NCBI RefSeq assembly: GCF_038002825.1
Contig: NZ_JBBODF010000001.1
Span: 2,790,001-2,854,000, forward strand
Length of the DNA: 64,000 nt
Reading direction: 5' to 3'
DNA from: Paenibacillus sp. FSL H8-0048
Lineage (GTDB): Bacteria; Bacillota; Bacilli; Paenibacillales; Paenibacillaceae
Of this stretch, positions 1 to 64,000 are shown in pieces. The first letter of the stretch is position 1. Every line of letters begins with the position of its first letter. A model generated the notes under the pieces. It ran no database searches. It had not been told where the DNA came from and worked only from the letters and a program-made list of their open reading frames with translations. A program made the position numbers and the translations under genes.

Positions 1-110
1 CAGAGGACAATGGCATGCCATTCCTCCATCAGAAAAGATAAATAGCGGTGTTCATTCTCAAGGATGCGCATCGCGGGCAGCGTAAACTTAAGGTTTGTAC
101 GTTCCGGCAT
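1..110 (-). CDS. Hemerythrin-like domain protein, N-terminal fragment (cut by left edge)
   Basis: An open frame reads leftward from an ATG at 110 to the window edge (36 codons seen). The ribosome site CTGGAGGG sits 8 nt before the ATG and only 23 nt separate it from the nreC stop, so it is probably the last visible gene of the nar-nre operon. The visible peptide contains ILENEHRYLSFLMEEWH, an amphipathic helix with a metal-type His typical of the first helix of bacterial hemerythrin (HHE) domains. Such proteins bind a di-iron centre and are linked to O2 or NO chemistry, which fits the nitrate respiration context. The family call rests on a short fragment and is tentative; that this is a real gene is more secure. 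Confidence 0.55.
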   Translation of the reverse strand, partial: MPERTNLKFTLPAMRILENEHRYLSFLMEEWHAIVL

Positions 111-133
111 ACAGCTAACCCTCCAGTGGCCGG

Positions 134-781
134 TCAGAAATCCAGCATTTTTTTCCTCAAAGCGTATTCGACCAGCTCGGGCCGGCTTTTAAGGTTAAGC
201 TTCTCCATAATTTTGGCCTTGTGGGCCTCCACGGTCTTAACGGAAATAAAGAGCTTCTCGGCAATCTCCTTATTCCCGTAGCCCTTGGCAATCAGCGGAA
301 GAATCTCCAGCTCCCGCTTGGACAGCAGCTCGAACAGATCCTCGGTCCCGCCGGTCTTGTCCTGCTTAATGAACTCACGGACAAGCGACGTAGCCATCTT
401 GGGATGAATATAAGTACCGCCTTCATAAATCGTGCGGATCGCCAGCAACAGCTCCTCATCCGGCGCACTCTTGAGCACATACCCGGAGGCCCCGTTCTTC
501 AAGACATGGAAGAGATACTCATCATCGTCATGCATCGTCAGAATGAGAATTCGGGTATCGGGATAATCCTCCTTAATCTTGCCGGTCGCGGTCAGTCCGC
601 TTTCTCCGGGAGGCATGCTTAAATCCATGATCAGGATATCCGGCCGGAGCTTGGCGACCATGGTGTAGGCTTCTCTGCCGTCCGCCGCTGCTCCGATCAC
701 TTCAATATCATCCTGAAAATTAAGAATCATAGAGAATCCGCTGCGCACGATTGCATGGTCGTCCGCAATGACGATCTTCAT
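134..781 (-). CDS. nreC: NarL/LuxR-family response regulator NreC
   Basis: A 215-residue two-component regulator. The receiver domain (about 1-120) has acidic residues D7 and D8, phospho-acceptor D53 in LIMDLSMP and a conserved Lys near 103. The C-terminal LuxR-type helix-turn-helix (about 150-200) includes [15 protein letters not shown] and [12 protein letters not shown]. The ATG at 781 follows AAAGGAA; a longer frame reaching 1018 overlaps nreB and is not used. It directly follows nreB and should be phosphorylated by it, then activate nitrate respiration genes when oxygen is low, as known for staphylococcal NreC. The GC-rich palindromes upstream of narG are plausible targets (inference). 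Confidence 0.9.
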
Positions 782-809
782 CAGAAGCTCATTCCTTTCC
801 TCGGGCCCA

Positions 810-1856
810 TCATACAGGAACCTGCAGCATAATCCGGGTCCCCTTGCCGGTCTCTGAATCCACACTGAAGGTTCCGCCCACCAGCTCCGCCCGCTCCTGC
901 ATTCCGAACAGGCCAAGTCCGGTTCCGGTAGGCTCATCCCCCAGCTGGAAGCCGATACCGTCATCCTGAACCAGAAGCTGCAGCATGCCGCCGTTCTCGG
1001 TGAGCGAGACCTTGACACTGTCTACCTGGGCATACTTCAAGGCATTCAGCACCGCTTCCTGGCATACCCGGTACATAACCGTCTCAATCTCACTCCCGTA
1101 CCGCTTCTCGGGCAGCCGGGATTCATACTCAATCACGAGGCCATACGTTTGCTCCACCCGCTTGAAGTGAGAGCGGAAAGCCGCCTCCAGACCGAAATCA
1201 TCCAGGGCAGCCGGCCTAAGCTCCACCGACAGGTTGCGGATATCACTCAGCAGACGGGTCATCGACACTTCGGTTTGCTTCACTTTTTTCAGCAGCCCGT
1301 CATCGGTTGTCATATATTTCAGCACACGCAGATCAATCACGGCACTCATCAGCTCTTGCGCAACGCTGTCATGCAGTTCACGGGAGATCCGCTTGCGTTC
1401 ATTCTCCTGGGCTTCAATAATATGCTTCATCATCTTGTTCTGGTAGAACTTCTCTTGCGTCTTGAACTGTCTCGTTAAATCCCTGAGCATAAAGATCCGG
1501 ATTCCATTCTCTTCATCTATCGTGTGAAAGGTCGCGGCATAAGGCACAATCCCCTTGTCCCTGGTCTCCAGATAGACCTGATAAGAGGTGAACTCCTCCG
1601 AGTCCGGGGTGTGAAAATAACAATTCAGGCAGGTCCGCAGCTCCGTCTCGCTGGTATATCCCCGGCAGGTCCCGCAGAGCGCTTCAGGATTCCCCTGATA
1701 CAGCTGCTTCAGAATATCCGTGTCGACAATCGTCTCGGCAGCCGGATTCATCGCCAGGGCTTTCCCTTGCCGGTCAAAAAAGAACATCGCCTCCGAGCTG
1801 TTCTCGAACAGCTTCGTCATAAGCTCACCGCGCAAATCCGTAGCAGGGTTCATCAA
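810..1856 (-). CDS. nreB: Oxygen-sensing histidine kinase NreB
   Basis: A 348-residue soluble sensor kinase. A PAS-like N-terminal domain carries C61, C64, C76 and C79 in exact C-x2-C-x11-C-x2-C spacing, the pattern that holds the oxygen-labile [4Fe-4S] cluster in Staphylococcus NreB. A HisKA_3 dimerisation helix follows with H162 in [12 protein letters not shown], then an HATPase domain with DDGIGF and GTGLGLFGM. No membrane segment is present, so it acts in the cytoplasm. The start overlaps the nreA stop by 4 nt (ATGA), so the two are translationally coupled. It should autophosphorylate when the cluster is intact (anaerobiosis) and pass phosphate to NreC. Confidence 0.93.
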
Positions 1857-2311
1857 CTGAGCAACAATTCCTTCCCGTTCAAGTCTCCAATGCCGCCCCG
1901 CGCCGTCGCTTCCAGGTCACGCAGCATCTCAGCGGTCACCTGCCGGTCCCCTCTGAAGCCGCCCAGAAGCACACCTGCCACGCGGGCATCATTCCACATC
2001 GGCACCGCCCCGATGCTGTTCAGATTCTCCATCTTGGTGATGGGGTAATTGAACAGGCTGTCGGGCTTCACCATGAGCTTCACCGAAGGGATCAGGAACG
2101 GCTTGCCGGTCTTGAACACGATGCCGGCAATCCCTCTGCCGGATTGCAGCACAATCCGTTTGTAGCGGTCACTGATATTGCCTGAGGCGTATTTCCAGCG
2201 GATCGCATAGTCATACTCCGCCGGTTCGGCGAACGCCAGCGACATGAAGTCATATCCCAGCGCCGCGCGGATCTGGTCCAGCCGGGTCTGGTAATCCACC
2301 TTATTCATCAT
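1853..2311 (-). CDS. nreA: GAF-domain nitrate sensor NreA
   Basis: A 152-residue single-domain GAF protein, the length expected for NreA. Family knowledge: NreA binds nitrate in its GAF pocket and restrains NreB until nitrate is present, so the system needs both low O2 and nitrate. Visible GAF features include the AIRWKYASGN strand, the GRGIAGIVFKTGKP core and the late strand GAVPMWNDARVAGVLLGGF. The ATG at 2311 lies 8 nt after GAGGAG; a second ATG follows directly, and the longer frame from 2350 lacks a ribosome site. It starts 53 nt after narI and overlaps nreB, giving the order narGHJI-nreABC. Confidence 0.88.
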   Translation of the reverse strand: MMNKVDYQTRLDQIRAALGYDFMSLAFAEPAEYDYAIRWKYASGNISDRYKRIVLQSGRGIAGIVFKTGKPFLIPSVKLMVKPDSLFNYPITKMENLNSIGAVPMWNDARVAGVLLGGFRGDRQVTAEMLRDLEATARGGIGDLNGKELLLS

Positions 2312-2364
2312 CGCTTTCTCTCCTCGGATCGAACAGGGAAAGAAGTCCACGCTGCTCTCTTCCG

Positions 2365-3051
2365 TTAATTTGATTTATTTCTTCTGTATAGGATATAACT
2401 TCTGCCTACATAATTCAACGGAACACTCCATACGTGAACCAGCCGGGTGAACGGCCAGAAGGCAAAGATCGCGAACCCTGACAGGATGTGCAGCTTGAAG
2501 GAGAACGGCACTCCGCTCATCAGCGAAGGGTCCGGGCGGAACATGAACAAGCCGCGGAACCACACCGAGATGGTATCCCGGTAGTCGAACTCAGGCTGTA
2601 CCGCATTCGTGACAATCGTGGAGTACATCCCCATGAACACAATGAACAGCAGGAGCGAGTTGACGATCAGATCAGAGGCGCTGCTGAGCCGGCGGACATT
2701 CTTCAGTGTGAAGCGCCGTGAGGTCAGAATCAGCATCCCTGCCAGGGTGGCCGCACCGAAGATTCCCCCGATGTATACAGCACCGATATGGTACATATGA
2801 TCGCTGACACCGACAGCTTCCAGCCAGGACTTGGGAACGGCTAGACCGCCGATATGGCCCAGAATGACCGGCATGATGCCGAGGTGAAACAGAATGCTGC
2901 CGAATTTCAGCTGTTTTTTCTCAATGAATTCACTGGATTTGGCTGTCCAGTTGAATTGATCCTTGCGGTAGCGGGCAATATGTCCGCCGATAAATACGAC
3001 CATACACATATAAGGGAAAATAACCCATAAAAACTGACCCATCATATTCAT
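2365..3051 (-). CDS. narI: Respiratory nitrate reductase gamma subunit NarI
   Basis: A 228-residue membrane cytochrome b that passes quinol electrons to NarH. About five membrane helices are visible, starting with FLWVIFPYMCMVVFIGGHI. Candidate haem-ligand histidines lie in LFHLGIMPVILGHIGG and in the final helices KLHILSGFAIFAFW and RLVHVW. The chosen ATG overlaps the narJ stop (ATGA) and has AGGAGG 10 nt upstream; the frame continues upstream to 3078 but that part lies inside narJ. It is the last structural gene of the nitrate reductase, before nreA. Confidence 0.93.
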   Translation of the reverse strand: MNMMGQFLWVIFPYMCMVVFIGGHIARYRKDQFNWTAKSSEFIEKKQLKFGSILFHLGIMPVILGHIGGLAVPKSWLEAVGVSDHMYHIGAVYIGGIFGAATLAGMLILTSRRFTLKNVRRLSSASDLIVNSLLLFIVFMGMYSTIVTNAVQPEFDYRDTISVWFRGLFMFRPDPSLMSGVPFSFKLHILSGFAIFAFWPFTRLVHVWSVPLNYVGRSYILYRRNKSN

Positions 3052-3614
3052 TGACTTAGGGCCTCCTGTTCCGCACATGCTTTGAAGGTTTCCCGCAACC
3101 CTTTAACCAGGTGATAATAAGGACTCTCCCGCTGCTCCAGCGCCTTCACCAGATGATACGAGCCATCCTCCAGAATCGCCATCAGCATCCGGAAGTTCTC
3201 CGGCGCACCAGGGACATCCAGCCACTCTGCCGCATAGATGAACTCACACATCAGCGGCAAGTAATCCGGCAGCTCACTCTCCGGCATTTCGAGGCCGAAC
3301 ATTTCGTACAGCAGCTTCAGCTTAGCGAGCATTTGCCCGCGTTCCTTGGCATCCTCGAATTTGAAATAGGTCATATAGAGCGCACAGTCCTTCTGAAAAT
3401 CAAACGTAGCCGCATAGTTCTCCTGAATCTCTTCCAGGCTGAAGCTCTGCATGAGCTTCCAGTAGGTCTGCACATTGGAATATGCCGGGTGGCCGGGGTC
3501 AAATGCCTCTTCCAGAAAAGCCGGATGGAAATCCAGCTTCTCCGGGTACATGAGCTGCAGGGCGAAATAACCGAAGGATTGCTTGTAATGATGCAGTTTG
3601 CTCAGATCAATCAC
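3048..3614 (-). CDS. narJ: Nitrate reductase assembly chaperone NarJ
   Basis: NarJ (188 residues) is a cytoplasmic helical chaperone needed to insert molybdenum cofactor into NarG before the complex docks on NarI. The sequence is helical with the family-typical FGYFALQLMYPE near the N-terminus and a LPLMCEF segment. Two starts are possible: GTG at 3614, overlapping the narH stop by 8 nt and preceded by a G-rich stretch, or ATG at 3644 with AAGGAG only 4 nt away. I chose 3614 because the conserved part begins there, but 3644 cannot be ruled out. It lies between narH and narI as expected. Confidence 0.88.
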   Translation of the reverse strand: MIDLSKLHHYKQSFGYFALQLMYPEKLDFHPAFLEEAFDPGHPAYSNVQTYWKLMQSFSLEEIQENYAATFDFQKDCALYMTYFKFEDAKERGQMLAKLKLLYEMFGLEMPESELPDYLPLMCEFIYAAEWLDVPGAPENFRMLMAILEDGSYHLVKALEQRESPYYHLVKGLRETFKACAEQEALSQ

Positions 3615-5178
3615 GCCAGATCCCCCCGTAGAAATTCTCTTCATACATCTCCTTGCCGGTCTTCATGGTGTCGCCGGAAGGGCTGGCCGGTCCGCAGCCG
3701 TCACAGCCGGAGCCAAAGCCGGGTCCGCCCATGTCGCTGCCGTAGCCGGCGGCGCCCTGCGCACGGTAAGGGTTCATGTGCTGCTCCTTGTGGGAGGTCG
3801 GGATCACGAAGCGGTCTTCATATTTGGCAATCGCGAGCAGCCGGTACATCTCCTCCGTCTGCTGCGCCGTCATGCCGACACGGTCCAGTCGGCTAAGATC
3901 GAATTCCTGGCCGGTAGACTGGGCGCGCATGTAAGAGCGCATCATCGCCATCCGCTGCAGGGCTTCCTTCACCGTCTCTGTGTCGCCAGCTGTCAGCATA
4001 TTCGCCAAATATTGAATAGGCGTACGCATTTCTTCGATGGCCGGGAAGATCATATCCGGGTTCTTCAAGGAATCCTTGCCCTCAAAGTAATTCATGATCG
4101 GGCTAAGAGGCGGTACATACCATACCATCGGCAGCGTCCGGTATTCCGGGTGCAGCGGGAAGGCCAGCTTATGCTCAATCGCCAGCTTGTAGACCGGTGA
4201 GTTCTGCGCAGCCTCCAGCCAGTCCTCAGAGATACCATCCCGTCTCGCCTGGGCTCTAACCTCTGGATCATGCGGATTCAGGAACAGATCGCACTGGGCC
4301 TGGTACAGATCCTTCTCGTCCGGGGTGGACGCGGCATCCAGCACCTTGTCGGCGTCATACAGCAGAACGCCAAGGTAGCGGATACGGCCCGTACAGGTCT
4401 CGGAACAGACCGTTGGCAGGCCTGCCTCCACACGCGGGAAGCAGAAGGTGCATTTCTCCGCCTTGTTGGTCTGCCAGTTGAAGTACACCTTCTTGTACGG
4501 ACAGCCGGTCATGCAATATCTCCAGCCGCGGCAGGCTTCCTGATCCACGAGAACGATTCCGTCCTCATCGCGTTTGTACATCGCACCGGACGGGCAGGAA
4601 GCCACGCAGCTCGGGTTCAGACAGTGCTCGCACAGACGGGGCAGATAGATCATGAAGGATTTCTCGAAGTTGAACTTGATCTCTTCCTCGATCTTCTGAA
4701 TGTTCGGGTCTAAGGGACCGGTCACATGCGCACCCGCCAGATCATCCTCCCAGTTCGGTCCCCATTCCAGATCCATCTTCTCGCCAGTGACAGCAGAGTG
4801 GGCCCGGGCAACCGGGGAATGCTTCTGCTCCCCGGCGTTTGTCAGGTTCTCATAGTTGTACGTCCACGGCTCATAGTAGTCCTTCATTTCCGGCATATCA
4901 GGGTTGTAGAAGATTTTGCCGAGCGCGATCTTCGACAGCTTGTTGCCGGATTTCAGCTCAAGCCGGCCCTTGCGCAGCTGCCAGCCGCCCTTGTACAGCT
5001 CCTGGTCTTCCCAGCGCTTCGGATAGCCGATGCCCGGCTTCGTCTCCACGTTGTTGAACCACATATATTCCGCACCCTTGCGGTTCGTCCAGGTGGTCTT
5101 ACAGGTCACGCTGCAGGTGTGGCAGCCGATGCATTTATCCAGATTCATTACCATTGCAACTTGCGCTTTAATTTTCAA
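3607..5178 (-). CDS. narH: Nitrate reductase beta subunit NarH
   Basis: A 523-residue iron-sulfur subunit that relays electrons from NarI haems to NarG. Four ferredoxin-like cysteine groups are visible: C16, C19, C22 and C26 in KCIGCHTCSVTC; then CEHCLNPSCVASCP; then CRGWRYCMTGCP; then KCTFCFPR with a later VCSETC. The tryptophan in CRGWRYC is the usual NarH replacement that gives a [3Fe-4S] cluster. The C-terminus ends in a Gly/Cys-rich tail near GSGCDGCGP. Its start overlaps the end of narG by 11 nt, so translation is coupled. Confidence 0.96.
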   Translation of the reverse strand: MKIKAQVAMVMNLDKCIGCHTCSVTCKTTWTNRKGAEYMWFNNVETKPGIGYPKRWEDQELYKGGWQLRKGRLELKSGNKLSKIALGKIFYNPDMPEMKDYYEPWTYNYENLTNAGEQKHSPVARAHSAVTGEKMDLEWGPNWEDDLAGAHVTGPLDPNIQKIEEEIKFNFEKSFMIYLPRLCEHCLNPSCVASCPSGAMYKRDEDGIVLVDQEACRGWRYCMTGCPYKKVYFNWQTNKAEKCTFCFPRVEAGLPTVCSETCTGRIRYLGVLLYDADKVLDAASTPDEKDLYQAQCDLFLNPHDPEVRAQARRDGISEDWLEAAQNSPVYKLAIEHKLAFPLHPEYRTLPMVWYVPPLSPIMNYFEGKDSLKNPDMIFPAIEEMRTPIQYLANMLTAGDTETVKEALQRMAMMRSYMRAQSTGQEFDLSRLDRVGMTAQQTEEMYRLLAIAKYEDRFVIPTSHKEQHMNPYRAQGAAGYGSDMGGPGFGSGCDGCGPASPSGDTMKTGKEMYEENFYGGIWRD

Positions 5179-8100
5179 GCCAGTTGACCTCCTTCATTTT
5201 GCGAACGGCTACGTAGACATCTCGCTGGTTGCCGATCGGACCGTAGTAGTTGAAGCCGTAGCTGAGCTGTGCATATCCGCCGACCATCTGGGTAGGCTTC
5301 AGATGAATCCGGGTTGGCGCATTGTGGCTTCCGCCGCGCGTATCCGTAATCTCGGAGCCCGGTACTTGAATGTGCTTATCCTGGGCGTGGTACATGAACA
5401 TGGTGCCTCTCGGCATCCGGTGGCTGACTACGGCGCGTGCAGTGACCACACCATTCCGGTTGTAGACCTCAAGCCAGTCGTTGTCCGCAATGTCATGAGC
5501 CGCGGCGTCCTCGTTATTGATCCACACCGTCGGACCGCCCCGGAACAGAGTCAGCATGTGCTGGTTATCCTGGTAGGTCGAGTGGATATTCCACTTGCCG
5601 TGCGGTGTCAGGTATCTCAGAACCAGTGCATCCATCCCGCCCTTCACTTCCTTGTCACGGGGTCCGAAGACCATTGGAGGCAGGGTCGGCTTGTAGACCG
5701 GCAATGCTTCGCCGAACTGCTGGAAGATCTCATGGTCAATATAGAAATGCTGTCTTCCGGTCAGGGTACGGAACGGAACAAGACGTTCGATGTTCGTCGT
5801 GAACGGTGAATAGCGGCGGCCTTGCTTATTCGAGCCGCTGAATACCGGTGTCGGAATCACCTCGCGCGGCTGTGCAGTAATGCTCTGGAACGTAATTTTC
5901 TCGGCGGCCCGGTCTGCGGAAATATCCCGCAGCTCGACCCCGTGATCCTTCTCCGCGGACTCATAGGCCTTCTGGGAGACGCGGCCGTTGGTGGCGGAAG
6001 ACAGATGGAGAATAGCATCCGCGGCCTGACGGGCCGTCTGCAGCTTCGGCAGTCCGTGCCGGATCGTTTCATCGTAATGCACACCGCTGATCTTCTTCAG
6101 CTCTTCGTATTCCTCAGCAACCGAGAAGCTGACGCCGTGTGCGCCTGCTTTGCCGGTAGCCAGATTGGGTCCGAGCGAGCTGTATTTATGATGAATCTGC
6201 GTGTAATCCCGCTCAACAATGGTGAAGTTCGGCATGGTTTTACCCGGAATAGCCGGCACTTCGCCCTTGGTCCAATCCTTGACCAGACCCATCGGCTGTG
6301 AGATTTCGCTGATGGAGTCATGGCCCAGCGGGGACATCACTACATCCTTATAAACGCCGGGCAGCTGCGATTTCGCCATTTCTGAGAATACCTCCGAGAG
6401 CTGGCGGTAGATATCCCAGTCGGACCGGGATTCCCACAGCGGATTCACGGCCGGATTGAACGGATGGACGAACGGATGCATGTCGGTGGACGACAGATCG
6501 GTCTTCTCATACCAGGTTGCGGCCGGCAGAACAACATCGGCATATAGCGGTGTAGTGGTCATCCGGAAATCCAGGGCGACCATCAGATCCAGCTTGCCTT
6601 CTACATCCTCCCGCCAGACGATTTCCTCCGGCTTCTGCTCCTCATTCGGCTCGGCCAGCAGACCGTCCGATGCGCCGAGCAAATGCTTCATGAAGTATTC
6701 CTGGCCCTTGGCGGAGCTGGAGATCAGGTTCGAGCGCCAGATGAACAGGGAACGCGGGAAGTTCTCCGGTGCGCCGGGATCTTCCACAGCAAACCGCGTC
6801 TTCCGTGAAGTAATCTCTTCAACGGCGTGGCTGATAATCTCGGCATTCGTCTTCTTGCCTTGCTGCGCCGCTTCCTCGGCGAACAGCAGGCTGTTCTTGT
6901 TGAATTGCGGGAAGGACGGCAGCCAGCCCAGACGCGCGGCAAGTACGTTGTAATCTGCCGGGTGCTGGTAAGCGACATCCCCGCCGGTCGGCGATTTCAG
7001 CGAATCGGTGCCGCTCTCCTCATAACGCCACTGGTCGGTGGCGAAATAGAAGAACGAGGTTGCATTCTGCTGCCGCGCCGGACCCTGCCAGTCCTTGGCA
7101 AAGGCAACCGTGGACCAGCCTTCAATCGGACGGCATTTCTCCTGGCCGACATAATGTGCCCAGCCGCCCCCGTTGACGCCCTGGGATGCAGTCAGTACCA
7201 CCAGGTTCAGGATCGAACGGTAAATGGTATCGCTGTTGAACCAGTGGTTGATGCCTGCGCCCATGATAATCATGGAGCGTCCGCCTGTATCAATGGAGTT
7301 CTGGGCGAACTCACGGGCAATCTGCACAACGACGCTTGCTTTTACTGTAGTAATCTTCTCTTGCCAGGCCGGAGTATAATGAGAGGATTCATCCTCATAC
7401 CCCTTAGCGTTCAGCAGACTGTCTCTGCGCTTAATGCCGTATTGGCTCATCATCAGGTCGTATACGGTGGCGATATAACGTTCCGTGCCGTCCGCAAGCT
7501 TCACCTTCCGGGCCGGAATAATCCGGCTGAAGGTGCCGTTACCGGCATTGTCGAAGTACGGGAATACGATCTCCGTCCATTCTTCCCCGTGACCTTCGAT
7601 CGTCAGGGCCGGCTCCACCTTGCTGCCGTCCTCCCGCTCCAGAATCAGGTTCCACTTCTTGCCTTCCTCCCAGCGCTGGCCCATCGTCCCGTTCGGCACG
7701 ATCATCTCGCCAGTTGCTTCATCGAAGATCACCGGCTTCCAGTCCGAGTGCGGAGAAGCATCGCCCAGATCGCTGGCCCGCAGGAAGCGTCCGCCCTTCA
7801 GGCTGTCCTCATGCGGATCAAGCAGAATCAGGAACGGCATATCCGTATATTGCTTGGCATAATTCAGGAACATGGGCTCCTGGCGTTCCTGGTAGAACTC
7901 CTGCAGGATAACATGCGTCATCGCCTGGGCAAGCGCCGCGTCCGAGCCGGGGTTCGGAGCCAGCCAATTGTCGGCGAACTTCACGTTCTCGGCGAGATCC
8001 GGGGCAACCGATACGACCTTCGTGCCTTTGTAGCGCACTTCAGTCATGAAGTGGGCATCCGGCGTCCGGGTCAGCGGCACGTTCGAGCCCCACATCATCA

Positions 8101-8842
8101 GGTATCCGGCATTGTACCAGTCCGAGGATTCCGGGACATCCGTCTGCTCGCCCCAGATCTGCGGCGAAGCCGGAGGCAGATCGGCATACCAGTCATAGAA
8201 GCTCAGCATTTGACCGCCCAGCAGCGAGATAAACCGCGCCCCTGAGGCGTAGCTGACCATCGACATGGCCGGAATCGGTGTGAATCCGGCAATCCGGTCC
8301 GGTCCGTATTTGCGGATCGTATAGATCAGCTGCGCTGCGATCAGCCGCAAAGCATCATCCCAGGCTACCCGGACATGGCCGCCCTTGCCGCGCGCTTTCT
8401 TATACTGGCTGGCCTTCTCAGGATCTTCCACAATGCTGGCCCAGGCATCGACATAATTGTCATGCTCCTGGAGCGCGCTCTGCCACAGCCGCCACAGCTT
8501 CCCGCGGACATACGGATATTTCACACGCAGCGGGCTGTATTCATACCAGGAGAAGGTAGCTCCGCGCGGACAGCCGCGCGGCTCGAACTCCGGCATATCC
8601 GGTCCGCAGGACGGGTAATCGATCTGCTGGTTCTCCCAGGTGATAATCCCGTTCTTCACGAACACCTTCCAGCTGCAGGAGCCTGTACAGTTCACGCCAT
8701 GGGTGGTGCGGACTACTTTATCGTGAGACCAGCGCTGGCGGTACATGTTCTCCCAATCTCTATTTTTCTCTTCAAGAATGGACCAGTTCCCGGAATAGCT
8801 CTCCACCGGCTTAAAAAAGTTAAGGCCGAATTTCTTCTTCAT
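5168..8842 (-). CDS. narG: Respiratory nitrate reductase alpha subunit NarG
   Basis: A 1224-residue catalytic subunit that reduces nitrate to nitrite at a Mo-bis-MGD centre on the cytoplasmic face. The FS0 cluster ligands H48, C52, C56 and C91 are visible (THGVNCTGSC and GCPRGA), with the His-for-Cys ligand typical of NarG. The block WGEQTDVPESSDWYN contains the Asp expected to bind molybdenum, followed by GSNVPLTRTPDAHF. Length matches the family. AAAGGAG lies 12 nt before the ATG, slightly far. It opens the narGHJI-nreABC operon. The upstream region has several palindromes but no obvious FNR site. The large frames on the opposite strand are shadows. Confidence 0.97.
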   Translation of the reverse strand: MKKKFGLNFFKPVESYSGNWSILEEKNRDWENMYRQRWSHDKVVRTTHGVNCTGSCSWKVFVKNGIITWENQQIDYPSCGPDMPEFEPRGCPRGATFSWYEYSPLRVKYPYVRGKLWRLWQSALQEHDNYVDAWASIVEDPEKASQYKKARGKGGHVRVAWDDALRLIAAQLIYTIRKYGPDRIAGFTPIPAMSMVSYASGARFISLLGGQMLSFYDWYADLPPASPQIWGEQTDVPESSDWYNAGYLMMWGSNVPLTRTPDAHFMTEVRYKGTKVVSVAPDLAENVKFADNWLAPNPGSDAALAQAMTHVILQEFYQERQEPMFLNYAKQYTDMPFLILLDPHEDSLKGGRFLRASDLGDASPHSDWKPVIFDEATGEMIVPNGTMGQRWEEGKKWNLILEREDGSKVEPALTIEGHGEEWTEIVFPYFDNAGNGTFSRIIPARKVKLADGTERYIATVYDLMMSQYGIKRRDSLLNAKGYEDESSHYTPAWQEKITTVKASVVVQIAREFAQNSIDTGGRSMIIMGAGINHWFNSDTIYRSILNLVVLTASQGVNGGGWAHYVGQEKCRPIEGWSTVAFAKDWQGPARQQNATSFFYFATDQWRYEESGTDSLKSPTGGDVAYQHPADYNVLAARLGWLPSFPQFNKNSLLFAEEAAQQGKKTNAEIISHAVEEITSRKTRFAVEDPGAPENFPRSLFIWRSNLISSSAKGQEYFMKHLLGASDGLLAEPNEEQKPEEIVWREDVEGKLDLMVALDFRMTTTPLYADVVLPAATWYEKTDLSSTDMHPFVHPFNPAVNPLWESRSDWDIYRQLSEVFSEMAKSQLPGVYKDVVMSPLGHDSISEISQPMGLVKDWTKGEVPAIPGKTMPNFTIVERDYTQIHHKYSSLGPNLATGKAGAHGVSFSVAEEYEELKKISGVHYDETIRHGLPKLQTARQAADAILHLSSATNGRVSQKAYESAEKDHGVELRDISADRAAEKITFQSITAQPREVIPTPVFSGSNKQGRRYSPFTTNIERLVPFRTLTGRQHFYIDHEIFQQFGEALPVYKPTLPPMVFGPRDKEVKGGMDALVLRYLTPHGKWNIHSTYQDNQHMLTLFRGGPTVWINNEDAAAHDIADNDWLEVYNRNGVVTARAVVSHRMPRGTMFMYHAQDKHIQVPGSEITDTRGGSHNAPTRIHLKPTQMVGGYAQLSYGFNYYGPIGNQRDVYVAVRKMKEVNWLEN

Positions 8843-8909
8843 CTGTCCAGAACACTCCTTTGTACGAATCTATTCAATTAATCTCATTATGGATCTACCC
8901 GGCCGCGCT

Positions 8910-9082
8910 TCCCATTAGGGAAACACCTATTGAACCTCGGGAAATCCCTTGATCTCAGCACACAGCAAACAAGCCTTCCGCCCGGAGGAGAAAAGCTCTG
9001 ACTTCTGCGCTGCACTGCCTTGCCGGGAGTCCCATTAGGGACTTCCCTCTTTCTCTCCGGGGAAGTTCCTAGCGGGAATTCC
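8910..9082. promoter_or_regulatory. Cluster of GC-rich palindromes between narG and a hemerythrin gene
   Basis: The 312-nt gap between narG and the divergent gene at 9155 contains a series of related inverted repeats. TAGGG-N4-ACCTA lies at 8916-8929 and GGGAAATCCC at 8939-8948. A larger palindrome at 9025-9047 reads GGGAGTCCC, ATTA, then GGGACTTCCC, and contains TAGGG-N4-CCCT. GGGGAAGTTCC (9059-9069) and GGGAATTCC (9074-9082) follow after a 4-nt TAGC link. GC-rich palindromes are known as NreC sites upstream of staphylococcal nar promoters; use as NreC sites here is inference. A TATAAT lies at 9131-9136, but it is too close to the 9155 start to leave the full ribosome site in the transcript. 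Confidence 0.55.
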
Positions 9083-9154
9083 ATGGCAGCACTGTATGCT
9101 ATACTGGCCAGTAGATACTTCTGAGATAGTTATAATACGGGAGGATGAAGAAGA

Positions 9155-9571
9155 ATGTCAGGACCCTCACTACGCCAGCTGCATGCCCATCATGCCATAC
9201 ATCAGGGCGGGCTCTCCGGCGCTGTAGCCAAGACAGAAGAAGTGGAAGAATTGCTGGCGCTTAAGGAAGCGGAGGTGGCCCGCCAGGCGGCTGACCACTT
9301 GATTGAGTACTGGGAGACGCGGATTCTCAGCCATGCCGATGCGGAAGAGGATGGCTTCTATCAGGAGATGACAGCGAAGAACCCCGCCCTGGAAGAAGCC
9401 GTTACCCGGCTGAAGCGGGATCATGAGTTACTGCGGATCATCGTGCAGGATGTCAAAAGCATGCTCGCCGAAGACGGCCTCACCTCAGAAGTGCTGCACC
9501 AGTTCCACGCGCTGCTGGCAGTGAATGCTATTCACAGCCGGGATGAAGAGCGTCTGCTGTTCGGGGAGTAG
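9155..9571 (+). CDS. Hemerythrin-like (HHE) domain protein
   Basis: A 138-residue, mostly helical protein with the spacing of metal-binding residues expected for a hemerythrin/HHE domain: HAHHAIH near residue 10-16, SHADAEEDGFY with H60 and E64, DHELLR with H90, and HSRDEERLL with H127 and E131. Such proteins bind two irons and are associated with O2 binding or repair of NO-damaged Fe-S clusters. It is divergent from narG and overlaps convergently with nsrR by 44 nt, which places it in the nitrate/NO stress block. GGGAGG lies 10 nt before the ATG. Substrate and exact role are not visible. Confidence 0.75.
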   Translation: MSGPSLRQLHAHHAIHQGGLSGAVAKTEEVEELLALKEAEVARQAADHLIEYWETRILSHADAEEDGFYQEMTAKNPALEEAVTRLKRDHELLRIIVQDVKSMLAEDGLTSEVLHQFHALLAVNAIHSRDEERLLFGE

Positions 9572-10016
9572 CATTACTGCTGCGCTCCTGCAAAATGGCA
9601 CGCAGATCATCTCGATTCATCAGCAGATCCTCGAGCGTATACTCGTCCAGCACCTTAAGATAGGCGTGCAGGGCCTTGCCCAGCACGCCTTTAAGTCTGC
9701 ACACTGGAGAGATCGGGCAGCTGCCGCCTGATGGATTGAAGCACTCCACGAGATAGAAATCATCCTCCATCCGGCGCACGACCTCCCCGATATTGATCAT
9801 CCCGGGCGCAAGCGCAAGCCTGATCCCTCCCCCGCGCCCTCTCACCGTTTCGAGATAACCCGCCTTGCCGAGTTCATGGGAAACCTTCATCAGATGATTC
9901 TTGGAGATACCATAGGCGCTGGAGATATCCTGTATTGTAGTTAACTCCTCGCGCTGCTTGGCTCCCAGATACATGAGGATTCGCAGGGAATAATCGGTAT
10001 ATAACGTCAGCCTCAT
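9528..10016 (-). CDS. nsrR: Rrf2-family nitric-oxide-sensing repressor NsrR
   Basis: A 162-residue Rrf2 regulator. The winged helix-turn-helix spans about 1-75 (TTIQDISSAYGISKNHLMKV, then ETVRGRGGGIRLA). Three cysteines in ECFNPSGGSCPISPVCRLK match the Fe-S ligands of NsrR. NO damages the cluster and relieves repression. I use the second ATG (10016), which has GGAG 7 nt away; an ATG two codons earlier is crowded by the ribosome site. It is divergent from hmp, and a near-consensus NsrR operator lies in the shared gap. The 3' end overlaps the convergent hemerythrin gene, with no terminator between them. Confidence 0.9.
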   Translation of the reverse strand: MRLTLYTDYSLRILMYLGAKQREELTTIQDISSAYGISKNHLMKVSHELGKAGYLETVRGRGGGIRLALAPGMINIGEVVRRMEDDFYLVECFNPSGGSCPISPVCRLKGVLGKALHAYLKVLDEYTLEDLLMNRDDLRAILQERSSNATPRTADALHPGCE

Positions 10017-10101
10017 AGTCATGCTCCGTTCTATCTTTAACTTAGATTAATGTAAGTGATATTTATTACAAAGTTTATCATATTCTTTGTCTAATTTGTT
10101 A

Positions 10102-10124
10102 AAGTGGTATTTTAAATATATCTT
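10102..10124. promoter_or_regulatory. Predicted NsrR operator of hmp
   Basis: A 23-nt AT-rich palindrome with core GGTATTTTAAATATATCTT lies about 48 nt before the hmp start. It agrees at 20 of 23 positions with the Bacillus subtilis NsrR consensus as I recall it (AAGATG-Y-ATTTTAAAT-ACATCTT). It sits in the nsrR-hmp divergent gap, so it could control hmp and perhaps nsrR itself. Confidence 0.75.
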
Positions 10125-10171
10125 TTATCTTCAAAACCGTATATATTAATTTTGTACTATATGGAGAGGGG

Positions 10172-11362
10172 ATGATTGATATTTTAACACAAGAGACTCG
10201 TGACATTGTCAAATCCACAGCGCCCGTGTTGGCGGAGCACGGAACCACCATTACCTCGGTATTCTACCGGAATCTGTTCGAAGCCCACCCGGAGCTGCTG
10301 AATGTGTTTAACCACGCCAACCAGGCGCAAGGCCGCCAGCAGGCGGCACTGGCCAATGCGGTCTACGCAGCGGCAGTCCACATAGACAACCTTGAGAATA
10401 TACTGCCGGCGGTGGTCCAGATCGCCCACAAGCATGTCAGTCTCGGTATCAAGCCGGAGCATTACCCGATCGTCGGAGAATTCCTGCTGAAGGCCATCAA
10501 GGAAGTGCTTGGCGATGCCGCTACGGATGAGATCCTGAGTGCCTGGGAAGCGGCGTACGGAGTGATTGCTGCTGCATTCATCGGCGTGGAAGACAGCATG
10601 TACAAGGAAGCGCGGGAGCAGGACAACGGCTGGAACTTCTTTAAGCCTTTTACCGTGGTGCGTAAGGTTCAGGAGAGCGGCAGCATTACATCGTTCTATC
10701 TGAAGCCGGCCGACGGCTCGAATGTACCAGACTATAAGCCGGGCCAGTACATCTCTGTCCGTGTGCTGATCCCTGGAGAGCAGTACACCATGATCCGCCA
10801 ATACAGCCTGTCCCAAGCGCCGAAGCCGGATGAATTCCGCATTTCGGTGAAACGCGAGGAAACGAATGACCCGAATGGCGTGGTATCTGTCTATCTTCAT
10901 AACGGAGTGAATGAGGGTGATACCGTTGAGGTGAGCGCTCCTGCCGGAGAGTTCCTGCTGGATACTTCTGTAACTACCCCAGTAGCCTTTATATCAGGCG
11001 GTGTAGGCATCACCCCTATGATGAGCATGCTTGAGACTGTGGCTAATGTAACACCGGACCGGCCGGTTGTCTTCCTCCACTCTGCACGGAACGAATCACT
11101 TGCTGCCTTCGGTAAGGATATTGAGAAGCATGCGGCGGCGCTGAGCAACGTCAAGACCCGAACGTTCTACTCCGGCGGACCGGATGGCGTGATTACCGGC
11201 GAAATTCTGAAGAGCTATGTAGACATTACCGGAGATGCTTACGTGTGCGGGCCTGTTCCTTTTATGGAAGCTATGATTGGGGAACTGCGGAAGCTCGGAA
11301 TGACCGAGGCTCAGATTCATTATGAGTTTTTCGGACCGGCGCTGCAGCTAAGTAACGCATAG
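10172..11362 (+). CDS. hmp: Flavohemoglobin, nitric oxide dioxygenase Hmp
   Basis: A 396-residue, three-domain protein that oxidises NO to nitrate using O2 and NAD(P)H. The globin domain (1-140) has the proximal haem His at about 88 (AHKHVSLGI). The FAD domain (about 150-260) carries RQYSLSQAP. The NAD domain (about 265-396) carries GGVGITPMMSML and YVCGPVPFM. Length is standard for Hmp. GGAGAGGG directly precedes the ATG. It pairs with the divergent NsrR repressor and protects the cell from NO formed during nitrate respiration. It ends at a strong hairpin terminator shared with the convergent DUF488 gene. Confidence 0.96.
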   Translation: MIDILTQETRDIVKSTAPVLAEHGTTITSVFYRNLFEAHPELLNVFNHANQAQGRQQAALANAVYAAAVHIDNLENILPAVVQIAHKHVSLGIKPEHYPIVGEFLLKAIKEVLGDAATDEILSAWEAAYGVIAAAFIGVEDSMYKEAREQDNGWNFFKPFTVVRKVQESGSITSFYLKPADGSNVPDYKPGQYISVRVLIPGEQYTMIRQYSLSQAPKPDEFRISVKREETNDPNGVVSVYLHNGVNEGDTVEVSAPAGEFLLDTSVTTPVAFISGGVGITPMMSMLETVANVTPDRPVVFLHSARNESLAAFGKDIEKHAAALSNVKTRTFYSGGPDGVITGEILKSYVDITGDAYVCGPVPFMEAMIGELRKLGMTEAQIHYEFFGPALQLSNA

Positions 11363-11373
11363 ATTGTTCAGCT

Positions 11374-11434
11374 AAAAGCACACGGGCCGTCTGCCGAACG
11401 GGTGTTCATTCGGAGGAGGCCCGTGTGCTTTTTT
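11374..11434. terminator. Bidirectional terminator between hmp and the DUF488 gene
   Basis: AAAAGCACACGGGCC (11374-11388) pairs with GGCCCGTGTGCTTTT (11418-11432), and a T run follows. An inner hairpin CCGAA/TTCGG lies in the loop. The A/T flanks allow termination in both directions; the stop codon of the DUF488 gene lies inside the right edge. Confidence 0.88.
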
Positions 11435-11828
11435 AACCGCAGATCAGCCATTCATAGAGTACCTTCGCATGGTTATGGACCGGGTCCTTGGCGGCATAGA
11501 CCAGCGTGACCCTCTGTTCAAGCGCCCGCTCCCGGATCGCTTCCGCAAGCCCCGCACATTCCGGATTCTCCTCCAGCTCCCTGGTATACCGTTCCTTGAA
11601 TGCCGCGAACCGCTCCGGCAGATGCCCGAACCACTTACGCAGCGCCGGGCTTGGCGCGATGGCCTTCATCCACTCGTCAATGGCCGCCTGCTCCTTCGTC
11701 ACACCGCGCGCCCACAGCCGGTCCACCAGAATACGGTAGCCGTCTCCGGGTTCAGCAGACTCATAGATCCGCTTCAGACCTATAGCGTACGGAGCATCAG
11801 CGGCTTCCCCGCCGGATGACTCTCCCAT
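11433..11828 (-). CDS. DUF488 family protein
   Basis: A 131-residue cytoplasmic protein. The N-terminal half carries IGLKRIYE followed by GYRILVDRLWARGVTKE, the signature of DUF488 (YeaO-like) proteins, and it ends with VTLVYAAKDPVHNHAKVLYEWL. The family is widespread but its function is not established; it is often encoded near stress or detoxification genes. The ATG at 11828 has AGGAGGG 8 nt upstream; a longer frame to 11951 lacks such a site. It is convergent with hmp. Confidence 0.8.
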   Translation of the reverse strand: MGESSGGEAADAPYAIGLKRIYESAEPGDGYRILVDRLWARGVTKEQAAIDEWMKAIAPSPALRKWFGHLPERFAAFKERYTRELEENPECAGLAEAIRERALEQRVTLVYAAKDPVHNHAKVLYEWLICG

Positions 11829-11959
11829 GCTGCATCCCTCCTGCTCATCACTAAGTACACCCAATATACCACGGAGCCTATTCTGCCTCCAACGGCTGTT
11901 TGTCCTGGAGGATGCAGCATGACAAGCTGGTGGTCTGGCGGTCTGCCGCACTGACTCCG

Positions 11960-13246
11960 CTACTCCGCTTCAAGAATGTACCGGTTCCACCGCTGCTGCC
12001 AGGCCACATCCTGCCAGAACGGATGATGCGGCGCACAGTTGGAGCACAGCGTCATGCCCCAGAAGCCCAGTGCCATCCCCTTACACAGCGCATACTCGGC
12101 AATGAACTTCCCGACAGGCCCCTCCTCGAAGCCTGCAAGCAGCGGGGTATAGCCGACATAGCCTTCGCCGATTACCACCGGCAGGCCTGAATGTACCGCC
12201 CATTCCTGCGCTTCTTCCAAGCGCAGGTCCGCTTTTTGCAGCATCGCCAGCTTGTGGGCTCCGTAGCGGTCATAGAGATAGAGATCCCATAAATCAGGGT
12301 CGGCCCAATCATGCAAATAGATCAGCTTCATCCCGACCGGATTACCCTCCATCCGCCACTCCTGCCCTGCGGGCAGGGTCCATTCCCCGAAGGGCGGGGC
12401 ATCCTCCCTCAGCATAGACCGGACAAAGGCATTTGGAAAGGCTCCCCCCTCATCATTCAACCCCGCAGCGTCCATAAGCTCATTCAGCACGCCTTTGATA
12501 TAGAGATGATAGTGGGCCACCTGCAGATTACGGGCTACATATGACTTCGGATAAGCTTCGTTCAGAGTATAGCTGGCCGTGATTAGAACATCGGGATGCT
12601 GTTCCCGGAGATACCCTACCGCTTCCTCAATATAAGGCTGCATGGCCTCCACCAGCCTCGGCGTATCGGCTGCACCGATTCCCCGGGCAGTACCGACGGC
12701 GGTAAGCTGGCCGAATTCGACTTCATTGTGCAGCTCGGCATAGACAATCTGACCGGCGAAGCCTTCCGCCTTGATATACCTGATGAGCTGGCCCATCGAC
12801 CGGGCCAGGGTCATGAACCGCTCTGCAGGGGCAATTGCAGCCAGTTCATCACGCAGTGCGGGATAAGCCAGGAAGCTGGGGCTCTGCTGATATTCCCAGG
12901 AAGACAGCATAATATAGAGTCCGTGCGCCTTGGCCTGTCTGAACAGCTCCAGCAGATGCGCATGTCCGTCCAGGACGGCACCGCCGCGGCAGTTATACCA
13001 GCGGGTACGCTGGCCCACTTCACCCAGACTGCCGAAGTGCAGCGGTCCGGGACGTTTGCCCTCCGCAGTGAATAACAGGAACGGCATAGCGCAGATCCGG
13101 ATGGTATTGTATCCTCTGTCTGCCGCTTCCTTACATCTTGCCGCCAGATCATGATAAGGCTCGCCCGGCAAGGTCATTGTATACCAGGAGAAATCCCACA
13201 TAGTGAGGGTGAGCTTGCGCGGTAGCCTGCTCAGCACTGCATCCAT
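11960..13246 (-). CDS. Clan GH-A type glycoside hydrolase (cellulase-like TIM barrel)
   Basis: A 428-residue cytoplasmic protein without a signal peptide. It looks like a (beta/alpha)8 glycosidase: acid/base candidate E175 in AELHNEVEF (Asn-Glu, end of strand 4) and nucleophile candidate E361 in VVIGEGYVGY (strand 7), the clan GH-A arrangement. Early motifs include MWDFSWYTM and GYNTIRICAMPF. The family cannot be fixed by eye; cellulase-like proteins of this kind are common in Paenibacillus. ATG 13246 has AAGGAG 8 nt upstream; an in-frame GTG three codons earlier overlaps that site. It is the last gene of a three-gene operon after a GH2 enzyme and a mutarotase-like/TPR protein, so it likely acts on imported oligosaccharides. 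Confidence 0.75.
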   Translation of the reverse strand: MDAVLSRLPRKLTLTMWDFSWYTMTLPGEPYHDLAARCKEAADRGYNTIRICAMPFLLFTAEGKRPGPLHFGSLGEVGQRTRWYNCRGGAVLDGHAHLLELFRQAKAHGLYIMLSSWEYQQSPSFLAYPALRDELAAIAPAERFMTLARSMGQLIRYIKAEGFAGQIVYAELHNEVEFGQLTAVGTARGIGAADTPRLVEAMQPYIEEAVGYLREQHPDVLITASYTLNEAYPKSYVARNLQVAHYHLYIKGVLNELMDAAGLNDEGGAFPNAFVRSMLREDAPPFGEWTLPAGQEWRMEGNPVGMKLIYLHDWADPDLWDLYLYDRYGAHKLAMLQKADLRLEEAQEWAVHSGLPVVIGEGYVGYTPLLAGFEEGPVGKFIAEYALCKGMALGFWGMTLCSNCAPHHPFWQDVAWQQRWNRYILEAE

Positions 13247-13274
13247 TTTTTTCACTCCTTAAAATTAGGTTGAA

Positions 13275-15239
13275 TTAGCGGGTCACGTACTGACCCAATT
13301 CCAGCGCCAGCACGCTGAAGCCGTTCGGACGATAGACCGTTAGTGTCAGCTCCGATCCAGAAGCAGCGGGCAGCTTGAGGCTCAGGGTACAAATCTCTCC
13401 CGGCTGCATGTCTGGGATAACCTGTGCCGCTTCCTCTCCGCCCTCTGCAGATACTTTTACATAATAGCCCTGCACAGCGTAGCTGGGAATGTCCTTCCGG
13501 CATGTCAGGGTGACTTCAAGCTCCCGTTCGTTCTGCACAGGGGCATTCGTGAGCAGGAGCGGTGAAGCCATCTCACGCAAGGCTGCAAATGAAGGCTTCA
13601 CCCGGTTATGCACATCCACCGAACCGTGAACCCGCTGCTTCCATCTCCCCTGCCCGTCTTCTCCCATTTGTGTGCGGTAATCATTCAGACTGAAAAAGAT
13701 CAGGGCTGCAAACTGGGGATACTTGCGGTAGAGCTCTGTTTTATGCATAAGGATCTCTGTTCTTCTAGGGTCTCCGCCTTCGTAGACCGGCTCGCAAAGG
13801 CCATATTCAGCTACTACCACCGGCTTATCCGGGTAATCCGCCAGCATCTGCCGGATAACCTCATCCTCATCCAGCTCGCCGTGCCAGGTTCCGATATAGT
13901 CATTCCACATCAGCAGGTCCCCGGCTCCCGTAGCATCACTACGCGGCTTCAGGTGGACCGTGTTGCTCACATAGTTAATCAGGCGCTGTGAATCCAGCGT
14001 ATGGATTGCTTGCTTCAGCTGCTCCATGTACCGGAGGGTGGTCTCCGACTGCCCGTTCAGCTCATTCCCCATCCCCCAGGCAAAGATACACGGATGATGG
14101 GAATGGCCCTGGATCATCTCCTTCGCCTGGGATAAGGCTACCGTGAACGTATGCTGATCCGGCTCCGCAGGCTGCTGCCAATGCGGGATTTCCTCCTGGA
14201 CAAGAATGCCGTTGCGGTCACACCAGTCCAGCAGCTCATTGCCCTGTTGCCAGTGAAAACGGGTAATCACCGCATTTGCCTCCTTCAGCCGCTCCAGCAT
14301 CGTGCTGAGATCCTGCTGCTTCTCGGCCATTCCGGCCGCCGGATTCGAACCCGGCATCCATTCGACACCCATCAGACGGACAGGCTCACGGTTCAGCCAT
14401 AGCTCCTGCCCTCTGACCACAATCTCACGGAACCCGAAGTTCACGGTTACCTCGTCATGAAGCTGTCCGCCCTCCCGGATGGTGAGCTGAAGCTGGTAGA
14501 GATGCGGATGATCGAAATGCCACAGCTCCACCGGTAACCACTCCATCCCGGCAAGCTGCCAATCCGCGGATTGCGGAGGCAGGGGGCGGTGATCCTCCCA
14601 GATTTGTACTCCCTCCTTGAAGATAGCGGTCTCTATCGTCGCTGACGCAGAGGGGCCGCATAGCTGGACATCTGCCAGTAAACGGCCGGACACCTGCTGG
14701 TCTGCGGTTCCAAAGCGGACTTCCGGGAAGACGCGGATCTGCTTGACTGCCGTTTGCCCGGTCACTATAAGCTGTACGGGCCGGATGATTCCTCCATCAT
14801 CGGCCCAGTCGAAGCTTAAGTTATGCGGAAGCGCCTGAGCGGACGGAGAATTATCCGCTTTTACCGTAATCCGGTTCTCCTTGCCCTGCAGTATATGCGC
14901 GGTCACCTCCAGCTCAAAAGCAGTATATCCGGAGTTGACATGCGAACCGGCCTCGCGTCCGTTAACCCAGACCACCGCATCACGGTAGACGGCTTCAAAA
15001 TGCAGGCGGAACCGGCTGCCGCTCCACGCTTCAGGAATGCTGATGCTATACTCATACCACCCGGCGCCCCGGTGTTCCTCCAGACCTTCCTCCACATTCC
15101 AGGTATGCGGAACCGCAACCTCCCTTGGAGCAGGCAAGCCTGTAATCTGCCATGCCTCCCGCACCCCTATACGCGCCGTATCCGCCTGAAAGTACCAGCC
15201 TTCGTCCATGCTAATCCTGTGCCGTCCTGTTGTATGCAT
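13275..15239 (-). CDS. Glycoside hydrolase family 2 enzyme
   Basis: A 654-residue protein with the GH2 layout: an N-terminal jelly roll (about 10-160, including PHTWNVEEG, WVNGREAGSH and SFDWADDGG), an immunoglobulin-like domain (about 165-275), and a TIM barrel with acid/base E393 in AWGMGNELNG and nucleophile E478 in VVVAEYGLCEP. The barrel is followed by a beta-rich tail from about 560. GH2 members cleave beta-galactosides, beta-mannosides or beta-glucuronides; the substrate is not clear from motifs. No signal peptide is seen, so it is probably intracellular. It lies 21 nt after the upstream TPR gene and 28 nt before the next glycosidase. Confidence 0.88.
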   Translation of the reverse strand: MHTTGRHRISMDEGWYFQADTARIGVREAWQITGLPAPREVAVPHTWNVEEGLEEHRGAGWYEYSISIPEAWSGSRFRLHFEAVYRDAVVWVNGREAGSHVNSGYTAFELEVTAHILQGKENRITVKADNSPSAQALPHNLSFDWADDGGIIRPVQLIVTGQTAVKQIRVFPEVRFGTADQQVSGRLLADVQLCGPSASATIETAIFKEGVQIWEDHRPLPPQSADWQLAGMEWLPVELWHFDHPHLYQLQLTIREGGQLHDEVTVNFGFREIVVRGQELWLNREPVRLMGVEWMPGSNPAAGMAEKQQDLSTMLERLKEANAVITRFHWQQGNELLDWCDRNGILVQEEIPHWQQPAEPDQHTFTVALSQAKEMIQGHSHHPCIFAWGMGNELNGQSETTLRYMEQLKQAIHTLDSQRLINYVSNTVHLKPRSDATGAGDLLMWNDYIGTWHGELDEDEVIRQMLADYPDKPVVVAEYGLCEPVYEGGDPRRTEILMHKTELYRKYPQFAALIFFSLNDYRTQMGEDGQGRWKQRVHGSVDVHNRVKPSFAALREMASPLLLTNAPVQNERELEVTLTCRKDIPSYAVQGYYVKVSAEGGEEAAQVIPDMQPGEICTLSLKLPAASGSELTLTVYRPNGFSVLALELGQYVTR

Positions 15240-15260
15240 ACTCTGTTGTCCTCCTTCTAC

Positions 15261-18200
15261 TTATAGTGGTCCCCGGTTCAGGACATGATCGGCCATCCGT
15301 CTGTGAACTCCGGCTCCCTGATGATTAGGGTCCAGGGCCAGAGCCGAATCAAGCTCCGCAGCCGCTGCTGCATACCGGCCCAGTCCGAGAAGTCCGAGGC
15401 CCCGCATATAGCGGCAATGAATGACATTGCGCCGGTTAAGGTCATCCTCAAACACCAGGAAATCCGGCAGCGATACGGCAAAGTAGTCCAGCTTAATATT
15501 GTCGAAGAGATGACGCTCGGCATAATCGATCAAAAGATTGAAGCGTCGCTTAGCCTCCTTCGGCTCCTGAAGCCTCTGCCAGGCCAGCCCCTGGTAGAAA
15601 ATCATCTCCGGCGGCTGGTCATTGTAGAACACCGCACTTGCCGGCTCGGCCAGACCTTGTGAAGCCGCCCTGTAGCAGCGGACAGCCTCGTCTTCCTGCT
15701 GAAGCCCTTCGTATACCCGGCCAAGAGCATAATGGATATTATTCTCCTGCGCCCCTTCCAGCCTCCCTTCGCCCAGATTATGCGGATAGGCCAGCGCCAG
15801 CCGGAAATGCTCAAGCGCCGCTTCATACTGCCCGTTCTCCAGTGCCTGTCTGCCAAGCCCGCTGTGGGCGAACTGGTATTGCCCGGTCACCTTCCCCTCT
15901 CCGCCCTCCCAGGGATGGAAGGTGCGCGAGCTTAATGCCGTAACCGCTTCGTCATAGCGTTCAAGCTGGTTAAGCAGTGTAACATATTCGAGATACAGAT
16001 CATCCCGCTGCTCCACAAGGCTGCGCTGTGCCTCAAGATCATCCAGCCGTTCCCCGGCAGACCACGCGAGCTTCTTGCGCAGCTGATCCAGCTCATACAG
16101 AATCCGTGCATCCTGCGGTGCACATGCGAAGGCCTGTTCCAGTGAGGAGAGCGCCGCCTCAGGCTTGTTCTGCTTGTTGTAATAGGCCAGGGCCAGATTG
16201 CGGTGAACGATGGCGAAATCCCCTCTCAGTTCACGCGAACGCTCCCAGCTCGCCGCTGCTTCCTCCGGCCGCTTCTTGTCATAATAGAGATTGCCGAGAT
16301 AGTAGTGGGCTTTATCATCCAGGGGATTCGCCCGGACGGCGCTTAACAGCCAGTCAAGCTCGGACAGCGTGTTCGGAAAGCAATGCAGCGGACAAGCCGC
16401 TTGCCCCTTGCGGCGGGCCTCCCGTGCCAGCTCACCTTGTCCCGTACGCTCATATAATCCGCCAAGGGCATAATGCAGCATTGGAGGGAGGGATTCCAAT
16501 TCTAGTTTGGGTTCGGGTTTAGATCCGGGAGCGAAGCTACTCCGCTGGGCCGCCCTCTTCCCTACATCAAGAGCTTCAGGGTACAGTCCGCAGTCCATAT
16601 AATCCGCCATAAGATTAAGGTAGTTGTGTGCGTCACCACGCATAAGCCGTTCTAATTCTGTCAGCGTCTCTTCTGCCGCAGCAGGGTCCTCCAGTGCTGC
16701 AAGGGCCAGAGACAGTTCGTTATATGCGCCAAAATCAGCAGGATCAAGCTGCACAGTCTCACTGGCGAATCCCCTCGCCTGTTCCGGCTGGCCAAGCCTG
16801 CGTAGCAGAGCAGACCTCAGATTCCTCATCTTATAATTACGTGCGTTGCGGATCAGCGAACGCTCCGCCAGCTCCAGCGCCTCGGCATACCGGCCCTGCT
16901 GGCAGGCAATCTGGGCGAGCGAGAAGTACCCCGCATCCTGCCAGGCTGCCGACCATACCGCTTTGTAATAAGCGGCAAAAGCCTCATCCAGGCGGTTCTG
17001 GCCGCGCAGGGCAACCCCCAGCTGATAGTAGGCTTCGCTGTCATACGGGTTAGGATTACGCGAGGTCAGACGTTCAATGGCGCGGCGGAACAAGGGCTCA
17101 CTCTGCGCATATTGCCCGCGGCGGAGCAGCAGCGTTCCATACGCTACATTCAGCCGGACATCCCCGCTGTCCCGCTTAAGCCCCTCCAGATAATAGGCCT
17201 CCGGCTCAAAGGTGGCATGCCGGTAATGCTCCAGGTGCAGGCCTGCCAGATACAGCTCCTCTGCTGAACGCAGCTCTTCCGGCGCGGGCAGCGGCTTCGC
17301 CGCCTCAGGGATGCGTTCGATCTCCGGCCGCTTCGGCTGATAGGCAACCAGCAGTCTGCCCTCGGCACTATGGACCGTCAGTCTGAGGTCATGCTCCTGC
17401 TCTCCATGGTGCAGTATGACCGTATGCTCTATAGCCTCTGCCGGGGACAGATCTGCGGTCTCCCGCAGATACTCGCCTGCGGCTCCGCTTAAGCATATAA
17501 CAGCCTGTGCAAGCTGTGTGGTCACGTATACCATCACCACAGCCTGAGCCAATGCCGCATCAACCTCCAGATTGACCGCAGCGTCTACCGAGGCATTTTT
17601 CACCAGACCGATGCCTTTATACGGCATGAAGTACTGGGTGAAGCTCTTCTCCTCATACGGCTGCAGCCAGGTGAAATCAGGCTGATTATCGGTGTACACG
17701 CCCGTCATGAGTTCAATATAAGGTCCGTCTTCATCGGTCAGCTGGCGGTCCCAGGCCTGCCCGAACTCCCCGTTCCCCCAGGTCCATTGCTTCTTCCCCG
17801 GTGAGATATGATGATTAGCCACATGCAGCAGCCCCGCCTGGACACCGTGATCATATCCGCCGACGAAATTATAATCCGACTTATAGGCCATATAGGAGGT
17901 CGGAACCGGAATATTCTTGTAGCGGGAGATGTCCACGCCTTCCGAATAATCCTGTTTGTAGTAGGTGCCGGTCGCAATAGGGAAGCGTGATACATCCCTT
18001 TTTCCATGATCGAAGACGGCTGTAACATCAGGCGGGAAAACAGACTGCGTCTGATCATTAACCGCAACCGCCGGATTGGCCCACCAGAGGAAGGTCTGCG
18101 CCTGCGGCGTCCGGTTATAGCACTGGGCATTGACCTCCAGATAGGCTCTCCCGGGATAAAGTCTGAATGCAGCCGTAACCTTCGTCCCGTACATCCGGTC

Positions 18201-18752
18201 AATCTCGCTCACCCACACGGCAGCGCTTCCATCCGCAGCAGCCTCAAGCTTGTATTCAACGGGCCCGAACGTATTCGGGCGGTGATGCTGCGGCCAGTTG
18301 AACTCAATGCCCCCGGAGATCCAGGGACCCGCAAGACCGACCAGCGCAGGCTTGATTACGCGGTTATAGTAGACAAAATCATAGTTATTCGTCTTGTCGA
18401 TCGCCCGGTAGATCCGCCCTCCAAGCTCCGGCATGATCTCTATGTGCAGATATTCATTCTCCAGAATAATCAGCTTGTATGCCCTATCCTGCTTCACATC
18501 CGAGATGCGCTCAATTACGGGATGCGGGTATACACGCCCGGAGCTTCCCTGATAGACTCTTTTCTCCAGAAACATAGGATTCGGATCGGCGGCGCCCGCC
18601 TCATAGGTCGGTATGACCACACTTGTCTCCCGTACCTGCACCCGGTCCGCTCTATCCGCATTGTCCGTGTTGTCCGTGTTGTCCCCGTTGTCAGCGTAAT
18701 CTGTGTTGCCCCCCGCTGCCTCCGGCATCTTACCGCTACCTGCATGCTTCAT
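15261..18752 (-). CDS. DUF5107 mutarotase-like domain fused to a TPR array
   Basis: An 1163-residue protein. After an odd Asp/Asn-rich start (about residues 15-36), residues about 45-410 form a beta-rich domain resembling DUF5107, in the galactose mutarotase-like fold (motifs IEIMPELGGRIYRAIDKTN, GGIEFNWPQHHRP and WWANPAVAVND). From about 490 to the end it is a run of tetratricopeptide-like helix pairs, such as AYYQLGVALRGQNRLDEAFA and HYYLGNLYYDKKRPEEAAA. No signal peptide is seen. It heads an operon with GH2 and clan GH-A enzymes, divergent from an AraC regulator, so a role in handling the same sugar is likely; an enzymatic activity is not established. Confidence 0.8.
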   Translation of the reverse strand: MKHAGSGKMPEAAGGNTDYADNGDNTDNTDNADRADRVQVRETSVVIPTYEAGAADPNPMFLEKRVYQGSSGRVYPHPVIERISDVKQDRAYKLIILENEYLHIEIMPELGGRIYRAIDKTNNYDFVYYNRVIKPALVGLAGPWISGGIEFNWPQHHRPNTFGPVEYKLEAAADGSAAVWVSEIDRMYGTKVTAAFRLYPGRAYLEVNAQCYNRTPQAQTFLWWANPAVAVNDQTQSVFPPDVTAVFDHGKRDVSRFPIATGTYYKQDYSEGVDISRYKNIPVPTSYMAYKSDYNFVGGYDHGVQAGLLHVANHHISPGKKQWTWGNGEFGQAWDRQLTDEDGPYIELMTGVYTDNQPDFTWLQPYEEKSFTQYFMPYKGIGLVKNASVDAAVNLEVDAALAQAVVMVYVTTQLAQAVICLSGAAGEYLRETADLSPAEAIEHTVILHHGEQEHDLRLTVHSAEGRLLVAYQPKRPEIERIPEAAKPLPAPEELRSAEELYLAGLHLEHYRHATFEPEAYYLEGLKRDSGDVRLNVAYGTLLLRRGQYAQSEPLFRRAIERLTSRNPNPYDSEAYYQLGVALRGQNRLDEAFAAYYKAVWSAAWQDAGYFSLAQIACQQGRYAEALELAERSLIRNARNYKMRNLRSALLRRLGQPEQARGFASETVQLDPADFGAYNELSLALAALEDPAAAEETLTELERLMRGDAHNYLNLMADYMDCGLYPEALDVGKRAAQRSSFAPGSKPEPKLELESLPPMLHYALGGLYERTGQGELAREARRKGQAACPLHCFPNTLSELDWLLSAVRANPLDDKAHYYLGNLYYDKKRPEEAAASWERSRELRGDFAIVHRNLALAYYNKQNKPEAALSSLEQAFACAPQDARILYELDQLRKKLAWSAGERLDDLEAQRSLVEQRDDLYLEYVTLLNQLERYDEAVTALSSRTFHPWEGGEGKVTGQYQFAHSGLGRQALENGQYEAALEHFRLALAYPHNLGEGRLEGAQENNIHYALGRVYEGLQQEDEAVRCYRAASQGLAEPASAVFYNDQPPEMIFYQGLAWQRLQEPKEAKRRFNLLIDYAERHLFDNIKLDYFAVSLPDFLVFEDDLNRRNVIHCRYMRGLGLLGLGRYAAAAAELDSALALDPNHQGAGVHRRMADHVLNRGPL
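18643..18705 (-). repeat. 9-bp tandem repeat coding an Asp/Asn-rich tract
   Basis: Seven 9-nt units run in phase inside the start of the DUF5107 gene; the best are TTGTCCGTG twice and TTGTCCCCG on the plus strand. They encode three-residue steps (TDN, ADN, GDN, ADR) in the protein. Exact tandem units may vary in number by slippage without changing frame. Confidence 0.75.
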
Positions 18753-18933
18753 GCCTTCACTGCCTCCCTTGACTTGATAGTTCTACTCTAGCCTCTGGCC
18801 GCGAAGGTTCCAATTGACGAAATGCGGGAAGTGATGGATTATATTCTTATTCTGTGCAAACTTGTCGTGCAGGCGTCACTGCTATGATATACGCTTTCCC
18901 GACCTTTGGGGTTGGGATAAATCCTGCCCATAA

Positions 18934-19120
18934 TGCAACATTCCGCCCCTGAATTCAGCCATAAACCGGAAATGTTGCACAAAAAGCAACATCTGTCCTC
19001 CTTCCGGCGGCCAAACGGGGAAATTCCTGCATTTTGTGCAACAATCCGCTCTGCCCCCCTTATCCGAGAGTCAAAATTGCAAAATGTGCAACATTTTCAT
19101 CATCTCAGCATTGCAACATT
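18934..19120. repeat. Five TGCAACA-type palindromic repeats in the AraC/DUF5107 divergent gap
   Basis: The 581-nt gap between the divergent starts at 18752 and 19334 holds no convincing gene. It contains repeats with a TTGCA/TGCAA core: TGCAACATTCC at 18934, a palindrome AATGTTGC-N7-GCAACATC at 18971-18993, TGCATTTTGTGCAACA at 19028-19043, TTGCAAAATGTGCAACATT at 19077-19095 and TTGCAACATT at 19111-19120. They could be regulator sites or an intergenic repeat family; similar palindromes lie at 35672-35855. Confidence 0.6.
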
Positions 19121-19333
19121 CTCAGCATCCCAGCACCCAAGCATTTCGCATTCCCTATATTCAGCCTCTACAGCTCCCAAAAAACTCACTTACATTTCTT
19201 TTGGAAGCGGCTATCCCGTTCTAATCCTTCGGATGAATACGCTGGTACCTGCGGGAAGAGATTGGAAAGTTACTTGTTGGACCAGAATGTCTAACGTTTG
19301 GTTTATATACGATCTGTCAGGAGGGGAAGCGGC

Positions 19334-20230
19334 ATGAATGATGACCATATCCGCAAGCCGGAAGGGTTTATCGAGGAGAAGCTGTATGTGCTGCCGGAAT
19401 ATTGGATGAAGGAATTGGAGCAGGAGGAGCTGACCGCGTCCTTGTTCATTACAGACATTGGTTACTTTCCAAATGCACGTTATCATTTCAGGGAACGCCT
19501 GGAAGGCAGCCCGTCGCATATCTTGATCTTGTGTGAAGCGGGGGAGGGCTGGCTGGAGCTGAACCACGGGGAGCAGATGCACATGCAGCCGGGGGATATG
19601 GTCATTATTCCTCCAGGCACCCCGCACCGGTACGGGGCTATGCAGGAGAAGCCATGGAGCATTTACTGGTTCCATTTCAAAGGAAGCCATGCCGACCGGC
19701 TGGTGAAGCTGTTCGGATTGTCCGGTGCCCCCCTCGCCCTAGCCCCAAGCGGCAAAGCCCGGCTCATCGACTGGTTTGTCCCTGCCTACGAGCTGCTGGC
19801 TGAGCGGACCTACGCTCTGGCTACCCATGTGCATATCGCCCAGACAGTTAGGCAGCTGCTCTCCGGGATAGGCCTGAGTACCGGGAAATCAGCTCAGGAG
19901 AAGAAGCGGGAGACGTATCTGGAACAGGCGATCCAGTATATGAACGGACGGCTGGGCAGCACCCTCACCCTGCCTGAACTGGCTAAGCATGCCGGCCTAT
20001 CGAAGCAGCACCTAATCTATATTTTCAACGCCGGGACCGGGGTCTCCCCGATCGAGTATTTCCTGCGGCTCAAAATCCAGCGCGCTGGCCAGTTGCTCGA
20101 TCTTACCGAACTCAGCATCAAGGAGGTCGGCTCTGCCGTAGGGATCAACGACCCTTATTACTTCTCCCGGCTGTTCAAGCGAATCTCCGGCTTCTCTCCC
20201 TCCAGCTACCGCCGGATTCCGAAGGGCTGA
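19334..20230 (+). CDS. AraC-family transcriptional regulator with cupin sensor domain
   Basis: A 298-residue regulator. The N-terminal AraC ligand domain (about 30-120) is a cupin with ILILCEAGEGWLELN and PGDMVIIPPGTPHRYGA. The C-terminal double helix-turn-helix (about 200-295) includes LTLPELAKHAGLSKQHLIYI and IKEVGSAVGINDPYYFSRLF. The ATG at 19334 follows CAGGAGGGG; a longer frame to 19298 has no such site. It is divergent from the mutarotase-like/GH2/GH-A operon and probably activates it in response to a sugar. Confidence 0.9.
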   Translation: MNDDHIRKPEGFIEEKLYVLPEYWMKELEQEELTASLFITDIGYFPNARYHFRERLEGSPSHILILCEAGEGWLELNHGEQMHMQPGDMVIIPPGTPHRYGAMQEKPWSIYWFHFKGSHADRLVKLFGLSGAPLALAPSGKARLIDWFVPAYELLAERTYALATHVHIAQTVRQLLSGIGLSTGKSAQEKKRETYLEQAIQYMNGRLGSTLTLPELAKHAGLSKQHLIYIFNAGTGVSPIEYFLRLKIQRAGQLLDLTELSIKEVGSAVGINDPYYFSRLFKRISGFSPSSYRRIPKG

Positions 20231-20290
20231 GGCCGTGCGGGATGCACAACTGAGGTCCACATCCTGTAAGCACTACTATAGAAGCCTTTG

Positions 20291-20956
20291 TCACTTCCGG
20301 AAAAGAGTGAATCCGCTCCGCCCCCGCTTCCGCCGCCTCCAGAACCGGTAGCCCCTGCGGACCGTCTCCAAAATCAGACGGGGAACCGGAAATACCCGGC
20401 GGGAAGCCACCGGCTGGTACAACCGGTAATACAGCCGCTTGTAATCCTCCCACATGCTGCAATCGTCATCCTTCAGGAAGTCCGATACATCTACAATCAG
20501 TCCCCGGCCGTCCCGGAGCATCACATTCTTGGCGTGGATATCATGCGGGCGCAGCCCCCTGGACCTCGCATACTGAAGCGCGTTGTCAATGTCTTCAATA
20601 GCCTGTCCGGTAATGAGTATGCCGCGTTTCATGGCATCGTAGAAGGTAACTCCGCCCAGCCTTTTGAGGACCAGGAAATCGGCTCCGGCATAATAGCATT
20701 CCGAGAAGGCCGGATGCTGCCCAAGGCAGCGGTACACCTCTGCTTCTTCCTCCATGCCCGGCCTGCCCGGCGCGTAGATCTTCACTGCGTATGCTTCCGC
20801 CTCCTGACGGCAGAAGACAGCCGCATAATTTCCGGTTCCGAGTACCCTCCAGAGCTTCGGTACACGACTGACCTTCACCGGCTCCAGCGGATTCACGCTC
20901 TCTATTTTAACCTGACCCAGCAGCTCGCCCGTGATCTGCTCCAGCAGCTTGTCCAT
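20291..20956 (-). CDS. Small serine/threonine protein kinase-like protein
   Basis: A 221-residue compact kinase fold. A glycine loop GTGNYAAVF (about 40-48), lysine K59 in YAVKIY, a catalytic loop RPHDIHAKNVML (D139, N144) and a metal-binding segment DVSDF (about 156-160) in place of DFG are visible. It resembles the short RIO/YrzF-like kinases of Firmicutes. The C-terminus is very basic (RFWRRRKRGR). No membrane helix is seen. ATG 20956 is preceded by GGGGTGAG; the longer frame to 21064 lacks a ribosome site. Substrate unknown. It is convergent with the AraC gene and downstream of a Gfo/Idh/MocA gene, from which a hairpin separates it. Confidence 0.7.
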   Translation of the reverse strand: MDKLLEQITGELLGQVKIESVNPLEPVKVSRVPKLWRVLGTGNYAAVFCRQEAEAYAVKIYAPGRPGMEEEAEVYRCLGQHPAFSECYYAGADFLVLKRLGGVTFYDAMKRGILITGQAIEDIDNALQYARSRGLRPHDIHAKNVMLRDGRGLIVDVSDFLKDDDCSMWEDYKRLYYRLYQPVASRRVFPVPRLILETVRRGYRFWRRRKRGRSGFTLFRK

Positions 20957-21050
20957 CCTTCTCACCCCGCAGCTTAAGTTCAGTAATGACTCTTTCCACC
21001 CAGTGTACGCTATTCCCGGGCGATCAGCCAATCTTGCCGGTAAGCATGGC

Positions 21051-21081
21051 GAAGAACCGGACAACAGCCCTCCGGTTCTTC
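21051..21081 (-). terminator. Hairpin downstream of the Gfo/Idh/MocA gene
   Basis: GAAGAACCGG (21051-21060) pairs with CCGGTTCTTC (21072-21081) around an 11-nt loop. It lies just after the leftward stop at 21100. There is no T run on either side, so efficient termination is uncertain. Confidence 0.45.
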
Positions 21082-21099
21082 GTATACCGCCCCTTAGAG

Positions 21100-22137
21100 C
21101 TATGCCAAATGAACGACCTCATGCTCCTCCGCACTCCGGTAGGTCCCGAATACAAGCTCCAGCGTCTTCAGATTATCTTCGCCGCTCGTCTGGAATTCCT
21201 CACCCGTGTTCAGGCATTCAATGAAATGCGACTGCAGGCTGTAATGACTCTCTTCAAAATCAAGGCCGTTCTTCTCCGACACGACCGTCTCGGCTCCGCT
21301 GTTATCGATCAGGCTGAGGGTGCCGCTGCTGTACAGCTTAATCGTTGCCTGATCGCCTTCAATAATCAGCTGTTCCTTATGATCCGGCAGCACAGGCAGC
21401 GTGAGCCTGCCCGGCAGATTCTGCCGGGTGGCCCAGCTCATATCCATCAGGCCCATATAATCCTCATAGCCGAGGGTAATCAGCCCGGCGTCCTCCCCGG
21501 CAATATACGGGCTGACCTTCCGGGTCTCCGCATACAGCCGCTTCGGCTCCCCGAACAGGAAGCGCCACGTATCATACCAGTGAACCCCCATCTCATAGAA
21601 CAGCAGCCTCGGCATCTCCCGGAAGAACGGCTGCGGAAGCTCATTCTCCAGGGCAAAACGCGGTGAATAATAATCCGTATGAATATAGCGGATCGTCTGG
21701 AGCTGTCCTGCCTCGCCCTCATCCAGCAGCTTGCGGATCGCCTGAATCGGCTGCAGCCAGCGCCAGTTCTCTGTGACCATCAGCCGGACGCCCGCAGCAC
21801 GGGCCGTTTCCACCATCCCGCGTGCTTCCTCCATAGAACGGGCAAACGGCTTTTGGCACAGGATATGCTTCCCGGCCCATGCAGCTAGTCTGACCAGCTC
21901 AGGATGGGTATCCGGTGCGGTAATAATATCTACGATATCGATGTCAGTAGAAGATAGCATCTCCTCCAGCGTAGAGTACAGCATGTCCCGGGGAATCCCG
22001 TATGCCTCGGCCTTACTGTGCAGCTTGTCCGAATCCAGGTCGCACAGGCCTTGAATCTGAACGCCGGGGATACGCTGCCATGCCTGCAAATGCTTGTCTG
22101 ACCAATACCCGGCCCCCACTATACCAATCTTCCACAT
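21100..22137 (-). CDS. Gfo/Idh/MocA family NAD(P)-dependent oxidoreductase
   Basis: A 345-residue sugar or inositol dehydrogenase-like protein. The Rossmann fold begins KIGIVGAGYWSDKHLQAW, and the Gfo/Idh motif KPFARSMEEA (the EKP-like position reads QKPF) follows near residue 95. The C-terminal alpha/beta domain includes EMGVHWYDTWRF, with a His at the usual catalytic position. ATG 22137 has TTGGAGG 9 nt upstream and lies just after the stop of the preceding glycosidase gene, so the two are probably co-transcribed. It likely oxidises a sugar or derivative released by that enzyme. Confidence 0.88.
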   Translation of the reverse strand: MWKIGIVGAGYWSDKHLQAWQRIPGVQIQGLCDLDSDKLHSKAEAYGIPRDMLYSTLEEMLSSTDIDIVDIITAPDTHPELVRLAAWAGKHILCQKPFARSMEEARGMVETARAAGVRLMVTENWRWLQPIQAIRKLLDEGEAGQLQTIRYIHTDYYSPRFALENELPQPFFREMPRLLFYEMGVHWYDTWRFLFGEPKRLYAETRKVSPYIAGEDAGLITLGYEDYMGLMDMSWATRQNLPGRLTLPVLPDHKEQLIIEGDQATIKLYSSGTLSLIDNSGAETVVSEKNGLDFEESHYSLQSHFIECLNTGEEFQTSGEDNLKTLELVFGTYRSAEEHEVVHLA

Positions 22138-22138
22138 C

Positions 22139-23671
22139 CTATTTAGCCTCCAAGTCATGCTCATCGTGCAGGCGCGTCATTCTCACCGCCATATATGTCC
22201 GTCCCGGCAGATCGACCCTGAAGGTTCCCTGATAGCTGCCCGCAAGCACCTCCACCGTCATGTTCCAGGTATCCAGCAGCTCCACCTTGTAGCGGATCTC
22301 CGGGTTCATCGTGAACTGGCGGAAGCCCGGCCGGTTGAACCCGAAATAATACAGATAATATTCGTCCTCCACCCCGGCTCTGGGCAGATCCCAATCTGAA
22401 GGCAAGGGGTTCAGCCCCTCTGAAGGCCCTTCCTCCAGCACACGCCGCAGAAAAGCAATCCGCTCAGGACTCGTGCCATACAGCCGGCCGCCCTTGGCCC
22501 ACCAGAGCTTATCCTCCGGGTGCAGGTAGGTTTCCCCATGCCCGACATATCCACCACGGACCGCTCCTTCCCAGAAGCGCCGGACCATCTCTTCCCCGGT
22601 AATATTTCCCCAGCCATGCTCGATATTGCCCTCGTAGACACATTCATCGATCACGACAGGCTTATTCCAGCGCTGTCTCCATTCGTCTGTATTCTCGGAA
22701 GTCTTGTACACATCCACACGCTGAATACTGCAATGCGTAACCCAGGGCTGGTTAAAATCATAGAAGGCAATCCCGTTGTGGTTAGAGATCAGGTGCCCGT
22801 AAGGATCATACGACGTTACAATATGCGCGTACCTCTCCCAGTCGGCCAGCAGCTTATTGCTCATGAAATCATATTCATTGGCCAGCGACCACCAGATATG
22901 GCGGTAAGCCGAGAGTCTGGCTACAAGGTACCGGAGATAGCGGTCATCCGCCTCTTTGCCCATATCTGCGAAGCCCCAGCGGTCATACGGGTGGAACAGA
23001 ATCAGGTCGGCCTCAACGCCCAGCTCCCCAAGGTCTGCAATCCGCTCCTCCAGATGCCGGAAGAACGCCGGGTTGAACCGGCTGTAATCCCACCCTGCCT
23101 GGACCGAGCCTTCATAAGGATAATACTCCGGTTCATTCTCGTTATAGGAGTAAGATTTCGGGAACACGCACATTCTTATTTTGTTAAAAGAAGACGCTTT
23201 CAGCGTATCCAGTGTCTGGCGCTCCATCTCCTCGCCCTGATGCGTCCACGCATAGCAGGTAGTACCAATAGGCAGATAGCGCGTTCCGTCCTCATAGGCA
23301 AAATGAAAGGTATTCTTCACCCGGACCGGGCCGTGATTCCCCCCTGCCGCAGCCGTGCATTCCAGTTCTCCCTCAACTCCATGCAGAGCAGGCGCATTAC
23401 TGCTGGTCCGGAACGTCCACTTCCCCTGATGCTCCGGCATGAAGCGGATGCGGTACACCCCGTCTCCATCATAGAAGCCCAGAACCAGAACCGAACGGTC
23501 TCCCATCGAGAATTCCGCCTGCAGCGCTACCTCCGCAAACGGATTCCCCCCTGCTGGGCCTCCTTGCAGTTCAATTTCACATACACCCCACTGTGAAGTC
23601 TGGTCCGGCACCGATACGGAAATCCTTCCCTGGAATGCTTCAGCCTGCCCTGCTTCCTTCGGATTAGCCAT
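22139..23671 (-). CDS. DUF5060-type glycoside hydrolase (TIM barrel)
   Basis: A 510-residue protein with an N-terminal beta-sandwich (about 10-110) ending in the DUF5060-like segment YRIRFMPEHQGKWTFRT. A TIM barrel follows (about 120-430) with acid/base candidate E266 in WWSLANEYDF and nucleophile candidate E343 in VVIDECVYEG. A beta-rich C-terminal part has YYLYYFGFNRPGF. No signal peptide is seen. It is divergent from a LacI regulator and directly followed by an oxidoreductase gene, so it is probably part of a LacI-controlled glycoside pathway. Substrate unknown. Confidence 0.82.
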   Translation of the reverse strand: MANPKEAGQAEAFQGRISVSVPDQTSQWGVCEIELQGGPAGGNPFAEVALQAEFSMGDRSVLVLGFYDGDGVYRIRFMPEHQGKWTFRTSSNAPALHGVEGELECTAAAGGNHGPVRVKNTFHFAYEDGTRYLPIGTTCYAWTHQGEEMERQTLDTLKASSFNKIRMCVFPKSYSYNENEPEYYPYEGSVQAGWDYSRFNPAFFRHLEERIADLGELGVEADLILFHPYDRWGFADMGKEADDRYLRYLVARLSAYRHIWWSLANEYDFMSNKLLADWERYAHIVTSYDPYGHLISNHNGIAFYDFNQPWVTHCSIQRVDVYKTSENTDEWRQRWNKPVVIDECVYEGNIEHGWGNITGEEMVRRFWEGAVRGGYVGHGETYLHPEDKLWWAKGGRLYGTSPERIAFLRRVLEEGPSEGLNPLPSDWDLPRAGVEDEYYLYYFGFNRPGFRQFTMNPEIRYKVELLDTWNMTVEVLAGSYQGTFRVDLPGRTYMAVRMTRLHDEHDLEAK

Positions 23672-23723
23672 AAGTCCTGCTCCCTTCTGTATGAATCCTC
23701 AGCTATACAATTAGCAACATTGA

Positions 23724-23896
23724 ACTAAACAATAACTAAACAAAATTAGATCATTTAACTCTAAATCTATTATAAGGCAATCCTACATCACCTTATAATT
23801 ATCGTCAATAACATTATCTTAAACTAAACATTGCTAAACAATAAGACTCAAAACCAGCTTCATTGCTAAAATTAGTACCTTCCCTTACACTAAACA
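23724..23896. promoter_or_regulatory. Phased ACTAAACA repeats in the glycosidase/LacI divergent gap
   Basis: The AT-rich gap between 23671 and 23932 has five near-identical octamers: ACTAAACA at 23724 and 23735 (11 nt apart), ACTAAACA at 23823, GCTAAACA at 23833 (10 nt apart) and ACTAAACA at 23889. Pairs one helical turn apart on the same face suggest cooperative regulator binding. The half-sites are direct, unlike a classic LacI palindrome. Confidence 0.55.
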
Positions 23897-23931
23897 TACT
23901 TAAGCTAAGATGTGAAATGGAGGTCTTGTCA

Positions 23932-24975
23932 TTGAATATGGAAGAGCTTGCCCGGCTGGCCGGGGTCTCCAAAGGGGCTGTCTCGCTGGCGCTGAACGGG
24001 AAGCCGGGGGTCGGTCCGGAGACACGCGGGCGAATCCTGCGCCTGGCGGAGACCTATGGATATACCGGCAGGGGAAGAGCGGCCGCCGCTGAAGCGAACC
24101 CCACCACCCTGCGGTTCCTGGTGTTCACCAATGCCGGACTCGTTCATGAAGAGTATTATCAGCAGCCCTTCTTCCGGGAGCTGATTCATCATATCGAGGA
24201 ACGCTGCCGGATGGGGGGCTACAGTCTGATGTTCTCCGCGATTGAAGAGAAGCACTATGAGCAGGGCATTCAATCGGTGATGGAGGAGCCCACCAGCGGC
24301 GTGATTCTGCTCGGGACCAGCCTGGATGCGGCCAGAATAGCCGATATCGCGGACAAGCTGCCCGGCCTGATTGTGCTGGACACCTGCTTCGATGCGCTGC
24401 CTGTGCATTTTGTCGAGATCAATAATTATATGGGGGCTTATCAGGCGGGCACCTATCTGGCCGGCCACGGACACCGGAGGATCGGCTATATTGCATCCGA
24501 GGAGCGGATTCATAACTTCGGGGAACGGCAGCGCGGGTTCATGGATGCCATGGCGGAGACGCAGGCGGAGATTCCCCGGAGCAGTATGCTGGCGGTGCCG
24601 CCGACCTTATTTTCCTCCCAGGGGCCGCTGCGGGACAAGCTGCAGCAACTGAAGGACAGCGGCCAGCCTTTTCCCACCGCTTTCTTCTGTGAATGTGACT
24701 ATATCGCCATCAGCGCGATCAAGGCACTCGGCGAACTGGGCTTCTCCGTCCCGGAGGATGTATCCGTCATCGGCTTCGATAACATCAATGAATCACAGAT
24801 TGTAACCCCTGAGCTGACCACGGTTCATGTGGAGAAAGAACGGATGGCCGCGTGGGCAGTAGATCTGTTCACCGCTTCTCTTCACCGGCAGCCCGCAGTC
24901 AGCACCAAGGTCAAAGTCGACACCCTTTTTATCGAGAGAGCTTCCTGCCGGCGGCTCGAACCCTCTGCGGATTAA
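23932..24975 (+). CDS. LacI-family transcriptional regulator
   Basis: A 347-residue repressor type. The N-terminal helix-turn-helix reads MEELARLAGVSKGAVSLALN, followed by a hinge and a periplasmic-binding-like sensor domain (about 60-345) with SGVILLGT, GHGHRRIGYIA and ISVIGFDNI-like DVSVIGFDNINES. I chose TTG 23932 because GGAGG lies 8 nt upstream; an ATG two codons later is 14 nt away and the ATG at 23863 lacks a ribosome site. It is divergent from the DUF5060 glycosidase/oxidoreductase pair, its likely target. Confidence 0.9.
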   Translation: MNMEELARLAGVSKGAVSLALNGKPGVGPETRGRILRLAETYGYTGRGRAAAAEANPTTLRFLVFTNAGLVHEEYYQQPFFRELIHHIEERCRMGGYSLMFSAIEEKHYEQGIQSVMEEPTSGVILLGTSLDAARIADIADKLPGLIVLDTCFDALPVHFVEINNYMGAYQAGTYLAGHGHRRIGYIASEERIHNFGERQRGFMDAMAETQAEIPRSSMLAVPPTLFSSQGPLRDKLQQLKDSGQPFPTAFFCECDYIAISAIKALGELGFSVPEDVSVIGFDNINESQIVTPELTTVHVEKERMAAWAVDLFTASLHRQPAVSTKVKVDTLFIERASCRRLEPSAD

Positions 24976-25005
24976 TTAAGCTACATTCACAGCGCATTTG
25001 CAAAA

Positions 25006-25059
25006 AAACAGGAGCCCGCCCTAACCGCCTGATCGCGGCTAAGGGGTTGGCTCCTGTTT
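25006..25059. terminator. Bidirectional terminator between lacI-type gene and hybrid kinase
   Basis: AAACAGGAGCC (25006-25016) pairs with GGCTCCTGTTT (25049-25059), with A and T runs outside. A weaker inner pairing lies in the long loop. It sits between two convergent genes. Confidence 0.85.
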
Positions 25060-25091
25060 CTGTCTGCATAGTCCGTCCTATTCGTCCTGCT

Positions 25092-28000
25092 CTATTTGTC
25101 CAGCCAAGCACGCATCATCGATAACAGCTGTCCGCTGTTCACCGGCTTGGTAATATAATCGGAGCAGCCTGCTTCCAGGCACAGCTCCCGGTCCCCCTTC
25201 ATCGCCTTGGCTGTAAGCGCAAGTATCGGGAGGTCCCTCCATTCCGGCTTCTCCCGGATCGCCCGGGTTGTCTCGTAGCCGTCCATTCCCGGCATCATAA
25301 TGTCCATCAGGACAATGCCGATATCCGGCGTCTGCTCCAGCAGCGTGATCGCATCCTGGCCGTTCTCTGCAGGGATCACCTTCATCTGATGGCGCTCCAG
25401 AATAGAGGTTAGCGCAAAGATGTTGCGGATATCATCATCCACTACAAGTACCTTTTTATACTCGATCATCTCATCCGATTGATACAGCTTCACGAGCTTG
25501 TCTCTGGAGAGCGGCGGCAGATTCTCTGCTTTGCGGTGCAAGGCGAGAGTGGATTCATCAATCAGCTGGGCATCCGATTTCACCTCTTTGAGCACCGCCA
25601 TCTTCGCCAGCTCATCCCATTCGGTCTCTTCCTCCGGCGTCAGCTTCCGGTTCATCTGCACCAGGACGGGAATTCTTTTGTTCCTGGCGTTCTTGTACAT
25701 CTCCCGGAGGAAGCGGATCAGATTCATATCCGCCAGGCTGCTGTCCAGCACGATCGCATCGAACGTCTTGCTGTTCAACTGGTTCAAGGCTTTGCGTCCG
25801 GTCTCTACGGCCGTGAGCGTAAGATCCGGGTTGTCCAGCAGCTCGCCTATATGCTTGCGCTCCTGTTCATCCTGGACGGCGACCAGCAGATTGGCCGTGG
25901 TGTGATCCGCGAACTGATTCAGCCGGTCCAGCGCACTCTCCAGCTCCTCATTCGTCACGGGCTTGCGGAAGTAATCGTAAGCCCCCTTCTGCAGCAGCTG
26001 CACCTCGTCTTCATCCACGGTCATTACGCAGACCGGAATATGCCGTACCCCGATATCATGCTTGAGCTGCTGAAGCACCAGCCAGCCGTCCGTATCTCCG
26101 CCAAGATGCAGATCCAGCGTGATGGCCGACGGCTGGTATTTCTGAACCAGCTCCAGGACATCCCAGCCGCTGGTGGCGATAACCGCTTTGATTCCTTTTT
26201 TATGGAGCATCCCCAGAATGATCTCGTTGAACTTCTGGTCATCCTCAACGATCAGGAACACCCGGTCCCCCGGTTCAATCCTATCGCGGTCATCCGCGAA
26301 GGGCTCCTCTTCCGGCTTGACAAGGCTGCTTCTGCGTTTGGCCGGAGTGATATCAATGACCTCAGGAACATGAGCCTTCGGCGGCTCCGGTTCTGTGAAT
26401 TCCGCTTCCGTCGGCAGGTACAGGTTGAATACACTCCCCTTGCCTACTTCGCTATACAAGCTAATCTCTCCGCCGAGCATCTCGGCAATCTCGCGGGAGA
26501 TGGCAAGCCCGAGACCCGTTCCGCCGTATTCCCTGTTCGTACTGCCGTCCGCCTGCTGGAACGCTTCGAAAATAATCTGCTGCTTCTCCGCCGGAATGCC
26601 GATCCCCGTATCACTTACCGAGAAGCAGATTACGGTTGTCGCCCGTTCAAGCGATTCATTATCCGGATGCCACCCCTCCGCTGCTTTGCGGACTTGCAGC
26701 ATAATCTGTCCTTGCTCGGTGAACTTGAAGGCGTTCGACAGCAGGTTCTTCAGGATTTGCAGCAGACGCTTGGAATCCGTAGCGATGCTGGCCGGTACAC
26801 CGGGATCAATCTTGATCCGGTAGTCGAGCTTCTTGGCATCCACCATATGGCGGAAGGTACGGTCCAACCCGTCCGTCAGCTCCGTAAGCGGGACTTCGCT
26901 GAAATCCGGCGTGATCGTGCCGGATTCGATTTTGGACAGATCGAGGATATCATTAATCAGGTTCAGCAGCTCAAGCCCCGAGTCCTGAATCGTCTTCGCG
27001 AACTTCACCTGCAGCTCATGCAGATTCTCATCCGGATTCTCGGCCAGCTGTTCTGCCAGGAGCAGCAAGGAATTCAGCGGCGTGCGCAGCTCATGGGACA
27101 TGTTGGCCAGGAATTCGGATTTATACTTGGAGGTAAGGGCAAGCTGCTCCGCCTTCTCCTCCAGGTAACGCTTGGCCACCTCTACCTCATGGTTCTTGCT
27201 CTCTACCTCTGCCTTCTGCAGCACCAGCAGCTTCGCCTTATCCTCCAGCTCGTCATTCGTGCTCCGCAGCTCCAATTGCTGCTTCTGCAGCTCTTCGGTG
27301 AGCGACTGGGACTGAATCAGCAGCTCCTCCGTACGCTGGTTAGCCTGCATCGTGTTGATCACACTGCCGATAGATTCCGTAAGCTGATCCAGGAAGGCGA
27401 TGTCGATATCGCTGTAAGGCCGGAAGCTCGCCAGCTCCAGAATCGCCAGCACCTGATCCTCGAAGATGATCGGCAGCAGAATGATATTGAGCGGCGTCGC
27501 TTCGCCCAGTGCGGACGAGATCATCACATAATCGCCCGGAACATTGGTCAGCAGAATCCGTTGCTTCTCAATCAGGCACTGGCCGACCAGCCCTTGCCCC
27601 GCACGGAATTCATTCGCCAGATGCTTGCGGTTCTGATAAGCATAGCTGGCGAACAGCTTCAGAACAGCTTCCCCGCCGGAGGGCTCATTAATGTAGAAGA
27701 CGCCATGCTGCATCGATACCAGCGGAGCCAGCTCGGATAGAATCATCCGGCTGACTGCATACAGATCGCGCTGCCCCTGAAGCATCCGCGAGAACTTGGC
27801 CAGATTGGTCTTCAGCCAGTCCTGCTCGGTGTTGATCCGGGTCGTCTCCTTCAGATTACGGATCATCTCGTTGATGTTATCCTTGAGCGTAGCAACCTCC
27901 CCGGAGGCGGATACATCAATTGCCCGTGACAGATCGCCGTTAGTCACTGCTGTAGCCACATTGGTGATGGCCCGCACCTGTGTGGTCAGCGTACTCGCCA

Positions 28001-30800
28001 TGTAATTGACGTTGTCGGTCAGATCACGCCAGGTACCCGCAGCTCCCGGCACGCTGGCCTGTCCGCCCAGCTTCCCTTCGGCTCCAACCTCGCGTGCCAC
28101 GGTAGTTACCTGATCCGCGAAGGTAGCCAGCGTCTCGATCATGTTATTGATCGTATCCGTCAGCTCGGCAATCTCGCCCTTGGCCTCAACCGTCAGCTTC
28201 TGCTTCAGGTTACCGTTCGCCACCGCCGTCACGACCTTGGCAATGCCGCGCACCTGATCGGTCAGATTGGTCGCCATGATATTCACGTTGTCGGTCAGAT
28301 CCTTCCAGATCCCCCCGACACCGCGTACCTGGGCTTGTCCGCCCAGCTTGCCGTCCGTGCCGACCTCACTCGCTACACGCGTTACCTCGGAGGCGAACGA
28401 ATTCAGCTGATCCACCATCGTATTGATCGTGTTCTTCAGCTCAAGCAATTCGCCTTTGACATCGACCGTAATCTTCTTGGACAGATCCCCGTTCGCTACC
28501 GCCGTGGTTACACCGGCAATGTTGCGCATCTGAATCGTCAGGTTGCTCGCCATGAAGTTGACGGTATCGGTCAGATCCTTCCAGGTGCCGGACACATCCT
28601 TCACCTCGGCCTGTGCGCCCAGCTTACCATCCGTGCCCACCTCACGCGCTACACGCGTCACCTCGGAGGCGAAGATGGAGAGCTGATCCACCATCGTGTT
28701 AATCGTATTTTTCAGCTCCAGAATCTCGCCCTTGACGTCTACGGTGATCTTCTTGGACAGATCGCCCTTGGCTACCGCTGTGGTCACATCTGCAATATTG
28801 CGCACCTGGTCCGTCAGATTGCGGGCCATGTTATTTACGCCTTCGGTCAAGTCCTTCCAGGTGCCGCCTACACCCTTCACCTGCGCCTGACCGCCGAGCT
28901 TGCCGTCTGTCCCCACCTCGCGCGCTACACGCGTCACCTCGGAGGAGAACATGGAGAGCTGGTCCACCATCGTATTGATCGTGTTCTTCAGCTCCAGAAT
29001 TTCTCCTTGCACATCCGCAGTGATTTTTTTGGACAGATCGCCGTTCGCCACCGCTGTCGTTACCACCGCAATGTTGCGCACCTGATTCGTCAGGTTGGAC
29101 GCCATGTAATTCACACTTTCGGTCAAATCGCGCCAGGTTCCGGCTACGCCCTTCACCTGCGCCTGTCCGCCCAGCATCCCTTCAGTGCCGACCTCGCGCG
29201 CCACGCGCGTCACCTCGGAAGCGAAGATCGACAGCTGCTCCACCATGGTGTTAATGGTGTTCTTCAGCTCCAGGATCTCGCCGGTCGCATTCACCGTAAT
29301 CTGCTTGGACAGATCCCCCTTCGCCACGGCAGTAGTCACTTCAGCGATATTTCGCACCTGATCCGTCAGCGTACCCGCCATGAAATTCACGCTGTCGGTC
29401 AGATCCTTCCAGGTCCCGGAGACCCCCTTCACATCGGCCTGCCCGCCGAGAATCCCTTCCGTAGATACCTCGCGCGCCACGCGCGTGACCTCGGAGGCGA
29501 AGTTACTGAGCTGGTCCACCATGATGTTAATGGTGCTTTTCAGCTCCAGAATCTCGCCCTTCGCATCGACAGTAATCGTCTTTGACAAGTCGCCCTTGGC
29601 TACCGCCGTGGTCACTTCTGCTATATTGCGCACCTGATTCGTTAAGTTGGACGCCATATAGTTGACGCTCTCGGTCAAATCCCGCCAGGTGCCGGACACG
29701 CCCTTGACGTCAGCCTGCCCGCCGAGAATCCCTTCCGTACCGACCTCACGCGCCATCCGGGTCACCTCGGAAGCAAAGGTCGATAGCTGATCCACCATCG
29801 TATTGATCGTGTTCTTCAGCTCCAGAATTTCACCCTGCACATCGGCCGTAATCTTCTTCGACAGATCGCCGTTGGCAACCGCCGTGGTCACCACCGCGAT
29901 ATTCCGCACCTGATTCGTCAGGTTGGACGCCATATAGTTGACGCTCTCGGTCAAATCCCGCCAGGTGCCGGAGACATCCTTCACATCGGCCTGTCCGCCA
30001 AGCTTGCCTTCGGTCCCGACCTCACGCGCCACCCGGGTCACCTCAGAGGCGAACATAGAGAGCTGATCCACCATCGTGTTGATTGTATTCTTCAGCTCCA
30101 TAATCTCGCCGCTCGCATTGACCGTAATCTGCTTCGACAGATCGCCGTTCGCCACGGCTGTGGTCACCGCCGCGATATTGCGTACCTGATCCGTAAGATT
30201 CGTCGCCATATAATTGACGCTGTCGGTCAGATCCTTCCAAGTACCGGAGACCCCCTTCACATCAGCCTGTCCGCCCAAAATCCCTTCGGTACCCACCTCA
30301 CGCGCCACGCGTGTAACCTCGGAGGCGAACGTGCTCAGCTGGTTCACCATCCTATTGATATTGCTTGCCGTCCGCTGGAACTCGCCCGTGAGCGGCCGTC
30401 CTTCAATCGCCAGCTCCACCTGCTGGGACAGATCGCCCTTGGCCACGGCGTTAATTACCCGGACCATCTCGCTGGTCGGCTGAATCAGGTCAATCACCAG
30501 GCCGTTCAAGGAATCGGTCACCGTCTCCCAGGACCCGCCCAGATTCTTCTGCACGAACCGTCTGGACAGGTTCCCTTCCTTGCCGACCACTCTGGCCACC
30601 GTCTGAACCTCGTTCACCAGACTCTCTTGAATATCCATAATCTCGTTGAACGTATCCGCTACCTTACCGGCGAGCCCCGTCCGGTCATAAGGCATCCGGT
30701 GGGAGAAATTGCCCTTCTTCATCGCCATCAAGGCGCTCAGCAGTTCGCCGGCGTCTATTCCATCGCCCTGGTTTTCTTTGTTTTGGTTGTCATCGCTCAT
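25092..30800 (-). CDS. Poly-HAMP cytoplasmic hybrid histidine kinase with three receiver domains
   Basis: A 1902-residue soluble kinase. Residues about 20-980 are a chain of HAMP domains; from about 117 they form nine nearly identical units of about 92 residues, each with [12 protein letters not shown] and [15 protein letters not shown] motifs, plus a last half unit. A GAF domain (about 1005-1155) and coiled coil follow. HisKA has H1236 in [11 protein letters not shown], then an HATPase domain with DTGIGIP and [10 protein letters not shown]. Three receiver domains occupy the last 400 residues, the last with LVVDDD and [11 protein letters not shown]; the second looks degenerate. No membrane helix is seen. 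The layout resembles fungal group III (Nik1/Os-1) kinases. It starts 21 nt after a REC-kinase gene, so the two likely work together. Signal unknown. Confidence 0.9.
27951..30450 (-). repeat. Tandem 276-bp repeats coding the HAMP array
   Basis: Within the hybrid kinase gene, about nine units of 276 bp follow head to tail with high DNA identity; segments such as CGCGCCACGCGCGTCACCTC recur with small changes. Unit boundaries are approximate. Such repeats can expand or contract by recombination and are prone to assembly collapse. Confidence 0.85.
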
Positions 30801-30821
30801 AGTATCAACCCTGCCCCTTAT

Positions 30822-32036
30822 TCAGCACGTATTTTTGCTCTCCAATCCAAGCTGCTCACGAACGGCAATTGTAAAAACAAACGTAGCCCCGGGTTCCTCC
30901 GATGGCTCGACCCGGATGCTTCCGCCCAGCAGCTCTACCAGAGCTTTGCTGATCGATAAGCCAAGCCCCGTGCCTTCGAACCTGCGTGTGGTAGAGGCGT
31001 CGAGCTGGGAGAAGGGCTGGAACAGCTCGCCGATTTTATTCGGGGGAATCCCGATTCCTGTGTCTTTGATTGTGAATTCAAGTGTAAGCTTCTCTGCCGG
31101 TCCCTCCAGCTTGTTAACCGTTATGTATACACTGCCTGCATGGGTGAACTTCACGGCATTGCCTACGAGATTATTCAGCACCTGGCGGAGGCGGTTCACA
31201 TCTCCCACCAGATCAGGCGGCACAGCAGGATTAATCTCCACCACCATGTCAAGCTTCCGCTCACGGATCTTAGCAGTGAACAGAGCAATAGTCTCGCTCA
31301 GGCAGTCCTGCAGAGAGAACGGCGCCTCTTCCACCACCAGCTTCCCGGCTTCCAGCTTGGAATAATCGAGAATCGGATTGATCACCGACAGAAGGGCATT
31401 GCTGCTCGTATGGATAATCCCCGCCATCTCACAATATTCCTCCGGCAGATCCGAGGCCAGCAGCAGATCAGACATCCCAATGATCCCGTTCAGCGGCGTG
31501 CGGATTTCATGGCTCATCATCGCCAGGAATTCCGATTTCACCTTGGAGGCAATCTCTGCGGCTTCCTTCGCTTCCCTCAGCTCCTGATTTGTCCTCTCCA
31601 GCTGCCGGGCCTGCTGCTTCAGCATTTCGCTCTGGAGCTGCAGCGTCTTATTCGCTTCATACATGCTGACGTAGCCTTCAATCTTGGACTTGAACAGCTG
31701 CGGGACGAAGGGCTTCGTCATGTAATCCATCGCGCCGACAGAGTAACCGGCGAAGATATCCTCCATCGTCGTACTGTTAGCGGACATGAAAATAATCGGC
31801 ACCACATGATTCTTCTCCCGGGTACGGATAAGGCGCGCCGTCTCCAGCCCGTCCATCCCCGGCATTTGCACATCCATCACAATGACGGCGAATTCCTCCT
31901 CCAGCAGACAGCGCAGCGCTTCAATCCCGGAATAAGCCCGAAACAACCGGTAAGGCTCTCCGCGGAGAACGGCCTCAAGGGCAAGCAGATTCTCGGGATG
32001 ATCGTCTACGAGCAGGATGTTGACCGGAAAATCCAT
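30822..32036 (-). CDS. Receiver-domain histidine kinase (REC-HisKA-HATPase)
   Basis: A 404-residue cytoplasmic protein. The receiver domain (about 5-120) has D11, D12 and phospho-acceptor D55 in [12 protein letters not shown] coiled coil leads into HisKA with the phospho-His in [12 protein letters not shown], then an HATPase domain with [10 protein letters not shown] and [12 protein letters not shown] 32036 has GAGGG 5 nt upstream; an in-frame GTG four codons earlier lacks a site. It is the first gene of a two-gene operon with the poly-HAMP kinase. The N-terminal receiver suggests it takes phosphate from, or is tuned by, another kinase. Confidence 0.9.
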
Positions 32037-32124
32037 GAGAACCCTCACTTTCCAGCTTGTGGCTCGCCTTGCGTTTATATTTCGAAAATATAGCTTATAT
32101 ACCCAAAATTTCTAATCACGAAAC

Positions 32125-33414
32125 TCAGGTCTGCTGGTAATTCACCGCTGTAATCAGGCACTCCCGGCACAGAAAAGCATAATAAATCCCCTCGTCCTCC
32201 GCCACCTGGCCCATATCCGCCTGCGCTGCAAAAGTCATCGTCTGTGCGCAGCAGGGACAGGCCGGATAGTCCGCATCCTGAATCCAGGCCGGATGCCCTC
32301 CGATCTGTGAGGCCGGTGCCTCCAGCACCCAGTGTGCACTCTCATAAGTACCGGCCGGCTGTTCCGACAGCTGCATTACATGCCATCCGCTACACGCCAA
32401 TGCTCCTCCAGTATTGTCAGGCAGATATCCGGGAACAACATTATATTCACTCCATGAATATCCGCCCTCCAGATCAATCTTCATATATACAGTGCCGTAA
32501 CAGTTGCAGTGCATACAGGCCGCAATTCTTAACCGCTTGCCGGGAAGTTCCATGAACCTAACCTGCGGATGCTGCAAATCGTAATCGAATAAAACGGTTA
32601 GCGCACCTCCGCACCAAGGACAGGCTTGCGTTCCTGTCTGAAGCATTTGAACCGCCGCCGGAGCACCAGGCGCTTCCGGAGTGTCTTCCCTGCTTACCAG
32701 GAAGGGGTAACATTCAGGATGGTATAGTTGCCTTTTTCCGCCTACAGCATCCAGCTCCCAGCCAGCTTCAAGGGCATACGTCTCTGGCGCCTGATATAAC
32801 GCTGCTGCCCACTCCGGCGGGGACTGCCGCCATGACGCGAACTGCCTGACCACCACTTCATCGCCAATCCAGGCCAGCGCCAGCAGCAGCAGATTACGGT
32901 TAACCGGATCGGACTCCACCTGGGCAATGAGCCGGTCCCTTACCTTCGCGTCAGCATTCTTGAAAAGGATCGCGGGTGCATAATTCCCTGTGCGGAGGAG
33001 CATTTCCAGACCTGGCCCAAGCCGTGTATCTGTGAAGCAGAGGAGTGACACCAGGACCATCTCCGCCTGGTCTATATCCTCTTCTTCCAATAAATGAACG
33101 GCGTAGCTCTCCATCCGTTCTCTCTGTTCCTCTGTCAAATCATGATACAGCTCCTGTGCAGTCCGGGGGTAAGGAACTTCCTTGATCAGCGGATCAGGCT
33201 TCCGCGGGCTGTGCATAATGGTGAGAATCTCAACCGGATCATGGATACCGGCATATCTGTTCACCTCTTTACGGTTCTGTTCAATATAAGCCTGTCTTCC
33301 TATCGCTCTCTTCTGCTGATAGCAGGGCATACAGATGCCCCCGGTCTTCAGTGCGGTTGCAGGAAGAATTGTTCCCGTGCAGCCCGGGGTCTGACAAGGC
33401 AGACGTTCGCTCAT
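32125..33414 (-). CDS. Uncharacterised cysteine-rich protein with C-terminal DUF1963-like region
   Basis: A 429-residue soluble protein I do not recognise with certainty. It begins with a zinc-finger-like CQTPGCTG ... CMPCYQQKR. Residues about 90-215 are helical with repeat-like features. The second half has CPWCGG, CMHCNCYG and CPCC pairs, and a segment QIGGHPAWIQDADYPACP followed by MTFAAQADM, which resembles DUF1963/YwqG-type proteins. It ends with CRECL. Four or more Cys pairs suggest structural zinc. It is transcribed alone, divergent from the DinG-like helicase. Function unknown. Confidence 0.6.
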   Translation of the reverse strand: MSERLPCQTPGCTGTILPATALKTGGICMPCYQQKRAIGRQAYIEQNRKEVNRYAGIHDPVEILTIMHSPRKPDPLIKEVPYPRTAQELYHDLTEEQRERMESYAVHLLEEEDIDQAEMVLVSLLCFTDTRLGPGLEMLLRTGNYAPAILFKNADAKVRDRLIAQVESDPVNRNLLLLALAWIGDEVVVRQFASWRQSPPEWAAALYQAPETYALEAGWELDAVGGKRQLYHPECYPFLVSREDTPEAPGAPAAVQMLQTGTQACPWCGGALTVLFDYDLQHPQVRFMELPGKRLRIAACMHCNCYGTVYMKIDLEGGYSWSEYNVVPGYLPDNTGGALACSGWHVMQLSEQPAGTYESAHWVLEAPASQIGGHPAWIQDADYPACPCCAQTMTFAAQADMGQVAEDEGIYYAFLCRECLITAVNYQQT

Positions 33415-33554
33415 ATCCTATCTCTCCCTTCATGATCAGTACGCAGATTATGTCTTGATTATAATAGATATGGACCTTCTGATCGAATGCAGCCCCGCTC
33501 CTGCCTGCAAGGGACGAAATTCCAGAATCTAGAATACAGATTCAGCCATAACCC

Positions 33555-33583
33555 TTGACTGTTCGCCCGCCATCTAAGATAAT
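33555..33583 (+). promoter_or_regulatory. Sigma-A type promoter of the DinG-like gene
   Basis: TTGACT (33555-33560) and GATAAT (33578-33583) are separated by 17 nt. Transcription would start near 33590, leaving about 58 nt before the AAGGGG ribosome site region. Confidence 0.65.
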
Positions 33584-33734
33584 AACAACCTCTGCCGTAA
33601 TCCATGCAGGACAAGACTAACATTGACACAGAAAAGGGGCGGTCGTCATCAACTGGTTAAATGATCTCTACAAATTACAGAAGAAGGAGCCGGCCAATGA
33701 CGCCGAGCCTGCCCTGGTCAATGCCATCTTCCGC

Positions 33735-35657
33735 ATGTATGACCGGTTCAAACGGCTCGGTCTCACTGAACGGCTCGGCCAGCAGGATATGTCGCTGGAT
33801 ATTGCTGACGCTTATGTCCATGGCCGGAATGCAATGATTGAAGCCGGGGTCGGCATCGGCAAATCCTTCGCCTACCTGATTCCCGGCCTGCTCATTAATC
33901 AGCTCTCCCGGCAGCCGGTCATTATCGCCACCTCGTCCATCCAGCTCTCCGAACAGATCCATAAGGATCTGCGGTTCATCGGCAGCCGGCTCGGCTTCTC
34001 CATGGTCCGCTCTGTGGTCGGCAAGGGCATGGGGCAATATGCCTGCCGGTACCGGGCAGCGGACCTGTTCCCGTCCGGGGAGCCCGGCTCCCCGCTCACT
34101 GTACTGGCAGAGGGTATCCTTAATGCAGAAATTAACGAACGGGCAGATCTGAAGGGCGGGGTCAATGATGCCTTATGGTCTAACGTGTGTGTGACGGATT
34201 GCAAGTTCGAGCACTGCCACTACAAGCATACCTGCGCCTTCTATGACATGCGGGCTAAGATCAACGCCGGCCCGGGTGAGATGGATATCATCATCGTGAA
34301 CCAGGATCTGCTGATCCGTGACCTGATCAAGAAAAAAGAAGGCACCAAAGGCCTGATCACCGAGCGGCCTGCACTGATTATTATAGATGAGGCGCATAAT
34401 CTGGAGGCCAAGGTCCGGGATGCCCAGACGCATGAGTTCACCTTCCGGGGGATCTCACGGGTGCTGGAGGATGCCATGCAGCTGCTGTATAAGCAATCCG
34501 CAGACCGCAGCCTGATGAAGTCCTTCCAGTTCGTCCGGCGCTGCGCCAAAGAGCTGTTCAGACAGATAGAAGCAGACCTGCTGCACACGGCCAAGCAGGA
34601 TACTGACCGGATTAAAGTATCGGCGATTACGGGAGTCCCGCTAGAGCAGGCTGTGCAGCTTCTGCAGGAGTTCCGCCTCAGCCTCTCGGTCTTGACTTCC
34701 CGGCATGAGCGGGAGATCGATAATACCTTCGAAGCGGTTAACGCAATGATTGACCTCTTCCAGGTGCTTGCCGGGACGGAGGACAACTATCTGCTCTGGG
34801 CCAGCCAGCCCCGGGGAGAAGCTTCCGTCAGTATCTGCCCTAAGGGGATTAGCCAATTCCTGAAATACAGTATATTTAACGGCAAGACCTCTGTCATTCT
34901 GACCTCTGCGACCCTCAGCCAGTCGGGCGGTACGCTGGAGGAGCAATACGCTTATCTGTCCCGTTCGCTGGGCTACAGGGGGGAGTATATGGAGCGTCAA
35001 GCTTCACCGTTCGATTACGACAACCACACGATGATGTATATCGCCAAGGACGTTCCTTACTATAACCACAACAACCGGGAAGCTTATCTGGAAGCGGCAT
35101 ATAAGGAGCTGCTGCGGCTATGCAATCTAACGGATGGGCGGACCCTGGTGCTTTTTTCGGCCAAAGAGGATATGAAGTACATTCACAAGAAGCTGAGCGA
35201 GGAGAAAGTGAAGTGGGCGCTGCATATGCAGCGGGAAGGCTCGTCCCAGGACGGGGTGATCACTGAGTTCCGGGCGAGCAAGGGCGTGCTGCTGAGTACC
35301 GGTGTGTTCTGGGAAGGCGTGAATATTGAGGGGGCAGATCTGTCGCATCTGATCGTCTTCCGGCTGCCGTTCCCGGTTCCGGCCGATCCTGTCTACGAAT
35401 ACAAGGCTGCGCAGGCGGGGAATCCGCTTATGGAGGTCTACGTGCCGGACATGCTGCTCCGCCTGCGGCAAGGCACCGGGCGTCTGATCCGCAGCGAGAC
35501 AGACCTCGGCGTGCTCAGCATTCTGGATTCCCGCCTGTCGGCCGCAGCCCGCAACCCGTACCGGGAGCAGGTCCTTGCCGCGCTGCCGTTCACCAAGGTG
35601 ACGGAGGAGTTCGGGGTGCTGGAGAAGTTTGTGCGGGAGAAGGGGATTCACCGGTGA
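33735..35657 (+). CDS. DinG/XPD-family ATP-dependent DNA helicase
   Basis: From the first canonical ATG this is 640 residues: Walker A GVGIGKS (38-44), an Fe-S cysteine set (YACRYRAAD, then NVCVTDCKFEHC and HTCAFYD), the DEAH box IIIDEAHNLEAK, and C-terminal helicase motifs including STGVFWEGVNIEG and RQGTGRLIRSETD. These place it with superfamily 2 5'-3' iron-sulfur helicases that unwind forks, R-loops or damaged DNA. No exonuclease domain is present. The frame stays open upstream to a TGA near 33625 with plausible coding sequence (NWLNDLYKLQKKEP) but no ATG, GTG or TTG; AAGGGG lies 8 nt before an ATC at 33648. The true start may therefore be non-canonical and add 29 residues. Confidence 0.9.
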   Translation: MYDRFKRLGLTERLGQQDMSLDIADAYVHGRNAMIEAGVGIGKSFAYLIPGLLINQLSRQPVIIATSSIQLSEQIHKDLRFIGSRLGFSMVRSVVGKGMGQYACRYRAADLFPSGEPGSPLTVLAEGILNAEINERADLKGGVNDALWSNVCVTDCKFEHCHYKHTCAFYDMRAKINAGPGEMDIIIVNQDLLIRDLIKKKEGTKGLITERPALIIIDEAHNLEAKVRDAQTHEFTFRGISRVLEDAMQLLYKQSADRSLMKSFQFVRRCAKELFRQIEADLLHTAKQDTDRIKVSAITGVPLEQAVQLLQEFRLSLSVLTSRHEREIDNTFEAVNAMIDLFQVLAGTEDNYLLWASQPRGEASVSICPKGISQFLKYSIFNGKTSVILTSATLSQSGGTLEEQYAYLSRSLGYRGEYMERQASPFDYDNHTMMYIAKDVPYYNHNNREAYLEAAYKELLRLCNLTDGRTLVLFSAKEDMKYIHKKLSEEKVKWALHMQREGSSQDGVITEFRASKGVLLSTGVFWEGVNIEGADLSHLIVFRLPFPVPADPVYEYKAAQAGNPLMEVYVPDMLLRLRQGTGRLIRSETDLGVLSILDSRLSAAARNPYREQVLAALPFTKVTEEFGVLEKFVREKGIHR

Positions 35658-35671
35658 CGGGTAGTATGTAC

Positions 35672-35855
35672 CTATTGCATTTTGTACATTAGATCGAGCT
35701 GTAAAACTAACTTTTTAGCTATTCTACTGTATTATGTACAGCAGAATTCAGAGATTTTGCCCATATTAGGCTTCTCTCCAACATTCTACTGTACTAAATA
35801 CAATAGAGACCATTTATTGAGGGTTTTTTTGAATTTCTATTGCACATAGTGCAAT
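35672..35855. repeat. Four imperfect palindromic intergenic repeats
   Basis: The gap between the DinG-like gene and the esterase gene has four related copies: 35672-35692 (CTATTGCATTTTGTACATTAG), 35721-35747 (starts ATTCTACTGTATTATGTACA), 35783-35809 (starts ATTCTACTGTACTAAATACA) and 35835-35855 (TTCTATTGCACATAGTGCAA). A rough consensus is TTCTAYTGYA-N5-GTRCARTAGA. The second copy is a clean hairpin. No gene is seen here. The repeats may act as transcription ends for the convergent genes or be a dispersed repeat family. Confidence 0.65.
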
Positions 35856-35893
35856 CACCACTGGACTACCAGCGCCATTCTTCACCAGCCCGC

Positions 35894-36961
35894 TCACCAA
35901 TTCATCAGCTTTCGGATTTCGGATGTCAGTCTGTCAGCTGCTTTGCGGTGGGTCAGCCGGGAAGGGTGAAAGTCAACGGCGTAGCCGTCCTCTTCGCGCT
36001 GTACCTCGAACTTCATCACTGAAATCCTGCTGTCGCCAGTTTCCCGGGTATAGCGGCTCACCGCCTGCTCCAGTGTAGGATACAGCCTGTCCCCCATGAT
36101 ACCCAATGTACATAGAATGGTGGAATCGGGATTTTTCTCTCTGACCTTTTGGAGAAAAGCGGCATAGTTCTCTGCATAATCCGCCTGCTTGGCGGGGTCC
36201 TCCTTGGTGTACGAATCGTCGTTGGTCCCCAGATTAATGACGATCAGCTCCGGTGTGAATCTGCTGAACTCCCAAGGAATCTCCTGGGGCAGCAGACTGC
36301 CGCCGAACCTCCCTTCCGACTTACCCACCTTCTCGTAGTAATCGGGCAGAAGATGCGTGGTCAGCTTCTGGTCGTTCTCCGTGTAGCCGGTAATAATGCC
36401 GTATCCGCTGTAACATACCATACTGTAATCCGCACCAAGCTGCTCTGCGCTCAGGTAGGCGTAGGCCTTCGTTACATCTTCTGTAGCCGTAGAAAAAGTA
36501 TGTAGCGCCTCTTCATCATCCACACCATACCCGCAGGTAATGGAATCGCCGATGAATTCGATCGTATGCTGCGGGGATGGGGTCGGCTTAATCCCTTCCT
36601 CAGCCTGCACCGCGATCTCTACAATGCCAACCGTTGACATGGCCGCTTCAGACAGCTTCGTAATTCTTACGGTAACCTCTTGCTCGGTGTCGCTTTCGAA
36701 CACTGTATACGTTTTGCGCGGCTGATCCACCTGATCGTCTATCACCCGCCGGCCGTTAACGCTGATTCCGATCCGGGCCAGATTGTTGCCGGTTGTTGCG
36801 GTATCATCGCCTTGCAGAGTGATCCGGGCCGCCCGGCCGCAGAAAGAGAATTCCACCCCGCCGCCGGAGAGCGCCAGCCACAGCACCTCCCCCATCCAGT
36901 GGGTCCGCCCGATAATTCTGACATGATTAGCTGCCGGTTGGTACGTTTGCATCTGGGACAT
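35894..36961 (-). CDS. SGNH hydrolase, carbohydrate esterase family 2-like
   Basis: A 355-residue protein. An N-terminal beta jelly roll (about 10-125) with IIGRTHWMG and LQGDDTATTGNN matches the CE2 accessory domain. An SGNH domain follows with block I FIGDSITCGYG (nucleophile Ser), VINLGTNDDSY, and VDFHPSRLTH near the end (catalytic His). Family members deacetylate xylo- or glucomanno-oligosaccharides. No signal peptide is seen, so substrates are probably imported oligomers. AAGGAAGG lies 7 nt before the ATG. It is divergent from an AraC regulator gene. Confidence 0.85.
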   Translation of the reverse strand: MSQMQTYQPAANHVRIIGRTHWMGEVLWLALSGGGVEFSFCGRAARITLQGDDTATTGNNLARIGISVNGRRVIDDQVDQPRKTYTVFESDTEQEVTVRITKLSEAAMSTVGIVEIAVQAEEGIKPTPSPQHTIEFIGDSITCGYGVDDEEALHTFSTATEDVTKAYAYLSAEQLGADYSMVCYSGYGIITGYTENDQKLTTHLLPDYYEKVGKSEGRFGGSLLPQEIPWEFSRFTPELIVINLGTNDDSYTKEDPAKQADYAENYAAFLQKVREKNPDSTILCTLGIMGDRLYPTLEQAVSRYTRETGDSRISVMKFEVQREEDGYAVDFHPSRLTHRKAADRLTSEIRKLMNW

Positions 36962-37138
36962 TCCATAACCTTCCTTCTCTCGTTTCTATTCGTAACAGTA
37001 GCAAAGGTGCTTTATCTTGGCAATGAAGATTGTTTAGCAGTGCTTTTCATATAGCTGCATAGGTTGGTGTGGTAAGATACTAAGTACTTGTCAAGTGGTA
37101 ACATATACATTCTATATTTTGAAAAAAGGAGGATATCC

Positions 37139-38020
37139 ATGGACATCCCCAAAGGAACTTACGGCTTCCGCTTCGCCGAAGACAAAGAGCTGCAGCTATG
37201 TGTATTATTCGCTGCCGGTTATGATTCCGTCTCTGATCCCGCTTACCGCTGGGACGGAATGGAGCGCAGCGACGGCCCGCTGCTGCTGTTCCAGTACACC
37301 CTCTCTGGTGAGGGCATGTTCGAGTCAGAGAACCGGACTTACCGGGTCCGGGCCGGACAGGCTCTGCTGGCGGAAATCCCGGGACCGCACCGTTATTACT
37401 ATCCGCCGGATGCGGACGAGCCCTGGGAGTTTCTGTTCCTCCTGATGCGCCCCAGCCTGATCTTGCCCCACTGGCGCAGATTCCTGCGCGAAGCGGGTGA
37501 GGTACCCCGGCTGCCCGCAGATTGTGCCCCTGTCCGGCTGGCGCGGATGATTGTTGTGGATGCCGGAGCGGGCAGAATCTCCGATCCGCTGATCGCCTCG
37601 TCCAACGTCTACCAATTCATGACCGAATTGACCCGAATGCAGGCAGCTACGCTGCGCGACAGGGACAACTGGTCAGAGAATATCAAGCGCGCCGCCGAAT
37701 TCATCGAGCAGCATTATTCGCAGATGATCAGCATCGACCAGCTGTCGGAGCACGTCTCCCTGTCCAAGTATCATCTCATCCGCCGCTTCTCGGCCAGCAC
37801 CGGCCATACGCCCGGTGCTTATCTGACCCGGGTCCGCACGGAGAAGGCAATGGAGCTGCTCCGGGGGAGCAGCTTAAGCATTGAAGGCATTGCCCAGCAG
37901 ATCGGCTACTCCAGCGGAAGCTACTTTATCAAAGCGTTCCGCAGCCTGACCGGACTGACACCAGGCGATTTCCGCAGCGGGGGCGAGAGCCTGACCTACC
38001 GCCAGCTCTTTTTTGACTGA
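37139..38020 (+). CDS. AraC-family transcriptional regulator
   Basis: A 293-residue regulator. The N-terminal arm/cupin domain (about 10-130) contains LFQYTLSGEGMFE and LLAEIPGPHRYYYPP. The C-terminal AraC DNA-binding domain has ISIDQLSEHVSLSKYHLIRR and SIEGIAQQIGYSSGSYFIKA. AGGAGG lies 6 nt before ATG 37139; an upstream ATG at 37088 has no ribosome site. It lies between the divergent esterase gene and the GH27 gene and probably regulates one or both. Two GTGGTAA copies (37069 and 37095) lie upstream but at unusual spacing. Confidence 0.9.
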   Translation: MDIPKGTYGFRFAEDKELQLCVLFAAGYDSVSDPAYRWDGMERSDGPLLLFQYTLSGEGMFESENRTYRVRAGQALLAEIPGPHRYYYPPDADEPWEFLFLLMRPSLILPHWRRFLREAGEVPRLPADCAPVRLARMIVVDAGAGRISDPLIASSNVYQFMTELTRMQAATLRDRDNWSENIKRAAEFIEQHYSQMISIDQLSEHVSLSKYHLIRRFSASTGHTPGAYLTRVRTEKAMELLRGSSLSIEGIAQQIGYSSGSYFIKAFRSLTGLTPGDFRSGGESLTYRQLFFD

Positions 38021-38129
38021 GCGCAATATAGTGCTATCCGGCTTATAAGATTACTATAGATATTGAATTTATCCTTGATTATGATGGACTTAAGAAGAGC
38101 AATAATCCATCTGATAAGGAGATTATACA

Positions 38130-39410
38130 ATGAATCATAAGCTTGCAGCACCTGTCCCCCCGCTGGGCTGGAACAGCTGGGATTGCTACGGCGCAGCCGT
38201 AACAGAAGCGGAAATCCGCGGCAATGCGGAATATATGGCCGAGCACCTCAAAGACTTCGGCTGGAGCTATATCACCGTTGACATTCAGTGGTATGAGCCT
38301 GGTGCCGTGTCCTCTCTGTACCGCCCCTTCGTCCCTCTGATCATGGATGAATACTCCCGGCTGATGCCTGCCGAGAACCGCTTCCCTTCGGCAGCAGGCG
38401 GCCAGGGCTTCAAGCCGCTGGCCGACTATGTCCACAGCCTGGGACTGAAATTCGGTATTCATATTATGCGCGGCATTCCGCGCCAGGCCGCCCATGCAGG
38501 CACCGCTATTCTAGGTACGGAGGCAACTGCCCGCGAGATCGCGCACACGAACTCCATCTGCCCGTGGAATACAGATATGTACGGTGTCGATGCATCTAAG
38601 GAAGGCGCTCAGGCCTACTACAATTCACTCTTTGAACTGTACGCCCAGTGGGGGGTCGATCTGGTCAAGGTGGATGACATCGCCGCCTCGAGACTCTACG
38701 ATACCCATCAGCCGGAGATTGCCCTGATTTCTGCGGCAATCGAAAATTGCGGACGTCCGATGGTCCTGAGCCTCTCCCCCGGCCCCGCTCCGGTAGAATA
38801 TAAAGAGCATTTCACCGGACATGCCAACATGTGGCGCATCACGGATGACTTCTGGGACCGCTGGGAGCTGCTGCTGGACATGTTCAGCCGCTGCCGCAGT
38901 TGGCAGGGCGTCCCGCAGGCCGGCTCATGGCCGGATTGCGACATGCTGCCGCTCGGACACATCGGCGTCCGCTCCGTCGACGGCGGCGGGGATGACCGCT
39001 GGACCCGCTTCACCCGTGACGAGCAGCTGACGATGATGTCGCTGTGGAGTATTTTCCGTTCGCCGCTGATCTTCGGCGGCGAGCTGCGGGATAACGACGA
39101 TTGGACCCTGTCGCTGCTCACCAACCGTGAGGTGCTGCGCATGCAGCGCGAGAGCCATGGCGCCAGGGAAGCCCTGTACCGCGATGAGCTGATCGTCTGG
39201 ACCGCAGCTCATGACGACGGCACCCGGTACGCAGCCGTCTTCAACATTGGCAGCGGCCCGCTGCCGGTTGACCTGAGTCTCGAAGAGATCGGCCTAAGCG
39301 GCATGGCCGCAGGTACGGAGCTGTGGAGCCAGACGCCTGCTGAACTTAGCGGCGGCGTGCTGAAGACCACCGTGCCTCCGCACGGGGTACGGCTGTATAG
39401 CTTCTCGTAG
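38130..39410 (+). CDS. Glycoside hydrolase family 27-like alpha-galactosidase
   Basis: A 426-residue TIM barrel enzyme. It starts with PPLGWNSWDCYG, a GH27 hallmark, has nucleophile candidate D182 in DLVKVDDIA and acid/base candidate D240 in RITDDFW, and a C-terminal beta domain. GH27 enzymes release terminal alpha-galactose or beta-L-arabinopyranose; which applies is not clear. An insertion (about 55-95) between early barrel strands sets it apart from short alpha-galactosidases. No signal peptide is seen. AAGGAG precedes the ATG; a strong terminator follows the stop. The AraC gene just upstream is its probable regulator. Confidence 0.87.
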   Translation: MNHKLAAPVPPLGWNSWDCYGAAVTEAEIRGNAEYMAEHLKDFGWSYITVDIQWYEPGAVSSLYRPFVPLIMDEYSRLMPAENRFPSAAGGQGFKPLADYVHSLGLKFGIHIMRGIPRQAAHAGTAILGTEATAREIAHTNSICPWNTDMYGVDASKEGAQAYYNSLFELYAQWGVDLVKVDDIAASRLYDTHQPEIALISAAIENCGRPMVLSLSPGPAPVEYKEHFTGHANMWRITDDFWDRWELLLDMFSRCRSWQGVPQAGSWPDCDMLPLGHIGVRSVDGGGDDRWTRFTRDEQLTMMSLWSIFRSPLIFGGELRDNDDWTLSLLTNREVLRMQRESHGAREALYRDELIVWTAAHDDGTRYAAVFNIGSGPLPVDLSLEEIGLSGMAAGTELWSQTPAELSGGVLKTTVPPHGVRLYSFS

Positions 39411-39431
39411 GAGAAGCTCAGCAGAAATACC

Positions 39432-39480
39432 AACAGCCTGCGGGAATGGAGTAGTTCCATTCCCGCAGGCTGTTTCTTTT
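39432..39480. terminator. Strong terminator after the GH27 gene
   Basis: AACAGCCTGCGGGAATGGA (39432-39450) pairs perfectly with its complement at 39455-39473 around a GTAG loop, then TTTCTTTT. It lies between convergent genes and probably serves both. Confidence 0.92.
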
Positions 39481-39516
39481 GACAATATAGGTGAAGGAGC
39501 TTGCGCTTCTAAATCC

Positions 39517-40566
39517 TTATGCCTTCCCCATCGTGCTGATATCAATCACAAACCGGTAACGCACATCCGAGGCCAGTACACGCTCCCAGGCTTCATCGAT
39601 CTGGTCAGCCGAAATCACTTCGATCTCGGAAGCGATCTGATGTTCAGCGCAGAAATCAAGCATCTCCTGTGTCTCGCGGATTCCCCCGATCATCGAACCG
39701 GCAAAGGAACGGCGGTGACCGATCAGCGAGAAGGCGTTAACAGCCAAAGGATCAGCGGGTGCACCGACATTCACCAACGTCCCGTCCAGCGCCAGGAGTG
39801 ACAGGAAGGCATTGATATTTACCTGCGCACTGACCGTATTAATGATCAGATCGAAGGAACCGGCCAGTTGCTTGAATGTCTCCGGATCAGTGGTGGCATA
39901 ATAATGATCTGCGCCCAATTGCAGGCCGTCTTCCTTCTTCTTCAGGGATTGGGATAACACCGTAACCTCAGCCCCCATGGCATGAGCAATTTTCACTGCC
40001 ATATGCCCCAGCCCGCCGAGACCGACTACAGCTACCTTTTTGCCGGGAGCAGCTCCCCAGTGGCGCAGTGGTGAGTAAGTAGTGATTCCGGCACACAACA
40101 GCGGTGCAGCAGCGTCAAGCGGAAGGCTGTCGGGAATCCGCACCACGAAGTCTTCAGTGACAACGATATGTGTGGAATATCCGCCTTGTGTATAGTGCCC
40201 GTGGCGGTCAGTCGCTCCATAGGTTCCTGTGTTCCCCTCCAGACAATATTGCTCCTCGCCTTGCCGGCAGCTGCTGCACACTCCGCAGGAATCGACCATA
40301 CAGCCTACCCCGACACGGTCGCCAACAGCATATTTCGTCACTCCAGAACCGATCTGGCTGACAATACCTGCAATCTCATGCCCCGGAACCAGCGGATATT
40401 TCACCGGTCCCCACTCCCCGCGGACGGTATGAATATCGGAATGGCAAATACCGGCGTATTTAATCTCGATCAGAACATCCTGCGGCAGCAGCTCCCGGCG
40501 TTCGATCGTAGTCAGCTTGAACGGGCCTTCCTGGCTGAATGCAGCATGTGCATTAACTTGTATCAT
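39517..40566 (-). CDS. Zinc-dependent NAD(P) alcohol dehydrogenase (YahK-type aldehyde reductase)
   Basis: A 349-residue medium-chain dehydrogenase. Catalytic zinc ligands are in [12 protein letters not shown] and GHEIAG; the structural zinc set is [17 protein letters not shown]. The NAD(P) fold carries [13 protein letters not shown]. The blocks [15 protein letters not shown] and [20 protein letters not shown] match E. coli YahK closely, which reduces many aldehydes with NADPH. ATG 40566 has AAGAGG upstream; earlier in-frame codons to 40602 lack a site. It is divergent from a MerR regulator, and its promoter has the MerR-type 19-nt spacer with an operator palindrome. Confidence 0.93.
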
Positions 40567-40623
40567 AGTGAGACCTCTTTTCAATAGAATAGTAGACATC
40601 ATTCCTTAAGCTTTACAAAGCTT

Positions 40624-40654
40624 ATAATATTCCTTAAAGTTAACTCTAAGTCAA
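40624..40654 (-). promoter_or_regulatory. MerR-type promoter and operator for the alcohol dehydrogenase
   Basis: Reading leftward, -35 TTGACT (40649-40654) and -10 TATTAT (40624-40629) are separated by 19 nt, longer than the usual 17. The spacer overlaps the near-perfect 18-nt palindrome CTTAAAGTTAACTCTAAG (40633-40650, one mismatch). This is the classic design of promoters that MerR-family activators remodel. Confidence 0.85.
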
Positions 40655-40684
40655 GCCCGAAATATCCAGGACAGGAGAACGATG

Positions 40685-41074
40685 ATGAAGACCTATTCCA
40701 TAAGCGAAGCCGCAGCGCATTTCAACATGACCCCGCATACCCTGCGTTACTATGACAAAGAGGGCCTGCTCCCTTCTATAGAGAGAACGCCCAGCGGCAA
40801 ACGTGTATTCAAGCCCTCCGACATGGAGGCCCTGAAGATCATTGAATGCCTGAAGGCCTCCGGGATGCCCATCAAAGAGATTAAGCATTTCATTGAATGG
40901 TGCTCCGAAGGAGATTCCACCCTGCAGCGCCGATACGACATGTTCCTGGAGCGGAAGGCTTCCGTAGAAGCGCAGATGGAGGAATTAAGAAAAACGATGG
41001 AAGTCATAGACCATAAATGCCACTATTATAAGACTGCCCTGGAAAAGAGTATGGAAGTGGTCCGCCAATCCTAA
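40685..41074 (+). CDS. MerR-family regulator (AdhR/NmlR-like)
   Basis: A 129-residue regulator. The winged helix N-terminus reads YSISEAAAHFNMTPHTLRYY, followed by the wing and a long coiled coil. C55 in IECLKASGMPIKEI lies at the position of the aldehyde- or thiol-sensing Cys of AdhR/NmlR proteins. ATG 40685 is 7 nt after AGGAG; the ATG one codon earlier is also possible. It is divergent from the YahK-type dehydrogenase and should activate it in response to reactive aldehydes. Confidence 0.9.
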   Translation: MKTYSISEAAAHFNMTPHTLRYYDKEGLLPSIERTPSGKRVFKPSDMEALKIIECLKASGMPIKEIKHFIEWCSEGDSTLQRRYDMFLERKASVEAQMEELRKTMEVIDHKCHYYKTALEKSMEVVRQS

Positions 41075-41178
41075 CCAGCCGGGTGGTTCACCAGTCTCCG
41101 CTGCGGTTATCGTTACATAGAACGGTTATCGCAGACACATCCTAAGACAGAACCTGCACATAGAAGGGAGATTTACAG

Positions 41179-41385
41179 ATGAAGGATGATCACAAAGCTC
41201 CGCTCGACGGACGCACCGCAGGTGTCCACCCGATCCCGGAGGGCGAATCCAGTCCGGCGGACGGTCAATCGGAAACAGACAAGCTGGATGAGATCGTAGG
41301 CGCCGTGCTGGGGAATGACCCGGAAGTAGCCGCTCCCGGCCTTGCACCAGAACCGGAAGAGAAGAAGCACCGCAAGCATCGGTAA
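41179..41385 (+). CDS. Small charged hypothetical protein
   Basis: A 68-residue soluble protein, rich in Pro, Glu and Asp, with a basic tail EEKKHRKHR. AAGGGAG lies 9 nt before the ATG, and a perfect 22-bp terminator hairpin follows within 20 nt of the stop, so this is probably a real single-gene unit. No domain or signal peptide is recognised and the sequence looks disordered. Function unknown. Confidence 0.6.
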   Translation: MKDDHKAPLDGRTAGVHPIPEGESSPADGQSETDKLDEIVGAVLGNDPEVAAPGLAPEPEEKKHRKHR

Positions 41386-41402
41386 ACTAACTACTTGGCA
41401 GT

Positions 41403-41456
41403 AAATAACCAGACCGGACAAGAGTATCTCTTATCTCTTGTCCGGTCTGGTTATTT
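41403..41456. terminator. Perfect 22-bp terminator hairpin
   Basis: The arm at 41403-41424 (AAATAACCAGACCGGACAAG...) pairs without mismatch with 41435-41456 around a 10-nt loop, with T-rich flank on the right and A-rich on the left. It separates the 68-residue gene from the convergent SbnB-like gene and can serve both strands. Confidence 0.92.
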
Positions 41457-41483
41457 GTTGTGCTGAGCTTGCTGATCTTGCCG

Positions 41484-42458
41484 CTACTCCTCCAGCTCCT
41501 TACCATACCCGCGATTCAGCGCTTCACGATAATACAGTGATCCAATGGCAATATCAAAGGCAGCCATTCCCATCGGATTGAACATGACCGCTTCCTCCTT
41601 CGGGTATTTGGCCAGCGCGTTGCCGCAGACCACCTCAACGATAGATGCCGTGTCTTCCTTCCGCAGCCCTCTTTGATGATGCATATGTTCAATATCCGTA
41701 TTCGCACGGCACACTTCATCCCAGTCATCGACAATAATGGCAGAGGTGTGGCTTAAGATCGCCGGGGTGAAATCGCGCAGTGACACATTCAGCAGCAGAC
41801 TCTGATCTTTGGGCTTGCGGTCAATGTAACCGGAGCTGGATATGGTACAGGTAACGAACAGATCAGCCCCTTCGTAGGCTTCCTCCCATGAATCCACAGG
41901 CCGTACCCTTGTTCCAAGCTCTTCCGGGATAGCTTGCAGCGCATCTTGATTCGGATCAAAGATCCGAACCTCCTCCAGCTGGTCCCCGAGCAGCTGATTC
42001 AGCATCGACAGATGGAGCTGGCCGATCGGCCCGAACCCGGCGATACCGGCAATGATTTGATCGGCAAAAGGGTGTACCTTCTCGAATTCCTGAATCATCA
42101 GCCCGCTGACTGAAGCCGTGCGAATCCCGGAGATGAGCGGACTGTTGATTATAGCTACAGGCTTCCCGCTGCCTGAATCATTCAGGATCGTCACCGAGTG
42201 GGCACGGGGAAGCTGCCTGGCATGGTTACCGGGAAAGCTGGCGATCCACTTGATGCCGGCCATCCCGATCTCTCCGCCCACATAAGCGGGCATGGCAATA
42301 ATCCGGCTGCTTGGATCTTTATCAAAGAGCAGATAGGGTTTAATAGGCTGGGAAAATTCATGCGCTGCCATCACTTGGACAGCACTCCGTATGGTATCGA
42401 CACTTCTGTTCCAGGGAAGCTGTATGCTCTGTAAATTTGCAGTATTTAAGTATAACAT
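41484..42458 (-). CDS. SbnB-like dehydrogenase (ornithine cyclodeaminase family)
   Basis: A 324-residue NAD-dependent enzyme. It resembles staphylococcal SbnB: starts MLYLN, has QPIKPYLLF, IIAMPAYVGGE with MAGIKWI, the Rossmann segment IIAGIAGFGPIGQLHLSML, and the C-terminal FNPMGMAAFDIAIGSLYY. SbnB works with SbnA to make L-2,3-diaminopropionate for siderophores or antibiotics. No sbnA-like gene lies nearby, so it may instead act as another ornithine cyclodeaminase/mu-crystallin family dehydrogenase. GAGGAGG lies 8 nt before the ATG. It is divergent from a two-component/ABC module. Confidence 0.8.
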   Translation of the reverse strand: MLYLNTANLQSIQLPWNRSVDTIRSAVQVMAAHEFSQPIKPYLLFDKDPSSRIIAMPAYVGGEIGMAGIKWIASFPGNHARQLPRAHSVTILNDSGSGKPVAIINSPLISGIRTASVSGLMIQEFEKVHPFADQIIAGIAGFGPIGQLHLSMLNQLLGDQLEEVRIFDPNQDALQAIPEELGTRVRPVDSWEEAYEGADLFVTCTISSSGYIDRKPKDQSLLLNVSLRDFTPAILSHTSAIIVDDWDEVCRANTDIEHMHHQRGLRKEDTASIVEVVCGNALAKYPKEEAVMFNPMGMAAFDIAIGSLYYREALNRGYGKELEE

Positions 42459-42712
42459 GCTTAAGGCCTCCTCTGCTTATAGGTCTGGCTGCGCGGGCTG
42501 ACCAAGCTTTTCATCACCGCCTTATCCCTGTAAGCAATTACGCTATTCAGCCGTTGTCTCAACATATGCCGGCGAAGTATACAGGTATACCTCACGCTGG
42601 CCTGACAACGCGGTATTTATCCAGCGCCCGACCGGGATCTGCAAGTTTGCAACAACAACATCAAGCCATTATGATTAACCACAGAATGGTTATTGCCCCG
42701 GGAGGTAGTCTA

Positions 42713-43408
42713 GTGTCCAAAACAATATTAGTGGTAGACGATGATGAAGAAATCATGAAGCTCATCAGCAAGACGCTAAGGTATGAGCAATTCGCTGTCA
42801 TTACGGCCAGTTCGGGGAGAGAAGCTTTATCTGCGGTGGAGGATCACCCTATTGATTTCGTTGTTCTTGATATCGTCATGCCTGATATGAACGGACTGGA
42901 TGTCTGCCGGACGATCCGGTCGTCTTATAATGTTCCGATTATGTTATTAAGTGCGCGCGATCAGGACATTGATAAAATTGTCGGTCTGGAAATCGGCGCA
43001 GATGATTACATGACCAAGCCGTTCAGTATTCAGGAGCTGGCCTCCAGGATCAAGGCTCATTTCCGCAAGGTGGACAGGCTGCACAAAGAGTGGGGCGAGC
43101 TTAGTTCCGCCAAAGACAAGGCCGATGCTCCGCTCATTTTGAATGACAAAACGTATGAAGCCTTCCTGTACGGCGGGAAGCTCGATTTATCCGCGAAGGA
43201 ATTTCAAATTCTGTCTATCCTGATGCGTCACCCCAACCAGGTACTGAGCCGGGAGCAGATCTATGAGAACGTCTGGGGAGACGAATACGGCGAGATCAAC
43301 ACTGTAACGGTTCATATCAAGAATATCCGCAAGAAGCTGGGTCCTGAGTATGACTTTATCAAAACCATCTGGGGCATAGGCTATAAATACACAGAAAGAG
43401 AGCAATAG
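42713..43408 (+). CDS. OmpR-family response regulator
   Basis: A 231-residue regulator. The receiver domain (about 1-118) has D9, D10 and D53 in VVLDIVMPDMNG and K102 in MTKPFS. The OmpR-type winged helix (about 135-230) includes LSAKEFQILSILMRHPNQVLS and TVHIKNIRKKLG. The GTG start at 42713 has GGGAGG 7 nt upstream; the frame runs open far upstream without a better site. It heads an operon with a kinase (1 nt gap) and an ABC transporter pair, the arrangement of antimicrobial-peptide or bacitracin resistance modules. Confidence 0.92.
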   Translation: MSKTILVVDDDEEIMKLISKTLRYEQFAVITASSGREALSAVEDHPIDFVVLDIVMPDMNGLDVCRTIRSSYNVPIMLLSARDQDIDKIVGLEIGADDYMTKPFSIQELASRIKAHFRKVDRLHKEWGELSSAKDKADAPLILNDKTYEAFLYGGKLDLSAKEFQILSILMRHPNQVLSREQIYENVWGDEYGEINTVTVHIKNIRKKLGPEYDFIKTIWGIGYKYTEREQ

Positions 43409-43409
43409 C

Positions 43410-44453
43410 ATGAAACTGAAAATAAAGCTTCCCCTGTTATTCCTGCTGATGCTGCTGATTCTAATGTTCTCGATTGGTTTGTATTTAAAGTTTGTCTTTG
43501 CAGTATATTCCCCCATACGTACCACTTTGCTGGACTCACCCTATGTAGTATTACTGCTGCCCATCTTCGTCATCGCCGGCTGCATATTTTCCATTCTGAT
43601 CGTCTATATTCATTATTATATTGAGAAGCCTATCCGGCGGCTGAATGCCCGGCTGGAGGAGGTCAATGTGGTCCATCCCCTGCCTCCACTGGCTTTGAAG
43701 CGCAAGGACGAGATCGGAGAGTTATATAAGCACTTCAACAATATGGAGCACAGGCTTCAGCTCGCCCATAGAGAGCAGACCGATATGATTGCCGCCATCG
43801 CCCACGATTTGAAGACACCCCTGACCTCGATTAACGGCTTCACTGAGCTGCTGGCTACACATGAGGACTTACCCGAAGCTGAGAAGCAGGAATATTATGA
43901 ATTGATTCAGCGGAAGTCAGCCTACATGGTGGAACTCCTCAATGATTTCTCCAGCTTCACCAAAGAAAAATCGGAGCTTGAATCCATGACCGCTAAGCCT
44001 GTAAAGGCGACAGAGCTCTTTGCCGACATTGCTTTTGAATATGAGTATGAGCTGGCGGGTCTTGATATTGAACTGGCTTGCCGCCATTCCTTCACGGACA
44101 GTATATGGCTGACGGTTAATGAACCGATGATTCGCCGGGTGTTCGGCAACCTCTTCAGTAATGCTGTTAGATATGGCGGCAAGCCAGAGCTTAAGGTGTA
44201 TATGACCGGATATCTGCGGGAGCATCATGCCTATTTTCAGATTGAGGATAATGGCATTGGTGTGCCGGAAAAGGATATGTCTTCGCTGTTCCTCAAATTC
44301 TTCACGGTGGACCCGTCGCGGCAGATCCGTAAGGGCGGACTTGGGCTGGGACTGGCAAGCTGTAAATCAATTATTGAACATCACGGGGGCGAGATTGCGG
44401 CCTTCTCCTCCGAATATGGCGGACTCGGGATCAGATTCAGTCTGCCTTTATAG
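43410..44453 (+). CDS. Membrane sensor histidine kinase
   Basis: A 347-residue kinase with two membrane helices (about 7-30 and 45-68) separated by a short loop of roughly 15 residues, so it may sense within the membrane or through its partner transporter. A HAMP segment follows, then HisKA with H132 in AAIAHDLKTPLTS, and an HATPase domain with NLFSNAVRYGG, EDNGIGVPE and KGGLGLGLASC. It starts 1 nt after the regulator stop. Together with the downstream BcrAB-like transporter it probably forms a peptide-antibiotic sensing and detoxification unit (inference). Confidence 0.92.
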   Translation: MKLKIKLPLLFLLMLLILMFSIGLYLKFVFAVYSPIRTTLLDSPYVVLLLPIFVIAGCIFSILIVYIHYYIEKPIRRLNARLEEVNVVHPLPPLALKRKDEIGELYKHFNNMEHRLQLAHREQTDMIAAIAHDLKTPLTSINGFTELLATHEDLPEAEKQEYYELIQRKSAYMVELLNDFSSFTKEKSELESMTAKPVKATELFADIAFEYEYELAGLDIELACRHSFTDSIWLTVNEPMIRRVFGNLFSNAVRYGGKPELKVYMTGYLREHHAYFQIEDNGIGVPEKDMSSLFLKFFTVDPSRQIRKGGLGLGLASCKSIIEHHGGEIAAFSSEYGGLGIRFSLPL

Positions 44454-44522
44454 TTTTTTATACTTTCTTCAGATCTGTTTATTTTTCTTTTAATAAAGCT
44501 TCATGTTTGGATGTGACAATAA

Positions 44523-44540
44523 GTTGTAGCAGGATACAAC
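44523..44540. repeat. Short palindrome before the ABC ATPase gene
   Basis: GTTGTAGCAGGATACAAC has 6-nt arms around a 6-nt centre, about 30 nt before the AGGAGG ribosome site in a 118-nt gap. It could be a regulator site or small hairpin; no T run follows. Confidence 0.4.
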
Positions 44541-44571
44541 AATCACTGGAACCAAGCAGGAGGTTTGACAA

Positions 44572-45522
44572 ATGAGTATTTTATCTAAGAAAAGAATCGG
44601 CAGCACGCCCGCCATACAAATTGACGGAGTGCACAAAAGCTTTGGGGACTATACCATATTAAACAATCTTTCGCTGGAGGTCAGCCGGGGAGAGATCTAC
44701 GGATTCCTGGGACTGAACGGCGCCGGGAAGACAACGACGATCAAGATGCTCCTGGCGATGATTAAGCCTACTTCCGGCAAGCTCTATATGTTAGGGGAGA
44801 AGGTCGACGCCGGAAACTCCAAATTATGGAGCAACGTCGGATATTTGGAGGAGGCTACCTTTTATCCGGATCTGACTGTGACGGAGAATCTTGATATCGC
44901 ACGGCGTATGCAAGGCTTGCCGGACCCGGATGCTGTGCATCAGGTCATCTATAAGCTGGGGCTTACGCCGCACAAAAAGAAAAAAGCCAAACATCTCTCA
45001 CTCGGAAACAAGCAGCGCCTGGGACTGGCTAAAGCAATGATTCATAACCCGGAAATTCTAATTCTGGACGAGCCTATCAACGGCCTTGATCCTGCAGGTG
45101 TTGCGGAGATACGGAATATGTTATACAATCTGGCGCACAATTTCGGCATCACGGTATTTATATCCAGCCATCTGTTAGAGGAGCTCTCGAAGGTATCCAC
45201 ACGGATTGGCATTATTCACGGCGGCAAGCTGGTGCAAGAAGTCGCAATGGACAAGCTGGAGCAGTCCTTGGAGAAAAGTCTGGTCGTGAACGGCCGGAAC
45301 AAGCCTGCCTTAAAGAAGGTGCTGGAGGAGCATGGCTATAACTTCGTGGATACAGCGGACGGTTCTATTAAACTAACCAATGAACATGCCGCAGATCATC
45401 CTGAACGGCTGGCTGAACTGCTCGTGCAAAGCAATCAACCGCCAACGTCGCTCCGGGTAGTTACAGAGGACCTGGAAGGCTATTTTCTCCGCACCATCGG
45501 GGTTAACAGGGGGATTGTATAA
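44572..45522 (+). CDS. ABC transporter ATPase, BcrA-like
   Basis: A 316-residue ATP-binding protein. Walker A GLNGAGKTT (about 47-55), a signature LSLGNKQRLGLAKAM, Walker B ILILDEPINGLDP and the switch His in ISSHLLEEL are visible. The C-terminal extension of about 90 residues is typical of BcrA/LanF-type exporter ATPases that remove bacitracin or lantibiotics. AGGAGG is well placed before the ATG. Its stop TAA overlaps the ATG of the permease gene by 1 nt. Confidence 0.9.
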   Translation: MSILSKKRIGSTPAIQIDGVHKSFGDYTILNNLSLEVSRGEIYGFLGLNGAGKTTTIKMLLAMIKPTSGKLYMLGEKVDAGNSKLWSNVGYLEEATFYPDLTVTENLDIARRMQGLPDPDAVHQVIYKLGLTPHKKKKAKHLSLGNKQRLGLAKAMIHNPEILILDEPINGLDPAGVAEIRNMLYNLAHNFGITVFISSHLLEELSKVSTRIGIIHGGKLVQEVAMDKLEQSLEKSLVVNGRNKPALKKVLEEHGYNFVDTADGSIKLTNEHAADHPERLAELLVQSNQPPTSLRVVTEDLEGYFLRTIGVNRGIV

Positions 45523-46238
45523 TGAATATTCTATCGGTGCTACATTGTGAGCTTCGCAAGATTATCCGCTCGAATGTATTCTGGATTATGTTCCTGGTTT
45601 TAGGCTTCGGGCCCATCATGATGGGCGTCGGAAATGTATTATCCAGTGACGCCGGCGGTGTCACCTGGGAAGTGTATTTAACCGGATTGCTGGAGACACT
45701 TGCCCCGCTGGGACTGATCGGGTACACCTTTGTGGCGGCCTGGGTCTTCGGACGGGAGTTTTCGGACCGGACCATTAAGGATTTACTGGCCAAGCCCATT
45801 TCCAGAGCAAAAATTGTATTGGCCAAGTTCCTGGTCATTTTAGCATGGTGCCTGCTACTGTCCATCTATATGTTCGCTATTGGTCTTGCCGTAGGAGCCA
45901 TCCTCGGTGTTGCAGGCGGGTCCGCCGCGTTCATTTGGAGCTTATTCCTTAAGTTCCTGGTCACTTCGCTGTTGTACATCCTTGTGACCGCGCCAAGCAT
46001 TCTGTTGGCTAATGTGACCAAGGGCTACCTGGCACCTCTGGGGCTCATCCTGATTATCGTCATTCTGTCCAATGTGCTCAGTTCCTTTGGATTCGCGCCT
46101 TATTTCCCATGGACCATCCCGTCGGTATTCCAAAGCACCGGTTCGCTGCAGCTGAGCAGTATCATCATCATTGCGTATACCGGGATTATCGGAATCGCCG
46201 GAACCTTTGCCTGGTGGAGATATGCGGAGCAGCCTTAA
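45522..46238 (+). CDS. ABC-2 type permease, BcrB-like
   Basis: A 238-residue membrane protein with about six helices. The first cytoplasmic segment ends in FGREFSDRTIKDLLAKPISR, typical of ABC-2 permeases of the BcrB/NatB/LanE type. It pairs with the preceding ATPase (1 nt overlap) as an exporter half. It ends only 11 nt from the convergent AraC-sensor gene, with no terminator seen. Confidence 0.88.
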   Translation: MNILSVLHCELRKIIRSNVFWIMFLVLGFGPIMMGVGNVLSSDAGGVTWEVYLTGLLETLAPLGLIGYTFVAAWVFGREFSDRTIKDLLAKPISRAKIVLAKFLVILAWCLLLSIYMFAIGLAVGAILGVAGGSAAFIWSLFLKFLVTSLLYILVTAPSILLANVTKGYLAPLGLILIIVILSNVLSSFGFAPYFPWTIPSVFQSTGSLQLSSIIIIAYTGIIGIAGTFAWWRYAEQP

Positions 46239-46249
46239 GCGGGAAATGA

Positions 46250-48574
46250 TCATCCTTCATCATCCATCGTGCCCTTCATCGCCTCCTGCTCACGGAAGGC
46301 CGAAGGGGTCAGCCCGTACTTTTTCTTGAACAGGGTGGAGAAGTAAGTGATATTGTAGATCCCGACCGCTTCGCTGATCTTGGCCGCCGTGTCAGGAGTT
46401 GAAGCAAGCAGCTCCTTCGCTTTGTCCAGCCGGGTGTTGTTCAGATATTCACTGAAGGATTGCCCGGCCGCTCCTTTGAACAGCTTGCCCAGATAGCTGG
46501 GGGACAGTCCGGCGATTTTGGACACCAGATCAAGGGAGATATTAGGCTCGGCATAATGTTCATGGACATAATTCTGCACTTTTTCAATGAGACTATTATG
46601 TTTCTTGGCATTCATCCAATGATGTTTGTCTTCAATTAACTTGCAGATGGTGGAGCAATAGCGGTTGAATATGTCACGGATTTCCGTCAGATCCTCAGCA
46701 CCTTCAATCTCGGTTACCGCCTGCAGGTAATCATTGAAATTCGAATCCGGCACATGCTGTAAATAGTCAAAAGCTTTGAGCAAAGATAACATGAGCTGCG
46801 TGCTGAAGGTAATGATCTGATGAACCGAACCGCCGGATAGGGTATCGATAAATTCTTCTATCGCGCTAACAATAGGCTCCGGCTTGCCCTGCTGGACGGC
46901 ATCTATCAGCTTCTTCTCGCAGGCGGCGGGATAGCTTAAGACCTTCAACACATGGTGCCGTGTCGCTGCTGCATCCAGAATCGCTTCCTTCCCATAGATT
47001 AAACGGTATTTCACATACTGCTGGGCTGAGGTGTACGAGGACGGAATATTCCCCTTGCCAAAGGAGATATCGCCTATCCCTATAGATACCGTCACCTTGA
47101 AATAACGATTCAGGAAGCTTTGAATATTACGCAAGGCAGGCTTTAGCTCCTCCGGGAGCTGATTTTTCGTGTATTGAAGGATGGCAACAGCTTCATTTCC
47201 GCCCATAATGAGCACATCACAGGGGCCGATATGCTCCAGCAGCTCTTTGGCGATATTCCCCAGCGCGAAGCGCAGCAAGGACTGCTGTTTCCCCTCTACC
47301 CTCTCCCCTGCCGGCTCAAGCTCATTGATCTTGAACACCAGCACGCCGAAGAACGGTCCGGCAACCTCCTCTCCAATCTCCTTAATGATTTCGCTGGAGG
47401 CAGAGTCCTCCAGGGAATGACCCCGCAGCAAGGCATGTAGATAATGCTCACGGACCGTCCGGGAAGAATGGCTGATAACGAACTGCATCGATTTCTCACG
47501 TTCATGATAGGATTGGAACACTTCATTCACCATCTTGTACTCATCTATCAGTGCCAAGCCGGATGCGGGCTTGACCGGGCTTGGCATCACTTTTTCCAGC
47601 AGCGCCGATAAAGGCTTATTCATATTCGAGGTCAACAGGATAGAGCTCAACAGACCTGCAAGTACAATTCCGGCGGTCACCAGCAGCGTAATTCTCCGGA
47701 GCTGATCAATATTAGAAATAAGCTCCGAATACGGTGAAACGCTTACAAAATACCAGTTCAGTTCCTCTGATTTCACATAAGTGACCAGATTCTTTTGGTT
47801 TGCGATCGTCGTGGTGAAGCTGTTCTCCGGTTGGTTCTCAATTAATACCGTCCGTACATACTCCTCCCCGGATAGATCATCCAGGAACAGATTGGAATCG
47901 GTATTGGACAGCACTTTACCTTCATTATTGATCACGAAGACATTATTGGCCGCGTCTGCTTTGCCTATCTTACGGATGGTCGTCAGTATCGACTGCTCCT
48001 CCACATTGATATAGATTAGCGGATTGCCTGCGGTCTGGTATGCGAAGTTCGGATACAGCAAGAAGGTCAGGAACTGTAAGGGTCTGCCGTTGTTGCGGCT
48101 GGCAACCTTCAGGCTGCGCGGATTGAATTCCATGTACTGCTTCGCGCTAAGGGCAGTGAGCGATACGTCGAACGGAAGCCCGGCGGTATCGACTGTCGTG
48201 CCTGTAGAAGGCCGGTGGATTCCGATACTGTGGATATAAGGATTCAAATTGGCAATTTGCTCAATCTGCTGAAAAATATGATAATTGCTTACCTTGTTCT
48301 CTGCCGTCTCATCCAGAAACGAAAGGATCTCCGGTTGAGTCAGCAGTGTATTTCCAATCGTCATGACCTGATTATAGACTACATCCGAAGCGTACGTGAT
48401 CTGAGATAACATTGCCCGGGAATTGCGTTCGATCTCCTTAATGGCGCTTCTGGAGAACAGGGAGAAGAGTACACTGGACAGCAGACTTACGGTTAGAAGC
48501 ACGAGAAGGAAATAGGAGATCGTGAGTTTTTGAAATGCCTTGTATCGAACAAGCCGGTTGATGGTTGCCCGCAT
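46250..48574 (-). CDS. Membrane-anchored AraC-family regulator (YesS/YtdP type)
   Basis: A 774-residue protein. Membrane helices at about 17-40 and 295-318 flank an extracellular sensor domain. A cytoplasmic GGDEF-degenerate-like region follows, then a C-terminal AraC domain with ISLDLVSKIAGLSPSYLGKL and AAKISEAVGIYNITYFSTLF. ATG 48574 has GGGGAGGA upstream; the longer frame to 48784 has no site. Such proteins regulate neighbouring LplABC-type sugar transporters. It is divergent from the permease/lipoprotein/GH130 operon, whose upstream region has three phased repeats. Confidence 0.92.
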   Translation of the reverse strand: MRATINRLVRYKAFQKLTISYFLLVLLTVSLLSSVLFSLFSRSAIKEIERNSRAMLSQITYASDVVYNQVMTIGNTLLTQPEILSFLDETAENKVSNYHIFQQIEQIANLNPYIHSIGIHRPSTGTTVDTAGLPFDVSLTALSAKQYMEFNPRSLKVASRNNGRPLQFLTFLLYPNFAYQTAGNPLIYINVEEQSILTTIRKIGKADAANNVFVINNEGKVLSNTDSNLFLDDLSGEEYVRTVLIENQPENSFTTTIANQKNLVTYVKSEELNWYFVSVSPYSELISNIDQLRRITLLVTAGIVLAGLLSSILLTSNMNKPLSALLEKVMPSPVKPASGLALIDEYKMVNEVFQSYHEREKSMQFVISHSSRTVREHYLHALLRGHSLEDSASSEIIKEIGEEVAGPFFGVLVFKINELEPAGERVEGKQQSLLRFALGNIAKELLEHIGPCDVLIMGGNEAVAILQYTKNQLPEELKPALRNIQSFLNRYFKVTVSIGIGDISFGKGNIPSSYTSAQQYVKYRLIYGKEAILDAAATRHHVLKVLSYPAACEKKLIDAVQQGKPEPIVSAIEEFIDTLSGGSVHQIITFSTQLMLSLLKAFDYLQHVPDSNFNDYLQAVTEIEGAEDLTEIRDIFNRYCSTICKLIEDKHHWMNAKKHNSLIEKVQNYVHEHYAEPNISLDLVSKIAGLSPSYLGKLFKGAAGQSFSEYLNNTRLDKAKELLASTPDTAAKISEAVGIYNITYFSTLFKKKYGLTPSAFREQEAMKGTMDDEG

Positions 48575-48656
48575 GTTGTATTCCTCCCCAAGCTGCACGT
48601 TATCATTTCTAAATATAGTACATTCTTGACTGAAAAGGTACCGGATCAGGCGAAAA

Positions 48657-48711
48657 TGAAAGCCATTCCGTTTTTTTGAAAGCCTTGAACCCTTATTTGA
48701 AAGCGTTTGCC
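48657..48711 (+). promoter_or_regulatory. Three TGAAAGC direct repeats and cre-like site upstream of the sugar ABC operon
   Basis: TGAAAGC occurs at 48657, 48677 and 48698, spaced 20 and 21 nt (two helical turns), with context TTTGAAAGC-C/G-nTT. This fits AraC-family binding to direct half-sites. The third copy lies in TTTGAAAGCGTTTGCC (48696-48711), which also resembles a CcpA cre site at 12 of 14 core positions. No good -35 box is seen downstream, as expected for an activated promoter. Confidence 0.6.
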
Positions 48712-48801
48712 GGGTTTTAAAATAGACACTCGTTGCGGCTATGACTAAGCTGAAATCAAGGCAACAGTCATCTATTACAAACAAATAGGGGGGAACAGGA
48801 A

Positions 48802-49737
48802 TTGAAGAAGAAACGGCGTTCAGGGCTCAGCATACTGTCAGACATCCGCAGAAATGGCACATCCTATTTGTTAGTTTTGCCGGCCATGGCATACACGTTT
48901 ATTTTCGGCTATCTGACCTATCCTTATATGGTCATTGCTTTCCAACGCTTCAATTATACAAAGGGAATCTTCCATAGCGAATGGGTCGGCTTCAAAAACT
49001 TTGAGTTTTTCTTTCGTTCCAATAAGGCGCTTACAGTTACCTTTAATACCATTTACCTCAATTTACTGTTTATTGTTTTCGGTACGCTGATGGCGCTGGC
49101 CATTTCACTGGTGCTGAATGAGCTGCGCAAGAAGCTGTTTGTGCAGATCAGCCAGTCGCTGATGTTATTTCCGAACTTCATCTCATGGATCGTCATCAGC
49201 TATGTGCTGTACGCGCTGTTCTCCATGGATATGGGCGTGATTAACAGAATCCTGAACCAGTTCGGCATGTCCTCCGTCAACTGGTATACCGAAGCCCAGT
49301 CCTGGCCGGCGATTCTGACCATCATGCATGTGTGGAAGGGCGCCGGCATGAGCGCGATCATCTACCTGGCAACCATTACCGGCATCGACGAGACGTTGTA
49401 TGAAGCCGCCGAGATTGACGGGGCGGGCCGCCTGCAAATGTGCTTCCGGATCACGCTTCCGCTAATGATGCCAACGGTTATTATCCTGACCATGCTCTCG
49501 GTCGGCAAAATTATGTACGGCGATTTCGGGATGATCTATGCGCTCATCGGGGACAACGGCACCCTGTATTCGACTACAGATATTATTGATACGTATGTAT
49601 TCCGTTCATTGCGCCAGATCGGCGACCCTTCCGAAGCGATGGCCGTGGGACTGTTCCAGTCCGTCATCGGATTTATCCTTGTCTTTGGTACCAACGCCAT
49701 TACCCGCAAGTACTTCAAGGATGGCGCATTATATTAA
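48802..49737 (+). CDS. Sugar ABC transporter permease, LplB-like
   Basis: A 311-residue membrane protein with six helices, starting with YLLVLPAMAYTFIFGYLTYP. The binding-protein-dependent permease loop YEAAEIDGAGRLQMCFRITLP (EAA motif) contacts the ATPase. The start is TTG at 48802 after GGGGGG; an ATG is not available in the conserved region. It is the first gene of an operon for a carbohydrate importer; no dedicated ATPase is nearby, as is usual for this type, which shares an MsmX-like ATPase. Confidence 0.9.
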   Translation: MKKKRRSGLSILSDIRRNGTSYLLVLPAMAYTFIFGYLTYPYMVIAFQRFNYTKGIFHSEWVGFKNFEFFFRSNKALTVTFNTIYLNLLFIVFGTLMALAISLVLNELRKKLFVQISQSLMLFPNFISWIVISYVLYALFSMDMGVINRILNQFGMSSVNWYTEAQSWPAILTIMHVWKGAGMSAIIYLATITGIDETLYEAAEIDGAGRLQMCFRITLPLMMPTVIILTMLSVGKIMYGDFGMIYALIGDNGTLYSTTDIIDTYVFRSLRQIGDPSEAMAVGLFQSVIGFILVFGTNAITRKYFKDGALY

Positions 49738-49761
49738 ATCCGGGAAGGAGGAGGAGTATTC

Positions 49762-50634
49762 ATGAAAAAATTCTCAATCAGCAGAACGGTCATGTACACG
49801 CTTACTGCGGTCTATTCGGCACTGTGCCTGCTTCCGATGCTGCTCGTGCTGATGATCTCCATCACGGATGAGGATGCCATTCTTAAGAACGGCTACAGCC
49901 TGTTTCCGGAGAAATTCTCCCTGTATGCCTATAAGCTGATCTTCACTAGCGGCTCCCAGGTCATTCAGAGCTACGGCATTTCGATCTTTGTCACTCTCGC
50001 CGGTACCACGCTGGCCCTGCTGATTACTTCTATGGCAGGCTATACCCTGGCGAACAAAAATGTGAGGTACCGCAATCTGCTGGCCCTGTACTTTTTTATC
50101 ACCATGATTTTCTCAGCCGGCATTGTGCCCTGGTATCTAATGAACCGCGCACTCGGATTAACCGATAATATTCTTGCTCTGATTATTCCGTCGCTCCTGT
50201 TCAGCCCGTTCAACCTCTTCCTGGTGCGCAATTTCATGAACGGCATTCCTGACTCGCTGCGGGAATCAGCCACCATAGACGGGGCCAGCGATATTGTCAT
50301 TGCCTTCAAAATTTATCTTCCGTTATGTAAACCGGTACTGGCGACAATCGCCCTCTTCTATGGATTGGATTATTGGAATAACTGGTGGAATGCGATCATG
50401 CTGATTGATACGAAAGACCTGTACCCGCTGCAATTCATGCTGCTGCAGATGCAATCGGAGATCAGTATGCTGAACGATATGGCCATGCTGGCGGGAACAA
50501 GCGACGTTACACTTCCTTCGGAGTCGGTCAAGATGGCAACAGCTATCGTAACCATCGGGCCGATCATTTTCCTGTATCCTTACTTACAGAAGTACTTCGT
50601 GAAAGGGCTCGTGATCGGTTCGGTGAAAGGCTGA
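49762..50634 (+). CDS. Sugar ABC transporter permease, LplC/YtcP-like
   Basis: A 290-residue permease with six helices and an EAA loop RESATIDGASDIVIAFKIYLP. It ends PYLQKYFVKGLVIGSVKG, the usual tail of CUT1-type permeases. GGAGGAGGAG lies before the ATG. It forms the heterodimeric channel with the preceding permease. Confidence 0.91.
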   Translation: MKKFSISRTVMYTLTAVYSALCLLPMLLVLMISITDEDAILKNGYSLFPEKFSLYAYKLIFTSGSQVIQSYGISIFVTLAGTTLALLITSMAGYTLANKNVRYRNLLALYFFITMIFSAGIVPWYLMNRALGLTDNILALIIPSLLFSPFNLFLVRNFMNGIPDSLRESATIDGASDIVIAFKIYLPLCKPVLATIALFYGLDYWNNWWNAIMLIDTKDLYPLQFMLLQMQSEISMLNDMAMLAGTSDVTLPSESVKMATAIVTIGPIIFLYPYLQKYFVKGLVIGSVKG

Positions 50635-50692
50635 TGTCATCCCTTAGGGGTTAACATATATAAGACAACATAAGAGGAGGTCCGTATTATTC

Positions 50693-52255
50693 ATGAGAAA
50701 ATCCTATGCAACCCTGTTAGCTGTGGTGCTTGCCCTGTCCACCCTGGTTGGGTGCGGCAAGGCCGATAATGCCAGCCCTGGCGCAAATGGAGAAAGCAAT
50801 GCTTCATCCCCGAATGCAGAGAAGGCTAATAGCTCTGAGGTCGTCAAGATCAAATACGTGGTTCCCGGGACCGAGCCTAAGGATTACCAAAAGGTGTTCC
50901 AGAAGGTCAATGAGAAGCTGGCTGCAGACGGTGTCGGCGTTGCCGTAGAGAAAATCTTCATCCCCTGGGATGCTTGGGACCAGAAGCTGAACCTGATGCT
51001 GTCCACCGGTGAAGAGTTCGATCTGTTTCATGTCATGCAGGACCGCACTCCTTTTTCCAATTACTATACCCGGGGTGCACTGGCAGATATCTCGGAAGAG
51101 ATTGAGAAGTACGGAGCTAACCTGAAAAAGAATATTCCGGAGGATATCTTTAGCGGCGCAACCATCGGCGGGAAATATTATATCGTCCCCTCCTACTGGG
51201 TTGAAATGGCCAGCGAGGGCCAGTTCAATATCCGCCGCGACATTCTCCGCGAGAACAATTTGCAGGAGCCCACAACTCCGGCTGAGCTGATCAGCGCCTG
51301 GGAAGCGGTGATGAAGAACTGGAAGGGAAAGAACAAGCCTTACTTAGGCACCCGGGCCGATTTTGACCCGATCAATCTGCATACCTCCATCCTGCACCGG
51401 ACCTATGACACCTTCCCGTTCACCGTTAAGGATAAGTTCTTCTATGTCAACCAGAACGGAGAAGTCAAATCCTGGATTGAAACCGACGAATTCAAAAAGG
51501 ATGCCGCCTTCATGCACGAGCTGTACACCAAGGGAATTACGAATCCTGACATCCTGGTCATGAAGCAGGAGCAGGTAGATGCCCAGCTCGACAGCGGGGA
51601 GTGGTTCGTGCGCCTGGGAACCGGCGGAAGCTTGAACGGACTCCAGAAGTACAACCCGGATGCTACGGTAGACGATATCGGAGTGGTGTGGTTTAACCCG
51701 GAAAAAGAGTATCTGCGTCCCCTCTCCTTCAAGAACGGAAATGCCGTGCCGGCGAACATTAAGCATCCCGAGGCCGCCGTTAAATTTATGGATTGGATGC
51801 TGGCCAGCCAGGATAACTATGACCTGGTTCAATATGGCATCGAGGGTGAGCACTACACCAAAGATGGCGACAAAGGCTTAAAGCCGATCAAAGACCCGAA
51901 CAACAATAATAATCCGCGGTACAGAGGCTCTGATTCGCAGAACGGCAATGTGAACTTTATGCGCTTTGACCCGGAGAGCAGTATTCCTGAGAATAACAAG
52001 GTCTTATTCGAGCCTAATCAGAGTGCAGTCAATAGTATTGCAGCCAATTTTATTTTTGACCCGACGAATGTAAGAACCGAATACACCAATATTCTCTCCG
52101 AAGCTTCAGCCAGCATCACGCCAATTTATATGGGGGTGCTGGACTATGACAAGGCCTTCCCCGAAGCGCTGGATAAAATGAAGAAGGCGGGTCTGGACCA
52201 GGTTGTTGCGGAATACCAAAAGCAGTTTCAGGAATATAAATCTTCTCTTCACTAA
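50693..52255 (+). CDS. Extracellular solute-binding lipoprotein (LplA-like)
   Basis: A 520-residue substrate receptor. The signal peptide ends in lipobox LVGC with lipidated C21, followed by a Ser/Asn-rich linker. The mature part has the two-lobed family 1 binding-protein fold, with NLMLSTGEEFDLFHVMQDRT and AAVKFMDWMLASQDNYDLVQ. Length matches the long LplA-type lipoproteins. It captures the sugar for the two permeases. AGAGGAGG is 12 nt upstream, rather far. Confidence 0.92.
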   Translation: MRKSYATLLAVVLALSTLVGCGKADNASPGANGESNASSPNAEKANSSEVVKIKYVVPGTEPKDYQKVFQKVNEKLAADGVGVAVEKIFIPWDAWDQKLNLMLSTGEEFDLFHVMQDRTPFSNYYTRGALADISEEIEKYGANLKKNIPEDIFSGATIGGKYYIVPSYWVEMASEGQFNIRRDILRENNLQEPTTPAELISAWEAVMKNWKGKNKPYLGTRADFDPINLHTSILHRTYDTFPFTVKDKFFYVNQNGEVKSWIETDEFKKDAAFMHELYTKGITNPDILVMKQEQVDAQLDSGEWFVRLGTGGSLNGLQKYNPDATVDDIGVVWFNPEKEYLRPLSFKNGNAVPANIKHPEAAVKFMDWMLASQDNYDLVQYGIEGEHYTKDGDKGLKPIKDPNNNNNPRYRGSDSQNGNVNFMRFDPESSIPENNKVLFEPNQSAVNSIAANFIFDPTNVRTEYTNILSEASASITPIYMGVLDYDKAFPEALDKMKKAGLDQVVAEYQKQFQEYKSSLH

Positions 52256-52288
52256 AAAGTGCTGCTAGAATAAAGGAGTGGAAAAATT

Positions 52289-53248
52289 TTGAACCTGCAT
52301 CAGCAAAAAAAAGAATTTGAAGCAACAAAAACTTTTTATGAAAGCGCAACCCTTTCCTTTAAAAACGTGGACGGATTTGATGTTTATAATATTTCAATAC
52401 CTTTTGAAAGGGAGGGTAAGCGTTACTTGTTCGGCCGGGTAGAACGCCGGGAGGAATGGGCCCGATCCTGGGTCCGTCTGTTCGAGGAAACAGGCCAGGA
52501 TGAGTGGACACTGGTGGAGAACAGCATGATCTATACGCTGGAGGACCCGTATATCACTGAAATAGGTGATGAGCTTGTACTGGGCGGAACGCATGTGCAA
52601 TATCAAAGCGGCAAATACAGCACGTATTTCGGTTATTTTTACCGGGGGACGGACCTTCACGACTTGTACTACTTCACTACAGGTCCCAACAAAATGAAGG
52701 ATATCCGCCTTGTTGCTCTGGCGAACGGCAGAATCGGCGTCTTCTCGCGTCCGCGTGGCCATGAGGTGAAGGGCCAATATGGCAGCGAATCGATGATCGG
52801 CTTCACGGTGATTGACAAGCTGGAGGATTTGACCGCTGAAGTCATTGAGAATGCCCCGTATATTCATGGTATCTTCGGAGCAGGCGAATGGGGCGGCGTC
52901 AATCAGGCGTACCTGCTGAGCAGCGGCAACATCGGGATCATCGGCCATATTTGTTATTCGCATCAGGAGGAGAACGGGCAGGACATCAAGGTCTATATGA
53001 ACATGTCCTTCATCTTCGATCCCGTGACCCGGGAATCCCATGACCTGCATCTGATCGGAAGCCGCTCCTGCTACCCGCCCGGACCTGCCAAGGCCCCGTA
53101 TTTGACGGACTGCGTCTTCTCTGCGGGGATTGTGATGCGTGAGGATGGCAAGGCCGATCTGTACAGCGGTGTTGGCGATTGCCAGGCCGGACGGATTACG
53201 ATCGACTATCCGTTCGCATCTTACGGAAGCATTGTCAAAATAGATTGA
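52289..53248 (+). CDS. DUF1861 family protein (beta-propeller)
   Basis: A 319-residue soluble protein with repeated beta-rich segments (FDVYNISIPFEREGKRYLFG, ALANGRIGVFSRPRG, SFIFDPVTRESHD and DCVFSAGIVM). This matches the DUF1861 family, five-bladed propellers often encoded next to GH130 phosphorylases. The role is probably binding or cleavage of a mannoside but is not established. The start is TTG at 52289 with AAAGGAG 10 nt upstream. It lies between the lipoprotein and GH130 genes. Confidence 0.72.
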   Translation: MNLHQQKKEFEATKTFYESATLSFKNVDGFDVYNISIPFEREGKRYLFGRVERREEWARSWVRLFEETGQDEWTLVENSMIYTLEDPYITEIGDELVLGGTHVQYQSGKYSTYFGYFYRGTDLHDLYYFTTGPNKMKDIRLVALANGRIGVFSRPRGHEVKGQYGSESMIGFTVIDKLEDLTAEVIENAPYIHGIFGAGEWGGVNQAYLLSSGNIGIIGHICYSHQEENGQDIKVYMNMSFIFDPVTRESHDLHLIGSRSCYPPGPAKAPYLTDCVFSAGIVMREDGKADLYSGVGDCQAGRITIDYPFASYGSIVKID

Positions 53249-53304
53249 ACTTAAAATTCAAGTTAAAGGAAAAGCAGTTCCACACTCAAGGAGGATATTC
53301 AACA

Positions 53305-54315
53305 ATGAATGATAACAATACACCCATCATAGGAGCTTTGGCATCCAGTCCCCTCATCCGCCGTCATCCGGCTAACCCTGTGCTGGATGCGGCGCGGGTC
53401 CCTTACCCCACCGCCCTTGTATTTAACGCGGGAGTGGTGAAGTTCGGCGGCCGTTATGTGATGGTATTCCGTAATGACTACGGCTCACTCGACAAGCAGA
53501 CTCTTGAGCCGTCTCATACAACGGATCTCGGTATCGCATTCAGTGAAGACGGCATCCACTGGACGGCCGGGCCGAAGCCGGTGTTCAAGCTGAAGGACGA
53601 AGAGTTCGTGCGCGGATATGATCCGCGGCTGACGGTGATCGATGGCCGTTGCTACATGTGCTTCGCTGTAGATACGCGGCATGGCATCCGGGGAGGAATC
53701 GCAGTCACGGATGACTTCGAATCCTTTGAAATCTTAAGCTTGTCCACGCCGGACCTGCGGAATATGGTGCTGTTCCCGGAGAAGATCAACGGCAACTATG
53801 TGCGGCTGGAGCGGCCGTTCACCGTATACAGCCGCGGTGGCTTGGACCGGTTCGACACCTGGATCGCGGAATCACCGGATCTGATCTACTGGGGACGGTC
53901 GGAGCTGTTGCTGGCGGTGGAGCAGGTACCGTTCGCCAATGACAAGATCGGTCCGGCAGCGCCACCGGTGAAGACGGATAAGGGCTGGCTCACCACCTTC
54001 CATGCCGTGGATCTCGATCCCGCCAGAGGGAAGAACGGCTGGGAGCCGTCCTGGAAGAAGCGGTATACCGCAGGTATTATGCTGCTTGACCTGAATAATC
54101 CCAAGAAAATTCTCGGGATGAGCGCATCGCCGCTGCTCGCTCCTGAAGCCCCCTACGAAACAGACGGCGGCTTCCGCAATGACGTCATCTTCCCCGGCGG
54201 CATGATCCTGGAGGACGATGGCGAAGTGAAAATCTATTACGGCGCCGCCGACACCGTGGAATGCCTGGCTACGGCACATGTGGACGATTTGATCAGGCTT
54301 TGTTTGGGGCAGTAA
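53305..54315 (+). CDS. GH130 beta-mannoside phosphorylase
   Basis: A 336-residue five-bladed propeller enzyme. The catalytic Asp of GH130 is expected in GYDPRLTVIDG (D106), with phosphate-binding Arg and His residues in VRLERPF and TFHAVDLDP. GH130 enzymes phosphorolyse beta-1,4-mannosyl bonds (mannosylglucose, mannan or N-glycan fragments) to mannose 1-phosphate. ATG 53305 has AAGGAGG upstream; the longer frame to 53179 overlaps the previous gene. With the ABC importer it suggests uptake and phosphorolysis of mannosides. A strong terminator follows. Confidence 0.9.
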   Translation: MNDNNTPIIGALASSPLIRRHPANPVLDAARVPYPTALVFNAGVVKFGGRYVMVFRNDYGSLDKQTLEPSHTTDLGIAFSEDGIHWTAGPKPVFKLKDEEFVRGYDPRLTVIDGRCYMCFAVDTRHGIRGGIAVTDDFESFEILSLSTPDLRNMVLFPEKINGNYVRLERPFTVYSRGGLDRFDTWIAESPDLIYWGRSELLLAVEQVPFANDKIGPAAPPVKTDKGWLTTFHAVDLDPARGKNGWEPSWKKRYTAGIMLLDLNNPKKILGMSASPLLAPEAPYETDGGFRNDVIFPGGMILEDDGEVKIYYGAADTVECLATAHVDDLIRLCLGQ

Positions 54316-54348
54316 AGATAGGTGGCCGCTCTGGCCTCCTGACAGAAG

Positions 54349-54387
54349 CGGGTATCATCCTTAAATGAGGATGATACCCGTTTTTTT
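54349..54387 (+). terminator. Terminator of the mannoside operon
   Basis: CGGGTATCATCC (54349-54360) pairs with GGATGATACCCG (54369-54380) around an 8-nt loop, followed by seven T. Confidence 0.92.
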
Positions 54388-54390
54388 AGA

Positions 54391-54760
54391 CTAGTGAAGC
54401 ATCAGATTTAAAAGGTTGAATAAGCTTGTGAAACTCAGGGGCTTGTGTAATAAAACCCTATCATCCCAAAAAATCTAACGGACCGAAGAGACCTTATTCC
54501 CAGGAGAACCCCATCTTTTGCAGCGTAACGGACTCAGGCGACCTTATCGTCTTTCTGCGAGACGTTTTGGAGCTGAATTCCACGGATAAGGTCCTTGCGG
54601 TCCGTTAATCGCCCAAGTGACGACTTTCTTCCCGGATAAGAGCCCCTCAGTCCGTTACGCTAAGCCAAACACCCCTGAAGAACAACGCCCGCTTGGAAAA
54701 AGATGCAATTTAAAAGTGAATTGCGTCTGCTCCACTATTTTAAATCTGATAAGCTACTAG
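54391..54760. repeat. Inverted-repeat-bounded intergenic element with four TAACGGAC units
   Basis: The 441-nt gap after the terminator has no gene. Its ends are 23-nt imperfect inverted repeats: CTAGT then ATCAGATTTAAAA (54391-54413), and the complement at 54738-54760, 18 of 23 positions alike. Inside are four copies of a 24-25 nt unit TAACGGACYnnnnGRCCTTATYC: 54476-54500 and 54526-54549 direct, 54583-54607 and 54633-54657 inverted. The right end overlaps the last codons of the next gene. It resembles a MITE-like or intergenic repeat; no transposase is seen. Confidence 0.55.
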
Positions 54761-55401
54761 GCTTCAACCGCTTGCGGTAACGTTCTTTCGTACTCCTTAT
54801 ATAACGCATAACGCTGGACGCCTCTCGAAGCCTCAACTGCTTCCCTGGCATACTTGACCGCAAGCTCATTGTTGCCGGCTTTCCGTTCAATTTCTGCAAG
54901 CACTACTGATCTCATCCACGGCTTCCGGATTGAACTCAAATGTTCCCGCGCCTTAGCGCTTTCCCCGCCCTCCAGCAACAGAGCCGCTTCATAGTACGCC
55001 CGGTAATCGGCATGACGGATATGCGGGACGGCTTCCTGAACAGCAGCCATGTCTTTGCGGTACCATCCGTAAGCCGCCTTGTACGTTGCCTGTACCGCCA
55101 CCTGTTTATGCTTGCTCATCAGCTTCTCCATGACCGTTGCCGCTTCATCCTCAAGCCGGTTCGCAAGAACATACTGAATATACAATGCAGGATTGTTTTT
55201 CTGGCTGCGTAAAAAGGACTCCACACGGTCCACACGCTTGTCCAAAACTGCCGGATAATAGAATTGGATTGTAAAAACAATGAGAGTAGCCACCACAGCG
55301 CCTACTACAATCAGGATGGGTGAATAGTCATTGAATAATACGAATAAGACAAACAAGAACAGCATGAAATAAACAGCAATGCTCCAGCGATGGCGTTTCA
55401 T
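54757..55401 (-). CDS. Membrane-anchored hypothetical protein with TPR-like region
   Basis: A 214-residue protein. Two N-terminal membrane helices (about 8-22 and 27-47) are followed by a cytoplasmic helical part with TPR-like pairs such as AAYGWYRKDMAAVQEAVPHI and AEIERKAGNNELAVKYAREA. ATG 55401 has AAAGGAG; the longer frame to 55449 lacks one. It is convergent with the mannoside operon and divergent from the SLH amidase. Its 3' end runs into the inverted-repeat element. Function unknown. Confidence 0.75.
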   Translation of the reverse strand: MKRHRWSIAVYFMLFLFVLFVLFNDYSPILIVVGAVVATLIVFTIQFYYPAVLDKRVDRVESFLRSQKNNPALYIQYVLANRLEDEAATVMEKLMSKHKQVAVQATYKAAYGWYRKDMAAVQEAVPHIRHADYRAYYEAALLLEGGESAKAREHLSSIRKPWMRSVVLAEIERKAGNNELAVKYAREAVEASRGVQRYALYKEYERTLPQAVEA

Positions 55402-55500
55402 TATAAATCTCCTTTGCGTGCAAAAATCCCATTTGAAATATTGTATCACATTCCATAATCTATCAGCAGAATATATATATAACTCAAAATGTTAATTAAC

Positions 55501-55624
55501 TTGACATCAAATCACTAATTTATTATCAATTAAAATATATATAGCAACTTCCTCTTGTTAAAATCTCTAAAAATAGTTCAATTTCATATTATTTATTGAC
55601 TGAATTAATATACGATGTTATATT
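55501..55624 (+). promoter_or_regulatory. Two sigma-A type promoters of the SLH amidase gene
   Basis: The 270-nt AT-rich leader holds two promoters with 17-nt spacers: TTGACA (55501-55506) with TATCAA (55524-55529), and TTGACT (55596-55601) with TATATT (55619-55624). The second is the better match and starts about 40 nt before the ATG. Tandem promoters are common for surface-layer genes. Confidence 0.6.
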
Positions 55625-55671
55625 TCTTAACACAATTAATAATATACATAGAGGAAAGGGAGATTGCCTAC

Positions 55672-58600
55672 ATGAGTAAGTTAAAACGTCTGCGCAGAAC
55701 CAAGAGGCAAGTTATAGCTACTTCCATTGCATTATCTGTTATTGCTTCGGGAGTCATTCCGTTTCAAACCGCTGATGCTTTAACGAGGGTTACTTCATCT
55801 AGTGGCACCGTATGGGAGATTCACGATGCTTTCGCTCCCAGCTTGGACACTGGAAGCTTGCGTACTGTTGGCGCTACACAGCTACAAGGCTTCGGTAATA
55901 TTTTTGTTAAAGTATCCTCGCCTACAGCTTCCCTGATGAATGGACAAATGATGCGCGGCTTTGACCTCAAGTACGATGGTGTTAACCGATTCACTTCCTC
56001 TCAATCTGTAAACCTCGGAAATGTCACCGTTACCCGTGATGTGTATGTGGACACTATCAATAATAGAACCAGATTCTTTGATACTTTCACCAATAAAAAT
56101 GATATAGCTGTAAAAGTAGATGTCTCCTTCGGCGGCTCCTTAGGCTATGGTACAGCGGCTAATGCTTCAGTCGTCAAGGCAACCTACTCCAATGATCTAG
56201 ATGTGACGACAGACGATTCATGGATTGTGGTCGACAGCAGTGCCAGAAACAATAAACCTCTGGGAATTGCAGTCGGGTCTCCACATCCATTTAATAATGG
56301 ATTAACGGCTCTCGGGAATCAGCAGCAGAATCCATTCACTACAGCTCTCGCCAAGTCCGGTAATGAGGCGAATTTCTATGGCTTCATTAATACCTTGAGT
56401 CTTGAACCAGGCCAGTCGAAATCCCTGGTGAATTTTGTGCAAGTTGGAGAAGCTGGAGAAGCTGGACTGAACAACCTGATTGCCACGCTTAATGGATTTA
56501 ATCAGCAGCTGGATGTGTACGGCTTAACCCCTGCACAGATCCGCTCCATCAGCAACTGGGATATCTCAGGTATAGAGGGACTTAATACTGGAGATCACCT
56601 GTTCATTCCAGAGGCTCCTGCAGCACAAAGCTTCATCACTTCCTCCCCCTACGATGTTGTGAATAAATCCATTGCACAGATGCAGCAGGATATGATTAGC
56701 GGTACAACGACTTCTGTTCAAATAACGCAAGCGTATCTGGATCGAATCAAGGCGTACGATATGGGCCAACTCGGCTTCCATGCCTTCCTTCATGTGTCCG
56801 AAACTGCGCTGGCCCAAGCCAAAGCGGCTGACGATGCCCGTGCACAAGGCGCTAAGGGCGATCTGCTGGGAATTCCTATTGCGATAAAAGATATCTATGA
56901 CACCAAAGACATGCCGACTACAGGCGGCAGTAAAGCACTTGAAGGCTGGCGGCCGGAATCGGATGCCTTCCAGGTGAATAAGCTGCGGGAAGCCGGCGCG
57001 GTCATTATTGGTAAAGTGAATACTTCGGAGTTCGCGAACAGCGGAAGCTTCAGTGAAAGCGGCTGGATGCAGACATGGAATGCGCTCTATCCATCCAAAA
57101 CCTCTTTTGGCTCCAGCGGCGGATCAGCAGTATCGGTTGCAGCTGATTTCGCAGCGGCAGCTATGGGATCGCAGACAGGGGTATCTCTCTATGCACCTAC
57201 GACAGGCGCCAGCTTAAAGAGCTTCCGCGGAACAGACGGCATGGCGAGTACGACAGGTGTGCTGCCACTCACTTGGGGACAGGATTATGCGGGGCCTATC
57301 GCCAAAACCGTAACAGACCTGGCCATTATGCTGAACGCTACAACGGGTACGGACCCGCAGGATATTTTCACCGTAACTGCTGATGCAGATCATAAACGTC
57401 CGGAGAACTGGAAGGAATCGCTGGATGCCGGGGCATTGAAAGGAAAGAAAATCGGATATATCCCATCATCCTTCGTCTCCAGCTACGCAGATGACGATAC
57501 CGGACAAGCGGTAATGAATAAGTTCTCAGAGCTTCAGGCCGCAGGCGCAACAATGGTGGAGATGTCAACAATGCCAGCAGCCCCTACCCGTCCTCAGGGC
57601 ATTAACGGCTCTACCGAAGGCTGGGCACGTTACATTGAGCTTCATAAAGCCTTCCCTTACGCAGACGGAGCAAGTGTACTAGCTTCAGATAAGGTGCTTA
57701 TCTATAATCAGAGAGGATATACTGTACCTACGCGGATGACAGAACAGGCTGTACAGGATTACATCAAGTATAGAACAGACTATAAAGAAGTGATCAAAGG
57801 CTGGATGGACCAGAATGGCGTGGATGCCATTGTGTATGCAGGCTTCATCAGTGACGTCTACAACAATGACGCATCAGCCTCTCAATTAAGTTCGGACCGG
57901 GGCACAGGCGTATTAACGTCTAATGTCGGCCTCCCTACGGTAGTGGTTCCTGTAGGAACGAACGACAGCGGATATTCGATCTCCATGCAGCTTGTGGGCA
58001 GAGCGTGGGACGATGCCAAAGTTCTGGGTATGGGCTATGCGCTTGAGCAGCAAAGTCAAGCCAGACTGCTTACCGCTTTTGCTCCAGCACTGCCATACGT
58101 CCCAACCCCTACTACTCCTGATCCAACAGATAATGAACCAAGCAACCCAAGTCCTGGAGGAGGTACCGTTACTCCACCGGTAACGGCAACGCCTACACCA
58201 ACACCTACTGCTACACCGGCTCCTACAGCAACACCGGCACCAGCAGAAACAACAGCACCAACACCTGCGCCGGAAGTGGTCAGCTTCACCGATACACTGA
58301 ATCATTGGGCAAAGGCAAGCATTGACCTGCTGATCTCCAAAGGATTATTAACGGGTTATGCCGATGGCACCTTCCGTCCGAATACAGGTCTGACCCGTGC
58401 CGAAGCCATTAAGGTCATTACAACGCACATGGGACTTGACGGACAAGCAAGCAGCTTCACAGATGTATCTGGGGCACATTGGGCCAATAAGTATATCGGT
58501 GCAGCAGCCAGTGCCGGCCTGATGAACGGATACAGCGATGGCACCTTCCGCCCGAACGCGAAGATTAGCCGCAGTGAATTAGCAACACTAATTACCAGAG

Positions 58601-58797
58601 CATTTAAGTTGACAGGTACCGGAAGCACATCGTTCAAAGATGTTAGCAAAGAGGCCTGGTATTATAACTCTATTGATGCACTGGCATCCAATAAAATTAT
58701 TACAGGCTACGAAGACAGTACCTTTAAGCCTGCAAAAGACATTACCCGGGCAGAGTTCGCTACCATGGTGGCGAGATTGCTGGAGAGTGGGAAGTAA
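55672..58797 (+). CDS. Secreted amidase with three S-layer homology domains
   Basis: A 1041-residue surface protein. A signal peptide (about 1-36, cleavage after ADA) leads to a beta-rich domain (about 40-310) I do not recognise. An amidase-signature domain (about 325-815) follows with K406 in IPIAIKDIYD, cis-Ser S481 in FGSSGGSAV and nucleophile S505 in SQTGVSLY. A Pro/Thr linker precedes three SLH domains, each with a GYxDGTFRP-like motif (the last reads GYEDSTFKP), which anchor it to cell-wall polymers. The nucleophile block reads TGVS instead of the usual TGGS. Substrate unknown; a surface peptide or amide is likely. ATG 55672 follows AAAGGGAG. Confidence 0.9.
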   Translation: MSKLKRLRRTKRQVIATSIALSVIASGVIPFQTADALTRVTSSSGTVWEIHDAFAPSLDTGSLRTVGATQLQGFGNIFVKVSSPTASLMNGQMMRGFDLKYDGVNRFTSSQSVNLGNVTVTRDVYVDTINNRTRFFDTFTNKNDIAVKVDVSFGGSLGYGTAANASVVKATYSNDLDVTTDDSWIVVDSSARNNKPLGIAVGSPHPFNNGLTALGNQQQNPFTTALAKSGNEANFYGFINTLSLEPGQSKSLVNFVQVGEAGEAGLNNLIATLNGFNQQLDVYGLTPAQIRSISNWDISGIEGLNTGDHLFIPEAPAAQSFITSSPYDVVNKSIAQMQQDMISGTTTSVQITQAYLDRIKAYDMGQLGFHAFLHVSETALAQAKAADDARAQGAKGDLLGIPIAIKDIYDTKDMPTTGGSKALEGWRPESDAFQVNKLREAGAVIIGKVNTSEFANSGSFSESGWMQTWNALYPSKTSFGSSGGSAVSVAADFAAAAMGSQTGVSLYAPTTGASLKSFRGTDGMASTTGVLPLTWGQDYAGPIAKTVTDLAIMLNATTGTDPQDIFTVTADADHKRPENWKESLDAGALKGKKIGYIPSSFVSSYADDDTGQAVMNKFSELQAAGATMVEMSTMPAAPTRPQGINGSTEGWARYIELHKAFPYADGASVLASDKVLIYNQRGYTVPTRMTEQAVQDYIKYRTDYKEVIKGWMDQNGVDAIVYAGFISDVYNNDASASQLSSDRGTGVLTSNVGLPTVVVPVGTNDSGYSISMQLVGRAWDDAKVLGMGYALEQQSQARLLTAFAPALPYVPTPTTPDPTDNEPSNPSPGGGTVTPPVTATPTPTPTATPAPTATPAPAETTAPTPAPEVVSFTDTLNHWAKASIDLLISKGLLTGYADGTFRPNTGLTRAEAIKVITTHMGLDGQASSFTDVSGAHWANKYIGAAASAGLMNGYSDGTFRPNAKISRSELATLITRAFKLTGTGSTSFKDVSKEAWYYNSIDALASNKIITGYEDSTFKPAKDITRAEFATMVARLLESGK

Positions 58798-58813
58798 GGG
58801 GAGTTAAAAGTGT

Positions 58814-58851
58814 AAATTAAAGGCCATCCCTTTCGGGGTGGCCTTTAATTT
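58814..58851. terminator. Terminator after the SLH amidase
   Basis: AAATTAAAGGCCATCCC (58814-58830) pairs with GGGGTGGCCTTTAATTT (58835-58851) around TTTC, with one G-T pair. It separates convergent genes and can act on both strands. Confidence 0.9.
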
Positions 58852-58889
58852 GATCTAAAAAACTGTGGTGAACCCTATTCGCTTAATTC

Positions 58890-59945
58890 TTATACAATTA
58901 CAAAACGCATATTTTTAATGCTTTCACGTTCTAAGAGGATGATCCTTTGAAGATTTTCTTTAAGTATAGATATATTATTGCTGTTTTTCTTCAGCCTGCA
59001 TTTGAGAGTAGAGTTTTTGAATACTTCCCATTCGTTACTCAAATTCCTGCAAAGTTCTGCAAGTTCTAATATACTCTTATTACTATAACCTTCAGAAGCA
59101 TATAAATGATTGAAAATCGACTCATTTTTTTTATGATTTTGTATGAAAGATGTTGTTCTAAGCGCAAATATGCTTTCATCATTCCATGTGGAGGTTATCT
59201 CTTCAAATTCATTAAAATAATCTTCCAATGCACTTATACCTAATTGGTAGTACAGATCAACCTCGCCATTATATACAATCTCATCCCTCGCTATATTATT
59301 CCTAATATCCAATAAGATAGATTTAGAATAATCTGTTTTATAATCATTAACCTTTTGTTCATTCAAAGATACAGTCATAAAGCGTACATTTTGTCCTGAA
59401 TCAATTAAGTACTTAGTCGATCTATAAATAACTTCAAAGTTAATATTATAGTAATGCATTTGACCAGGTGATAAACAATCCTCAATTGCTTCGTAATTAT
59501 TATCTAATTCATACATATCAGAAATATTATGAATAAAAATCGGATGGATAAAGTGGATTTTATTGGACTCCCTCCCATCGGGATAAAAGAAACGATCAAT
59601 ACTTAAGAAAATAAACTTCTGCTGAGATAATGTATCCCGAATTAGTTCATTAAGACTGTCTATATCAGATGACGTAATATCAATCTCTGTAATATCAAAA
59701 AAGGAGTATAAAATCTCATTGGTATATACAACCTTAGGTAAAAATAATCCTTGTTCTAATAAGCTCTTGTAAGTTTCCTGAGAATCGAATTTTTGTAAAG
59801 TAAGTTTTTTCCAATATTGAGACTTAAATGTGAAGGGTAATGTGCTTAAAGAATCATTGTAGCTGATAAGAATTGACATCAGATTATTTTTGACACAGTC
59901 TAACCATAGAGAGTTATACGGAAGTAATTTACTAGCCTGAGACAC
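58890..59945 (-). CDS. BtrH-like papain-fold candidate, second gene of the pair
   Basis: A 351-residue soluble protein from an AT-rich stretch. The N-terminus has LWLDCVKNNLMSILISYN, with a Cys where a catalytic Cys would lie, and a middle segment FIFLSIDRFFYPDGRESN followed by HFIHPIFIHNISD. This layout resembles the BtrH N-terminal domain family (papain-like acyltransferase/peptidase relatives from natural product clusters), but similarity is weak. The C-terminal third is helical. I chose GTG 59945 (AGAGGTG 6 nt upstream); a GTG three codons earlier is possible. It follows its paralogue by 17 nt. Function unknown. Confidence 0.6.
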   Translation of the reverse strand: MSQASKLLPYNSLWLDCVKNNLMSILISYNDSLSTLPFTFKSQYWKKLTLQKFDSQETYKSLLEQGLFLPKVVYTNEILYSFFDITEIDITSSDIDSLNELIRDTLSQQKFIFLSIDRFFYPDGRESNKIHFIHPIFIHNISDMYELDNNYEAIEDCLSPGQMHYYNINFEVIYRSTKYLIDSGQNVRFMTVSLNEQKVNDYKTDYSKSILLDIRNNIARDEIVYNGEVDLYYQLGISALEDYFNEFEEITSTWNDESIFALRTTSFIQNHKKNESIFNHLYASEGYSNKSILELAELCRNLSNEWEVFKNSTLKCRLKKNSNNISILKENLQRIILLERESIKNMRFVIV

Positions 59946-59962
59946 ATTTTTCACCTCTTTAA

Positions 59963-61000
59963 TTATGGTAGATCCTTTTGATTCCCAGGACTCGATTCAA
60001 CTTCGATAAGCTGCAAGAACCTGTCTAAATAATCTAATTCCATTAAATATACCCGCTCAAGAATTTCAATAATTTTAGTTATATTTTTTTTATCATTAGT
60101 TAATTGCAATCTCATATTTAAGTTAACTGCAATTTGCAAATCATTTATTATAATTTTCAAACAATTAATTATTCTTGTCTGTTCTTCTCCTATATTTCCC
60201 AGGATAGATTCCACACGAGTTTTCATAATTCTTTTGTGTTCAAGCAAGACATATAAGTTTTTCGTCAATAACTGTATATTGTCGTTTTGAATCGCTAATT
60301 GATAATACTTTATTAGTACACGGTATATTGATATGCCAAAATAAGTATCACAATTCGAATAATAATCCTTAACAAAATTCTTTTGTGTGTTTATCGAAGT
60401 TGTATATTCATTAATCAGACAAATCAATAAATCCTTATTTAAAGAATGTTCAACTGAATTAGGTTTTAACATGAATATTTTTTTGAGATATTCATCATCA
60501 TTATGCTCGAAATAATCTGATAATTTATCATAAGATTCACTCAATTGAGAATAACTTATCAAGTTAAACGATAGTTTATTATTATGGTCATAGCCTGCTA
60601 TATTAAAAGTACAATCCTCCTCATTATAACCATGTATCATAACTCCATGTCCGAACTTCCGCTTCATATAAGATGAAGTAAATGGAAGATAGAACTCATC
60701 AACATGTAGAAAAATATAAAATCCCTTTTCAATATTTTTTATTACAAAATCTATAATGTTTTCACTCATCTCATTTCTTTTAAGTAAATAACTGCTCTCT
60801 TTCAATTGTGAAAAAGATAAAAAATCATCTTCGCAATAGTCAAGTACGACAACCTCATTTTTGTATTCGTCAATTTTCAATTGAAAGTACCTATCCAATA
60901 TAATCCATTCTATGGGGTTACCAACTTCTAAAATTGACATTATATATGAATGGTGGGGCAAGGAATCTATTCTCGAATGAACAAGAGGGAGCAGCTTCAT
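59963..61000 (-). CDS. BtrH-like papain-fold candidate, first gene of the pair
   Basis: A 345-residue soluble protein. It begins MKLLPLVHSRIDSLPHHSYI, followed by a segment FYIFLHVDEFYLPFTSSYM and KFGHGVMIHGYNEEDCTFNI, which fits the BtrH_N pattern (a D-x-x-x-LP strand, then an H-G turn and a GYD/N strand). Unlike its neighbour it has no Cys at the expected nucleophile position. The C-terminal half is long amphipathic helices. ATG 61000 has TGGAGG 8 nt upstream; an ATG at 61015 overlaps that site. The pair shares layout and probably arose by duplication. AT-rich composition suggests transfer. Confidence 0.6.
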   Translation of the reverse strand: MKLLPLVHSRIDSLPHHSYIMSILEVGNPIEWIILDRYFQLKIDEYKNEVVVLDYCEDDFLSFSQLKESSYLLKRNEMSENIIDFVIKNIEKGFYIFLHVDEFYLPFTSSYMKRKFGHGVMIHGYNEEDCTFNIAGYDHNNKLSFNLISYSQLSESYDKLSDYFEHNDDEYLKKIFMLKPNSVEHSLNKDLLICLINEYTTSINTQKNFVKDYYSNCDTYFGISIYRVLIKYYQLAIQNDNIQLLTKNLYVLLEHKRIMKTRVESILGNIGEEQTRIINCLKIIINDLQIAVNLNMRLQLTNDKKNITKIIEILERVYLMELDYLDRFLQLIEVESSPGNQKDLP

Positions 61001-61029
61001 ATTGTGGACCTCCATAGTTATTTAGCATC

Positions 61030-61059
61030 AAAAAAAAGCCAACCGAATGCCGGATGACT
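61030..61059 (-). terminator. Hairpin with T run upstream of the BtrH-like pair
   Basis: Reading leftward, AGTCATCCG and CGGTTGGCT form a 9-position stem with one G-T pair and one mismatch around GCATT, followed by eight T. It could end the zinc-ribbon transcript or, because it lies only about 30 nt before the next start codon, act as a leader attenuator of the BtrH-like pair. Confidence 0.7.
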
Positions 61060-61178
61060 CATCATAAAATCATATGTAAATGTAAATTAGTTAGATTGTT
61101 GTATCTGATCCTCTTCAGAATTTATTGATCCACAGAGGACCAGACAATGATGATGCACTTGCAGTTCAAATAAAAGTC

Positions 61179-61445
61179 TTATTTTCCACTAGACACAAGG
61201 CTTTCCTTGATCTTAAAAAACTCTTTTTCATGGTGTCTTCGGAATGCCAATGTTTTAGTGTCAACTGCTTTAGCAATTCTTTCAGCGGTCGCACCTTTAC
61301 AATTTTTACATACTTTAAGTTGCTTACCTTCTGAATTACTCACAGTATATAGAACTTTAATTCTTGTTGAAAGACATACCGGGCATACACCGCGACCTCT
61401 GGAAGGCACCTTCAAAAGTCCCTTACCCCTTGTTGTTTTTGCCAA
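61179..61445 (-). CDS. Small basic zinc-ribbon protein
   Basis: An 88-residue basic protein. It starts AKTTRGKGLLKVPSRGRG, then carries two Cys pairs, CPVC and CKNC, 27 residues apart (a zinc ribbon), and a helical C-terminus with RRHHEKEF. I do not recognise the family; the composition suggests binding to nucleic acid or the ribosome. The likely start is TTG at 61445 with AGAGGAG 7 nt upstream; an in-frame TTG at 61463 is upstream of the site. A good promoter precedes it. Confidence 0.65.
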   Translation of the reverse strand: MAKTTRGKGLLKVPSRGRGVCPVCLSTRIKVLYTVSNSEGKQLKVCKNCKGATAERIAKAVDTKTLAFRRHHEKEFFKIKESLVSSGK

Positions 61446-61483
61446 ACAAATTACTCCTCTCAAGATGAAAATATTTACATCTA

Positions 61484-61513
61484 ACTATACCAAATTCCCC
61501 CACTCGATGTCAA
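61484..61513 (-). promoter_or_regulatory. Sigma-A type promoter of the zinc-ribbon gene
   Basis: Reading leftward, TTGACA (61508-61513) and TATAGT (61484-61489) are separated by 18 nt. Transcription would start about 30 nt before the TTG start codon. Confidence 0.7.
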
Positions 61514-61587
61514 GTTTTAGGATTTGTTACATTTAGTTTCTTTAATTTAAAATTTTATATTTACAATTTTTATAGCATATTGGGCTG

Positions 61588-62715
61588 CTATCGAGTCAAA
61601 TGAAGTCCTTTTCGATCGTAGCACAATATTTGTATGGCATTTCTTATCTTGCTCTGTTCCTTCATTTTTATACCTTGGGGATAACTGTTAATATTCTCTC
61701 CCACAATGTCCAGAACCCATTCATGCAGTAACCGGTTGATTATATGGCTTCCATTTACACTGTTTGTCAACAGGGCTATTCCAGCTCCCTGCTCTGGAAA
61801 GACCGCAAAAGAGCTGTTGAATCCGATATTGGTTCCGTGATGAAAAAGCATTTTCCTATTTTGCGGAAAGGTTACTATATGATACCCCAAGCCATAATTA
61901 ACTTTGCGGAAAATTCTTGTCCGCAGTTTGGTTTGAGACTCCGGAGATAAAAAGCCCGAGGTATCCGTGTCCTTCATATGAGCGCCTAAAAACCTGGAGA
62001 GATCGTTAATCGAGCTGTACATACCGGCAGCAGCATGCTCTGCATAATACCTTTTCGGCATAACGAATCCATATGCGCCGAATGCTTGCGATATTCTGGG
62101 CTCTACCCGTTCGGTAATGAGAAATGTGCTCTCCTGCATTCCTAAGGGTTCAAAAACGTTCTTCTTCATATAATTATCAAACTTCATTCCTGTTACTTCC
62201 TCAATAACATGCTGCACTAAGCTATATCCGCCACCAGAATATTTAAAGCCCTGTTGAGGCTCATAAATAACTTTAAGTCCATTCTCCCGTTCAAAAGTCC
62301 GTGTACGCAGCAAATCAGTATTCACCTGAACCTCCGGATAACCGAGGTAACCGGAGATATTCATCCCGCCCGTATGGCTCAAGAGTGACTGAAGGGTGAT
62401 TTTACTGTGATCAAAGCTGGATGAGGGCAGCTTCCATTTATGCAAATAAGTATCGACCGGAGCCTCCAAATCCAGAATTTTTTCTTCAACCAATTTCATA
62501 ACTCCCCAGGCCGTCAAGGTTTTCGAGATGGAACCCAACTGAAACACAGAATTCACTCCGGTTGCCATACGCCTTTGATGATCTGTGAAGCCATATCCCT
62601 CTAAATGCACCCTTTTGCCATTGTGCCAAAGAGCGAGTGCCACACCAGGAATTTTATTCTTTTTCATTAGTACTGCAATACTTTCCTTCAGAGCTTCTTT
62701 ATTAGCCGCCTTCAT
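61588..62715 (-). CDS. Serine hydrolase of the beta-lactamase/class C family
   Basis: A 375-residue protein. The nucleophile motif is LGSISKTL (S-x-x-K), the second motif region reads KYSGGGYSLV (a Tyr at the YxN position but no Asn), and FHHGTNIGF stands for the KTG-like block. This is the PF00144 family: esterases, D-amino-acid peptidases and penicillin-binding relatives. No signal peptide or membrane helix is seen, so it appears cytoplasmic, unlike secreted beta-lactamases. It begins 2 nt after the ABC exporter stop, so it is co-transcribed and may act on the exported compound. Confidence 0.82.
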   Translation of the reverse strand: MKAANKEALKESIAVLMKKNKIPGVALALWHNGKRVHLEGYGFTDHQRRMATGVNSVFQLGSISKTLTAWGVMKLVEEKILDLEAPVDTYLHKWKLPSSSFDHSKITLQSLLSHTGGMNISGYLGYPEVQVNTDLLRTRTFERENGLKVIYEPQQGFKYSGGGYSLVQHVIEEVTGMKFDNYMKKNVFEPLGMQESTFLITERVEPRISQAFGAYGFVMPKRYYAEHAAAGMYSSINDLSRFLGAHMKDTDTSGFLSPESQTKLRTRIFRKVNYGLGYHIVTFPQNRKMLFHHGTNIGFNSSFAVFPEQGAGIALLTNSVNGSHIINRLLHEWVLDIVGENINSYPQGIKMKEQSKIRNAIQILCYDRKGLHLTR

Positions 62716-62716
62716 C

Positions 62717-64000
62717 CTATAATCTCTCCAGTTTGCCTTGCCTTAATGTGAAAACATGTGAGAATCCGGTATATGCTGTAGGACGATGTGAAATCATCAG
62801 TACAGTTTGCTTGCCCATCAACTTGTTCAGCGATTGGATAATTCGTTTCTCCGTCTCGAAATCCAGCGCCGAGGTAGCTTCATCCAATAGCAGTACAGGC
62901 GCCTTTTTAATGAAGGCTCTGGCGAGAGCAATCCGCTGCCTTTGCCCTCCGGATAAGTTAGTGCTGTTTTCACTGATTATCGTGCTGTATCCTTCCGGCA
63001 GCTCCATAATGAACTCATGAGCACACGCGCTTTCAGCGGCAGCGGCGATTTCTTCATCACTGGCCTCTGGTTTGCCGAATCGGATATTCTCTGCAATACT
63101 CCCTTCAAACAAAAAGCTGTTCTGCGGTACATATGCGATATTGCTTCTCCAGAGCTCTAAATCGGACTGCGCTAGCCGTTGTCCTGCGACAGAAATATCA
63201 CCCTTCAATGGTTCATAGAAACCCATCAGCAATTTTATTACAGTACTCTTGCCCTCTCCACTGGGTCCAATCAATGCGGCAAGCTCTCCTTGCTCAACAG
63301 ACAGACTCGCTTGATCCAGCACTTTGTTACCGTTTCTGTGTGTGAAGACTACATCATCCAGTTTTATGCCTCTTTTTTCATTCACCGTCTGGTGAAGACT
63401 GCCGGTTCCATCCGCTACTTCAGTGCCACTCTTCTCCGTGCGCTCTTCCATTAATTCCAGCACCCGGTCTACTGCCGGTTCAGATGCCTTAAAATCCATC
63501 ATAAATCTGCCGATATTATTCAGCATAAAGTTGACTCCGTAAAGCAGTTGTCCAATAGCCAGCAGTTCTCCAAGCTGTGATTTCCCATCCAATAGAAGTA
63601 AGCAGCCGATAACTATAAGAGAGACTTGGACAATCCAGCTAAATATATAATTTGTGCTGTCCAACAACGCATATCTGAAATTATTATCCAGAGCTGCACT
63701 AGTAGCCATCCGGTTATTCTCCGAGTATTCCCGGACCATCCATTTTTTCATCTGGTACATTTTTATGGTGCTGGCTCCATTGATTGTATCGGTCATTTTC
63801 TCCGTCATATTCCCCATATGCTGCTGCAATCGGCTTGCCGTTGCATGAACCCCTTGCGACATCCGGCTGTTCAACCACGATAATATGACTCCAAAAAAGG
63901 AAAAGACCAGGGCATATCGCCAGTTCAGAATCAGCATGACGGTTAAAGATCCCAAGCCGAACACAAGGGCATAGATCAAAGAATATAGACTGCTGGTAAA
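62717..64000 (-). CDS. ABC exporter half-transporter (cut by right edge)
   Basis: 428 codons are visible; the N-terminus lies beyond the right edge, since the frame is open from 64000. The remaining membrane part has about four helices (such as LIYALVFGLGSLTVMLILNW and QVSLIVIGCLLLL). The ATPase domain has Walker A GPSGEGKST, the signature NLSGGQRQRIALARA, Walker B VLLLDEATSALD and the switch His in ISHRPTAY. It is a type IV (MsbA/lipid A-like or peptide) exporter. It is translationally linked to the serine hydrolase downstream. Confidence 0.92.
   Translation of the reverse strand, partial: FTSSLYSLIYALVFGLGSLTVMLILNWRYALVFSFFGVILSWLNSRMSQGVHATASRLQQHMGNMTEKMTDTINGASTIKMYQMKKWMVREYSENNRMATSAALDNNFRYALLDSTNYIFSWIVQVSLIVIGCLLLLDGKSQLGELLAIGQLLYGVNFMLNNIGRFMMDFKASEPAVDRVLELMEERTEKSGTEVADGTGSLHQTVNEKRGIKLDDVVFTHRNGNKVLDQASLSVEQGELAALIGPSGEGKSTVIKLLMGFYEPLKGDISVAGQRLAQSDLELWRSNIAYVPQNSFLFEGSIAENIRFGKPEASDEEIAAAAESACAHEFIMELPEGYSTIISENSTNLSGGQRQRIALARAFIKKAPVLLLDEATSALDFETEKRIIQSLNKLMGKQTVLMISHRPTAYTGFSHVFTLRQGKLERL

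Follow-up and report, generated by a model that had tools for sequence, protein, structure and literature searches.

A non-autonomous miniature element in Paenibacillus sp. FSL H8-0048 and the four-unit core that it carries

The window analyzed here is a 64,000-nucleotide stretch of the Paenibacillus sp. FSL H8-0048 genome. Positions 54391 to 54760 form a block with inverted ends and four internal repeats. The question raised by this locus is what kind of element the block is and what its repeats represent. The initial annotation, which was made from the sequence alone, took it for a gene-free, MITE-like mobile element and gave a structured RNA as the alternative. It proposed a genome-wide count of the internal unit and folding of the RNA, and held that a lack of presence variation among relatives would speak against its reading.

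A 370-bp insertion at a TA dinucleotide

The insertion starts with CTAGTGAAGCATCAGATTTAAAA at 54391 and finishes with the inverse of this sequence, ending CTAG, at 54760, so the inverted terminal repeats that had been described are borne out. The terminal arms of 54391-54760 are 26 nt long and 77% complementary. The terminal inverted repeats (TIRs) themselves are approximately 21 nt, with matches at 54392 (+) and 54739 (-). The features of the insertion are:

54391..54760, no strand: whole insertion, CTAG to CTAG, based on its ends, its copies in the own genome and empty sites in four relatives
54392-54393 and 54758-54759: duplicated target TA
54392..54412, plus strand: left terminal inverted repeat, TAGTGAAGCATCAGATTTAAA
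54739..54759, minus strand: right terminal inverted repeat, TAGTAGCTTATCAGATTTAAA read on the minus strand

Positions 54391-54756 contain no ORF of at least 80 aa, which agrees with the gene-free block of the initial annotation. A 391-bp block gave 29 BLAST pieces in the own genome, corresponding to 26 distinct places when three row pairs were counted as one place each. The block had matches in 16 of 100 genomes of the genus at E ≤ 0.001, own genome included.

The window flanks were searched in six relatives. Both flanks were joined in four of these (G067, G084, G085, and G050), with the element absent and a single TA present, and presence therefore does vary among relatives. Only the left flank aligned in G086 and G043, making these two uninformative for an empty site. 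The junction reads AACTATGCT in the relatives and ACTAG-element-CTAGGCT in the own genome, which indicates that the TA was duplicated. The right TA of the element is part of the stop codon (TAG) of ORF 54757-55449 on the minus strand, and the earlier remark that the element ends within the last codons of the neighboring gene was correct. This ORF is not truncated, as the element-free relatives also have a TAG stop at this point in the alignment. At an element site in G151 the flanks join in G148, where A-runs blur the target duplication. Based on the TIRs, the TA duplication, the copies at 26 places and the empty sites, the block at 54391-54760 is a non-autonomous MITE, in support of the mobile element first suggested. 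The 370-bp insertion at the TA dinucleotide took place after the own lineage split from these relatives.

The mobilizer of the MITE is probably a transposase of the IS630/mariner type, judging from end sequences; the MITE would be moved in trans by such an IS630/Tc1-mariner-type enzyme. An IS630-family locus in G050 (PF13358, 90.5 bits) is bounded by TAGTACCTTGACC... ends. Compared with the common MITE end TAGTACCTTATCAG..., the outer nine bases are all equal (9/9) and 16 of 22 are equal overall. No autonomous IS630 copy with ends identical to those of the MITE was found. An autonomous partner sharing the TIR of the MITE was not detected in the own genome, where no TIR pair lay 1-4 kb apart, and the TIR was absent from the own-genome IS630 copies L388 and L393. 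Four TIR-bounded repeats were present on contig C1 of the own genome at 4383237-4383599 (L056), 5644965-5645327 (L057), 7044745-7044979 (L059), and 3075123-3075925 (L058). They have the same CTAGTA...ATCAGATTTAAA ends as the window MITE and different interiors, which points to a larger group of MITEs that share a single type of end. Elsewhere in the window, a stretch of approximately 35 nt before a plus-strand ORF (53240-53274) occurs at more than 20 places in six relatives and is a short dispersed repeat.

A four-unit core with a much wider distribution than the MITE envelope

A conserved core of 182-183 bp lies inside the MITE. It is comprised of four 22-bp near-palindromes of the form TAACGGAC-N6-GNCCNTTA in the order ++--, spaced 50/61/50 bp. 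In the window these are:

54476..54657, no strand: conserved four-unit core, spacing here 50/60/50 (family consensus 50/61/50)
54476..54497, plus strand: unit 1, TAACGGACCGAAGAGACCTTAT
54526..54547, plus strand: unit 2, TAACGGACTCAGGCGACCTTAT
54586..54607, minus strand: unit 3, TAACGGACCGCAAGGACCTTAT
54636..54657, minus strand: unit 4, TAACGGACTGAGGGGCTCTTAT

The two direct and two inverted units of the initial annotation were thus found at 54476+, 54526+, 54586-, and 54636-. TAACGGAC-N8-CCTTAT is matched exactly by three of them and with a single mismatch by the fourth (GCTCTTAT). The proposed genome-wide count, using the unit pattern with a flexible spacer, gave 31 matches in the 7.46-Mb own genome and 0 with the reversed-pattern control.

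Spacing was examined with a free-spacing scan (35-65/40-81/35-65 bp) of loci collected by criteria other than spacing. Among 131 distinct elements, many of them related to one another, the first distance was 50 bp in 113, the second 61 bp in 116 and the third 50 bp in 111. When all elements, pattern-fetched ones included, were reduced to less than 70% mutual identity, 45 were retained. The spacing was exactly 50/61/50 in 33 of these and off by 1-2 bp in one spacing in the remaining 12.

In 108 units from 27 representatives G5, G6, A7, and A21 were invariant, TAACGGAC was nearly invariant and the right half was relaxed. Inner units were less variable than outer units. Conservation was zero beyond the core edges, and the letters of spacers and flanks were otherwise barely conserved. 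The conserved trait is geometry, with four words, seemingly on one face, over approximately 18 helical turns and nearly everything between them lost. The usual definition of a small bacterial repeat is by its sequence or a hairpin; here it is geometry that is conserved.

AC was the commonest word in 189 of 197 four-site hits. Whole elements switch the unit word. GGTTG is used in L222, L223, L372, and L105, and GGAAC in the units of L346 and L351, loci of P. timonensis and P. mellifer. In these, TAACGGTTG or TAACGGAAC replaces TAACGGAC in the 50/61/50 layout (L222:333-515, L223:3666-3848, L372:5128, L105:1239; L346:1300 and 6719, L351:2835). Tandem pairs of core elements 244-426 bp apart were seen in L291, L322, L332, L110, L131, and L053.

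The core can be separated from its MITE envelope and has a much wider distribution, which the initial annotation, having seen the four repeats inside the MITE, did not notice. The single-unit pattern was present in 177 of 394 genomes of the family and in 13 of its 19 genera. At least 10 unit matches were found in 40 genomes, with a range of 0 to 255 (maximum in G151) and no more than 4 per genome for the reversed control. Three half-sites at exact spacing were scanned for in 84,980 bacterial and archaeal species, one genome per species, and at least 120 stretches were returned. All 120 stretches listed were titled Paenibacillus, Fontibacillus, Cohnella, or Paenibacillaceae bins. The three-site pattern had no match in plasmid and phage collections. 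One viral contig matched, L375 (IMGVR_UViG_2881766583_000004), which could be the host flank of a prophage.

In distant genomes of the genus the match was restricted to query bases ~96-311 and the flanks differed. The core is found again between unrelated flanks, its remaining sequence having diverged, and the envelope differs between clades. The core family of G151 (e.g., L158:2493-2770) has another envelope, which has a small GC hairpin, AACGCCTGACGGCGT, at its start and lacks clear TIRs. Mobility of the bare core alone was considered and is not claimed here. Eighteen of 236 compared elements looked solo, and the clearest, L022, was a deletion derivative of the full MITE by comparison with G086 and G084. 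An autonomous copy with genes between units 2 and 3 was also sought. A listing of lone unit pairs covered 42 loci, and those larger gaps that were opened (L175, L176, L177, L208, and L210) held ordinary IS elements.

Helical phasing, IS insertions and folding

The AT content of the spacers, with units masked, peaked at a period of approximately 10 bp in 33 exact-spacing representatives (power 123.9 compared to a shuffle mean of 0.72; reached by 0 of 1000 shuffles), a set that includes loci fetched by exact spacing and is thus selected for spacing, not for AT phase. The best fit was 10.1 bp (bootstrap 10.05-10.10, 0.05 grid), and 10.15 across the whole core. All 33 representatives were in phase on leave-one-out analysis. 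The window element is also AT-phased, with a projection of 8.5 (set median 10.9). The phasing stops at the core edges, and the AT signal of the 30 nt beyond each edge is flat.

Split BLAST matches revealed four core elements in G084 that were interrupted by IS elements (L175, L176, L177, and L208). In each, an inner unit is interrupted by an IS3-type element flanked by a duplication of 3 bp (unit bases 10-12). A further insertion in L176, of an IS4-type element, lies in unit 4 and is flanked by a duplication of 9 bp (bases 7-15). All five IS insertions in G084 have their center at base 11, which is the dyad of TAACGG-N9-CCGTTA. An IS110-type transposase gene was seen beside rearranged element pieces in L210 (G050:C17:82000-86000), with breakpoints at or near units. 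The family names IS3, IS4, and IS110 are assigned here from protein motifs. The core offers a way to study why two families of IS elements target an identical base pair.

The units could instead be hairpins in a transcript, making the core a structured RNA or a bidirectional transcription terminator. The folding that had been proposed gave low energy on both strands, with a mean z over 33 representatives of -5.1 on one and -5.4 on the other, which would be compatible with a role as RNA or as single-stranded DNA. The consensus fold pairs the outer and inner unit halves (alifold -13.2 compared to -0.04 for column shuffles), and elements lie mostly downstream of genes. However, such energy is expected on both strands of any block with inverted repeats of 8-22 nt. 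The compensatory changes that a conserved fold would leave were not in excess at pairable positions over direct pairs (81 representatives). Shared unit changes numbered 8 each for the direct pairs 1-2 and 3-4, compared to 9, 9, 8, and 8 for the inverted pairs 1-4, 2-3, 1-3, and 2-4. Base 16, which would pair with A7, was T in just 16 of 262 units. The top mutual-information pairs include position 9 of units 1, 2, and 3 with one another, among them the direct pair 1-2. Rfam 15 had 0 matches up to E 10 in window positions 54000-55200, and helical AT phasing has no RNA reason. The structured-RNA alternative of the initial annotation fared poorly on these grounds, and an RNA or terminator is considered quite improbable.

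Changes of specificity are concerted across units and involve direct repeats as often as inverted ones, which is how sites for one protein would be expected to behave. This concerted specificity, the AT phasing, the fixed spacing and the IS insertions at the dyad argue for a putative nucleoprotein platform at the DNA level rather than an RNA.

Proposed role and comparison with known systems

The explanation towards which we lean has two layers: a MITE probably mobilized by an IS630-type transposase, and within it a four-site core that would assemble a single nucleoprotein complex, most likely aiding spread. Each unit would be the site of a protein dimer, with TAACGGAC as the strong half, GNCCNTTA as the weak half and the dyad at base 11. 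The four sites would lie on one face of a bent or wrapped helix and the core would assemble one complex on them. Its likeliest use would be in spread of the element, as an internal assembly or enhancer site for a transposase or for a host bending protein. The main alternative use is a host function such as nucleoid organization. An essential host role is not favored because copy number varies widely between genomes, with 0 to 255 unit matches in each.

A further reading is more tentative, and we hold it as possible but rather doubtful. The core may be a portable DNA-wrapping platform, a dyad-symmetric site of 18 turns with a 10.1-bp phase, bound by an undescribed Paenibacillaceae protein family on four co-evolving sites and carried through the family by different MITEs. 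Its paralogous specificities (GGAC, GGTTG, and GGAAC) would then be separate platform lineages.

A neutral account would make the core a passenger, an old piece of one MITE family whose fixed spacing reflects recent common descent. The close relationship of many copies within a genome is in line with this, as is the variation of the envelope between clades. It is difficult to reconcile with the 45 elements below 70% identity that keep the architecture (33 exactly, 12 within 1-2 bp) while spacer letters and flanks show almost no further conservation, and we think it improbable. The two-layer explanation is retained. Should the core promote transposition, it would make the MITE unusual in having an internal assembly site; should it be bound by a host protein, it may mark an unrecognized nucleoid factor, in species whose unit matches reach more than 200 per genome. 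The core offers a direct handle on a putative DNA-binding protein in a large, well-sequenced family of soil bacteria. No published description of the core was found in open-access papers, the literature covered.

Genomic context was examined for 75 elements with enough flank, from a set of 120, using a crude ORF caller. One of the 75 was inside a long ORF. Neighboring genes were convergent for 27, co-directional for 43 and divergent for 5, compared to 89, 193, and 90, respectively, of 372 background gaps. Elements are thus rare between divergent genes (5/75 compared to 90/372). This context fits promoter avoidance and a transcript-end role alike.

The MITE is of a known kind. The core is REP-like in being intergenic and an IS target, yet it lacks an adjacent RAYT and the gyrase period. 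REP/BIME-like repeats are intergenic palindromes which bind gyrase or host proteins and serve as IS targets, and IS1397 is an example of an IS that inserts into them. The core shares the character of an extragenic near-palindrome hit by IS elements, and is seldom between divergent genes. To our knowledge four sites at fixed spacing are not a REP layout, and we know of no relationship between the core sequence and REP/BIME. The core always has four sites, ++--, at 50/61/50 with a 10.1-bp AT phase, and among the listed scan matches it was in Paenibacillaceae only. Insertion at a fixed point, the palindrome center, is reported for REPs (PMC1525189), and gyrase cleavage sites are reported in E. 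coli BIME-2 (PMC6379681). The E. coli gyrase motif (PMC6379681) resembles the core in being a long dyad-symmetric site with phased GC/AT content. It differs in its 130 bp and its 10.75-bp repeat in two 47-bp arms; the core has a 10.1-bp period throughout, 183 bp and four specific 22-bp words. Spacer power at 10.75 bp was 1.4% of the maximum, and the strong gyrase site, with its 10.75-bp GC periodicity in two arms, does not fit the core. Membership of the REP/BIME class is considered unlikely.

A REPIN-type miniature element moved by a REP-associated tyrosine transposase (RAYT, Y1_Tnp) is given very little credence. REPINs are likewise miniature, with short inverted doublets, conserved end words and a spacer of fixed length (PMC3116915). 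They have two words where the core has four, and they show compensatory changes (PMC3116915), of which the core units have no excess. None of 28 Y1_Tnp loci from eight genomes had a unit within ~1.5 kb, and a RAYT flanked by the repeat was rejected on this basis. Four of 12 unit-bearing genomes had no Y1_Tnp match and yet carried 31 (G060), 67 (G299), 28 (G286), and 45 (G139) unit matches.

Among the closest known systems are the bacterial MITEs of the IS630/Tc1-mariner superfamily. The window element is likewise short and free of coding sequence, with TIRs, a TA target duplication, multiple copies and polymorphic presence. It differs from such MITEs in holding a helically phased core of 183 bp that recurs in other envelopes.
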